NCBI GenBank assembly: GCA_947568835.1
Contig: OX387610.1
Location: 5,496,001-5,560,000, forward strand
Length of the DNA: 64,000 bases
Source of the DNA: Protonemura montana
Lineage: Eukaryota; Arthropoda; Insecta; Plecoptera; Nemouridae
Reading direction: 5' to 3'
The first letter of the stretch is position 1; every line of letters begins with the position of its first letter. The notes beneath the pieces are model-generated. The model did not search any database and had not been told where the DNA came from. It saw nothing but the letters and a program-made list of their open reading frames with translations. Made by a program: the position numbers and the translations under genes. Below, in pieces: positions 1-64,000 of the stretch.

Positions 1-1292
1 ACCGCTCAGTCTCGTGCTCATCATTCAGGAGACCTCCGGGCGATACAGGTAAGCCTTCACTTGTACAGGTAAGCCTTCACTTGTACAGGTAAACCCTTCA
101 CTTGTACCGATTCGCAACAAATTACAATCTCAGGGAATATCACAAATATCTTGTTGAGATTTCACCTTGTTTTCTTATGATTATTATTCTTTAATCATCT
201 TGATATAACTTGGTTTGGTCATGACCAACATTTCATCATGTAATGTTTTACACAAGATGGTCAATCAATCAAATAATAACCAATCTATAAAGATCAAAGG
301 TTTCACAAGAAAAATCTTGCTAACATGTGGAAAACAAAATATACAGCTGTACATTTTTTATTTATATTGCAAATGCTTCCAATGGACAAAGTATTTTATT
401 ATTAACAAAACTAATTAAACTCTAAAATATCGGTGCCCAACCATGGACTCGAACCCCGAACTCTACCTGTAGCTGGAGTTGCGCTCTAACCAATTCTTAG
501 CTCCTAATAATTGCATAGCTACAACTAAGCCAGCGTCCTTCATTGCGATGTTGAATTATTTCCGCAGCAAGCTGACCCTGAACAAGGACGTGAGTGGTTC
601 AATTGACTGCAGCAACCTTGTCGAGGATGACACGACCGCGTTCATTCGCAAGTACCCGGATGTCAACCCCCGCGGAAACAACGGGTGGCGTCACAGGTGA
701 ACATGCCGTTCCATTTTAGAGAGGCCGAGACAGAATACCAATCGAAATAAGCGCCATCCATATTGTGATAGGACCACTGATCAGCTACAATGGATTGACT
801 GACTTCAATTTTGATCAGCTGGCTGGATCCTGTGCTCTATCTAGGTTATTTGAGATCAGCTGGCTGGATCCTATGCTCTATCCAGGTTATTTGAGATCAG
901 CAGGCTGGATCCTGTGCTCTATCTAGGTTATTTGAGATCAGCTGGCTGGATCCTATGCTCTATCCAGGTTAGTAGCTAGTTAGTAGCTAGTGAGAGGGTA
1001 CTCTACTCGGCAAATCTAATCAGACAGTCATTATTTAGACAGAATAGTGAATAGAGTGGACTTGCCTTGCATAGAAACTCCAGATCTCTAAGGTATCTTG
1101 CTTATCTTGATCTGCATTTCATTGATGGTTCTATTTTTTTGTTGCAGCCTGTTTGCGGTGGATTTAAATAAACGCAGGCTGGTGGAGATCGGAGCGAACG
1201 TTCGAGGCTCCGTTTTAATTGGTCAGCTTCGTTTGCTACCAGTTGGTGCGGACACGAACAGCGAGATTCTTGATGCTTTGTTTAAGCGCTAA
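1..1292 (+). CDS. 3' end of an unrecognised protein-coding gene (three exons visible)
   Basis: I do not recognise the protein. Three exons join in one frame: 1-48 (phase 0, runs off the window), 530-696 (phase 0 to 2) and 1148-1292, ending in TAA. The last exon has a good acceptor (T-run then GTTGCAG) and encodes about 48 residues including LVEIGANVRGSVLIGQLRLL and a final DALFKR. The middle exon encodes about 55 residues including LVEDDTTAFIRKYPDV and ends NNGWRH before a CACAG/GTGAAC donor. The composition is that of a normal soluble protein. The acceptor for exon 530 is weak (no strong pyrimidine tract), so its start is the least certain boundary. Intron 1 carries a repeated donor site and a tRNA-like SINE piece; intron 2 carries a 41-bp tandem repeat. 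The gene's start lies left of the window. Confidence 0.5.
43..115 (+). repeat. 20-bp tandem triplication containing three 5' splice sites
   Basis: The unit ACAGGTAAGCCTTCACTTGT occurs twice perfectly and a third time with one inserted base. Each copy contains a consensus CAG/GTAAG or CAG/GTAAA donor, so exon 1-48 is followed by three candidate donors 20 bp apart. Only the first keeps the reading frame into the next exon. Confidence 0.85.
345..505 (-). repeat. tRNA-derived SINE fragment
   Basis: On the minus strand a segment near 500-430 has a tRNA A-box-like TTGGTTAGAGCGC followed about 35 bases later by a B-box-like GGTTCGAGTCC. After it comes an A/T-rich tail with GTTAATAATAAAATAC. A B-box plus a similar tail recurs at 34390-34500 (+), and the tail alone at 24310-24440 and 55965-56050. 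This looks like a tRNA-headed SINE family, not a functional tRNA, because no acceptor-stem pairing is evident. Confidence 0.5.
803..970 (+). repeat. 41-bp tandem repeat, about 4 copies
   Basis: The unit begins GATCAGCTGGCTGGATCC and ends AGGTTATTTGA. Copies alternate between a CCTGTGCTCTATCT and a CCTATGCTCTATCC variant, so the real repeat may be an 82-bp dimer. It lies in an intron of the unrecognised gene. Confidence 0.85.
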
Positions 1293-1309
1293 TGTTATAT
1301 TTTTTCGCA

Positions 1310-1610
1310 AAAAAGAATCCTCAAATGTCTACTTTACCGACAAAAAGGAGGATGCTACTAGGTGAAGTCACAGTAAATAATAGCCAAATGAACAGTCATT
1401 TTGAGTGTAAATAACTTTCATTTCGTTATTTCTTGGACATTACTCGCATTTGAAACTGGTTTACGTTCAATTAATCTTTATTAATGCTAACCCCAACAAT
1501 TGACATGCATGTATTGATATTTTGATATTTTTTCTTGTAGAGGTTTGTTAAAAAGGATGGTTGCAAGCACCATTGGGTGGCATCTACCATACGACATTTG
1601 CTCAGCAGGA
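1310..1610 (+). repeat. dispersed repeat family R1, near full-length copy
   Basis: About 280 bp are shared with 29380-29660. Landmarks in order are AAATGTCTACTTTACCGAC, CGTTATTTCTTG, ACTCGCATTTGAAACTGG, TTCAATTAATCTTTATT and TAGAGGTTTGTTAAAAAGG. Inverted or partial copies occur at 9385-9500, 21570-21820, 23150-23500, 45085-45345, 54350-54480 and 57780-57995. No coding capacity was seen, so it is a non-autonomous element of unknown class. Confidence 0.6.
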
Positions 1611-3009
1611 TGTTAAACATAATTGCAGGTCGACTTAACCTGTTAACTCAATTGTCTGATCAAATATGTCACAAGATCCTTCTGTGATTGGAAAAGATTA
1701 TTTAAGCAATATTCGTTGGCTAATACTGACCTGACTTCATTCAACACCTGGTAACGTAAGACTACTTGGTACCAAAGCACAAGATAGACTTGATTATAAC
1801 GGGTACAACCAAAAGTCAAATTATGAAAGAAACTGTGGACAGTTTTAATTGCTGCCTTGAAATGTTTTTATAAACTGCCTTAAACAATTATTTTGATATT
1901 CTCTTCGATTCTTATTATGATGATGAAAAATCCATGCCAAGCTTTTATGGCTGTTAAGATAAATAAAAACCATTTCATCATTATTATGAGTTGTCGAGAT
2001 CTTCGGGATGGGGGTCGGCTCTGCTAGCAGAGCACCGTTTATTAAAAACACGCATGTCAAAATCCTTAGTAAATGACGATCTCCTAAAGACACAATTAGT
2101 GCGGGGTTTTCAGCGGTCAAGAATCTAACAGTCCATGAACTTGTTATTTACCTGGCAACAGCCAATCAGAAATTGTTCTTTGTTGCTTAACGGTCTGCTA
2201 ATTACGTAAGTCCGCTGAAAAATCGGCATTTAGTCCACCTAGCCTGTTGGAAGCCGTGCCGCTCAAAAGCTCCTCACATCCTGTGTATTTTTCCCGTCTC
2301 CATCTTCGGGTCGGCGATCCCTGCAACCTTTTTATCAATGTTGAACGCTTGCTGTCGGATTCGATACTTTTTCACCTGACTCGCTTGGGCTTCTTGCTTG
2401 CCAACCATAGCCAACTTGGCTCCCAGCGATCGAGCTGATTTAAGCGATAATGGTGCACCGCCAAGAGTATCACTGATGCAGCGAAGCCACCAACAAAATG
2501 TACGGTAACTGCGAGAATTGAATGTAAAACATATTGAACCAAAGAATGGATCTTCCCCAAAGATGAAGAATGAACATTAACAGGTATATATTCTAATTAG
2601 GTAATAAGTAGTAATAAGATGGTTTTCTAGATCAGGGAAGAAATTGTATTTTCTTTCATTTGAGTCTACCCATTATTGAGTCAATAAACACACACATATT
2701 ACACATCCACATCGAAGGAAAATCAAATTTCTACAACAAATACCTTTCCCAATATTCAGTTGCTCGGGTAATCATAGTCACGTTACTTTAGAGTAAAACA
2801 TTCGCTAGCTACGAAGCTAGAGTTCCTAAATTGTATGCCAAAGAACCACTCACTGTCTTGGATGAGAAAACGCTATTAAGGTTATTCAAATTTTCCGCAT
2901 ACGACTTGAAACCGTTAATAAATCTTGCGACCCAGAGAAACAAACCCACCGCCGACGCGACACCAACCATCCGAGACATTGTAACCGCACGACGAAGCTC
3001 CACAAAGTT
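1611..3009. other. intergenic region between the unknown gene and SMU1
   Basis: Both flanking genes end here (convergent). I see no ORF with exon-like flanks or conserved motif. The SMU1 3' UTR must lie at the right side, but I could not place a clear poly(A) signal for it. Confidence 0.4.
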
Positions 3010-6314
<3,305 letters not shown>

Positions 6315-7440
6315 AGTAGTGCCGGTTTTAGTACTGTCTTCTTATTTTCTATAACAAATCAACACGGGATTCGCGAGGTTAGGCTCTGGAAGTATGGACA
6401 TCAACACACAACCGCCATGTTAGGCCACTTTTGGCTCCAAAATTTAAACTTTCCGTAGTTCTTGTTTGGTTTTCTCGATAACAGACATTTCAATTTTTCT
6501 ACAGATATCGGTTTCATGTTCCTACATGCTTTTTGTTAACTTATTTCTCGAATTTAATGAATTTAATTATTTGCCTTTCTATATTTTAGAGAAAAAGGGA
6601 CTAAGAGGCTACTAATGGACCATATTAAATAACCAACCATGCCCAAACCGACATTCTTATCTGAGCGTGAAATTTCATTATCAACTATAATAATCTTAAT
6701 TTTGGGAATATAACGCCCTAATAAGTAAATGATGATATAACATATGTGACACACTATGTATTATATAATCATTTATGTAAGGGACACATAACTTTACGTA
6801 CGCATTCCAGTTGCAACCCTCCTCGTAATTATTACATAACGTCCAAAGGTGTTAGCAAAGTCCATTTCCATGGCTCATCTGGGTATCGATCCTAAACGTA
6901 CTTATAAATCATGCAATATTATTATAGTATTTATAGTGCCATAACTCAATATTAAAAATGTTGATAGTGACGTATTCAATATCAATATGAGGTAAATTAT
7001 AGTAGAGGTCTTCAGGACTTGTTTTATCCATTAAATGTTATAATTAAATACAAGGCGAGTCTCTGCTTCTTGATACTAACTTTATTATTACAGAATTTAA
7101 TATCAGGAAGGTTAAGTTAAATATCTAAATTGTTTATGTAACCCCTTGCAGTACGCACTAGGCAGTTGTAAGGTAAGTTTCTCTGATTCAAAATAGGATA
7201 AATAGGTAAACTATATGGAATCGACTTTTGCAGATCGGTTGACCAGTTCGGACAGTTCAAACACTTTTCAAAAAACCCGTTTTAATAGTTTATTTTAAAA
7301 GACACGGGGGCGTTTGGTTTACAGCAAATATAGCGCACCCTATTTTTTATGGCCCCTACGTAACTACGTATACGTACGTATTGAGTATCTGTCATATAAT
7401 TCAAACGTGCGGCCCTTATCAGCAAAGAAGAGCATAGTTG
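6315..7440. other. intergenic region upstream of SMU1
   Basis: A/T-rich DNA holding the SMU1 5' UTR and promoter near 6315-6500 by position. No coding exon is supported. Short ORFs here lack exon-like context. Confidence 0.4.
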
Positions 7441-7529
7441 CTGATATATTTGAGCGATAAACCACCATTGTCATGTGCCGTCATGTACACCTTTAGCTGA
7501 TTGATCTCGCGGATTTTGATAAGGCAACT

Positions 7530-7620
7530 TGATCAATTCCGGAGCAGAGATCGCGGTGTTTTTTGTGAAGTGGTAATCATTCGTTTTGACAGTTGTGACC
7601 TGTTAGTTGTGCTGTGCAGA
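7530..7620 (+). other. possible non-coding first exon with donor site
   Basis: A more G/C-rich stretch ends in GTGCAGACG/GTGAGTGC, a strong 5' splice site. The first coding exon of the ABCA gene has an acceptor just upstream of its ATG (after GAGCAG at about 16711), so that gene needs an upstream untranslated exon. This is one candidate, about 9 kb away. The link is inference only. Confidence 0.2.
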
Positions 7621-7738
7621 CGGTGAGTGCTGACATATATTTGAGTTGTGATACTCATTTGTTGTCTAGAGTTTGCTTAAAGGCCGTGCATAGTTTTAGA
7701 AGGGTTTGGATAATTTTTTATTTTCAAAATACTATTTC

Positions 7739-8076
7739 TTATTCTCACTCTAAACAGGTTTTGGAAATATACATTGCAGTAGAATAGGGATTGCTAAAAT
7801 AAAATATTGTAAAGTATTCTTCAAGTTTATTTGGTATTGTATGGTTTTCTATGGTTTTTTATGATGTTCTATGGTATTGTATGGTACTTTTGGCTGTGGT
7901 CCTTTTTAGAGATTTTTGATAGGGCATCAAAGAAAACTCGAGACACGTTTAAACCAAAATGCCCACTCCCTCAAAATCTTAAGGTGCCGTTAGGCAGCGG
8001 GTACTGCTAGTTCTCACTCTAAACAGGTGTTGGAAATAGACATTGCAGTGGAATAGGGATTGCTAAAATAAAATAA
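7739..8076. repeat. about 65-bp direct repeats flanking a dispersed element
   Basis: 7739-7806 and 8012-8076 are near-identical, both starting TTCTCACTCTAAACAGG and containing GGAATAGGGATTGCTAAAAT-like sequence. Between them lies a segment (about 7880-8010) with ACCAAAATGCCCACT and GGCAGCGGGTACTGCTAG. That segment recurs at 9955-10060, where it is not flanked by the direct repeat. Confidence 0.7.
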
Positions 8077-9950
8077 AGGAAACTAAAACACATTTTAGGA
8101 AGTAGTTCGGCATATTTTCTAATTCTGCTCGACCATCTGTTGCTTCATGTTGTAAAACAAGGACAATCAGCCAAGTTCGCACTTAAAAATATAATCAATA
8201 AACCTGCCTCACTCTTTACACCATTATACCTGATTACACGTTTGGTTGATATCGGAAAAGCCATTAAAATTTCATTTTTTTTCCAACTACTCACTACTAG
8301 TTACTAAAACACACTTTTTTTCGAAGGTTTGAAGGTTTGATGGTAAAATGCGTCTACCTGTAATTATATTAAATATATTTTTTTAATAAACTAAAGATTA
8401 GCAAACCAAGTTTAATATTATTTCTCGCATGAAATAGAACAGGAGTAAATTAGTACCTACTTCAAAGACATAATAGTTAGTAATTTACTTGTTGGAGATC
8501 GCAAAACTGGAAAGTACATTCTTAACAATTGCGATCATAAATCGTGTTTAATCAACCATCGCAACGTAACTATTTCACACCGCGTCGAACGTTCATGATC
8601 GACTTTTACGTGTGCTTTTTTTTTTACCTTCAATTGCGTTGTGCAAGTTTCATTAGATATAGCAAGGAAATCGGCAATGAAAGTATACGAAATGTTCGCA
8701 AAACTGTGCGTTTCGCGAGGATTTTTGCATCAGATGTCATATTCTAAAGTTTAAACAGCAAAAAAAATATTTTTCAAACAAAAACTAGTCATTAAAAATT
8801 TTTTAAAACGTGATTGGACGAATATGAATATTGAATTTAGGCTCATTTTACAGGGGATTGACTAATGACATACCAGTGATGTAGCTTGTTTTCATTTATC
8901 TACGCCTTACATGCCAGCTATCAGAAACGGCATCATTAGATTATTGCAAATTCACCGAAGTCGAACGGAGATAACTTTATTACTTTTAAGATTTCTGTGA
9001 TACAGGTTAATATCACAAGCAGATTGACGTTTCAAAATTTAAATATATTCAGAGATTGCATTTATTTTAGTGCCGATTTATACTGCCGACAGTAAACAGG
9101 TAAACAAAAGTTATTTTTAAATACTTACATATGAAAAAGTGTCAAAATAAAAGAGGTAAAGGAGCTAAATTTACTCTCACTTCAACTCTTAAATTAATTC
9201 CACCAGATAGTTACGAAGAGAAAAGTGTAATGTAAAATTAATCTTTTTTTAATAGCTAAAATAGCTAAATAAAAACCATACAAACAAAGAAACAAACAAA
9301 AGCAACTAAATAATAAGAAAACAATTAAATAATTAAAATATCGTTAAGGTTAGCATTAATACAAATAAATAAATAAAATCTGAACTAGTCTTAAATGCGA
9401 GTAGTCTGCGAGAAATAATGAAACAAAATTTCTTAACACTCGAGACGACAATGACTCGAATCTAATAGAATCATTAATTTTTTGTCGAGGTTAAGTAGTA
9501 ATTAGGCGGTTATTTTAATTTCGCACCAGCGCAAGGCCTTCTGACTTTACCCATAAACTCAATGGCATAGAGTTGGTGCAAAGCGACAGAAAATGCACCT
9601 CGACGACAAAATATGCGTCATGCGAACACGTGGAAACCATTCTATGGATGATTCGTACTTTGGACCGTCCTTCGGAAGGGACAAGGTTACGTCAGTGTGT
9701 CGTTCTTTCTAGACTTGCTATCTGATAAGAAAGATAACTGTCATAAAAACTAACATTGAACATGTCGATTGGGGTACATTTTCGCGTGTGCACATAGCAA
9801 TATATTCTTTTTATCGCTAAAGTAAGTTACATAATCCATAAATACTGAAAATAAATTTTCGAAATTGTCATCGTGGTCACTTTGGAATTCACAGAGTTTC
9901 CACAATGCAGTGACCCCGAGTGACTTAAGCGGCAAATTTCAAATTCAATA
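8077..9950. other. intergenic A/T-rich region with repeat fragments
   Basis: No gene is supported. It contains a partial inverted R1 copy near 9385-9500 and a short piece of the 5S-SINE middle (ACCGTCCTTCGGAAGGGAC-like) near 9660-9690. The 67-codon ORF at 8544-8747 has no recognisable features. Confidence 0.4.
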
Positions 9951-9951
9951 A

Positions 9952-10062
9952 ACGGGGGTACTTTTGGTTGTGGTCCCATTAGAGGCTTTACATTTGAAAC
10001 CAAAATGCCCACTTTCTCAAAATATAAAGCGGCCGTAGGCAGCGGGTTCTGCTAGTACTGAA
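9952..10062 (+). repeat. second copy of the TGCCCACT...GCAGCGGG dispersed element
   Basis: It matches about 7885-8010: GGTACTTTTGG, TGTGGTCC, ACCAAAATGCCCACTT and GGCAGCGGGTTCTGCTAG appear in the same order. Class unknown. Confidence 0.6.
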
Positions 10063-10095
10063 AATAATGTATGAAATTAATGTAAAAAATGCTCG

Positions 10096-10097
<2 letters not shown>

Positions 10098-10148
<51 letters not shown>
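10098..10148. repeat. (AAT)n microsatellite at the retrotransposon 3' end
   Basis: About 16 perfect AAT triplets abut the 3' end of the minus-strand non-LTR element at 10150. A simple-repeat tail of this kind is typical of several non-LTR clades. Confidence 0.85.
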
Positions 10149-10191
10149 GCATTTTATTTCCAGATTGGTCATTACAAATAACATTGGAAAG

Positions 10192-13035
10192 TCACACAAT
10201 ATTTACAATCTCGTTATTAATAAACTCATTAACAGAATAAAAGCAGTTGCCCATTAAATAGTTTTTCAGTCTGCTTGAAAAATCTTTATCGTTACTTTTA
10301 CATTTTATATCCATTGGTAAATGATTAAATAATTTCACACCACATGCAATAGGTCCTTTACTGTAATTTATTGTTGTTAAGTCATATAAGTTAATCTTTG
10401 CCCTTAATGTATAATCGTGGTGTTTATCATTACTTTCTTTGGTTAAATACTTATTATTAATAACATACATCACAATAGTAAAAATATATAAGCATGGTAA
10501 TGTCATAATTCCATATTTTTTAAAAAGTGGCTTAGTCGAATCTTTAAAATACACTCCTGGATTTGTCGGCTCATAGCTTGCATTAGCCAGGTATTTGATG
10601 GCCCTCTTCTGTAGTCGAAACAATTTAATAATGTGTGGTGAATGACCCCACAAGACTATACCATATAGGAGATTGGAATGGACATATGCAAAATAAACAA
10701 GTTTTGCTGTGCTGAAGTTACATAATTTTAAAATCCTTTTAACTAAATAGCACCCTGACGATATTTTCTGTGCAGTATTATTTATGTGGGTTATCCATTT
10801 CAGTCGATAGTCTATTGTCACACCGAGAAATTTCGTCTCATCCACTACTCTAATGCTTTTCCCATTCATATATAAGAGTGGTGTCATATAGCCATCTTGT
10901 TTGTCATTAAAACGAATAATTACAGTCTTATCAGTGTTGAGTTTAAGTTCATTTTTTAAGCTCCAATCAGTCATTTGATTTACTGCCAGTTTGCTATTTT
11001 CTACTATGCAGCTAACATTTTCACTTACGAGAACTGTGGTGTCGTCTGCAAAAGTAGTCAGAGAGCCTTTTGTCACCGCAGTTTCCAGTTCATTTATGTA
11101 GATTATGAACAATATCGGAGCAATTGAACTACCCTGGGGCACGCCTACATTTATTACCTCTTCATCAGAATAAGTGACTCCTATTGTTTGATGTGTTATC
11201 TTCACTACCTGTTTTCTATTTCTAAGAAATGTTTGAACCCAATTGTTAGCCACTCCGCGGATGCCCATACCTTGTAGTTTCATTAATAGCAAGTCGTGAT
11301 TTACCAAATCAAACGCTTTTGTGTAGTCAAAGAAAATACCGTAATTCCTGCTATTCATTTGCGTGGATGACATTAATCGATTTACGAAATTTGATATTGC
11401 AGTCGTAGTGGATCTATCCTTTCTGAAACCATGTTGGCATTCACTTAATAACCCATACCTCTCTAAAAATGCAACTAATCGAGCACAATACGCATTTTCG
11501 AGTAGTTTTGAGAATACAGATTGGAGTGCTATTGGCCTGTAGTTATTCATTGTTGTTTTGTCACCCTTTTTATATATCGGACAAACAATCGACAATTTTA
11601 ATGCTTCAGGGAAGACTCCTGTCGCGAACGAAGTGTTTATTATGTATATAAGAGGTTCCGCTAAATATACAGCAGCATTTTTCAATATGTTAGGTGGAAC
11701 CTCATCATAACCTGCTGTCCGTTTTTTTGTAATTTTTTCCATAATTTCGTGGTATTCCTTTAGAGTCACAGGGTATAAGAAAAAGTTATTATTAGAAGCT
11801 ATTGCGGTCTTCACCAATGGGATGGTGTTACTTGCGCTAGCGGCAGATATAATAAAGTGCTTATTAAACAAATTAGCCACTTTTCTTGGGGATGTTATTT
11901 CGACATCTTCATTTACAATTTTCAACTCCTTCTTCTCATTCATTTTTGACTTTTTACATTTATTCCCATTATTTTTATCAATAATTGACCAAGCTGCCCT
12001 AGACTTGTTGCTAGAGTTTGTTATGATTTTACTATTATACTGTTTTATAGTATTTTTAATTTCTAATGAGTACAATGCTTGAACTTTCGTATACATTAGT
12101 TTATCCATGAGACTGCCTGTAGCTCTTGACAATTGATACCGGGTTATTACCTCTTTACTTCTATTTAAAAGTTCAGGCGTGTACCACACTTTATTGTTAG
12201 ACGACCTTACCCCTCTGTTCTTAGTTTGCCGGCAGGGAAACGCTGTGTCGAAGCAGTGTTTAAACCTACGGCTGAATTGTTCAAATGCGTCGTTGACCTC
12301 TTTAGCTTTTAATGTTGATTCCCAATTGACCTCACTCAGTATAGATAAGAACATATCAACGTTGCTCGGTTTGAATGACCTTATGAGTACCTTTTTAGTT
12401 TCCTTGTTATTGTTTATAATTATAGGTTCATCTCTTTTTATATGTACCAGTTGCCCAAGATGATCAGCAAGTCCAAGCTCTAAATTTTTAATAAACGAAA
12501 CGTCTGCGCTATTTGTAACCACATTATCGATTACTGTTGATGAAGCGCCACTTTTAGTTTTCGTTATTCTAGTTGGTTCAATATTTAGTAAGTGGCAATT
12601 TGTTATAGCTACGGCATCTTTAAATGCATTTCCACCTGATACCTCGTTTAGATCAATGTTGAAATCACCAATTAACACAACTTCGCTATCCTTACAATTA
12701 ACATATTCAAGCATTTCAATTATCCTGGTAAGAAATATATTTACATTAGATTTGGGAGGACGGTAACACACTATCAATACAATTTTCCTCGGAACAATCA
12801 TCTCTATAGAGCATAATTCTAATTCCCCTTCCACTGCTTGTTTATCAATATCATTTCTGCTCACAAAATCACATTCTAAGTTGACATGAATGGTAAAAAT
12901 GCTAGAAGATCTGCAGCCCCGTAGCCAGTGCAGTACAAATAAAAAAGGTGGCTGAATGGACGTGGGGGAGGGGAAAGTTATCATAATTGTGTTAGATTTA
13001 ATTTTTGTTGGAGTGTGCGTAGTATGTTCACACAC
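10192..13035 (-). mobile_element. non-LTR (LINE) retrotransposon, endonuclease C-terminal part plus reverse transcriptase, 5'-truncated
   Basis: A continuous 947-codon frame. The first 45-50 residues look unrelated, so the element itself probably begins near 12890-12905. Then comes the C-terminal half of an apurinic-like endonuclease: CYRPPKSN at about 90, IGDFNIDL at 122-129 and a DNVVTN...LADH block at 170-191. The reverse transcriptase follows: KKRTAGYDEVPPNILK near 437, YRPIALQSVFSKLLE near 499, GFRKDRSTTT near 536, YTKAFDLVNH near 571, GVPQGSS at 631 and the catalytic FADD at 662-665. No RNase H domain is obvious in the remaining roughly 280 residues. A short 3' end and an (AAT)n tail follow. 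The motif style fits the CR1/Jockey/I group, but I cannot name the clade. The frame is undamaged from the truncation to the stop, suggesting a recent insertion. Confidence 0.93.
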
Positions 13036-13103
13036 CCAAAACTTATTACGAGCTCAGATATTTAAAAAATCCGTTATTTACCTGATTGATTGATTATTTG
13101 ATT

Positions 13104-13520
13104 AAGTCGTGGGGTTTAACGAAGCACTGTTTTGACAACGGGCCCTGCGGCACTGATGTAATGGCGTCGGTTAATGAGTGGATGATCATGATGAAGCTAG
13201 CCTAGAAGGGAGGAGAAAAAACCCGATGCCGACACGCAGCCTACTCCTTTCGAAGAGCACCAAGCGGACCACCGGCTTAACGTCCCTTCCGAAGAACGGT
13301 ACAATTCGCAAATTACAGGATTCCTCCACAAATCCATGCTGTCGAGAGGTTGATAAGCAAGGCGAGTAGAGTTTCTGTACTAATATTTATCCGTCCAGCC
13401 TTTCTTCCGAACAGAACTGGTCATGTGTATGATGGTCACCCATCCAATACCTGACTCAGCGCAGTGTTGTTTAACTTCGGTGACCTCACGAGTACCAGTG
13501 TTCCCAACAGGCCAAATTAC
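13104..13520 (-). mobile_element. 5S rRNA-derived SINE, near full-length
   Basis: Read on the minus strand: a 5S-like head (GAAGTTAAACAACACTGCG, then GTATTGGATGGGTGACC, which match the A box and C box of the 5S internal promoter). Next is a middle with the CGTCCCTTCCGAAG hairpin motif, and then a tail ending in GTCAAAACAGTGC and a TTAAACC-like sequence. It is one of six long copies in the window. Confidence 0.75.
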
Positions 13521-14242
13521 TCTTCCACGGTTTAATCGCGGTGAGGAAGTCAGAATTTATTGTAATACTGCAATGAATTAGCTAAATTTGTAAATCAATG
13601 CCAGGAACGGAACCAGCTGGATGCTATTATGATGATACAGTCAAAATTCTTATCAAAAAACTTTAAATTAAGAAGCTCCAAAATAAGGGGTATTATTTTT
13701 AAAGTTTCCGTTTATCAGCTTATTATTTTTGGATAAGAGGGCGGGTGTACGTCGTGCACCCGCGTTTATAACCAGGACTACATCACTTCCTGCTGGAATC
13801 CCTCACGATTCTTCCCATGCGAATCAATATATTCTACAGAAAAAAATAAAACTCATTTTACCTCATCATAGCAACTGTACAGACTGTGGTGACCAAACGC
13901 TTGGCACCTTAACGACGGTCGTAAGAACAATTTAAGATATATTTTCTCAAGTTCACACAGATAATTTTTGACCTCCCCTGCAGCATTTGCTTTAACAAAG
14001 GTTTACACACCCCAGAGGTAGTTCCGCATTTTAAATTATGTAACAAAGCGTTTGCAGACAGTAATTTCACTTAGGTGAACGACTCTGAGCCAAAGAACCG
14101 TTCGAACCAGAACCAGCCAAACAACGCATGCGTGCCAAGAATGAAAATAAAATTAAAGAAAATCAATTTTTTGTTACTGGAAATATGTTTTAATTAAAAA
14201 TCGTGCAAATCAATTGGAATTTAAATTCAATTTACCGATGGT
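13521..14242. other. intergenic, no gene seen
   Basis: Lies between two 5S-SINE copies. No exon-like ORF or recognised motif. Confidence 0.4.
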
Positions 14243-14645
14243 TTAGCGTCTTTGGAACACCAATTTACGATCACTTAAGTTAAGCAACACTGCGTTAGGT
14301 CAGGTATTGGATGGCTGACCATCATGCTCGCCAGTTATGTTCCGGGAGAGAGGTTAGAGGGATGTGACCTTGACCTTGCTTATCAACTGGATAATCAGGT
14401 TGATTGATTGCAGGTTGATCAGCAGGCAGCTGATTGATTTGTGGAGGAATCCTATTGTTTGAGTTGTACCGTCCTTCGGAAGGCACGTTAAGCCGATGCT
14501 CTTGATGCTCTTCGACAGGAGTAGGCTATGTGCCGGCACCGTGTTTCCCCCCTCATTTCTAGGCTAGGTTAGGTTCATCATCATCCTCATCATCAACCAC
14601 TCATTCACAGACCCCATTAAACCAGTGCCGGGCGGTTTGTTTTCA
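14243..14645 (+). mobile_element. 5S rRNA-derived SINE, diverged copy
   Basis: The head has AAGTTAAGCAACACTGCG and GGTATTGGATGGCTGACC. The middle has GTACCGTCCTTCGGAAGGCAC and the tail has ACCAGTGCCGGGCGG. More diverged than the copies at 46150 and 62905. Confidence 0.7.
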
Positions 14646-14883
14646 AATCAACAATCAATCATGTTAAAAATCACGTTTTCTTTGATACACTTGAACTGAT
14701 TCTTGCAAACGTATTTTGTGGCTCTTTTGTAAATTATTGATCTGACATCTGTCATGAAACTGTCCGTTTGAAGTTCAAAAAGTTCAAAGCAGTTCAAGAT
14801 GCATTATTGAACACGGAAGCTACGTAGAAACACGCAACCCGTAACAGCATTTCCGGTGACTTTATTTTGAACCAGCTTAGAAT

Positions 14884-14964
14884 ATGAGTTGCTTGCCTGT
14901 GGAGAGGTCTGTTGGATTGCTCGAACTTGAAATTTTATATGACAGTGCGCTTGCTGTCGATAAG
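14884..14964 (+). other. possible first coding exon or upstream ORF
   Basis: An ATG opens 27 codons (MSCLPVERSVGLLELEILYD, then SALAVDK) up to a GATAAG/GTAAAG donor. The composition is protein-like, but I found no partner exon. Joined in phase 0 to the ABCA exon that begins near 16712 it would meet TAA at once, so it could only be an upstream ORF of that gene or the start of something else. Weak call. Confidence 0.2.
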
Positions 14965-16711
14965 GTAAAGTGGACAAATTAATTGATTGTGTGCTAATCA
15001 GTCAAGACGGACTGTAAACGTGGGTGACAAAACGTAAATTTATACCTACAACACATGGTTTTAATATGCACGATATGTCTAATCACAAACCGATTAATTT
15101 CGAAGGGTAAACGCAACGAATTTTCGTGCTGCGGTATTTGTTTTATTAGAAACACCAATTTAAAAGCCACCTAGATCCATTTTTGCCATAACAGCTACTT
15201 CAGCCTAATTCATTCTGAGGGCTTTGGAATTTGTGGTATTTGTTTATAACAAATTTAAAAAAAAAAGATAGATTTTAAGTAGGTACTTTTAACAGAAATA
15301 TGCGTTAGTTACGTTTAAAGAAACCTAATCTCTTACGTAATTGCGTGACAAATAACTCAAACAGTGACGATATCAGTTTCATTTTCATCTGAAAATTTCG
15401 ATACCATTAAATTTATGACATCAGTAATCTAATAAAATAATTCGTGATGTATTTTTTCAGTTGAATGTGTTCGTCGTCGATATACCTAGTATCATTTCAA
15501 TTAATTTGCATTTTCATTTCGACAAAAATGACTTCTGAAGTTGGCATGTGACGTAGGTACTAATTGATAAGATGTGTAATAATCATCAGTGACAATTAGT
15601 TTATATCTGACCATGAGAGCGCAATAAATTTTATTATATCACGTGCAACACGCACGTGCAAACGAATGTTCAAGGGGGGTGGGGGAGTTCAAAATTGGCC
15701 CTCGATGGTCATCTGGAATTATTATTCCAATAGTTTTACCTGCTTTTGTTGGAGAGTCTCTCGGGAAAAATATATCGATGCACGTGAAACAGCTGCGATG
15801 CCTGCGTAACCATTTGTTATTGGAGGTTTACGTTATTTAATAAGTAATTCAAAAGATAATTATACAAAGAAAGTGGGTATTGTTTTGTGAAGTATTTGGT
15901 AGGGAGGGTGTCCTTTCCCAGTTACTCGCCGCTGAGTTGAAACTGAAAGATTTAGCCTTGCTCGTGATGAAGCAAATGGCCAGGATCAAAGATGGTACAT
16001 TTTCAAAAGGTTATGCAAGAGTGCAACGGGCATATTTTAAGCGGCTATAGGGTCAGGGCGGGGGTGGTGTGAGGAAACACACATGTTTTAGAGGTTTTAG
16101 CCTTGGTTGTCGAATTGTGCCGTCAAGGCCAGTACATGTGACCCGATTGTCTATGGTGGTTGTGTTTTAAGTTTTAGTTTGGATTTTCAATGGTTCGTGG
16201 TATTAGCCAAAAGTATTGCAGAAAGACATTCACCAATATGGTGCTGTTACCTTATGGTTACGTTAAAAGGTTTCATTCCAGTCTTACCTATTTTTTTAAC
16301 CATTGTTTGCTGTTTGTGTTTAACCCTTTTTCGTAGACCTTTGACCCCCTGTGTAATATGATGAACATGTGTTGGATAAGCATAGATATTCATGGTCATA
16401 CCTTGTGTATGAATAAACTGGAAAATTAATGGCATTTCTTTTCAACTTGTACCCATTAAATGGACTTTTATAGCAAAAAAAGATCGTTACCAGGTACCAC
16501 TACCTATTAAATGTCAATTGTGACGTCATATTATACTCGTTTGCGTTCAACAAACACATTCGATAAGCATGAGTCTCAAGAATGTAATAACTAAAATAGC
16601 ATTCATATTCCGTACTGCTTTATTGACGACGTCATGTCTTTCATTGCTATCCTTGCCTCGCACAAACTGCCGGGGAACTGCGTTGACGTTTTCTCTCCTC
16701 TCTTTCGAGCA
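14965..16711. other. intergenic or 5' intron of the ABCA gene
   Basis: No convincing exon. It ends in a strong acceptor (TTTTCTCTCCTCTCTTTCGAGCAG), which shows that the region is spliced out of a transcript entering the first ABCA coding exon. Confidence 0.5.
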
Positions 16712-16739
16712 GATCTAAGCGCAGCTTGCTCGCTGCGTC
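16712..16739 (+). promoter_or_regulatory. ABCA 5' leader segment after splice acceptor
   Basis: A long pyrimidine tract followed by GAGCAG precedes this 28-base leader. The ATG context is GCGTCATGG (G at +4). Confidence 0.6.
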
Positions 16740-19700
16740 ATGGCTCGCGGCTGGACAAAGTTCGGCTTGCTGCTCTGGAAGAATTGGGTGCTGCAGAAAC
16801 GGCATGTCGTGCAAACCTCCGTCGAGGTACGTATGGAACGTGATGTTGGATTATGCGAATCAGAAATGTTATGAAAATATTATATTACGATGTAATATTA
16901 GTATTTTGTTGTATTTTAACTAAGGATAAGCTATTACTACCACAATCCATTTAAATATTTTTCACTCTTTTACATATTTTTTAAATAGTTTCAGCAATTA
17001 TCTTTTAAAATATTTCACTGTTGTCGCTTCCCTGATTATTGAAGAACCTACTCAATCATATTGCTTCAAACCATTTGTCAATATTTAGTAATTATTTCCC
17101 TGACCTTATAAATAAATAATCTTTATTGCATGTGTCAAATCTAATTTTTATAATAATGCTCACCTTATCAATTTGTGATAATACCATTAATATTATTAAG
17201 CTCATACAGATATGGTATACCTGCCTGCATCTTAGCAATAAATAAATCTGAAATCTGAAAAACTAGTTGAATCTGTATTGAACAAGTTAAGTAATAGTGT
17301 AATTTTGCACTTGGTAAAAAAATTAAATTAATTATTCTTATCATAGACAATGCATGTTTTGTAGCTGTAACTGCTACTTCAGTGCTTTATCCTCAAAGAT
17401 AAATTAATTACTTCCATAAATTGCTAGCTAGTTACAAGCGCAAGCCATGTAAGGAAAATGCCCGGTTCTTATAACTCCATCCAAACATCATTTTTCAATG
17501 CAATTTCCTCTGATGGTAGGTACTCGTGCCGGTGCTGTTGTCTTGCCTGCTTGTGCTGATTCGATCGCTGGTCGACCCCGAAGTGTTCCCTGAACCAACT
17601 ACATACAGCTCGTTCCCTCCAAATCTGATTCCAACAGGGATGGAGCTGCCGGTGCAGCTGCAAAAGTATGCTCGAAGAACGATTTATGGATATTTCTTGG
17701 AGCTGATGATGGAAGTTGTACTGATTTTGTTGTTTGATCTAATTTGAGAGGTTTTTGCTTGTATGACTTGAAAAAAGTACTTTATAACTGAAAAGTGTGA
17801 TAACGATGTAAAAAAAGTCCTTTCAGGCTTTCGAATCTCTCTACCAGAGTAACACCAGTTGGTACTTACCTACAACATTAATAAAAAATCAAATAATTAG
17901 CAAAAAATTACAAATTTCCCACCAAGGCAATAAACCATATTTTATCGTTTTTTTTTCGGATTTTTGCCGTGCTTGTTTTGAACTTAATTAACATTTGTCA
18001 TTTCTGTTTTGCCGCATCAATATTTATAAAATTTTTTGCATGTTTTTCCTCGTTTTCTACATCTAAGTGCCAAAAAAAGTTTCATTCCCATTTGTTTTGT
18101 TGCAGCTGGTCGATTGTATGGTCTCCACAAGGAAGCCCCCAGCTGGAAGCCATCATGATGGAAGTCGGTGCCACTATGCAAATGAAAAGTAAGATTCGCT
18201 GTGCTAGTCTTTCTTTCTTGCAAATCCACTTTTTCATTAACCAAGTAAATTGATGCTGAAAATTCAACAATGAGCTAAAACCTCGGAAAATGAGAAAACT
18301 TTTTGAAACTTGGCATCTAGGGTCTAGAGATGTTGATAGTGAATCTTAAGATTTGATAAAAGTTAAAAAAGATATGCAAATGCCTTAATTAAAGCACTTC
18401 CTGTTGGATAGTGGAATTTTTTTTTTACAAAATGTCCTGTATTCACACATGAGGTAAGGTAATAATTGACTTGCAGAATTTTACCAAGGTACAATTTTGT
18501 TCATTAATGAAATAATGTTAAGTGACTGCAATGAACTGTCCAGTATTCTTATGTGTACTTAAAGCTGGACTTCAAAGGAGAAAATCTTGTGAAACCATTG
18601 GATTCCTTACAAGAGATCTTAATTAAATTTCTTAAATGTCTCTTGTAAAATTAGTATTATGCAAATTTGGTGTCAAGAAGCTGGATATTTATTGTGGTGA
18701 AGAAGGAAAGAGAAAGGGGACACAACTTACTGGAGAAGACAATTGGTGTAGCATGGTGCACTTGTTGGGTAATTTCAGGAATTCCCGAGAATTTTATCGT
18801 TTTGTCGGTTGGCCATTGTTACTATTCGAGATGTTAAACGAACTATTTTCAAATTTCTAATACACATCTCACAAATAAATCACAAATAAATAAATAAATA
18901 AATCTTCTCCTACCAACAGCTGAAGGTTTCGCTTCCAAGCAAGATCTCAATGACTACATGACTTCGTCGTATGGTCCCACCATCATGTCGACAACTCTTG
19001 CCGGAGTCATCTTCGACGACGAAGACACCATTCTTGCCGATTTCAGCAAACTCCCGCAAAACATGACGGCAACTTTGAGGTTTCCCGGAGAGTCCCGGTT
19101 TAGTCCGTCGACTTTATCTGGAGGATTCAATCTGACCGAGTCGCCGTCGCAGATTTACAGCTGGACTACGCAGTTTTTATTCCCGTTGTTTCCAAATATT
19201 GGACCGCGACAAAGGAATTACACTTTCGGAGGATATTCGCCAGGTACATATACCCTCGAGTCATTTTGTTTTGTAATGGTCACAAGAACAACTTCCCGTT
19301 TTTGATCTAGTTTCGATTCCAGTTACTCAACCAGAATCCCTCCATTTGTATGCCTACCTCAACGGTAGGAATAAGATTTCATTCCAACATTGATTCAATG
19401 GCACCGAAAGCAGAGAGAAATCTCAGATGAAGTATTAACTGATGTTGCAAGACTGTTTGGTTTCTCTGGCATTTCCTCACAGGAGCTCAACCCATGGTTT
19501 ATATCAGCTAAGATGTTAGCTTTTCTAGGATAATATATCAATCATATCATATATCATGATATGATATATCATATATATGATCATATATATACATTAGATA
19601 TCTTATGATATCATAACATATCACATGTCACTGTCATTTATCATCATATTATAAATCACATCACAAAACATTGCCATATCAAACCATACGTAATCTGAAA

Positions 19701-22700
19701 TAATTTCGACATCTAGGTTACTGGCCCGAGCAGTTCCTTGCGCTGCAAGAGTCGATCTCCAGAGAGCTGATCAAACACCTGACAGACAACAAGGCCGTAC
19801 TTCCTGAAGTGTTGCTCCAACGTTTCCCTTATCCTGCGTACCTCTCCGATCCGATCCTGCAGGCACTCGAAGCGTTCATGCCGGTCATCATCATGCTCAG
19901 CTTTGTCTATACATGTATCAGCACAGTCAAGGTCATCACAACAGAGAAGGAACGGCAGCTGAAGGTGAGCGGATTAAAAAACAATTTACCTAGCACTCGG
20001 ATTTCAATAAAAAATGCAACTTATGACGTATTCAACTGGCTACCCCGGTGTACCTCAGGTGTGCACCGGAAGCGATTTTCACGTGTTCGACTGGGCATGT
20101 AACTCAGCCGCAGTGCAACTTTCACGTGTTCGACTGGGCATGTAACTCAGCCGCAGTGCAACTTTCACGTGTTCGACTGGGCATGTAACTCTGCCCCAGT
20201 GCAACTTTCACGTGTTCGACTTGGCATGTAACTCAGCCGCAGTGCAACTTTCACGTGTTCGACTGGGCATGTAACTCAGCCGCAGTGCAACTTTCACGTG
20301 TTCGACTGGGCATGTAACTCTGCCCCAGTGCAACTTTCACGTGTTCGACTGGGCATGTGACTCTGTCCCAGTGCAACTTTCACGTGTTCGACTGGGCATG
20401 TAACTCAGCCGCAGTGCAACTTTCACGTGTTCGACTGGGCATGTAACTCAGCCGCAGTGCAACTTTCACGTGTTCGACTGGGCATGTAACTCTGCCCCAG
20501 TGCAACTTTCACGTGTTCGACTGGGCATGTGACTCTGTCCCAGTGCAACTTTCACGTGTTCGACTGGGCATGTAACTCAGCCGCAGTGCAACTTTCACGT
20601 GTTCGACTGGGCATGTAACTCAGCTGCAGTGCAACTTTCACGTGTTTGACTGGGCATGTAACTCAGCCGCAGTGCAACTTTCACGTGTTCGACTGGGCAT
20701 GTGACTCTGCCCCAGTGCAACTTTCACGTGTTCGACTGGGCATGTGACTCTGCCCCAGTGTAACTTTCACATGTTCGACTGGGCATGTGACTCTGCCCCA
20801 GTGCAACTTTCACGTGTTCGACTGGGCATGTGACTCTGCCCCAGTGCAACTTTCACGTGTTCGACTGGTCATGTGACTCTGCCCCAGTGCAACTTTCACG
20901 TGTTCGACTGGGCATGTGACTCTGCCCCAGTGCAACTTTCACGTGTTCGACTGGGCATGTGACTCTGCCCCAGTGCAACTTTCACGTGTTCGACTGGGCA
21001 TGTGACTCTGCCCCAGTGCAACTTTCACGTGTTTGACTGGGCATGTGAACCTGTCCCAGTGCAACTTTCACGTGTTCGACTGGACATGTGACTCTGCCCC
21101 AGTGCAACTTTCACGTGTTCAACTGGGCATGTGACTCTAAAACAAATATTTGTAAATGTTTAAATATTTTTTTGAAGTACCAACATTTTTAATGTGCGTG
21201 GACTTATTGTTTTTCAGGAAGCGATGAAGATAATGGGGCTGCCCAACTGGCTTCACTGGCTTGCTTGGTTCATCAAGACGCTTGCCTTCCTCATCATCTC
21301 GGTGGTGCTCATCACAATCCTCCTCAAGGTGCCCTGGTACCCAGGAGCCGACTACTCTGTGTTCACCAACTCCGACGGCACTCTTGTGTTCGTTTTCCTG
21401 TTGCTCTACATTTTGGCCAGCATCACATACTGCTTCATGATTTCCGTTTTCTTCTCCAAGGGTAAGTATTGTGCTGGCATAATTGTGTAGGGATCTAATT
21501 TTCAGATTTTGTTTGGTGTAATCATTGAGTTAGTAGGTAGGTTCAGCCAGATGGCCACTGTTTAATTAAGGTTGAAATTGCAGGTAACACGTAGTCATGG
21601 TAGGTCCTACCCATAGGAAAATGACACCAACCTTTTTAACAAACCTCTAAAATGAAATAATTACGACTCAAAGTATTGGTACATGTTTATCAATTGTTTA
21701 AATTAGCAATGGTAACTCTAAACCATTGCTAATCTAATTGATCTAATTGATCTAATTGATTGTAAACCAGCCTCAAATGCAAGTAATCTGTAAGAAATAA
21801 TGAAAATGAATGAACAATATGGACAGTTTTCTAAACGATTCAACACCAAACTTCTATGATAGCCTGTGTGACGAATGTTTGTCTTTTGTCACCCAGCCAA
21901 CACCGCTGCGACTGTGGCCGGTCTGATCTGGTTCCTGTCGTACGCGCCGTACAACTTCATGTACCCGTTCTACGCATCGATTCCAACGGGGAACAAGGTT
22001 GCAGCTTGTCTGCTCAGCAACACTGCAATGGCTTACGGCTTTCAGGTACCAAAATGCGGCAAAAACAATTTTAATCGGATTGGTCCAAGCTCTCATTGCT
22101 AGTGGACGACTAGCTTAATTTGCTGTAGCTTCATTCAGTTTTATTTATTTATAACATTTTCAATGGCAGCAGAAATAGCAAATATAGTTACAATTGATTG
22201 TGACAGTTTGCTCAAAAAGCTTGTGGTTATAATTTTAAATGCAAGAAGGTAAAGTGAATTCCTTAAATGCACGAAGGAAGGAAACTAAACATACCAAGGT
22301 AGAAATGGCAGATCCTGACTGATGGATTGAGGTATTAAGACATTGACGCTAAAATTGTATTCTACGTTATTGTGATCAGCCTATACCTCCGTAAGTTACT
22401 TTTCCTTATTTCCAATTCCCCAATTCGTTTAACAGCCTTTTGGCACTCTTCATCATTTAATTATATTTTTCCACAATGGTCAATTTTAATTGTATTCTCA
22501 TAAGTAAATTCTCATTTGCAATTTTCGATACACTTAAAAAATGAAACCAGCGGTCATCTAGTTTTCTGCGGACAGTCTGAATGTAAAATTTAGAAACTCT
22601 TCAAGGAAAATAACGATTTGGTGATTACAGCTGTTGATTCTTGATCTTCTTGTGGCAGATCATGATCATGAACGAAGGTACTAGCGAGGGCAGTCAGTGG

Positions 22701-22865
22701 AGCAACGTTTGGGAGGCGGTTTCACCTAACGACGACTTCTACCTCGGTTACGTGTTGGTCATGCTGGTGATCGACACCATTCTCTACTGGCTCATCGCGC
22801 TCTACGTCGAGGCTGTTTTCCCCGGGGACTTTGGTGTGCCGCAGCCGTGGAACTACTTTGCTAAG
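16740..22865 (+). CDS. ABCA exons 1-8: first transmembrane domain
   Basis: Exons 16740-16826, 17520-17665, 18106-18188, 18920-19243, 19717-19964, 21218-21461, 21897-22045 and 22659-22865 encode residues 1-496. The first helix is [13 protein letters not shown]. The extracellular loop includes the potential glycosylation site NMT. The loop ends in [13 protein letters not shown] and is followed by [17 protein letters not shown] and EAMKIMGL, a hallmark ABCA block split by intron 5. Exons 6-8 hold the remaining helices, and exon 8 ends with the [14 protein letters not shown] segment that precedes NBD1. The E-box minisatellite is in intron 5. Confidence 0.95.
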
Positions 22866-25800
22866 GTTGGTACTCAATGGAACAGAATGTATCCATTGTA
22901 AATGCCCTTATACTTTGTATAATCACAGCCTTGGAAATGTTTGACTTATGTTAGCATTTATTAGAGCAGAATGCTTACCTGCTGACTTAGTACAAGCTTA
23001 ATACTTAGACTTAGTAGTAGTTAGAGAGAAAACTTTAATGACAAGTTATCTGCAGATTAATTGAGGCCGACGCCATTAAACCAGTGCCGCATGGCCAGAT
23101 GTCAAAACAGTGCGTAGTTAAACACCACAAATAAATAAAATGAATCAAGATGGCAACGTTTGGTAACAGAAGACGAATACAGATGACGCTTGTAGCCGTC
23201 CTTTTTAACAAACCTCTACAATTAAATCATTACTTATTAAAATATCGTTACGTGTATTTTACAAAAACTATTTGAACTGGGTTTTGTAAAAACTAGTGCT
23301 AAGGTAAGATAAAGTAGACCTGAGTCTTTAACCCAGTATATTCATGTGTTAATCAATTGTAGAGGTGAACATTTATAAAGATCATTTAAGTGTTATCAGT
23401 TTTAAATACAAGTAATCTGCAAAAAATAATGACATGAAATTTCGTACGACGGTGACTCTACTCAACAGAGTCTTGCAGCATCCATCATTTTTTTCGGTGA
23501 AGTAGTCATTTGGTGGCCATCATATACGCAGAAACTTAAGCATTAGTGTTTTGTTCTTAACCTAACCTACACACTCAACAGTACTAGCAAGCTGTCTCAT
23601 ACTAACTGTTGATTTTTTTGAAAATTTTTAAATTTCTCACAAACCCGGTGTTTTGCGCCTGTGCAGAAATCGTTCTGGCTTGGCGAGGGTGACGGCGATA
23701 GAAACGAGATGGCCCCGACATTGCAGCGGGAAGGGGACGAACCTGAGCCCAAGGACCTTAAAGCCGGCGTGCAGATCAGACACCTCACGAAGACCTACGG
23801 CAAGAAGACAGCAGTCCAGGACCTCAATCTCAACATGTACGAGGGGCAAATCACAGTCCTGCTAGGTGAGATGCTAGACGATATCAAATTGTCGGACGGC
23901 TAAGATTTTTGCCTTCGTTGCTTTCGGACATCAAGTGGCAGAGACAAATATTTTTTTGAGAGCCGTCAGTTAGGTGATATTTATAGGGTGATATTTTAAA
24001 TCGTAATAATTGTATAGGGTGCCAAGCGGCTTGTTATTAGTTGCGTCAAAGAAAGAAAGAGAGCTTACTGGAAAAGCAACTTATCAAAGAAGAAAATTGG
24101 CATCACGCAGTGCATCTGTCTAGAAATTTCTTGAATTCCTAAGAATTCAGAAGTTTCAGCAAAAACATCTCTAACAATGTCAAATTCGGCACGCCGAAAT
24201 CTTACAATTCTCAGAAATTTTAGACATATTTTGACAAGTGCACCATGCTCCGCCAATTTTCTTCTCAAGTAAATTGCGCTCCCACAAAAAATATCCAGTC
24301 TCATGGCACCCTATTCTTATTACTAACTTTAAACCGTTTTAGTATTAGAAACACTAATAACCTCTCATTTAACATCTCGTTTCGAGACGTTATTAGTGTT
24401 TCTAATAATAAAGTACTTAAAGCATTGCAAGTAATTACAATTTAAACCAGATTTTACAACTGTAAACCTAATGGTAAAAGTCGAAACGCTTTTAACGTCT
24501 GATCGGAATCCAGGTCACAATGGCGCGGGAAAGACGACCACCATGTCAATGTTGACCGGCATGATAACGCCAAGCGGCGGCAGCGCAGTAGTCAGCGGCT
24601 ACGACATCAGAACCAACATGCAAGCCGTTCGCGACAGCCTCGGGCTTTGTCCTCAGCACAACGTACTCTTCGAAGAGATGACCGTACGAGAGCATCTCTA
24701 CTTCTTTGGCAAGGTACTAAATGTAGAGATAATCTAGTAAGAAAACATTATGTATACCAATACTAGCACAAATCACAACTACTGGCCATGATGATGACTT
24801 GAGAATACTAGAAAAAAAAAAAAAAAAATCATTAATTTCAATATGACTGATTTTTGTATTTTATTGTTGAGTGCAAGAATTTCATGATGTTACATTTTTC
24901 TCCCCATAATAGGGAAATCTCTTTAAATTTTAAACAATTAATTTTTTTTTTGTGAAAAATAATGAACACGTATTTTTATGTTTTCTTCTAAATCCAATTT
25001 GAATCAAATATACCTGTTTAAAATGTTTGCGTTTCAATCTCGTAGGAAAACGAGGGTCGCCATTTTTTCTGACGTATAGTGATATCTGACGTCAAAAAAC
25101 GTTAAGAAACAGTAGCGAACGCAAAGGAGACCCAAAATGACGTCAGAAGAGAATTTCTGACGTCACAGCCCATTTTCTTCCCGCCACGAGAATTTATATT
25201 TTAGCCATTCTTAAAACAAGTATAAATAGAAAAGTTATGATCGGATTAAAAAAAGAAAAAATACGTCAGATTTTATTTTAAACGCGTATTTGAACACAAT
25301 GATAATAATTAAATAATAATCTTAAGGAGATTTCCATATTTTATCATTTTTCAACAGATCAGCTTTCCCCCTATACAAAGTATTGGGTAAAAGTTACAAA
25401 ACTTCAGAAAAAAATTGTTATTTTTTCTTAGCACTCATAACCCCAGTTTTAAAATGGTTTTCTTGAATGCCAGCTTTGGTTTTTTCCGCAGGTGACTCCT
25501 AAATTTCAGTTGTGTAACGGCTATATGTTCTGTGTTTCAGCTGAAAGGATTGGACGGACAAGCTCTGGAAGATGAGATCATGAAGTATATCAAACTGATG
25601 GAGCTGTTGCCCAAGGAGAACAAGCAGTCGTGCACGCTCTCCGGTGGAATGCAGAGGAAGCTGGCTGCGTGTGTCGCTCTCTGTGGCAACTCTAAGGTAA
25701 AACAAGGCTAACCGTTACGCCACTGTCGTGTCTAGAAATAAAAACCGCCCGAAACGGAGCTAAACCGTTGAAAGCATGGACATTATCCTACCACTCTGCT

Positions 25801-28800
25801 TTACCAAGCATTCAATGTCTACATATAACTATCGTTCCTTGATTCTGATTCATTAACTGATGAGGTGTGATATCTTGAATTCCATTTTGATATTTGATTA
25901 AAAAATGCCAAATTACAGTTCAAGTTCTGGTTTCATGAAACATTTCGATTCGTACAGGTTCCGATTTAGCCTTGTCCCTTATTGAACCTTTTATTTTTAA
26001 ACCAGTAAAACAACCAATTTTCCCCACGTTTCTCAAATGAATCCTGCTACTTTATCAAGGGTTACTTCATCATTTATAAAGCTGCTTTCACCCTAGATGA
26101 AGAAACAGGCATAAGTTACAAAACATCAGGAAGATTAGTTGTTGTACTTAGCATTAAAAAACCTAGTTTAAAATAAATATTTTTCAAAACTAATGCTATG
26201 GATAGATAAAGTAGACATCTGAAAACCATAATAAGGTTCCTGGTTCTTATTCTTTTTTAATGTACGTTAATGATATTCCTATATTAGCTTTGTAGCCTCT
26301 AGTAAACGTAATAATAACGCACGCAGGTGGTACTTTTCGATGAGCCAACGTCAGGCATGGACCCCACTGCACGACGAGCGCTGTGGGACTTGCTGCAACT
26401 GGAGAAAAAAGGCCGCACAGTGCTGCTCTCCACCCACTTCATGGACGAGGCCGATTTACTAGGAGACCGAATCGCTATCATGGCTGGAGGGAAACTGCAG
26501 TGTGTGGGATCTTCTTTCTTCCTTAAGAAGAAGTATGGTGAGTAATGGAGATTCTTTATTATATTTGGAGTTATTATGGGTTCTAGACTAATATCTACTT
26601 ATCTAACCTTACCAATAGTTTTGAAAAAACAAACTTAAAGGAGCAATTACCCTTAAAAATTTATTTTTATCATAGATTTGTAGCTGCAGTATGAATTGAA
26701 AATTAACCATTTAAAAGAATTTTCTGAAAATATGGATTTGCAATAATTTATCTAAGATTTCTGGCTTTTCGCGCGGCGCGATCTGCGAGCTGAGTACGAT
26801 TCTCTTGTTGAATACTGTCTTTCCCTACGGGCGCTCCGTTGGCCGGCAGCGGCCAAAGTCTATCCCCTTCCTACCGATTCTTCCTTCCGAGCGCTGTCGC
26901 TCACGCTACGGCTCGGCCCCGGCACGCTCAGAGCTGTACTGCACGAAAATATTCAATATGCTAATTACATACCTGCGGTAATTCACTTACCGTGGCTAAA
27001 CGAATAATCGTATCATAAAGCCAAATTATTTCAACACAGAGGAAGAATGGAAGACTATGCTCAAATTATTTGAATTTTATCTGAAGAGAGATTTGTTTAG
27101 GTGCTAGGGGTCGAAAAAGCACTATAGGTTATTTCTTACTGGAGTTTGTTTTCCAAGCACCCAAGCCGAAAAACGCGGACTTTGGCAATTTCTGCACGGA
27201 CAGCCGTGGACACATGAGGTTTTTTTATAGTCCAAATGCCATTATTAAATCTTCCTAATCAATTATTAAAGTTATAATTTAAGGGTAAAGACGCATTTAA
27301 AAACTATAATTTTGAACGATTTTGAAACAACTAATTTCCCCAATGTTTTGCATCCTATTCTTGTTACTTCATCAGGGGTCAAAGCAGTTGTATGAATGAT
27401 GAATAATCCCTTGTATGAATGAACAGGCGTAACTAAATTGGGAACGTCTGGAATCAGTAGTTTTACTTAGCATTCAAAAATTGAGTTTTTTAATGAAGTT
27501 TTTCAAGCAAAGTACCTACAACAAGTAGTTCCGCTGTTCCTCTGTTCCCCGCAAAGGGATTAATAAATTTATGTAATGCATATATATATATAAATATATT
27601 TTTTGAATATCCATTTATTCATCTATATACAGATATACAGGTTGAAAATCCATTTTATTGGCCTATTTCATAAAAATTCTGTTTGCAATACTTTAAAAAA
27701 ATAATAATTAAAAAAAAAAAATTAAATTACAAAATAAAAAAATTTCAGGTGAGGGCTACAGACTGGTGATTGTCAAGGGAGACAACTGCAACATCTCTGG
27801 AGTGACTTCTTTACTCCGCGAGTTCGTTCCCAATCTCAACGTCAGCCAGAACATCGGTACAGAGCTGTCATACCTTCTTCGTGAGGAGCTCAGCGATGTC
27901 TTCGAACCGATGTTCCAGCGGCTCGAAACCCAGAAGGACAGCCTCGACGTGCTCAGTTACGGAATGTCTGTTACCACTATGGAAGAGGTCTTCATGAAGT
28001 GAGTTCAAATGATAATTCATTTGTAGTGCGTTCTTTTAAATTGAGATTTACAGAGAAATCTTATGAATCGGATAGGATTTCTCGAGTTTTTGAGTTGATG
28101 GACGATAACTTCTTACCAGATATTACTTAAAATTTGACCACAAGTACAAGTGCTGAGACATCTGGCAATTGACAAAGGAATCTACTTTTAATTATACATG
28201 GTTTGCAATATAACTATACTACACAAATATATTTATGAAACTAGTAGTTTCTTGATGCCAGGTACCAATTTTTGTCAATTTTATAAATAAACCGATTTCC
28301 GAATGCAAATGTGAAACATACCCACAACCTCTGTTAAAAGAAAATTATGCCATTACTAGTTACGGCTCTAAGGTTACGACTTTTATGTCAGGTAAATTAT
28401 CAATAAAATTACGTTTCAATTTCTATGAAACAATCAAGAATCAAAAACTCAGCTTTGTGATAAATTTTGAGATAAATGCGATCTTTATTTGGTGCTATAC
28501 TGATGCTAAGTTAAATTGTTCAGCTGTACATTTTTGAACTGTTGGCTGGTTACTACCAACCAGTGTTTTAAAATAATCTGTACTGTAACAAATGTTCTTC
28601 TTGGAAGAGTGGCCGAAAAATCATCAGTGTTACCGTGGGCTTTCGAGAAGTGAGTTTTCTGTCGACGTACTTGCACCATCACAATTCAGTCACTTTTTTT
28701 TAGTAGTTGAAGTTAATTCCACTTTCAAAATCAAAATCTCACAAACGCACGCAAGTTTTATCGCAATCTAACTTGGGTATTTATTAGGAATATGTTGATT

Positions 28801-31800
28801 GGGAAAGTTCATCACTTGTTCTAGCAAAATGTCCGCTTGGAATTTTTTTTTTCGCCATTCAGTAAATTAACAGCATGACGGCATAATTATTTCAGATATT
28901 TTTAGGATTTCAAGCGTATTGTGAACTCATTTCAGCCACTGCCTTGAATAACGATTACCGGCTACATTTGTGTGTTCACTATTTTTTCATATTCTTTCGC
29001 AAAGTTTGATTCCAAAAGTCATAACTGAAATGTCCCGAGTACCAATCGTTGTGTTAACCTTTAGGGCGGGAAAAGACGCTTCGGGCGTAATGGAAAACAG
29101 CGGAGCCAAGATGGATCAGAACGACATCGCTTTCAAAGGCAGCGAAAACGGCAGCTCTTACCTCGGGGACCAAACATCGACCACTGCTCGTAAGTTTTGT
29201 GAATTAGTTACTAGTTTCACAATGTCCAGTTTTGAAGATAACCTTAGGTTAGGATGTTAACAAAAGGGTCTAATTGAAGTTTTTTTTTGAAAAATCTTCT
29301 TATAATTTCTTTGCGAATATTTGAAAGCCCGATATAAATGTAATATCTAGCAAATTATCCTTATTTTAAACTGTCTCCTCAAAAACAGCTGCCAAATGTC
29401 TGCTTTACTGACAAAAATGTAGGATGCTATTAGTGGAGTCACCGTCGTTTCAATTGTGTTAAGAAATTTCATATCGTTATTTCTTGCAGATTACTAGCAT
29501 TTGAAACTGGTTTATGCTCAATTAATCTTTATTGATGTTAACCTTCACAATCTATAAACATCCATCAATATTTTGAGTCGTAATAATTTAACTGTAGAGG
29601 TTTATGGAAACGAACGACCGCAAGCGCCACAGGGTGGCACCTTACCTGGTGTTGCCGGCTCGTTTGCTCAGCAGAAAGTTTAAAATTAACGCTGACCCTC
29701 TGACTATACCTATACTCTCGATGCTGATTCTTACCACTGTCTTCAAAACACATAAAATGCCAGACGATGTGTACCATACTTTACCCTCTGGCAAATCTGT
29801 TCTCTTTCGTGCAGTGGAAGAATCCGGTCAATCCCAGCAACTTCTCTCCGGACTTGCTCTATCTCGTAACCAGCTCTACGCAATGTTCATGAAGAAAGCG
29901 ATCTACACCAAGCGCACGTGGCTGCTGTCGTTCATCCAGACGTTCTTAGTCGTCTTCTTTCTCGTGCTTACAATTATCATCATGCGCATGTGGACAGGTT
30001 ATGCCGATCTGCCCTCGTTGACACTCTCCATGGATGTGAGTCAAACATAAATTGTACTTTCATGTAGAAAAAAATACTATTTAAAATTAGGTAAGAGTGA
30101 TAAGTGCAGTCAGTTAAGTGATTAACAGACCTTTAACAAACTAACGACGTCTTCTAATTGGCTGTTGCCAAGCAAAAAACAAATTAATGGATATTTAGGA
30201 TCTGTAAGGGCCACAGAAAAACCGTCCCTTCGTAAAATAACTGTTGTTTGTAACTTCATTCGCCCTGATGAGTATTTGCAGATGATATATTACATGAATT
30301 ACATAAATAAATACATGGAAATTGAACTCAAATAGAAAAAAAAAAACACCAAAATTCACTTGCATTACTTGCAATACTTCCCTGCAATATATTCAGGGTG
30401 CGTAGGCAAGGTGATTGTGTTTGCTGTGTTTTTACAGTTTATTTTTGTGTTTTTTTCTGTTATTGGAGAAAAGTCACGTCTGCTTTCACCCCTTATGAAG
30501 TAACAGGCTTAAGTTTTAAAACGTTGGAAAAATTTGCTGTTTTACTTAGCATTCAAAAACCCAGTTTTAAAGAGGTTTAAAAAAAAATCGTAAAAAAAAA
30601 GTTGAACATAAACCTTGATAGAATTAAATTCATACAGGAATAAGTGTTATCAGAACCGAAACCCAGAAAATGAACCAAAAATGAAACCCAAACAGTGGAA
30701 AAATTGGTAACTAGGATCCAAACGAAAATAAATAATTGTTTTGGCTAAGGTCCTTTGAAACGTTTGAAAGCAATTTTTTGGTCTAATAGTGCAATAAGTA
30801 ACAAATGGATCAAAATGTAGAAAAAACCTAACGCCAGTCCTATAACTTCTTAATGCCTGCCTTTTTGCCTGTTTAAAAACTGATCTGAAAATTTGCGAAA
30901 TCATTTCTCCAGAGCTACGGTCCCGAAACCGTGACTCCCGTCTGCTTGCTTTCCGACAACCCGCGAATCACCGCCTTCTACAACGCCTTCACCGAGGACT
31001 ATCCTAACGGGTTGACGGAACTGCCCACCAACTGTGACATCTCCGAATACATCTTAAAACAGGTGAGCACTGGGTTTCAAGTGTCGGAAACATTCTGGGT
31101 GTTTTTTCCGATAGGTGGAATTTTTTGTTGGTATTAAAAACCAGAGCTCTATTTTTTAAATAGTACTTTGGTTACTTATTTTAAAAAACAAACAAGTTTG
31201 AAACTTCGGTAATCATGGTAAACATTTTGAAAATAACACGGGTATATTATGGCCTAGCTATAGGAGGTTCAATGGTATATATTTAATGTTTGGTAGCCAT
31301 GGAGATGCTGAGATCGCCTGACAGAGCTTCTCAATTCTGCTATCTTATATTACCAGGGGTAAATCATGACGTAGCATAGGAGGTGCGATGGTAGATTCAA
31401 TGTTTGGTTGCCATAAAGATGTTGAGATTACCTGTAAAAGCTTCTTAATTCTGCTATCTTAGGGATAATAAAAAGTATAATTTGATTTTTTTTAAAAGGG
31501 ACTTTTTAATTAAATGTGTCCTTACAGTTGTGGACCTTCCAATAGAATTTTAGTGACCCCTTCAAAATAAAATATCCTGACCCTAAAAAATAAGTATATT
31601 CGACAGAATTAGATAAATCAACACTGCTTGGTTGGCATTATTGCCAACAAACCTAATTCACTGTAAAATGTTGATTAAAAATAAAATGATAATTACTACT
31701 CATTAAAAGTTTTGCAATAACCTTCCTCCATTCCCGCAGTCGGAAGAGAACCTCGCCTCCGTCAGCAAGCACTTCATCCTGGGCGCAACCTTCTCGACCG

Positions 31801-34800
31801 TTTCGGTGTGGAAAACCCCTCGCATAACGGCGTGGTTCAACAACCAGCCACTGCACTCGGTGCCTCTCGTGCTGAGCCAGGTCTACAACATGGTGCTCCG
31901 GAAAGAGACTGGGGAACCAAGGCAACTCACCATCGTTAACTCTCCCCTGCCGTTCAGAGACTCCAGTCAGGTAAGCAAGGCATCAAGGCAGAAAAAGGGC
32001 AGGGACAATTTTACGACGTTTCAGCTTTGCTAAGATAGATGAAACATGCTCGTTTCACTGCTTTGCTCCTTCTGCCTGAATAGCGGTTGCCATAGAGAGA
32101 CTTTGATGCCAAAGTCGTCATCTTGAGAGTCCCTGATTTTGTCTTATCTCAAAGAGCCTATACTATTTTCAGTGTCGGCACTAGGTTTCCCCTCCTCCCT
32201 TCTAGACTAAATTAAGTTCATCATTCTCCTCACCATTACCAACTCATTCAACGACGCCATACGTCCAGTGCCACTGAACCCGTTGTCAAAACAGTGCATC
32301 GCTACACTTAAAAAATATCAAGAAATTGTTCTCTTCTGTTCCAGTTCTCTCAGCTCGCCCAAGGTGACAACATGGGTTTCCAGATCGCGTTCAACATGGC
32401 GTTTGGCATGGCATTTGCTACGTCGTTTTACGTTCTGTTTGCGGTGCGTGAACGTGAGAGCAAGTCCAAGCTGCTGCAGTTTGTGTCCGGCGTTGAGGTT
32501 CTCGCGTTCTGGGGGTCGGCTCTCGTCTGGGACTTGCTCACGTTCCTAGTGCCGATATTCAGCACCATTATCGTGTTCCTGGCGTTCCAGGTAAATTAAA
32601 TGGCTTGGGTGGCTAGGTTTAAGGCGCTGGTAATGACTCGACAGTGCATTACAATAGCACATGTTATAAAACATTAAAGAAAAACAATTTAGCATTCATA
32701 GACCATTTTGAAAAAAATTCTATTGTAAAGATCTTAATTTTAACGTAAACTTAAAATCAACGGCCCAAAGGTACAAAAAAAAAATTGCTCGCAATATTCT
32801 TCACCCTAAACTAACCGACATTTTCTCAGTCTTCTGTGTTTTTATTTTTTTATTATCTTTAACGGGTCGTTAACTATTGGCCCAAACGTTGTGGAAGGCA
32901 AACCATAACACTCACAAGTGCAAAAGTTTGGATGGCTACTGCAAATGAACAGTGTGAGATATAAATTTGATTTTTTTCTGGGCCTTCTACAAGCATAAGC
33001 ATACTTTTTTTCACATATAAGTTAGCTAGGTTTGATGCTGTTGATTTGACATGGAATGACCCCATGGTAACATAATCTGAAAATCTTTGTGGTTTCGGTC
33101 TTTGATCTTTGACCAGTGATTTTTGACCAGTACAATTTTTCATGGAATTAACATGCTTTGACACACAAACGCCTAGATTTCAAATATTTTTTTACACTGA
33201 CATGAAGCAAGTTTTAATTTTGTCAATTTTTGCGCGATTAAGAAAGTGATGGCCTCATTGTGTTTCTTTGCAATGACTTCAATTTGACGCCCTCTCTGTT
33301 TCTAGGAGGATGGATACCGATCAGCAGAAGATCTCGGCAGACATCTGCTAGTTTTGCTGATGTTCAACTGGGCATCGATGCCGCTCATGTATCTTTTCTC
33401 GTTCCTCTTCACCATTCCGTCGACAGGGTTCACTCGAGTCTCCATGTTCAACATCCTCGGTGGTAAGCTGTGGTGTGGTGGTTAATGCACGCTGGTGTAC
33501 GCAGCCCACCCCATGATGTAGTGTTCAATGCATGTTGGTCTGCTTATAGATAAAACCAAGACATATCAGTTCAGCATTAAGTAAATTAAAATAATGCCAC
33601 GGTCTGCGTAGCACTGCGTGGTATTGGATAGGTGATCATCATACACATGACCAGTTTTGTTCGGGAGAGATGCTAGAGAGATAAAAGTTAGTAAAGCAAC
33701 TTCACTCTCCTTGCCTATCAACCTCTCGGCATTATAGATTTGTGGAGAAATCCTTTTTTTTTGCGTTGTACTGTCCTTCGAAAGGGACGTCAAGCTAGTG
33801 GTCCCTTTGGTGCTCTTCAACAGGTGTAGACTACTTGCTGGCATTTGGCTTCCTCTCCTCCCTACTAGGCTAGGTTAGGTTCATCTTTCTCATCATCAAC
33901 CATTCATTCATCGACGCCATTATACCAGTGCCACATTGCCCGATGTAAAAACACTGTGTCGTTAAACATCACTTATCAGCTGCTGATCGATATCGTTTCC
34001 GTCAGGTTGTGCCATGTTTATGACGGTGACGATCATCGAGTACCCGCTACTGGACCTGGCCGAGGCTGCCCGAATCATGGACTGGGTGTTCCTCGCGATC
34101 CCTCACTACAATCTGGCCATGAGTTTCCGAAGCCTGTACAACGCTCAAGCCTACGGCAAGATATGCAAAAAGACGTTACCCTTCTGCGGAAAGCCCGGAG
34201 TCTTTTCCCCGTGCTGCAAAGGTGAGAATATTTAGAGGTCATCAAGGATATAAATTAGAATATAGGCCAAGGAATGCCAGTTTCAGGTATCTATTAGGGT
34301 CAGGTCAGGCTTAGATATCATTTTTACATTTGAAGCTACTATGTTTGCCCAATTTTGTCACTGGTTCATACTTTCTCAAACGCAAATGTATGGGAGTTCG
34401 AGTCCCCGATGAGACGCCAATTTTCGAGAGGTTATTAATAAAATACTTTATTATACTATACTTTAAAATACTATACTTTGCTTGTTGCAAGTATTTGTAA
34501 TTTGTATAAAGTTTCATACCTAGTAATATGCAATTGTCATATCCATGACAATAACGTGTTATAATTAATATTATTATTAACATTATAAATTTGAAACATT
34601 ACAATTAAGTTATTAGTTATTACTAGAGCCAAGATTTTACGGTGTTATTATTTCGATAATTTCGTGGTAAGCTTTTTGGATTTCGGTGTTATGGCGGTGT
34701 TATGGAAAAAGTACAGAATTTCATGTCTATAACAGATTTCAGACATAGGTGACGAAAAAAAGAAAAAACGTGTTTTTAGCATTAGTTTTATCGAAATTTT

Positions 34801-37800
34801 AGTGCTAATTATTTGAATTTTAGCGTTTATAGCTAAATAGAAAAAAGGGGTTTTGCGATCTACATTCGAAAGGAATGAAGATTTAGGGTAAGCACTGGGA
34901 TCTTTAATAAAGAAGTGATCAATAATAATTACAATAAAGCAAATAATTAGTGTAGGTCCTCAACATCGGTATTTGTTAGGGACTTGGAACAAAATTAATA
35001 GCACAAATCAATATTTTACATAAATGCCACCATGAAATACATTGTATGGCAGTAAGAGCGACACCTACCACTTGTTAAACTGAACATTGAACAAGTTTCA
35101 ATGGTAGCTTCCCTAAAAAACCTCTCTGCATCAACACTGTTCACTGGGGCCCAAATAGTTTGCTAAGTCAGAACTACAAATGAGAAGTTTGAGATTTTTA
35201 TATCCATTAGAATTTGAATTAGACCCACTGCCTGGTACTAACAACATACATTGCAAGATTGTCTTTTTTCTCCCAGACAAGTCTGGTGTTCCAGATTCCA
35301 CACATCAAAATATATCCATCACTCACAAAGAGTTGCTTTGTTTGATCCTCAAAAGTCAAAGATTTATTACACCCCATTGAAATTTGAAATCCCAGCTAAT
35401 CTCTATATAGACTGAATGCATGTGGTGCTGGTGCTCACATGGCAAGGAGGGGAAGATTCAGCCAACCAATGGCAATGGTTTCCTACTGCAAACATTTTGC
35501 CCCACTACTTCTACCCCCTAAGCTTAGGAATGTTGACAGCATTTGATGAGAAACAGACCTGAATATGACAAATTCATGGAAATGTGTGTTTAGAGAGATA
35601 AAATAAACATTTTAAATATTTTGCATGGAAATAAGTGGCTATTTCGCAAAATACACATATTGCAGTGAAATAGCTTCATTATCTCTTAATTTAGCATAAA
35701 AACAAACGGGTTATTTTATTTGTTTATTTTTTTTCCGTGAAATATGGTTGATAAAAATGAAAAAAAAACCGATTATCTGAAATTTAAGATAATTGGATGG
35801 GAAAAGGCTCATTTCGCGATGATTTCGCGGAAAATAGTTGATTTCGTTGTTATGGATGATTTTTCGTGAATTTCGCGTTTTGTCGCGATGAGCTTCTTAC
35901 ATATTTGAGATGGGAATTCAATGAATCGCACTCATTTGTAAGAATAACAAGAGATAAGAACAATTCGCGATTTCGCGCATCACCATATAATCGTGGCTCT
36001 AGTTATTACACATTTTTTTCTTGAACTAGTTATTTTGTTTTCTAGTTAATCCAGTTATTTTGATTTAAACCTGTAATGATGTGGCTCTCGAAAATATACG
36101 TAAACCCGGCATATGGCTTTCATTGACCTCATGTCAGCCCACCCCTGTGCAAGAAGCTCAACTCAACAATGAAGAATTTGGTAAAACCCGTGCCAAATCG
36201 GTGACTCAAATTTAAAACTCCGTTTGCTTTTGATCCTAGTTCCCGATGAGTGTGGCCCCACCGGATGCGTTGCGTGGGTTGAGAACTACTTCTCGTTTGA
36301 AAAGCCGGGCATCGGGCGTCATCTGGTGTTCTACGCAGTCGACGGCATCGTCTTCATCGCCATCCTGCTTCTGATTGAGTATCGTGTGTTTGATCGCCTC
36401 ATTGCCAAGTTCAGAGGTCTAGGACCGAAACCCAACGCCAGTGAGTCTTCTTCAAGATTATTTTTTGTTGCGGTGTGCTTTAGTTTGATTTGGTAATTTG
36501 TTGGAACTAAAATTGTCATTGAAAATAAAAAAATTACAAAGTGGGTTTTGAATGCTAAGAACTACAAAAAAAAAAAAAATCGTTAGAATGTTTTCAATGG
36601 TTCCAATTGATTATCAATTTTTATTGAGAAAATTAGTTTTACTTGGGTCTGGTATTAAAATTGTCTCAAATCCTGGAGAAAGTGGGAGTTAAATTAATTG
36701 CCATGGCAACAACCAATCCCATCCAGTGAAAGTCAACTGTTTCTGACAGTCAGGAGCTTAGCTCAGAGTTAAAATAAATTGAAATAACAGGCATTGGCAT
36801 TAAAAAAATCCATTTTTTTTTTTTTTTCTAGTTATAAACTAACTAGAAAAAAAACAAACATAAGGTTGGCTAAGGTTGGTTTAAAAAAAAACATGAATCT
36901 AAAAAGCAATGAAAATTGCTATTCTTGCCATTTAAATTATTTCTATGAGTGAAAAATTCAAGGTGTACACCAGTTTTTAGACTTTAGCTTCAAAATGAAA
37001 GATTCAAGCTGAAAACAACCACACGGATGATCGTTTAGAGCACATGTTAAAACGAGGAGTCCAAATAACTTGCTAAAACGTATTGCCAACCTTTTTAGTG
37101 TACAAAAAAAAGGCTGTAGATATTTGGAGAAATCGGTTTAACAGGCTATTTAATGTCGTATTATTATTTCCGTTCAATGCATTCAATCTTTTAGTTAATT
37201 TGCACCTGAGCAATGTTTCATAAACAATTTTATTCATAAACAATACTCATTTCTCCGTAGCACTTCCTAGAAATTAAAAATACATGTCCCTCAAAAATTG
37301 CTCTAAGTTATTTCCCTAACCTAACCCCACTTCGATTCCAGTCTCCGTGGAGCTGACCGACGAACTGGAAGACTACGACGTCGCCGCCGAACGGCACAAG
37401 ATACGCAAGCTCGGCGATTACCCGGTAGGCTACAGCCTGCTGCTTCGAGACGTGACCAAGTACTATAACAACTTCCTGGCGGTGAACCAGCTGTGCCTGG
37501 GGGTGAAACGCGGCGAGTGCTTCGGACTGTTGGGAGTGAATGGCGCGGGAAAGACAACCACGTTCAAGATGTTGACGGGAGATGAGAGGATTTCTAGTGG
37601 GGAGGCATTCGTCAATGGGTACAGTCTCATCACTAACATGAAGGAGGTGAGTTGAGTGTTTGCTTTAAAGTATTCTGGGCAGGATCCACAAAGCTGAGTT
37701 TATTCTTAACGAGATTTTAGTGTCGCCATCTTTTTCTCCAAGGTAGTGTTTCCTAAAGTGTGATATGCGTACTCCCTGGGGTACGCGATGCATTTTTCTC

Positions 37801-40800
37801 CAGAGCTTTACATAACTTCTGGACACATTTCAAGCATGGTTACTCCATGAATTGAATTTCTAATTTTTCATGCATTTTTCTCACCTGAAACAAACCAAAT
37901 TTTTGTAGCTTTCTAATGGCTCAAGTTTAGACAACTGCAGCAAACTGGGATTCAATTTCCTGATTTTGTACCTATTTTTGATAGAGTATTGGGTTTCTAA
38001 TAACAAAATATTCTATTTATAGATAAATTGCTCACACAACTCCTTCCAAAGTCTCGATTAGAAGCATTTCGTTCGGCGGAACGGTTTACGTGACATCTAC
38101 TTGCTTGAATTATCTCAGGTGCACCAACTGATTGGCTACTGCCCGCAATTCGACGCGCTGATCGACGATCTTACCGGTCGCGAGACTCTCACCATGTTCT
38201 GTCTGCTCCGTGGCGTACCATACCGGAAGATCCCCGGCATCGTGGACCAGTTGGCGCAGGACCTGCTGTTCACCCAGCACATCGATAAGAAGGTAGGTTC
38301 GTGGTTTCAATCAATCGACATACTACGGGCTCTCGAAAAAATTATTTCAATAAATTAGCATAATGCAACCGTGTGGAACTGAAAACTGGCTGCCAGTATT
38401 TTGTCAACCACTACATTTGTGTGGAGAAAGTCTAAAAAGATATCCAAAGCGAACAAAAGATGCATTTTTCTCCTGAATCTTAAGATTCATTAAATTACCA
38501 CAACCTGTCCATAGTGTATGATGGTTTTTAGATTCATGTCTACTTGATTTATCCTTAGCACAAGTTTTTAGAAAAACTATTTGAACTGGGTTTTGAATGC
38601 TAAGTAAAGGGCTACTAAATTTCCCGACGTTTCGTAACACATACTAGTTACTTCTTCAGAGGTTTCCATAGTGATTCCTTACGGTAGTATTTTTCTGAAA
38701 ATTGTCCCGAGAAGTTTTGTGAATGGCACACAGTTTTAAATGCTTAATATTTTGTTCCTGATGTAAACTATACTACAATTTTTAGACTTGTGTGTACTTT
38801 ATTCAGCCTTAGCTCTAGATTTGAAAAATAATCTTTTTAAGAATCTTAGCTTTAAGAATGCTACGTAAAACAACTAATTTTGTCGACGTTTCATAACTTA
38901 TGCCTGTTACTTCATCAAGAGTGGAAGCAGTTTCACCCTTTCAAACTGGTTTTTCATACTTTTTCATCTGCTTTCATCCTTGATGAAGAAACAGGCATAA
39001 GATGCAAAACATTCGAAAACCAGTTTTTTAAATAGTTCTTTTCTATGTCGACGATTTTTCTATGATTCCCATGTCAAAATAAAACCACGCTAGCAGCACT
39101 ACAAACATTTCCCGCTGCAACAGACAGCAGTTCGATTATGTTTAACCCAGAACTGGGCTGGGGGTAGCCGAGGACAGCCCTATTCAGCTAGCAGCCATTT
39201 CTGCAAACGCTCTTCTCTTCGTACCCTCAGGTGAAGGAGTACAGCGGCGGCAACAAACGCAAGCTGAGCACGGCGGTGGCGTTGGTTGGCGACCCACCCG
39301 TCATCTACCTGGATGAACCGACCACCGGCATGGACCCGGTCGCCAAGCGTCATCTGTGGAACGTCATCTGCAAAGTGCGTGATGGCGGCAAGGTCATCGT
39401 CCTCACGTCACACAGGTCGGTAGCTATTTTAAGAAAGTTGAGAGATATGTTTGGTTACAGGTGTCTGGTAATATAACAGTAACATTAAGATTAGTTACGG
39501 ATATAGCTACAGAACAGCAAACCTTTAAATACTGACATATTGGCATATTGACATATTTCATATTCAACACTATTTAAAAACTTTTTTTTTTTCAAAAGTA
39601 GTGCTAAGGTTAGATAAAATAGAAGTCTAGAAACCAGAATCTATAAAATTGAGAATTAAAATAATCCTTTAAGTCTAGAAACCGTAATGTTCTACATGTT
39701 TGCCGACAGCATGGAGGAGTGCGAGGCATTGTGTACACGTTCGGCCATCATGGTCAACGGCAACTTCAAGTGCCTGGGCTCGACGCAGCACCTCAAGAAC
39801 AAATTCGCCGAGGGTTATACGCTCAGCGTGAAGGTCAAGCAGCGCTCTGTCAATGACACGAGGATACAAGACTACATAAGGCAGTCCTTCCCGGGTATGT
39901 ACCTACCCAAAAAGAATTAGTGGTTGGCATATATTTTCTTCGTGGGGTCAGAATATCAATATCACCTAATAATAAATCAACATATCCTTAACATCTTGAA
40001 TCTATCCTTAATATTTTAACATCCTTGTATCTTTATATTATATTAATTTATCCTAAATATCAACTAAACATAGGAATACCTTGTCCACACATTCTTAGCT
40101 CTGTTAATGTGGGATATCGGAGCAGTGCATCTTAAACCTGTGGTAATTAATAGCCTGTTCGTCTGGCTGCCCAGGGTGTGCACAGGAGGTGATCTGCGTA
40201 TTCGACTGGACGTGTGACTGCCCCAGTGCAACTTTTAAGTGTTTGACAGGCAGAGTTGCTCGTTCTTGGGTCACTCCCAGTTCACTTCTCTTGCTTCAAA
40301 AATTTTGACAGTGCAAATGGAAAAAAAATCACTGACAGCTAGTGATCGCTTGTTCGGAGAGTTCATGTTTAGAGCTGGTACAAACCCGGTGGAGAGCATA
40401 ATGTCATCGAGCAAGTTTCAAACCCGCTCTGATGCAGGCCAGTCGAAAACGCCATTAGACTGTACATACCAATCATAGGTACTTCTTATGTGAGCAATGA
40501 AACAGTTGTCTGGGGTGGGCATGTATGAGGTCAATGATAGTCAACTTCCAGTTTTTCACATTCTATACTAAACCTCTTCCAGCATTTAGCGATTGAACCT
40601 ACCACCTAACATCGAGGCGACTTCATGCCACTTGCATCTAAGCCACCTCTTCAATGAGCACACTTTGCCGGCTATTAGGTTATGTTCTTAACTGTTTAGC
40701 GATCAGTTCAGTTCAGTTAAACCTGGAGAAGGTACTCTTTAGGTGGGGGCAACTCCTATTTCTTAGGTTTATTATGGCAAAAGCTTTTACGAAAGTTACG

Positions 40801-41615
40801 AACGCGCTCCATTTTTAAAACGGCAAAATTATTTTGAAATTAAATAAGTCAGTGATTATTATGTAATCCATTGTTTAGGAGCTGTCCTTCGAGAGGAGTA
40901 CCAAGGGTTGCTGTCCTACTACATCCAGAACCCGACCATCACATGGTCACGTATGTTTGGCATGATGGAGGCTGCCAAGAAAACGCTGGACATTGAGGAC
41001 TATGCACTTGGCCAGACCAGTCTTGAACAGGTACATTTTGGCTTTGCTAAAATCATACTTCTCCTTAGGGCATCAAGTAAAGTTTCTTGAATGTAGCTAA
41101 CTGAAACCATCTCTATTGTTTCGGTCTTGATACTTATGCAAAAATTTTGTTATAAATATTACATTTGTGTAAATGGTAAGAGTTACAAAAGCCTGGTATT
41201 TTACTTGGGATGACGGATGAGGAATGAAGGGCCACAACTTACCGAATTAAGGAAAGCTGGTTGCAATTCTTGCAGAGAGTTGTAAGACTTTTTGACTATT
41301 TTGTTTTTTCCTCGTAGTGATGAAGTAAAATTTAATACAGTTAACATTAAAGAAAAAATATGTGATGGTGTTTTGGCATTTTAATGTTTACAGCATGTCA
41401 GATATGGATAAATGCAGTGAAAATAATATAACTCTTTTTTGCCAGATGAAATGTAGTTGACATTTGGGAATTATTCCTGTAGGTTTCAGCCAGCTTTTGC
41501 CTATCTAAAAGAATTCTTAGCCAACAACACGACTTTAGAAAATGTTGGTATTTTTCAGGTGTTCCTGACTTTCACGAAGAAGCAGCATGGAGAACATTTT
41601 GATGGGCAGCGATGA
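16740..41615 (+). CDS. ABCA-subfamily full ABC transporter, ABCA3-like (complete, 27 coding exons, 1702 aa)
   Basis: The exons (listed in the four part entries that follow) join without any phase conflict into 1702 residues, almost exactly the length of vertebrate ABCA3 (1704). The order is TMD1-NBD1-TMD2-NBD2. ABCA proteins are ATP-driven lipid exporters/floppases of the plasma membrane or of lysosome-related storage organelles. The N-terminus ([20 protein letters not shown]) is the classic family start. Both nucleotide sites look catalytically competent. The extracellular loop after the first helix is short (about 200 residues), as in ABCA3 and unlike ABCA1. An AATAAA at 41774 follows the stop by about 160 bp. 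The coding start is preceded by an acceptor 28 bp upstream, so a non-coding 5' exon exists. Which insect ABCA clade this belongs to, and its lipid, cannot be told from here. Confidence 0.96.
19535..19640. repeat. AT-rich palindromic tract (ABCA intron 4)
   Basis: Many overlapping ATATCATGATAT and ATATATGATCATATATAT palindromes. The tract can fold back on itself on either strand. Confidence 0.7.
20057..21138 (+). repeat. 43-bp minisatellite with an E-box in each unit, about 25 copies (ABCA intron 5)
   Basis: The unit runs GTGCAACTTTCACGTGTTCG, ACTGGGCATG and then a variable end. Nearly every unit contains CACGTG; one near 20769 has CACATG. Two unit types exist: TAACTCAGCCGCA in the left half and TGACTCTGCCCCA in the right half. 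The left half shows a four-unit higher-order order (A, A, TAACTCTGCCCCA, TGACTCTGTCCCA) repeated at about 172 bp. It fills nearly all of the intron. Confidence 0.95.
21570..21820 (-). repeat. dispersed repeat R1, inverted copy (ABCA intron 6)
   Basis: Shares the reverse of the TAGAGGTTTGTTAAAAAGG and ACTCGCATTTGAAACTGG landmarks with 1310-1610, and has a small local repeat ATCTAATTG x3. Confidence 0.5.
22046..22658. other. ABCA intron 7, nothing recognised
   Basis: A/T-rich intron with no repeat family or motif that I could support. Confidence 0.4.
23062..23135 (+). mobile_element. 3' fragment of the 5S-derived SINE (ABCA intron 8)
   Basis: Contains ACGCCATTAAACCAGTGCCG, CAGATGTCAAAACAGTGCG and TTAAACACCACAAATAAATA, which is the SINE tail only. 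Confidence 0.75.
23150..23500 (-). repeat. R1 copy interrupted by an R2 element (ABCA intron 8)
   Basis: R1 landmarks (AACAAACCTCTACAATTAAAT at the left, CTGCAAAAAATAATGA at the right) enclose a segment with TTTGAACTGGGTTTT and GCTAAGGTAAGATAAAGTAGAC, which is the R2 family. The nested order means R2 inserted into R1 here. Confidence 0.5.
23667..27998 (+). CDS. ABCA exons 9-13: first nucleotide-binding domain
   Basis: Exons 23667-23865, 24514-24713, 25541-25696, 26327-26537 and 27749-27998. Walker A is [10 protein letters not shown] (about residues 563-572; an intron splits its first Gly). The Q-loop lies in [11 protein letters not shown], the signature is LSGGM (662-666), Walker B is [13 protein letters not shown] (DE at about 686-687) and the H-loop His is in [11 protein letters not shown] (718). 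The regulatory domain that follows ends with MTT-MEEVF-like sequence ([11 protein letters not shown]), typical of the family. All catalytic residues are present. Confidence 0.96.
24330..24425. repeat. fold-back hairpin, SINE-tail related (ABCA intron 9)
   Basis: The arms GTATTAGAAACACTAATAAC and GTTATTAGTGTTTCTAATAA are inverted repeats around a loop of about 25 bases containing TTTCGAGAC. A similar hairpin with different arm sequence lies at 55995-56045. Confidence 0.75.
25020..25345. promoter_or_regulatory. cluster of CRE-like palindromes (ABCA intron 10)
   Basis: Three perfect TGACGTCA palindromes at 25087, 25138 and 25158, with partial CTGACGTA near 25070 and TACGTCAG near 25262. TGACGTCA is the consensus for CREB/ATF factors. 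Whether it acts as an enhancer or belongs to an inserted element is open. Confidence 0.4.
26040..26245 (+). repeat. dispersed repeat family R2 (ABCA intron 11)
   Basis: Landmarks in order: GATGAAGAAACAGGCATAAG, ACAAAACATCAGG, TTAGTTGTTGTACTTAGCAT, TAATGCTATGGATAGATAAA and GTAGACATCTGAAAACCAT. Further copies or pieces: 4745-4800, 4980-5085, 25385-25460, 26575-26640, 27340-27500, 30465-30575, 38505-38660, 38745-39030, 39590-39690, 44805-44880 and 47350-47440. No coding capacity; most copies are in ABCA introns. Confidence 0.65.
26765..26950. other. G+C- and CpG-rich island inside ABCA intron 12
   Basis: A sharp switch from A/T-rich intron to CpG-dense sequence (TTCGCGCGGCGCGATCTGCG at the left, GGCTCGGCCCCGGCACGCTC at the right) and back. 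I see no open coding frame that I can identify. Confidence 0.6.
28000..29064. other. ABCA intron 13, nothing recognised
   Basis: A 1.07-kb A/T-rich intron without a recognised repeat or ORF. Confidence 0.4.
29065..36440 (+). CDS. ABCA exons 14-21: linker and second transmembrane domain
   Basis: Exons 29065-29189, 29815-30035, 30913-31062, 31740-31970, 32345-32590, 33306-33462, 34006-34221 and 36240-36440. The linker is polar. Exon 15 has [17 protein letters not shown] followed by a long hydrophobic helix. Exons 16-17 are the second extracellular loop, ending in YNMVLRK. Exon 18 has [17 protein letters not shown] and the [14 protein letters not shown] block; exons 19-21 hold the last helices. 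Fragments of 5S-derived SINEs end 33 and 33 bases before the acceptors of exons 18 and 20. Confidence 0.94.
29380..29660 (+). repeat. dispersed repeat R1, near full-length (ABCA intron 14)
   Basis: Aligns by eye with 1310-1610 along its whole length, including AAATGTCTGCTTTACTGAC, GCATTTGAAACTGGTTTA and TGTAGAGGTTTATGG. Confidence 0.6.
31238..31468 (+). repeat. about 113-bp tandem repeat, 2 copies (ABCA intron 16)
   Basis: Units begin near CGGGTATATTATGGCCTAGC and end with TCTCAATTCTGCTATCTTA. They are the same unit as the larger array at 58425-58965 in an odorant-receptor intron. Confidence 0.85.
32163..32312 (+). mobile_element. 3' half of the 5S-derived SINE (ABCA intron 17)
   Basis: Contains TCGGCACTAGGTTTCCCCTC, the GTTCATCATTCTCCTCACC run, ACGCCATACGTCCAGTGCCA and CAAAACAGTGCATCG. 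It ends about 32 bases before the exon 18 acceptor. Confidence 0.75.
33600..33973 (+). mobile_element. 5S-derived SINE, head damaged (ABCA intron 19)
   Basis: Has GGTATTGGATAGGTGATCAT (5S C-box region), the CTGTCCTTCGAAAGGGACGT hairpin and the tail ACACTGTGTCGTTAAACATC. The 5S A box is degraded. It ends about 33 bases before the exon 20 acceptor. Confidence 0.8.
34235..36235. other. ABCA intron 20 (2 kb) with a SINE-like piece
   Basis: The longest ABCA intron. It includes a B-box-like GAGTTCGAGTCCCC near 34397 followed by the GTTATTAATAAAATAC tail of the tRNA-headed SINE. The right part (34640-36000) is A/T-rich with repeated TTTCGCG words and no gene. Confidence 0.45.
37342..41615 (+). CDS. 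ABCA exons 22-27: second nucleotide-binding domain and C-terminus
   Basis: Exons 37342-37646, 38119-38292, 39231-39415, 39710-39894, 40879-41030 and 41559-41615. Walker A is [10 protein letters not shown] (about 1415-1424), the Q-loop is [10 protein letters not shown], the signature is [12 protein letters not shown] (1514 on), Walker B is [13 protein letters not shown] (DE at 1538-1539) and the H-loop is [12 protein letters not shown] (His 1571). The C-terminal domain ends [17 protein letters not shown], a standard ABCA ending in which the SLEQVF motif is split by the last intron. TGA at 41613. Confidence 0.96.
38745..39030. repeat. two R2 copies head to head (ABCA intron 23)
   Basis: A reverse copy ends ...ATGCCTGTTACTTCATC. 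A spacer of about 80 bp follows, and then a forward copy starts GATGAAGAAACAGGCATAAG. The two copies are inverted around the spacer. Confidence 0.6.
39895..40878. other. ABCA intron 25 with a degenerate unit of the E-box satellite
   Basis: Near 40160-40240 the sequence has CTGGCTGCCCAGGGTGTGCA, then TATTCGACTGGACGTGTGAC and GCCCCAGTGCAACTTTTAAG. This matches one and a bit units of the intron 5 array and its left flank. No E-box is left. The rest of the intron shows nothing recognised. Confidence 0.55.
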
Positions 41616-41773
41616 AAGTCAATGTCTAAACCTCTTTAAGAGCATTGCACAGTTCCTATGAACCTTTTAATCCCATCAAAGAGGCTAGAATGCCACTTTC
41701 CAATGTGCTACCAACGTTCCAGCCCTAGGAAGTCTCGAACATCTCAAGAAAAATTGAGTTGAGAAAATGGTCG

Positions 41774-41779
41774 AATAAA
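41774..41779 (+). terminator. ABCA poly(A) signal
   Basis: AATAAA about 160 bases after the ABCA stop, in the short space between two converging units. Confidence 0.6.
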
Positions 41780-42180
41780 ACTGTCCTGAGGAATGTGCTT
41801 TTGTACAGAATTTGTTGCCCATTACATACTAGATAACTGGCAAATTGAACAAATTTTGAATTTCGAATCAATGAAATGGCAGCTGTGAAATAACACGTGA
41901 GCTAGTTTGAATACCAGAGCCAGAAAGATCTACAGATTTTAAGGTATGTTACCATTTTGAGCCAAATATTCTGTTCTTTGCCATTCAAGATTTGTGGTCA
42001 ATTTTAGCAGTTGTCATTTTAAAGCACGATATATTTATTGACATCTGTCAAAAACGATGACCAAAAACTAATTTAGTTATTTATATAGATGGTAAGTGAA
42101 AAGGATGGGTGAATCAAGATATAAGGTTAATATCAATGTTAAACATAAGAGATATATTACTACAACTAATATAAGCCCAC
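41780..42180. other. intergenic, between converging ABCA and ACBD6 transcripts
   Basis: No gene seen. Confidence 0.5.
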
Positions 42181-42186
42181 TTTATT
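42181..42186 (-). terminator. poly(A) signal after ACBD6
   Basis: TTTATT on the plus strand, that is AATAAA on the minus strand, 28 bases after the ACBD6 stop. No such signal lies in the two gaps upstream, which fits one shared 3' end for the three genes. Confidence 0.65.
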
Positions 42187-42213
42187 TTCAAATCTACAGT
42201 TGTGTTATTACAA

Positions 42214-42945
42214 TCAATCGCCTTTGAGCATCTCCATGATGTCACTCTCCGTTGCCAACTCCAGAGGCATTGATCCCGACTCATCGACCGCCTCCTTGTC
42301 TGCTTTGTTCGCAATCAAAAGTTGCACGACTTCCCCATGTCCGCATCCAGCCGCGTAGTGCAACGCTGTCTGTCCTTCAGCGTCCCTTAAGTCGACGTCC
42401 GCGCCGAGTCGAATTAGCAGACAGGTAATCATCTCCGCATTGCCTCGATCAGCTGCCCAATGAATCAAACCCATGCCCTCAGAGTCGAGATTGTTCACCG
42501 TCGCTTTACGACCAGTCTGCAAGACCTTATCGATGTTGCCTTCTCGCACCCAATCAAAGACAGTCTTGTCCTCATCATTGATAGCTTCGTCAGTGTCGGG
42601 CATAGAACTAACAGCGACCCAACCTGGCGCTTTCGACGAGGATCCCGACCATTCTGGATCGAGCTCAGAGATTTTTTCTATGTAAGCTTGCATCGCGGTG
42701 TGAGACGGCATGTCTTTGAGTTGTTTCCACGCGTCCCATTTCTGTCGGTTTTGCATCTGGAACCAACCGGGCTGCGGAATGTCGCAAGGGCCAACAGTAG
42801 CCTGTTTAAAGAGGCCGTAAAGGGATAGAATGGTCTTTGTGTCAGTGCGGCTGAACAGAGTTTGAAGATGGGCGGCCGCTCGCTCGAAGGTTTCGGGCAG
42901 GTCAGTCTCGGTGTACACTTCGATTTCTGGCAGTGCTTCAGCCAT
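42214..42945 (-). CDS. ACBD6: ACBD6-like acyl-CoA-binding protein with ankyrin repeats (single exon, 243 aa)
   Basis: Residues 12-105 form an acyl-CoA-binding domain with the expected FERAAAHLQ start, the LYGLFKQATVGPCDIPQPGW block (Tyr and Lys acyl-CoA contacts) and KWDAWKQL. Residues about 130-240 form three ankyrin repeats, seen in GLIHWAADRGNAEMITCLL and TALHYAAGCGHGEVVQLL. This ACB-plus-ankyrin order is specific to ACBD6 (human 282 aa), which binds long-chain acyl-CoA and stimulates N-myristoyltransferase. There is no intron. The start codon lies 69 bases after the SLIRP stop on the same strand, and a poly(A) signal follows the gene, making it the last cistron of a likely polycistronic unit. 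Confidence 0.95.
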   Translation of the reverse strand: MAEALPEIEVYTETDLPETFERAAAHLQTLFSRTDTKTILSLYGLFKQATVGPCDIPQPGWFQMQNRQKWDAWKQLKDMPSHTAMQAYIEKISELDPEWSGSSSKAPGWVAVSSMPDTDEAINDEDKTVFDWVREGNIDKVLQTGRKATVNNLDSEGMGLIHWAADRGNAEMITCLLIRLGADVDLRDAEGQTALHYAAGCGHGEVVQLLIANKADKEAVDESGSMPLELATESDIMEMLKGD

Positions 42946-43014
42946 ATTGATTTTGGAGGCTTGTTATTATGGGATTGCTTCTAAGTCCTAGAGTGACTAA
43001 ATATTAGGGTCGTC

Positions 43015-43281
43015 TTACAACTCCGACACACTGGCTCGTTGGCAGTTGATTCTTACGCCTTCTAGTTCGTGGTTTGGTTTGCTAACTGCACCTTCAATCC
43101 CGTCAGACTTCTTGAAAATCACAAAGCCGTAGCCCTTAGACAAGCCAGTCGCTTTGTCGAAGACCACTCTGGCAGAGTTGATGGCACCAAACTCGGAGAA
43201 ATACTGGGCCAATACTTCGTGACTGACTGTCCACGGTAGGTTGCCTACGAAAAGCTTATTCGCTGCCCGTCGTGCTGCCAT
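43015..43281 (-). CDS. SLIRP: SLIRP-like single-RRM protein (88 aa, single exon)
   Basis: One RNA-recognition motif fills the protein. RNP2 is KLFVGNLPWT (about residues 9-18) and RNP1 is KGYGFVIF (about 49-56). A FDKATGLSKG loop and a NHELEGVRI end resemble SLIRP (human 109 aa), the mitochondrial partner of LRPPRC that stabilises mitochondrial mRNAs. The first nine residues (MAARRAANK) are basic enough for a minimal targeting sequence, but I cannot prove import. The gene lies 26 bases after the METTL23 stop and 69 bases before ACBD6, same strand, without its own poly(A) signal. Another small RRM protein is the main alternative. Confidence 0.85.
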   Translation of the reverse strand: MAARRAANKLFVGNLPWTVSHEVLAQYFSEFGAINSARVVFDKATGLSKGYGFVIFKKSDGIEGAVSKPNHELEGVRINCQRASVSEL

Positions 43282-43307
43282 AGTACGATTTGAAGTTAAG
43301 GATAAGT

Positions 43308-44094
43308 TTACTGGCCGACTCGTGTGATTTGAAGCAAATGAATGGTGTGATCTTGCATGAGATCGTTAACGTCTATGCCTGATTCGACACCAAGGTTGTT
43401 CAGCGGAATGTGTTCACAGTGGAGGTGCCACTTGTGTAGCAGGTGTTCTATGCACCAATCAGCACTTCGCTCTTGATAAGTGCACAGAAACCTGGCCCCC
43501 TGGTTCTTTTCAAGTAGGAACGCGACTGTAACAATAATATCTTCGAAAACTGAAGGCTCGTAAAAGCAATCTGACCCAAGAATCAAGTCGATCGGCCCTA
43601 GTGTAAAGATGCTTCCTAGAAAGAGACCCCACGTCAATCCTAAGACGCGAACCTGACTCGGTAGAAGACCGTTTGCTTCGCAGCACCTCTGAACGTGATG
43701 CAGAGACTTGGGCAAGCTTGCCGAATCGGTTAGAGTAACGGCTGCGCCACACTTGGCAGCTACGATTCCAGGAAGAGCAGTACCGGATCCAAGCTCAAGA
43801 ATGTGTTTGCCAGGGAGTTCGCGACGATGCTCCCAAAGAAACCAGGCGAGGATGGGAGCCGACGGCCAGGTGTAGAAACTGTAGCTCGCTTGTAGTTGCT
43901 ATTAAGGAAAAAGGCGGTGAGTTGGGCGTCGAAATCGACCTAGCCTATTCAGCTTCCAATGGACACCATTGCCTGAGTAAAGCACCTACCTCTGGGATGA
44001 AAACTTCGAGGGATTCCTCGGGAACTTCCCCTGGTCGTGATATTCGTGACTTGAAGAGAAACTTCTTTATTTGCTCTGTAATCCCATCGGACAT
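43308..44094 (-). CDS. METTL23: METTL23-like methyltransferase (2 exons, 231 aa)
   Basis: Exon 44094-43990 encodes 35 residues (MSDGITEQIKKFLFKSR at the start, VFIPE at the end). Exon 43898-43308 encodes the rest, in phase 0. The class I methyltransferase core is clear: YSFYTWPSAPILAWFLWEHR, motif I HILELGSGTALPGIVAAKCG, TLTDSASLPKSL (post I), VLGLTWG, then LILGSDCFYEP (motif IV) and the FLCTYQERSADWCIEHLL block typical of METTL23. METTL23 methylates arginine in histone H3 and possibly other proteins. The track-like short ORFs inside it are internal. The stop is 26 bases before the SLIRP start, so METTL23 is the first cistron of the unit. Confidence 0.95.
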
Positions 44095-44972
44095 TGAAAC
44101 AGAGGCAATTTACAACCGGGGAACATCGCCACAACGAAATGTAGAAACTGATAGCACATGGAAATGAACAGTAGCAAATATGAGTCAAAATAGAGACAAA
44201 GCGAAACACCTATTCAACAAAATCGAAATTTATTTGTAAGTCAATATGCCAGAAATTTGTTTGTTGTTTATTTGAGATCAAAAAATTACATGACAGAAAA
44301 TACATAAAAATTTCTTTTTTTAATAACAAATAGTGACATTACGCTGACATGACGTAAGCGCCAAATACCTAGAACGAAAAATCTAGAATGCGGGCTTGCT
44401 GCATCCAGTCAATATGCCGCGGTAAAGAGATGACTTACAGAGTTTTCCTCGGGCTGGGTGCTAGAGTACTAGGATCAAAGACCACTAGGATGATAGGGCA
44501 CGCATGGCTAGCTATCGAACTGTCTTGATATCATATGTTAGCCTAGTCCCAAACCGAAATAGACAAACAATTATCAAAATTTAGTTCGGAATTAATTACC
44601 CAAAAACTTTGAAAAGTACATTTGCAAAAATTGCAAGGACACTAGAGTATATGACTAGCTATCGAACTTTCATAATCTTATTTTTTGGCCCAATCCCAAA
44701 CAAAAAACGCTAACATTGATCAAAGTTTGGGTGTGGAGTAATTTCACAAAAACATCGATATCAACTTCGTTTTACTGAACATTCACAAATCTAGTTTTTA
44801 AGTACAAGTATAAATTTTTTAAACCAGTGCTACATGGTTAGATAAAGTAGACATGAGCCTAAAATTTAAAAACCATCAATACAACAATTTTCGTGCAAGA
44901 TCCTCAACATCAGCATCTCTTCTTCCAGGTAGTATCTAGGAGGACACGCTTGGCGTCAATGCGCGTGCGCTG
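44095..44972. other. intergenic: METTL23 promoter side and odorant receptor A 3' side
   Basis: Holds an R2 fragment at 44805-44880. Downstream of the receptor stop, the sequence with GCGCACGCGCATTGACGCC (minus strand) is conserved with receptor B. Confidence 0.4.
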
Positions 44973-47900
44973 TTAACTCTGATTATACATCTTGTTGAGC
45001 AGTGATTGGAAATAGTAGGCCACCTTGCACACCTGAAACAAACAAGCAGCGTGAGCGTAAACCATTAGGTCAGAGTCCTAGCGCTAATGTTAAACGTTCC
45101 TCTAAGCAACTTTAGGTGCCACCCTAAAGTGTTCTTTAAGAAACCTTTGCAATTATATAATAAAAAAGTCATGAAATATCGATAAAATACGTAAATCAAT
45201 CGTTGAGGTTAGCATTAGTGCTGATTTATCGAGTGTAAACCATTCTTCAATGCTAGGAAACTGCAAGAAATAACGAAATATGACCGTTATTGGCGGCATT
45301 TTATGAAATATTATCGGTTGACGTTGATTCCAACACCAACAAACCAACAAATTTCACTACGCTGGAATGGCAACAGTGGCACAGTGACGGTCGAGGCCCA
45401 ATGGGCAGGACTCAGTTTGACTTTGACTAGGGGATGAGGGGACGAGGCACTAAAATATTGTGCCTTGCAGCATTTTTTAAGCAGTTCTACAATACTTTTA
45501 CTAACAAAATACCTCTTTTCAATATATTATTTTTTTTGACATACGCTTATGAACGAGTATGAGATTTTTTAAATTTATTCATCCCTCTCATAACATATTT
45601 TATTTTTGGTTTCTTGAGCTACGCTTGCACCCGGACACGATTAGTTTTTAAAATAATGCAAATGAGCCCGTCGGATCGCCTCTCATTATCCAGGCAAATC
45701 AAAAATTAGTTCTTAAACTCACCGTTCTGAAGGTTCTCCTAGAGATTGTGATACCGGCAGCTTTTAGCACGATGTCCTTCTGCGCACGCGTCATCAGCAG
45801 ACGCAACGAACGTTTGAAGGCCGCCGACTGTTCTAACCAATCACAGCTGTAGGTGGCTTCGAAGACAGATACACTCTGTAAACAATGGGTTGTGCAAAGT
45901 GAAGACAGTCGATTGTCTGCTCATGTCCCATTGGACACTTATTTTTCGCAGTGTTCAGCCCTTATGGAATGACGCTAAGCCGGTGGTCCCCTTAATGCTC
46001 ATCGACAGGAGTAGGCGTCATCCCGACACCGGGTTTCCCCTTTTCCCTTCTAGGCTAGGTTAGATTCATCATCACCTGCATCGTCATGCACTCATTCACC
46101 GACATAACAGTGCGTCGTTAAATGCCACTAATCAATCATCGACGTTAAAACCGAACGGTTTGACGTGTTGGAAACACCGGTTCTCGTGAGATCACCGAAG
46201 TTGAGCAACACTGCGCTCAGTCAGGTATTGGATAGGTAACCATCATACACATGACCAGTTCTGTTCGGGAGAGAGGTTGGAGGGATGAAAGTTAAGCAAC
46301 ACTGCGCTTGGTCAGATATTGGATGGGTGACCATAATACACATGACCAGTTCTGTTCGGGAGAGAGGTTGGAGGGATGAAAGTTAGTACAGCAACTTTAC
46401 TCGTCTTGCTTATCAACCTCTCGACAGCATGGGTTTGTGGAGGAATCCTGCTGTTCGAGTTGTACCGTCCTTCGGAAGGGACGTAAAGCCGGTGGACCCC
46501 TTGGTGCTCTTCGACAGGAGTAGGCTACGTGCCGGCACCGGGTTTCCCCTCCTCCCTTCTAGGCTAGGTTAGGTTCATCATCATCCTCATCATCATCCAT
46601 TCATTCACCGACGCCATTAGACCAGTGCCGCATGGCCAGATGTCAAAACAGTGCGTCGTTAAACACCACAAATAATAATAATAATAATAATCAACTTTAA
46701 ATCTCTTAATTTTAATTTTATCTTTATTTTGATGTTTCGTATTCTCACCGCCAGTGTGAGTTTGTCGCATGCCCAGCACATGATGAGCAACTCGGTGACT
46801 CCGCCCATGACGCACGACGACATCACCAGCGTCTTCAAGAACGTCGTCTTCGACTGCAAAACAATTGATGCGATTGAATGGGCGACCAAAGATGGCGCTG
46901 GCACATGACGTTGTGATCCATCAAGCAGTGCTAACATCGCGATCACTTGTTTATGACTGTTTACGCTACGCACTACTTGATTCACAGCGTACATCAATTT
47001 GTCATTATGCCGTGAGAAATGTTTCTTGCATCAAGTAATTGATTGGGAAGGATCACTAAATTGAAGCCCAGGTAGTTTATTTAACATGGGCGCTATGACT
47101 AACTATGAACTCAATGGTAGTAAAAAACGTGGCAGTTGAGGCTGAACGTACCAAGGTGCTGATGTACAATCCAACGAGTCCTAAGAGTAAGTTGAAGACG
47201 ATTTGTTCGATCAACATGGCTGCGAACACCGACTGCAGCTCCCGCACCAGGCTGCAAACACATTGCAAGAGTTACCGAAGCCACGAAAACAACGTCAAAA
47301 AGCAAAAGATTTTTTGACACATATTGTAACTTTTAATTGAAAAGACAAGATAACCCTATGATGGTTTTTAGACTCATGTCTACTTGATTTATCCTTAGCA
47401 CTAGTTTTAACAAAAACCCATTTCAAATAGTTTTTGTTACTAGATAACCCTTTTTATATCTGCGATAGAAGCTGTATGTGTGTTACATTTTCGAGCATGC
47501 CGTGATTTTGCGACAGTTGGTGAATTTGTTACAGAATTGCCTAAAAGGGTGGTAGTTGACTCGTTAACGCAAATCTGAGTTGTTTGAACTTAAACAATTG
47601 AGACACAAGCATGTTTTATGAGGAAAGAGCGCATCAACGTGCCCGTGTGGTTGGCGACCGTTTCAAGGTGGCGTACCAGCGGGAGTCAACGAGTCAACCG
47701 ACACAACCAAAAGAACTGAGATGAAAGAACAAAAAATAACAGAACAGAAGAACAGAGATAAAGAGATGCTCCCACTCACCTGATGATTTGCTGATGATGC
47801 TTTACGTTGGTCTTCATGGACTCCTCCATGCGTCCCATCGACAACGTCGCCTCTTGAGCGACCATCGCCCTCTCGATACTAGCGAATCTAGCGATACTAG

Positions 47901-50900
47901 CGATACTAGCCCGCAGCGACGGCCTTGGAACCACCGAGCCAAAGCAGTGCCTGTCATCTTGCATGGACACTCTGCTCGTGTTCGGGTCTTTCCGTCGATT
48001 AGCCAGAATTTGACGTGCAAGTCGGGCGTTATCGTCGGTGATCTGCTTTGCGTTTCTTATGTCGCTGCTGTGGGATGGAAATAGGGAGTGGAGGGTGGAG
48101 GGGTAGGGTATTAGTGAGATATTTTGCCTTGCTTTGGGATGGAAACGTGCCAGTGTACTAAACTAGGGCTTCTCAGAAGCAATTTGAGTTGCGTTATAAG
48201 ATGAGCGTAGAGATATTTTGTGATGAAAAAATGTGAAGCCGTTCCTTGGTTCAGATCAAAGCAAAAAAGCCGAAATGCACACAAGTAAAGTCGGAATTAA
48301 TCGCAGTGAAACTCTGGAGCATCTCATAGAAACGACCCGACAGAAACAAATTTTTCTGCCCATAAGAAATTAACTTTATTATTTATTTTGATAAATGCCT
48401 TTATCAAATTCTTTAATTGTACGCATGGTTTGGTTCAGTGCACTTAGATGGCACGTTTGAAGTTTCTTTGAAGTTTATTTATTTCACTAGCTATCAAGCT
48501 ATCAAGCTGTTAACAGACTGTTAACAAAAAGAAAACAACCTGCATGGCTTTAGGCATACAGATAACAAATTAACGAATTGTTAAGTTCCAAGGGGCCACT
48601 AACACACCGGCACTAGTTGAAATGGTTGACAAACATTTCTTTCGTCTGCTAGCTCTGACAGGTGAATGTTGCTAGAAAGTGACGTGTCAGCCATTTTCTG
48701 GTGTTCAAATCTTTCAAAAGCTTTCTGTCACCTGAGCATCGTCAGCTGTCCTTCCACCAGTAGAACGGAAGCGACAGCCGCGACATCGACGAGCACGACG
48801 ACAGCGATGTCGATCAGGAAACCCAGGACCATAAACGCCAAGGTCATCTCGAACGCTGGGCTCGCTTTGATATCGTAGGGAAACCAAAGGCTGCAAAATT
48901 CAGGCACACACTGGTGTAATTTCACAGGAATTATTTCACCGCCAAATGGCCGCTCTTGGTCGGAGTTATATAATACCATCGGTCGTATTATGAAGCACCA
49001 TGGTAGCACCGCCAAATGACCGCTCATAGGTCGGTGTTATATAATACCACCGGTTGTATTATGTAGCACCATTGTAGCACCGCCAAATGGCTGCTCTATG
49101 TCGAAATTATATAATACCACCGTTCGTATTATGTCATATTAATTATTAATTAAAATGTAATCCAAATTTTCCTTGTCAAGTGATGATTTGAACTTAGAAG
49201 TTATCAGTGTAGTGCACATTACACGATATGTACCATTTGGTTGTATTATTTGATCAAAAATTGCATCGCAATAAAGTAGACAGATCGACCAATAAAATGT
49301 TACAGCTGTGAGATGTGTCAGTAAAATAGTTTTAGGGGCTCTGCAGTGTTGAAAAGTTGTAACTTCAATCAGGAGGTGTTACGACCCCTGCTGTCCACGA
49401 CCGTACAAGAACTTACAAGAATGGAATCTCACGCGTTGACCAGGAGTTGAAACCGAGCACGATCAGCGTGGTGGCAACGACGATGGTGCACCACGCAGTT
49501 GGATACCTGTTGCAGATTTGGGTTACTTGATAGAGTGGAAATAAAACCATCGAATCTATGTAATAATTACGGTGGTAGGGGTGTAAATTCTTGCGCAAAG
49601 GAAGTCGTTGGCCCGATGCGATAGGATTACATTTCTAGCAAAATCATTTCCGGTCAAAACGACACAAATATGGTGCAAGAGTTTTAGCTCCCTATTTGTG
49701 GGAGTTGGTTCAATGACATTTGTTGGTGGACTGTTCAATGTATGCATTCATTATGTTGGTGGACGTTCCTTTTCCGGGGTTAAAGTCATGAGGCTGACAG
49801 AAGGAAAGAGTGGTGAACGTTCGGTAGTATTTTATTATTATGAAAACTACAAACGTCTCAAAAATGAATGCCCAAACGGGGACTGAGCTATTTGGACACT
49901 GGCTTTTTGCCGAAAAAAAACGTAAGTGGTCACTCTATACTTGTGATAAATACCGGCGCTCACCTGTTGACGCGGTAGCACAAAAGGTTCGCGTTCTTCA
50001 AGATTGCTGTGTTAGTTCGGTGAACCGCCTCCACGGACAAGGTTAGATCGTCGACGCGCGTATATAGGGCGCGCACGCGCTCACGATTTAGGAACAGGCA
50101 CAAGTACTGCATTCAGAAGACTATAAGTTAAGAATGGTATGCGATCCAGATTATTAATACAATTTTAAACCTATTCTAGTAGTTCGTGTCTATGGTGCTG
50201 CTATCCGAATTTGAAATCCGCCATCCGTGTTAAAGTCTGAAGGCCAAATCTCTAGGCCGAGTGTCAAGGTCAGGCTGAAGACCAAAGACCTCAAGACCGT
50301 GACTAATTTTTCGATCAAATTCACTGAGAGCAGAGTTTTAGATTTCAAACAAAATCTCTTCAAAGGCTAACAGGTAAGCCTGATTGTCCGTCAACTTTTA
50401 ATTTCATGTGTCCCCCGTCGAACAAGAAATCATTACTTTTTTTGTTAGTAACTATTATAGTTGACAAATATATTTACGTTTATATGTCACAAGTTATCAG
50501 AAATGTAGAAAACTGAATAAATAAATAGTACAAAATAGCACTGTTTTAATAGCAGTGATATGACTTTGCTTATCCTTTGCTACTTGGCGGGCATTCACAT
50601 TTTTCCTCGTCCACTAACGTAGGACTTGTTGGTCTCAGTGTAATCAAATTCTGACAGGAAACAAACATATATTTTTAGGTTAGTTGAAATTTCTAGCATA
50701 ATTTCAGACACAGCTCTCTAGTGCTTAAGGCAAATAAATAGCTCGAGAGGTCTTTGCTATGATATAGTCTCTCGTTACATGCAAACTCTACAATGCAAAC
50801 TGGAAGGAGCTGGTGTAGTTTCTTGAAAACCCGTCTCAGACTTTAAAGACCAATACAATTTGCGTTACCCCTTACTTCCTAATTTTTGTTAGAAAAATGG

Positions 50901-51773
50901 TCTGCAAAAATTGTTCTGAAATTGCTAGTGGATTCTTTCCCCTGAGTCGACTACTCCAACTCCCACGCTTATCATTATCAGTAAACCAACCTTGACCCCT
51001 AAGTGAAAGTAGAAGATGATGACGATCGTGATCTCCACGGTCAGTATGGTGTCTTTCCACGCATGCGCAATGCTAATCGCTTCGATCACCAAAGTGACGG
51101 CAATGCGCAACATCATTACGACCGGAAATACACGTCTCCAATAGCGACCAAAGCGCGAACAATTGGTGGTAGGAGGCCAAAGACCTGCCGTGAAATTCAC
51201 AAAATACCAAAACCTTTTCCAAAATCACAGTAATACGTTTTCTTAAGCTTAGTGCTTTGTACAGACAATTTAAGACACGAGCTTTCATTCCACGTGAAAC
51301 TGATAGTTTTAAACGGCAGGGAACCGAGGGTGAACCCGGTGCCGGCACTTAGCCTGCTCCTGCCCGTGTTCGGCCACCACTTAGCCTTGTCCCTTTGACA
51401 CAATGTGTTGGCTGCTTCTGTCCAATAGCACCAAGGACCGGCCACCGCTTAGCCTTGTCCCTTTGACACAATGTGTTGGCTGCTTCTGTCCAATAGCACC
51501 AAGGACCGGCCACCGCTTAGCCTTGTCTCTTTGACACAATGTGTTGGCTGCTCCTGTCCAATAGCACCAAGGACCGGCCACCGCTTAGCCTTGTCTCTTT
51601 GACACACTCTATTGGGCGCTGCCCCTGTGGCACTGGGCTATTGTTTGGACTTTGTTCCTTTGACGTACCGTACCTAGAATATCCATTGTTCTCCGATTGA
51701 AGTCCAAGGCACTTTTCCCGGCTACGACGAGGGTCTCCTCGAACAAGATGAAGGTCTGCAGAACGCTGGCCAT
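44973..51773 (-). CDS. odorant receptor A (7tm_6 family, 10 coding exons, 462 aa)
   Basis: Exons: 51773-51674, 51184-50991, 50106-49964, 49506-49417, 48890-48732, 48064-47780, 47251-47152, 46853-46749, 45875-45723 and 45032-44973; all phases agree. Odorant-receptor marks: REIPFFLWFPYDIKASPAFE (the PF..WFP.D motif before TM4), HHQQIIRLVRELQSVF before TM5, and the C-terminal block FEATYSCDWLEQSAAFKRSL, RLLMTRAQKDIVLKAAG, SRRTFRT and VCKVAYYFQSLL. These receptors form odour-gated cation channels with Orco in sensory neurons. The C-terminus is not that of Orco. Loop 2 (exon 6) is long and polar, about 95 residues. Gustatory receptors are the alternative, but the TYhhhhhQF motif is absent. Confidence 0.85.
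45085..45345 (-). repeat. R1 copy (receptor A intron 9)
   Basis: Reverse-orientation landmarks: GAAACTGCAAGAAATAACGA and GAGTGTAAACCATTC. Confidence 0.5.
45957..46128 (+). mobile_element. 5'-truncated 5S-derived SINE (receptor A intron 8)
   Basis: Contains GCTAAGCCGGTGGTCCCC, CATCGACAGGAGTAGGC and ACAGTGCGTCGTTAAATGCC. It lies directly upstream of a longer copy in the same orientation. Confidence 0.75.
46150..46690 (+). mobile_element. 5S-derived SINE with duplicated head (receptor A intron 8)
   Basis: The best-preserved plus-strand copy. The 5S part (GAAGTTGAGCAACACTGCGC to GAGGGATGAAAGTT) occurs twice, 91 bp apart (46199 and 46290). Then follow CGTCCTTCGGAAGGGACG, the CCGGCACCGGGTTTCCCCTC block, and the tail GTGCGTCGTTAAACACCAC with (AAT)n. 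Confidence 0.85.
48938..49136 (+). repeat. about 70-bp tandem repeat, 3 copies (receptor A intron 4)
   Basis: Units begin ACCGCCAAATGGC and contain TTATATAATACCA and a GTATTATG end; spacing is 70 and 71 bp. No counterpart is seen in receptor B. Confidence 0.85.
51361..51630 (+). repeat. 68-bp minisatellite, about 4 copies (receptor A intron 1)
   Basis: Units contain CTTAGCCTTGTCCCTTTGAC, ACAATGTGTTGGCTGCTTC and AGCACCAAGGACCGGCC. The left flank (GTGAACCCGGTGCCGGCACT, TAGCCTGCTCCTG) is a 5S-SINE fragment. The same unit forms an array at the same place in receptor B. Confidence 0.9.
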
Positions 51774-53949
51774 GCTTAGCGATGATGACGTCGTACGGAT
51801 GTGTGCAGCGGTTGGATTTAGAAATTTAGCTGCTGATGGCTGAGCCAATCCAAGTTGTGTGCAGATATTTGAGCCAATCCAGCTTGTAATAAAAGTCACC
51901 ATAACAATACAGCGTCATTAAATGAGCCTAGCGAGCTTAGCATTTGCTTTTTCTTCTGACTAAACAGCTGAAAAGATTGGAATAATCTGAATAATAATAT
52001 AATATTAATTTATAAAATCAATACCATCCAGGCAAACTCGAAATTGCCATCTTTTCATGCCGCCAAAGAGTATGATTGATATCCTCAAGCACGAGTACAT
52101 CAAAAGACTAATATAGAATTACAACTACCTGGCCTGACATCGACATCCTTTCAGACTCCTTTATGACTTACAAATCCCGACTTAAACTCTGTTCATATAA
52201 AAACTTGTAAATATATCAATTACCTACTGCAGTCTCTCGTTGCGTCTTAATTTAAGCTTACATTTGTAAATAGTCATGTTTTTAACCGCTCATGTTTCTA
52301 AATTAAACATGTGTTGATTTTTCATGTCCTGAATTGATTGTAACGTCCCCTGTATTGTTCTAATTTCATCACATCACACTTGTGGACTTCCCTCCGTTGT
52401 TGATCAACATGAACAATAGAGATTGCCTATCTATAAACACTTTCAAGATATCTAAGCTTTCAATCAATCAATTGATTGACCAGTTAACGAATCCCGCAAA
52501 GCGTGTGCCAATTGTTGTGTACAGAACTAGGAGCGTGAATGGTTTTAGCCAAGTGCAAAATTAAGAGAACGAAGAAGATTATTAAAGCTTGCATCGTGGC
52601 AGATTAATGGGTTCAAAATTTGGACTTTATTTTACATCAGGCTTTGATTGGCCGGTGAAAGGTAGGAAGAGGAGCGGGGGAGGGGGGGGGGAAGACAAGT
52701 AGGCTTATCGATTTTCGGAAATGGACGTTTGACTTTGCATTAACGATTTATAAGGCGGTGAATTTGATATAATTATTCAAATCTATTTTTTCGATAGTTT
52801 TTGCACATTCCGCTGATCGGAAATGATCAGCATAAGAAAATCTAGACTAAAATTAAAATTAAAAATAAAAACGTTTCTGCTGAAGCCATACTGAAACTTC
52901 ATTACGTTTCTCTTTTTTTTTTGTATTTTGCACAAGTAGGCATACTAGATTTACGATATATGGCTTTAAATTTCCTATACTATTTACCTCCCACAGAAAA
53001 TGCAAGTAAAATCAGCCACACACATTTACCCTACGCCATTTATTCAACGCCATTTATTCTACGCCATTTATGCAAAGTAATTAATCCTACGCCTACGCCA
53101 GGCAATGCCCGATTTAGTTTTCTAGTCCTTCAAAGCGTAACATAGGACGATTTTTGTGCCAAGAAACCTAGCGTAGCTGGAAAGCAAAACACGTTTAGAT
53201 CAATGTTATTTCTAATTAAATAGCGCGTTTTAGCTAAATTTAAAGTGGAAGTAAGTTGTTACCTATTCTTTGGAGATATCTACAAAGCGGATGACACCTG
53301 AAATTAGGGGTCCCTAATCGTAACCTGGTCGGGCCTAGCTCATTATGTAATCAACGGTAAAACGTATGTGCGTGCAACGAGATAGTCGGCCTTTGGTGTT
53401 CAGTAACGAATGAAATGATAAAGCGGTGATTAAGCGTTGATAAAGTACGGTTAAAGACCAAGCAAATGACTTGCGTAAGAACCTTATGAACAAGTACCTT
53501 GCAAATATGAACGTTCACGGCCCTACGTTGACGTTGTTGTCTGTCGAACGTAACAATGTGGCATTTTTTTGGACACTGCAGATATTTCTTTTAAGCAACT
53601 AGATATAGGGAATTAGTAAAAAGTCGATGAGTAATTGGAAGGAATTGAAATGTTTGTGACAAAGTTTTGTTTACTACACTTCAACGGTTATTTATCGACA
53701 GGAACGAAATGATGACAAAGCTGATTCGTCTACAATGCGTGACTTTCACGTAAGTGATTTATTATTTATGTTAAAAGTGGCCAAAATGTCTCGTGTGGAA
53801 AGCATGCGTTACCATGGCGTAAATAAGTCAGCGATATAGTAACACAATGGCAAAACAATTTCTATGCCGACGAGTGGCATTTCCCGATCGGTATGGAGAC
53901 ACCGTCATTCTGAGAATTATCAAATACAACTTCAGGACTTGATTTATTT
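51774..53949. other. spacer between the two receptor genes
   Basis: No gene is supported. It includes a G-run at 52675-52692, a small repeat of TACGCCATTTATTC near 53030-53075, and presumably the receptor A promoter near 51774-52000. Confidence 0.45.
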
Positions 53950-54340
53950 GTGGTGTTTAGCGACGCTCTGTTTTGACGACTGGCCATGCGGCACTGGTAT
54001 CATGGCGTCGGTGAACGAGTGGATGATGATGAACATAACCTAGCCTACTCCTGTCGAGGAGCACCAAGGGGAACCACCCTTCCGAAACGTCCCTTCCGAA
54101 AGACGGTACAACGCGAACAGCAGGATTCCTCCACAAATCCATGCTGTCGAGAGGTTGATAAGCAAGGCGAATGAAATTGTTGTACTAAATTTCATTCCTC
54201 CAACCTCTCTCCCAAACAGAACTGGTCATGTGCATGGTGGTCACCCATCCAATACCAGACCCAGTGCAGTGTTGCTAAACTTCGGTGATCTCATGAGAAC
54301 CGGTGTTTTCAACAAGCCAAACCGTTCGGTAACTTCAGGA
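53950..54340 (-). mobile_element. 5S-derived SINE (between the receptors)
   Basis: On the minus strand the head reads GAGATCACCGAAGTTTAGCA and GGTATTGGATGGGTGACCAC; the tail is near 53955. An R1 fragment follows at 54350-54480. Confidence 0.8.
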
Positions 54341-54810
54341 CTTCAGGCATAACTTCGTTCCCAATGTTGCTTTGTTATTTCTCGCAGATTTCTCGCATTT
54401 GAGACTGGGTGAAACTCAATGAATCTTTGTTAATTACATGAATTGGTATTTGAAAACGTAATTACGCAATTTTTTCGTTCATTTTTTTAATATTCTTTGT
54501 TTGCATTCATTTTTCTTTTTGAACTAGTCAATCAATTCTGCCAGCTGGCATGTTTTACAGGTAAATATTGTATCCTACTTTTGCACGGACAAAGGCTCGT
54601 TGTTAAAAGAGTTTCAAACTCGATGTACCTATAAAGTTTGATCTTCTAAGCCTCACTTTCAAATGAATTATGAACGACTCAGCGCAAAGTTCCTATACTC
54701 TGCGTGCCCCGTATATTTGCGTATACAAAAATATAATGCCAGATAAATAATAAATTGTGTTTCCCGAAGGTTCCCCGGAGGACACGCTTGGTGTTAATGC
54801 GCGTGCGCTG

Positions 54811-57800
54811 TTAACTCTGATTATACATCTTGTTGAGAAGTGATTGGAAATAGTAGGCCACCTTGCACATCTGAAACAAACGAGCAGCGTGAGCGTGGAC
54901 AAGCGCAGGCGGCGACGGAAACAATGACGCAGCGAGGGCACCCGGGGCAGAGCCCATGAATCGTACTTTTCACGAGGGGACGAGGGAGGAAAGAACAAAA
55001 AAATTGCTGAACATGCATTTAATCGTTTTCAGCAGTTTTGTGACCCTGTACTTTTTAATTGCAATTACGTACAATACGTACAATTTGTACACCTCTTTTT
55101 TCAGACTTATATCAAAAAGTAATTCTTTAATTCGTAAGATGATTGTAGCTTTTACACAAGTAATTATAGATTTATTTATTTTTTCATTTTTCTGTCCGGA
55201 AATCTCCTATTTAGATCAATTGTCCCTCGTATTTTGAGCCAGAATCTAGGTACAAGACACATAAAAGACAAATTGTGTTTGAGCTAAACTTAACCTGGAC
55301 ACGATCGATTTTTAAACGAATACAAAAAAGCCGAGATGATCGCCTCTCATTTTCCAGGCATATTTAAAATTAGTTCTTAAACTCACCGTCCTAAAGGTTA
55401 TCCGAGAGACTGTTACACCGGCAGCTTTGATCACGATGTCCTTCTGCGCACGCGTCATCAGCAGACGCAACGAGCGTTTGAAGGCCGCCGACTGTTCTAA
55501 CCAATCACAGCTGTAGGTGGCTTCGAAGACTGATACACTCTGTAAACAATGGGTCGTGCAAAGTGGAGACAGTCGATTGTCTGCTAGGGTCACTAAAGTA
55601 ATTTGAAACTCAATTCTTTGAGCTTCGATCAAAGTCGATTCAAAGACAGTTTCGTTTTCTCACCGCTATTTTGAGGCTGTCGCAAGTCCAGCACACGACG
55701 GAAAGCTCGAGGATACCGCCAAGAATGCACGAGGACATAACCAAGGTCTTGATGAACGTTGTCTTCGACTGCAAAGAAGGCGATGAAGACTATGATGGTA
55801 ATGACAGTGAAGGTGGTCACGTGATTGTACGTCTGGTCACACAGGAATGATTTTCACGCGCACAATATTTGTGAAGTTCGCATTTGGAGAAAAATATACC
55901 TATATGTGTAAAAAAATATATATATATTTATATATTTTAGGATGATATCTTATTTAAATTGCAAACGCTTGCAATGCGCGGGGTATTTTATTATTAACAA
56001 CACTATACAACACTTTTGAGACGGTTATAGTGTTGTTAATAATAATGTAAATATATATATATATTTAAATATGATTTAATTCTAACAAAATCCGATTTAA
56101 GTCGAAAAATTCATCGGTCTGGCAGGTTGAGATCGACTGGTGCTAAACTAGGAGGGACCAATTGCGCGGAATATGTTCATACAACAAAAAAAAGCGCTGA
56201 GAATAATAAAGAGAAGAAGGAACGTTGACCTCGCTTTATATCTTAGAAGTAGTCTTATTTGTCGTTGACACGCCTGGCACCTTCACAACCACCCAAGAAG
56301 TGCACGGGAAAAACACGCGCGAAGCAAAGAAATAAGAGCATAAGGGAATATGAAACTTGATATGTCCAGGCGAGACGCTTCCTATGCTGGTGGTGCCCTA
56401 TTTAACAGCCTATCGACGACTCTGAAGGAAACGAGAACTAACCAAAGTATTTTCAAGAGCAGGGTCAAACAATTCTGAAAAGAGCACTGCTTTTACACTA
56501 TTGACTAGTTCACCAAAAGGCAGAAGTGCAATTGTATTACTTGTAAATAACTTTTATTACACTGGTGTAGGTGAAAACGGTTTTGCTCTGTTGATTAGGT
56601 TTTTTGGTCCTAAAAAGGACCGCGTCGGTGGTCGACGTTTCGCCAGCGTTGGCGCTGGCATTATCAAGACTGTCGTATTTTCGTATTTTCAATTACACTG
56701 ATGTATTTCTATGCTCCAAAGTGTATTTATGTATATTTTATACTTTTATTGGAGCGTTTGAGTAATTTTTAAAACTTAGGTTCATCGAAATTAAAAGAAT
56801 TTGAATTGAATTGAATTGAACCTACCAGAGTGCCGACATACAAGCCCACGACCCCCAGGAGGGCGTTGAAGAGGATCTGTTCTGCAAGTATCGGGTTGAA
56901 AAGGGTCTGTATTTCTCGTACCAGGCTGGAAGCACATTGCAAGATTATTATTACACAAGTATCTTGATTAAATACTCGTTATGATTTATTTAAGCTGCTG
57001 GCTGGTGGTAAAGCGAAACAATTGAGGGGTTAAGGTACCTATATTCTACACTTTTCTAAATTAACCAGCTAAAATCTAACATTCTTGGTACGCGAGAAAA
57101 GGAAAATACATTTTCGAAAAAAAAAGTTTAATTAAAGTTACATTTTTTGTCTTTTGATTTCTAATTCTTTCATTTTGACAATTTTTGCCTGCAAAATGTG
57201 ATCTATTTCCTTGAAATGTATGTTAAAAATTTCATACTTTTACTGCAATCTTGTAAAATGGTAAAATACCAATTTTCCTGATCTAGAGAGTTAGGGACAA
57301 TTTTTCAAAAAGTCATTGACCTTTCTCAGAAGTCAATCAACAAACTTAAATTGATCAAGCATCATATGTTTGCAAAACATAGATAGAGAGATGCGCCCTC
57401 TCACCTAATGATTTGCTGATGATGCTTCACGTTGGTCTTCATGGACTCCTCCATGCGTCCCATCGACAACGTCGCCTCTTGAGCGACCACCGACCTCTCG
57501 ATTCTAGTGATACCAGCCCGCAATGAAGGCCTTGGAACCACCGAGCCAAAGCAGTGCCTGTCATCTTGCTTGGACATTCTGCTAGTGTTCGGATATTTTC
57601 GTCGATTCGCCAGAATTTGACGTGCGCGTCGGGCGTTGTCGTCGGTGATCTGCTTTGCGTTCCTTATGTCGCTGCTGTGGGATGGAACGACAAGCATGTC
57701 AAATATTTCAGTCAAACCAAGAAAATTGGGTGCTGTTAGGTGCTGTTGTGCTACAATTAAACGCAATGCTGAGTGGTAACTGTTGTGTCATTTTTTCACA

Positions 57801-60800
57801 AACCTCTACAACTAAATAAAAACTACTCAAATTAATCTTTGAGCTTAGCATCAACAAAGATTAATTGAGCGTAAACCAGTCATAAATTCGAGTAATTTGC
57901 GAAAAATAACGAAATTACATTTCCTATCACTTGAAACGGTGACTTCAACCTTGGACGAATTCCATTTTCGGCAGTATGGTTGTTATCAGTCGATATTTTT
58001 TGATATATTTTGATATATTTTTTTATATATATTTATATACGATATAACATTTTCACATTTTAATATCAAAATTGGCTTTGGATCTGAGTATTAGCGTTTA
58101 CGATTATGAAGAAAATGGTTGTGCAGTTTGCCTGTGATCACCTGAGCATCTTAAGCTGCCCTGCCACCTGGAGAAGGGTGGTGGCGGCTGCTGCATCACA
58201 GAGTACGATGGTGACAAGGTCGAACAGGAAATTCAGGAACACAAGCGTCAAGGTCACCTCGAAGGCTGGACTCGCTTTGGCGTCGTAGGGAAACCAAAGG
58301 CTAAAACGATTACGAATGTTACAAAGGATTACAAACGACTCTCATTTTTCTAAAAAGGTAATTTACATTGCCAACTTTGAAAACAAAAAAAATAACTTTC
58401 AATCATATGAGATTTAACGGTAGGTTTGACGTTTGGTAGCCATGGAGATGCTGAGATCGCCTGACAGAGCTTCTCAATTCTGCTATCTTATGTTACCACG
58501 GGTATATCATGGCCTAGCATAGGAGGTTAAATGGTAGATTCAACGTTTGGTAGCCATGGAGATGCTCAGATCGCCTGACAGAGCTTCTCAATTCTGCTAT
58601 CTTATGTTACCACGGGTATATCATGGCCTAGCATAGGAGGTTCAATGGTAGATTCAACGTTTGGTATCCATGGAGATGCTTAGATCACCTGACAGAGCTT
58701 CTCAATTCTGCTATCTTATATTACCACGGGTATATCATGGCCTAGCATAGGAGGTTCAATGGTAGATTCAACGTTTGGTAGCCATGGAGATGCTGAGATC
58801 GCCTGACAGAGCTTCTCAATTCTGCTATCTTACTTGACCACGGATATATTATGGCCTAGCAAAGGAGGTTCAATGGTAGATTCAACGTTTGGTAGCCATG
58901 GAGATGCTGAGATCGCCTGACAGAGCTTCTCAATTCTGCTATCTTAAGTTACCACGGGTATATTTAAATTTTATTGTGCTTTGCATAGTTTTCATTTCAA
59001 GAAAAGGATCAACTGAATTTCAGTCCAATGTGCATTATTGTGACGCTTGACATTTTTTGTCCATTAATTGAGGTGTTGCCCAGCCAAGTTTTTGCCTTGC
59101 CACACGATGGTTGGAACTTTGAAGGGGTGAGTTATGAACCGTTAAGTTTGATTATTTACTAAATAAACTGCATTATCATGGCGTTAAATATAAATCGCAA
59201 ACACTTTTACGTAGGTATCAGATATTCACGTATTACCAGATTTAAACTGCAAGTGCGACAATTTGAATTCTAGCTGAGTAACGCTAATTGGCAATGGATG
59301 GAATGCAATAGATTGGCTATTTTTGCAATGGATCGGTAATGCAAGAACTTACAAGAACGGAATATCCCACGCTGACCAGGAGTATAACGTGAGCACGGTC
59401 AAGGAGGCGGCGATGACGCAGACACACAAACCTGTTGGATACCTGTTGCAGAGATGGTAGTTATTTGGGGGAAAACTAGGTATCAAACTAAAATTACCAG
59501 GCAATAAGTGCACGTGAATTTATTTATGACCGTGGTAAGCAAGCACAAAGAAAGTCTTGCTAGCCGAATTCAAATTGAAACCGATTGTCGCTGTGTTCTT
59601 TTCAAAAGCATCCTCAGTCGTTACTGGGGTTTCTCCATTAGAAAGAGACCTCTGTTTGTGAGCGGTTGAAAGTTTAATACAACTAAACTGTGGGCTGTTT
59701 TTTAAGGGGGTTCATACCGAACGTGAAATTTGACATTAGCGCAAATCTGTTAGCATTGATTTATTCTCACGTGTAGCTGAGTTACTAATAAAATAATCAA
59801 CAAATTGTTCTGCAGTAAATTTGTGAAAATATTTCAGAAATGTTGGTCTCATCTCGATAAAACCGAAGTCTGCGCAAGTCGGCGCGCGGCGCCAAATTAC
59901 GTCCAGCGAGTCGCTCGGACTCGCTGTTGGTAGCTACTCATTATCTCTCTCAACAGCGTAGTGGGAAGACCCATGAAACCTAAGAGCCTGAAGTCCTCAA
60001 ATGAGGTTGTTGCAAGAAGCGTGAGAACACAGAAACTTATGAACGCTGCCTGAACAGATGAACGTTGCTGAAAAGAATGAAATAGGTAATTGCAGCCCTT
60101 CGATCACCTGTTGACGCGATAGCACAGAAGGTCTGTGTTCTTCAAGATGGCGGCGTTAGTACGGTGAATTGCCACAAGAGCTAAGGTCAGATCTTCGAGG
60201 CGCACAAGCATGGCACGCACGCGCACACGATTCAGGAACAGGCACGCATACTGGATTCAGAAGGCCGTGAATTAAGACCGTGCAAATCCTGACAATTTTG
60301 CTTACAATGTTCGCACTAATGATTGGCCAGGCTCACCGAATGCGACTGCAAAGTTAAATCTCAAAGCCAACTTTCAAGGTCAAATTTCAAGACGAATTCT
60401 CAGGATCGGACAAATCCTCCTGATCACTCAGCATAGGCGGAGTCTAATTTTTAAAAGAATACAGTTCAAAATATTTGTCTACTTTCACTAAATGCTTCTA
60501 CTATGTTTTATTTCTTTAATTGTTTTGTGCGTGCTTCAAGCAAACAAGCAATACAGGGTATTTTTTGCGATCCTTTATGCCTATGTGAGCCACCTTCCAC
60601 CTTTTTGTGGAATGCTAGCAAAATTATGAACTGTAAAAGCCTGATATTGTACAAACTTGTTCGTTTATTTGGCTATTTTATAAGAAGCTTATTAATCAGC
60701 TATTCTCTGGAAGAGTCGAAAGGGTTATGGCAGAGAAAAATCGAGCCAGAAAGACGTTCCTCCAAAATGATATACCTATTTCTGGGAGCAAACCTACCTT

Positions 60801-61803
60801 GACTCCGATGTGGACGTAGAAGATGATGATGATCGTGAACTCCACTGCCATGCTGGTGTCACCCCACGCGTGAGCTATGCTCATCGCTTCGAGCGCGATC
60901 ACGCAGCCAATGCGAAATAAGTTGAACACCGGAAGTAAGCGCCTCCGAGAGCGATCGCGAAGCGAAAGATCGCCCGTCGAAAGATGCAGACCTGCCGTGC
61001 AATCCGTATAAAAAATAAAAAATATTCAATTTGGTAGCACAATATGATTCTTAGCATCAGCACAAATGTTAGGGTATGCGTGCTAGCGTATCACGCACTA
61101 TCTTGGACTGCGAGGTAATTGCGAGGGAATTGAGGGAAACGCTTGTGGACTTGCCTCCGTTGTTGATAAATAAACAATAAGTAAATAAATAAATAAATTT
61201 TACTCGGGGGTGAACCCGGTACCGGCACGCAGCCTGGTCCTGTCCAACAGCCCCAAGGACCGGCCACCGCTTAGCCTTGTACCTTTGACACACTGTGTTG
61301 GCTGCTCCTATCCAACAGCACCAAGGATCGGCCACCGCTTAGCCTTGTCCCTTTGACACACTGTGTTGGCTGCTCCTGTCCAACAGCACCAAGGACCGGC
61401 CACCGCTTAGCCTTGTCCCTTTGACACACTGTGTTGGCTGCTCCTGTCCAACAGCACCAAGGACCGACCACCGCTTAGCCTTGTCCCTTTGACACACTGT
61501 GTTGGCTGCTCCTGTCCAACAGCACCAAGGACCGGCCACCGCTTAGCCTTGTACCTTTGACACACTGTGTTGGCTGCTCCTGTCGAACAACACCTAGGGC
61601 CGATCACCGCTTAGCCTTGTCTCTTTGACAAACTGCATTGGCGCTGCCACTGTGTCACTGGGAACTTTCGCTCTAGGGACTTTGTTCCTTTGACAGACTG
61701 TACCTAGAATAGCAAGTGTTCTTCTATTGAAGTCCAAGGCATTTGTCTCGGCGGCGGCGCGCAACTTCTCAAGCGAGATGAAGTTCTGCAGGATTCTGGC
61801 CAT
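54811..61803 (-). CDS. odorant receptor B (7tm_6 family, 10 coding exons, 456 aa)
   Basis: Exons: 61803-61704, 60991-60798, 60250-60108, 59442-59353, 58300-58142, 57671-57405, 56925-56826, 55768-55664, 55539-55387 and 54870-54811. Nine of ten exons have exactly the length of their counterparts in receptor A; exon 6 is 18 bases shorter. It starts MARILQNFISLEKLR and has the same marks: PFFLWFPYDAKASPAFE, HHQQIIRLVREIQTLF, FEATYSCDWLEQSAAF and MCKVAYYFQSLL. It is intact, with no stop or frameshift, and is clearly a tandem duplicate of receptor A on the same strand. Similarity is uneven: exons 6, 9 and 10 are nearly identical, while exons 2, 7 and 8 differ at a third or more of residues. Confidence 0.85.
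55995..56045. repeat. fold-back hairpin (receptor B intron 7)
   Basis: The arms TTATTAACAACACTATA and TATAGTGTTGTTAATAA surround a short loop with TTTTGAGACG. The flank TGCAAACGCTTGCAATG also resembles the SINE tail near 350-375. Confidence 0.8.
57780..57995 (-). repeat. R1 copy (receptor B intron 5)
   Basis: ACAAACCTCTACAACTAAAT, TTAATTGAGCGTAAACCAGT and CGAGTAATTTGCGAAAAATA. It sits in a different intron from the R1 copy of receptor A, so it is an independent insertion. Confidence 0.55.
58425..58965 (+). repeat. about 113-bp tandem repeat, nearly 5 copies (receptor B intron 4)
   Basis: The unit contains GGTAGCCATGGAGATGCTGA, GATCGCCTGACAGAGCTTCT, CAATTCTGCTATCTTA and ACGGGTATATCATGGCCTAG. 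It is the same unit as the two-copy array in ABCA intron 16. Confidence 0.93.
61212..61640 (+). repeat. 68-bp minisatellite, about 6 copies (receptor B intron 1)
   Basis: Units at 68-bp spacing with GGCTGCTCCTGTCCAACAGC, ACCAAGGACCGGCCACCG and CTTAGCCTTGTCC. The left edge (GGTGAACCCGGTACCGGCAC) is SINE-like. The open frames seen across it are products of the repeat, not a gene. Confidence 0.93.
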
Positions 61804-62904
61804 TTTTGGCGATGACGACGTCTAAAGAAGTCAGGTGTGCATTTTAGTGATTTTAGTTTAGCTCATCTATGGCATGCAGTTGGCGACCAGAATAATAAAA
61901 TGTACTACAAAATAAATGGAGCAAAACTGGACGAGAGTTCAGGATACATCCTTCAGGATACATCCGAAACTTTCGAATATTTTTTTTGTAATCGACATTA
62001 CCATACTCAATTTAAAAAAAAAAATATAAATTTGAAACGATAACAAATTCCATAGAAGTGCTTACTAAACACAAGTTGAACAAATTTACCTCTTTTTAAG
62101 AATTTGAGATAGGAAAGAATTTTGATTTTAGTTTTAACCACGTTTTCCGCGTTTTGTGATGAATTTCACGGCACATTCAACGGGAATCGATCAAAATATA
62201 GCTTGTATTTACCGCGTCTTAAAAAATGCACTGACTTATAGTGTCCGACTCGTGAATGTCTCCCAAACACCGGGCCCCAACGTGGCTTCGCTCTATTGTG
62301 AAGCTTTTGTTTGGTTTATAGATAATTCATACTTAGTCCCGTGTTCCGAGAATAATAGAATTATCAGACAAACCAGGGTATGAAAAGAGAAGCGGTTAAA
62401 TTTAGGTCAGAATTTTGTATAACGTCCTCGCCTGGGTGAAGGGGCGGGGGGACGATATGCAATTAATATTTATGGCACAGGCATTGGACAACTGCAGGTA
62501 AAAGCAATAGTCAGAATATTACCTGAAACATGTTAGGCAAACAAATGATCAAAATTGTGTACAATATGTATACCTATTACGTAATGTACACTATTCTTAT
62601 AATATACATTCAATTTTGAGGTTTGCTTTTATTTTTCGAGGACATTTTTTTGGGATGATTTTTTTATGTCGATGATTATTTTTGGAACGATATTTTTATG
62701 CGACAAAATTTCTCCGAATTACCTTTTTTTAGTGTGGACATTTGTTTGAATATAATCTTTTTGGAGAAAATATTCTTTCTTGATACCTTTTGGGGATTCC
62801 TTTGTCGGACAAATTTTTTTGGGCGTTTGATCAGGTGTTGGCTGTACATGATATTTATTCGCATAATGATTTTCAGACAGTCAATTTGAGAATCATATTA
62901 TTAT
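61804..62904. other. region upstream of receptor B
   Basis: A/T-rich. The receptor B promoter is expected at the left edge. No exon recognised. Confidence 0.4.
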
Positions 62905-63345
62905 TATTTGTGGTGTTTAACGACGCACTGTTTTGACAACTGGCCCTGCGGCACTGGTCTAATGGCGTCGGTGAATAAGTGGATGATGATGAGGATGATG
63001 ATGAACCTAACCTAGCCTAGAAGGGAGGAGGGGAAACCCGGTGCCGGCACGTAGCCTACTCCTGTCGAAAAGCACCAAGGGGACCACCGGCTTCACGTCC
63101 CTTCCGAAGGACGGTACAACTCGAACAGCAGGATTCCTCCACAAATCCATGCTGTCGAGAGGTTGATAAGCGAGGCGAATGAAGTTGCTGTAATAACTCT
63201 CATCCCTCCAACCTCTCTCCCGAACAGAACTGGTAATGTGAATATTGGTCACCCACCCAATACCTGACTCAGCGCAGTGTTGCTTAACTTCGGTGATCTA
63301 ACGAGAACCGGTGTTTCCAACACGCCAAACCGTTCGGTGTGAGAA
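62905..63345 (-). mobile_element. 5S-derived SINE, full length
   Basis: The cleanest single copy. On the minus strand the 5S-like head has ACCGAAGTTAAGCAACACTG and TATTGGGTGGGTGACCA. Then come the CGTCCTTCGGAAGGGACGTG hairpin, the CCGGCACCGGGTTTCCCCTC block and the TTCATCATCATCCTCATC run. The tail is GTGCGTCGTTAAACACCAC followed by AATAATAAT. Length is about 440 bp. Confidence 0.85.
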
Positions 63346-64000
63346 TCATAAATTACTATAACATTTAAAGTGAAAATATAAACCAAGAGTGGGACGGTAA
63401 GAGAAAAGAACATTTACTGTTGTTAGCCAGTTCCTAAAAATGCATAGTAACATTTCTTCAATAAAAACGTTTTCAGGTTAGTCTTAAAAAATGTTCCTAA
63501 ATCCATTTTCAATTGGTGAAGTAAGGTTAGGTAAAGGTAAGGCGTTGAAAAGTTATAAACCATTGAAAATTGGGGTTTGTTTTCAAACAGGACCTGTAAC
63601 AGGACCCATTTCTATACGATGGCGTGCTAAATGCAGTGATGAAACATTGAAAACTACCCGAAGCTAGATCAAGTAATTCGAGTACGAACCTCTCATCACT
63701 AATTGTAATGATAATAATTAATAATTACTTAAATCAGTTGTACAAACTACACACCTTAGGAGCGGGTACTTAGCACAGCCTTCTGATGATGTTCACGTTG
63801 CCACTTTAAAAACTCTTGAAGGCGACCGTGTTTTTTCTTTTCAAGCTAGTAGATAGACTGAATTATTTCGAATTCTACGAACCTATACATTTTATTGAGG
63901 AATAATGGTAGTGACAGGGCCGACATCAAAAGCGCTAACAATCCTGGCAGAAAGGCGGCAACATATATTTACATATAACTTGTGGCTTCCGTACGTCACG
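63346..64000. other. right end of the window, no gene recognised
   Basis: A hydrophobic minus-strand frame near 63880-63960 (LPGLLALLMSALSLP) might be part of a membrane protein exon, but no splice sites support it. Confidence 0.25.

Follow-up and report, generated by a model that had tools for sequence, protein, structure and literature searches.

Three unrelated genes, METTL23, SLIRP, and ACBD6, were found to lie head to tail on the minus strand of the window, the 64-kb stretch of DNA analyzed here (positions 5496001-5560000 of the contig; genome of 258 Mb), with gaps of 26 and 69 nt between their reading frames. We consider it probable that this locus is expressed as one capped, polyadenylated tricistronic mRNA that is translated by leaky scanning, and that it represents a three-gene extension of an old arthropod dicistron. 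In this mechanism, the locus would be transcribed into a single mRNA with METTL23, SLIRP, and ACBD6 in that order, and ribosomes scanning from the cap would in many cases skip the weak METTL23 start. They would meet hardly any other ATG en route, and would initiate at SLIRP or, beyond it, at ACBD6. Some of the ACBD6 supply may come from reinitiation downstream of SLIRP, whose reading frame is short.

If correct, this interpretation would show an old dicistron gaining a front cistron, with the depletion of start codons marking the mode of translation. The same ATG-depletion test, which needs no RNA data, could be applied to arthropod genomes at large to detect leaky-scanning polycistrons.

Organization of the Locus

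The features of the locus are listed in Table 1. The first-pass annotation had described three complete reading frames on one strand; its coordinates and counts are correct, except that the METTL23 frame (231 codons) becomes complete only once the 91-nt GT-AG intron has been spliced out. The acceptor of this intron has the highest pyrimidine content among the 72 AGs between 43985 and 42945. Exon 2 of METTL23 contains only one ATG, at 43358, which is in frame and in a weak context, and the start codon of SLIRP is the sole ATG of that reading frame when all frames are counted. The same annotation had noted the two gap lengths, the lack of a poly(A) signal within the gaps, and one AATAAA after the last stop, all of which were confirmed (neither gap contains AATAAA, and 27 bases intervene between the ACBD6 stop and the AATAAA). 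This AATAAA is likely the poly(A) signal common to all three genes. A second AATAAA is located at 44071, within METTL23 exon 1.

Table 1. Features of the METTL23-SLIRP-ACBD6 locus, in window coordinates
Feature	Position	Strand	Remarks
Upstream ORF overlapping the METTL23 start	44067..44159	-	ATGs at 44159, 44126, and 44087 in one frame; closes at 44067
Initiator-like TCAGTT, possible transcription start	44146..44151	-	A at 44149; weak evidence, motif at 1.45/kb/strand in the window
METTL23 exon 1	43990..44094	-	ATG in weak context (TTTCAATGT)
METTL23 intron	43899..43989	-	GT..AG, 91 nt
METTL23 exon 2	43308..43898	-	Stop TAA; Methyltransf_16
Gap 1 (METTL23/SLIRP)	43282..43307	-	26 nt; no AG, no ATG
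SLIRP ORF	43015..43281	-	88 codons; RRM_1
Gap 2 (SLIRP/ACBD6)	42946..43014	-	69 nt; no ATG; in-frame stops TAG, TAG, TAA, TAA
ACBD6 ORF	42214..42945	-	243 codons; ACBP and ankyrin; normal ATG content
AATAAA	42181..42186	-	27 intervening bases past the ACBD6 stop

In the 2015 FlyBase survey of Drosophila melanogaster, loci with only polycistronic transcripts have gaps of -34 to 319 nt (PMC4528330), and both gaps found here fall within this range. The same source counts 159 dicistronic pairs, of which 45 are exclusively dicistronic for both genes, together with seven tricistronic and two tetracistronic loci (PMC4528330). Loci that place three genes on one mRNA are thus few even in a well-annotated animal.

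Identities of the Three Genes

The encoded proteins match the Pfam families Methyltransf_16 (ORF 1), RRM_1 (ORF 2), and ACBP plus ankyrin (ORF 3). When the genome was searched with a human SLIRP sequence, which agrees with PDB chain 8any_A6 except at one residue, the SLIRP ORF was the top match (2.9e-13) and the runner-up was found at 7.6e-8. With the SLIRP ORF as the query against its own genome, the next best match was 38% identical and is located inside a longer RRM frame. By reciprocal best match, ORF 2 is assigned as SLIRP. The METTL23 ORF is 48% identical to part of human METTL23 over 188 aligned positions; five Met positions of the human sequence are F, A, L, L, and L in this ORF, a point in favor of the leaky-scanning reading. 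The best of the seven PDB matches of the methyltransferase ORF is METTL21A, and METTL23 is absent among these seven. Six further matches to Methyltransf_16 were found elsewhere in the genome.

Conservation of the SLIRP-ACBD6 Pair

The first-pass annotation had pointed to a Drosophila dicistron that pairs an RRM protein with an ACBD6-like protein. This locus is real: CG33714/CG33713 is a dicistronic locus with a conserved upstream ORF, in which the RNA-binding CG33714 (90 amino acids) comes first and the acyl-CoA-binding CG33713 second (PMC2276209). The Ka/Ks values given for this pair are 0.06 and 0.13; among the species in which one EST carries both ORFs, the crab Carcinus maenas is the most distant (PMC2276209). 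CG33714 has been named DmSLIRP1 (PMC5559520); mutants of CG33714 are semi-lethal and those of CG33713 are of low viability (PMC11674832).

The arrangement of the arthropod dicistron is reproduced here, with the SLIRP ORF directly before the ACBP ORF on the same strand, and the small RNA-binding ORF is of similar size (88 amino acids here, 90 in Drosophila). The two loci differ in that the available text of PMC2276209 names no METTL23 cistron in front at the Drosophila locus; it likewise contains no ATG-depletion analysis of that locus. The proposal of an old co-transcribed pair to which a methyltransferase was added upstream fits this published pair, which extends out to the Carcinus EST. The SLIRP-ACBD6 half is therefore already known and old, and METTL23 in front looks like an addition. 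Among the titles and abstracts listed from the openly accessible literature, none places METTL23 with SLIRP and ACBD6. Chance crowding of three genes was rejected on two grounds: the pairing of SLIRP with ACBD6 is conserved and already published, and the stretch covering ORFs 1 and 2 is depleted of ATG.

Depletion of ATG from the First Two Reading Frames

Counting the METTL23 and ACBD6 starts and everything between them, there are five ATGs in the spliced message. These are the METTL23 start, an ATG 7 nt after it that opens a six-codon ORF, the late in-frame METTL23 codon, the SLIRP start, and the ACBD6 start. The expected numbers were determined with the proteins held fixed, while the codons of each gene were permuted or were resampled according to pooled or ACBD6 codon usage. 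For METTL23 and SLIRP together, the single off-frame ATG compares with expectations of 5.2 (own codons permuted, P 0.0057), 6.2 (pooled usage, P 0.0043), and 6.8 (ACBD6 usage, P 0.001). When the permutation was repeated, P was 0.0066, and none of the other 64 trinucleotides was as strongly depleted as ATG. METTL23 alone has one off-frame ATG versus 4.2-5.8 expected (P 0.005-0.026, four null models), and for SLIRP alone the depletion is not significant (0 versus 1.0-2.25 expected, P 0.05-0.25). The ATG content of ACBD6 is normal, with 8 off-frame ATGs versus 6.1 expected, and its G+C fraction of 0.527 is similar to those of the other two ORFs (0.496 and 0.502).

Control segments were taken from 47 loci of this genome, consisting of 30 of its 145 kinase matches along with 7 matches to RRM, 6 to ACBP, and 4 to methyltransferases; a further two methyltransferase loci, interrupted by stops within the match, were left out. 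Six of the 47 were dropped for a stop inside the match, leaving 41, most of whose length is kinase and two of which have a frame length other than that listed. The ATG density of METTL23 and SLIRP was determined to be 4.2/kb, counting both start codons, versus 18.5/kb in the 41 controls. When 963-nt stretches were drawn 20,000 times from the controls, none contained one or fewer off-frame ATGs. The longest ATG-to-ATG interval is 638 nt here and 294 nt in the controls, a soft comparison in that an interval of 638 nt would fit into no more than 17 of the 41 control segments.

The mark of leaky scanning is thus present, with ATGs depleted before the last ORF and not within ACBD6, significantly so for METTL23 and for METTL23 and SLIRP combined. 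The first-pass annotation had proposed reinitiation or readthrough; the scarcity of ATG in the first two ORFs favors leaky scanning over reinitiation, with a statistic drawn from one locus in one genome to which SLIRP contributes little.

Start Codon Contexts and the Upstream Region

The Drosophila start consensus is CAAA-ATG-G, as given in PMC2276209. The METTL23 start matches this consensus at one of five positions, that of SLIRP at two, and that of ACBD6 at four, and so the context strengthens from ORF 1 to ORF 3, as expected of a leaky-scanning polycistron. At -3 and +4, however, the context of the SLIRP start cannot be called weak, and scanning alone past SLIRP to ACBD6 may for this reason be inefficient.

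The METTL23 start is overlapped by an upstream ORF, which has three ATGs and closes 28 nt into METTL23; a long ATG-free run towards SLIRP follows. Translation of METTL23 would be held back by the ATGs at 44159 and 44126 if these are part of the leader, and ribosomes could then be passed on to SLIRP. The initiator-like site at 44149 would give a leader of 55 nt, and this motif may be due to chance. It is conceivable, but rather doubtful, that the upstream ORF serves as a bypass, taking ribosomes beyond METTL23 and releasing them on the ~617 nt ATG-free run to SLIRP and ACBD6. Were this so, the methyltransferase, the mitochondrial RNA-binding protein, and the acyl-CoA carrier would draw on the ribosomes of one mRNA, in proportions that shift with eIF2 activity.

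Alternative Modes of Expression

An arrangement that we regard as unlikely would have the METTL23 mRNA ending near its own stop codon, with a promoter in METTL23 exon 2 driving only a SLIRP-ACBD6 dicistron. The published unit is SLIRP-ACBD6 alone, and in the FlyBase account monocistronic transcripts of the 3' gene, where they exist, usually come from a downstream or external promoter (PMC4528330). The sequence AGTAAA at 43312-43307 overlaps the METTL23 stop codon, its last base being the first base of gap 1, and might end the METTL23 mRNA. However, the end of METTL23 has no AATAAA nearby, and among 13 poly(A)-signal variants scanned, none starts in either gap, in agreement with the earlier description of the gaps as free of such signals; AGTAAA just touches gap 1. 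Initiator-like sites occur in exon 2 at 43551 and 43339, but the five matches found in the 1.8 kb scanned compare with ~2.6 expected from the window density and so support a promoter there weakly. Such a promoter would also leave the depletion of off-frame ATGs from METTL23 unexplained. A scan for bacterial promoters and terminators returned 5 promoter-like sites (3.5 in shuffles) and 2 terminator-like sites (2.4 in shuffles), and is not applicable to animals. Production of three monocistronic mRNAs from a spliced-leader operon, by trans-splicing of the pre-mRNA, is considered very improbable. Trans-splicing is said to occur in some crustaceans, and gap 2 contains acceptor-like AGs, the best of which (CTCTAG at 42988, rank 3 of 72 by pyrimidine content) might serve a separate ACBD6 mRNA. 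An acceptor just before each downstream ORF would be expected of such an operon, and one is possible in gap 2 but lacking in gap 1. Because gap 1 contains no AG at all, trans-splicing into it is unlikely, as the first-pass annotation had argued; the AGs closest to it lie within METTL23, at ranks 20 and 45 among the 72. No 3'-end signal starts in the gaps, and the depletion of ATG would be superfluous if each gene had an mRNA of its own. There is room for separate or extra mRNAs, given the AGTAAA, the acceptor-like AG in gap 2, and the initiator-like motifs in exon 2.

The tricistronic mRNA might instead supply its downstream ORFs mainly by reinitiation, either from the upstream ORF or after SLIRP, or by an IRES, a possibility that we consider quite improbable. 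The position of the upstream ORF and the ATG-free run beyond it would suit reinitiation, as would the shortness of SLIRP (88 codons) and its distance of 69 nt from ACBD6. The METTL23 frame, with 231 codons, is long for reinitiation to follow it, and neither reinitiation after METTL23 nor an IRES requires that METTL23 be depleted of ATG, whereas reinitiation from the upstream ORF would. The use of IRES elements may be common according to the FlyBase account (PMC4528330), but shuffled sequences fold as well as the region around gap 2 (z -0.31), and an IRES-type structure there accordingly lacks folding support. Readthrough of stop codons, which had been offered as a further route, can be excluded: the frame shifts across gap 1, the METTL23 frame reaches a TAA after three codons, and gap 2 contains four in-frame stops (TAG, TAG, TAA, and TAA). 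Leaky scanning along one mRNA is the route that we favor as the main one.

Comparison with Other Polycistronic Loci

According to PMC11291117, a weak ORF 1 context and depletion of ATG before ORF 2 are the marks of leaky scanning in algal bicistrons, and the same marks are reported for Drosophila stoned and Snapin (Wall 2005, as cited in PMC11291117 and PMC4528330). The locus described here resembles stoned and Snapin in having an AUG-poor first cistron with an off-consensus start context; the second ORF is translated by leaky scanning there, and this is proposed here. Those loci differ in having two cistrons and other genes, and were subjected to mutational tests. The green-algal bicistronic genes share the weak ORF 1 context and the ATG depletion before ORF 2, but are non-animal, comprise two ORFs, and were tested in vivo (PMC11291117). 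The likeness to the seven tricistronic loci of FlyBase (PMC4528330) is one of gene number, with three protein-coding genes presumably on one mRNA here.

Another dicistron published for Drosophila, Snapin-N6AMT1 (HemK2), has its two genes side by side here as well (L034, 2415-3321), yet their 161-nt gap holds an AATAAA. Snapin has 2 off-frame ATGs here versus 3.6 expected and is not clearly depleted. This pair serves as a contrast, since it shows that conserved adjacency alone need not mean a common mRNA. MOCS2 (MoaE) was considered as a further comparison and was dropped when its first ORF gave no clear picture.

Other Features of the Window and Genome

The only Rfam matches in the window are four 5S rRNA matches, at 13408-13525, 46150-46270, 54211-54329, and 63218-63338. 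Each heads a dispersed repeat of several hundred bases, the aligned copies of which are about 78-94% identical, and further truncated copies are found at 14265-14630 and 33620-33972. This repeat looks like a 5S-derived SINE. Positions 20077-21138 form a tandem array of ~43-bp period that directly follows an apparent exon of what we take to be an ABC transporter.

Copies of COX1 were found in the nuclear contig C4, near 5.76-5.78 Mb, and one of these is full length and scores the same as the mitochondrial gene. These copies reflect either a recent mitochondrial insertion or a misassembly. In the mitochondrial contig (C34), whose gene order points to a pancrustacean and possibly to an insect, TGA codons occur inside cox1, and trnL(taa) lies between cox1 and cox2, the ancestral pancrustacean mitochondrial arrangement.
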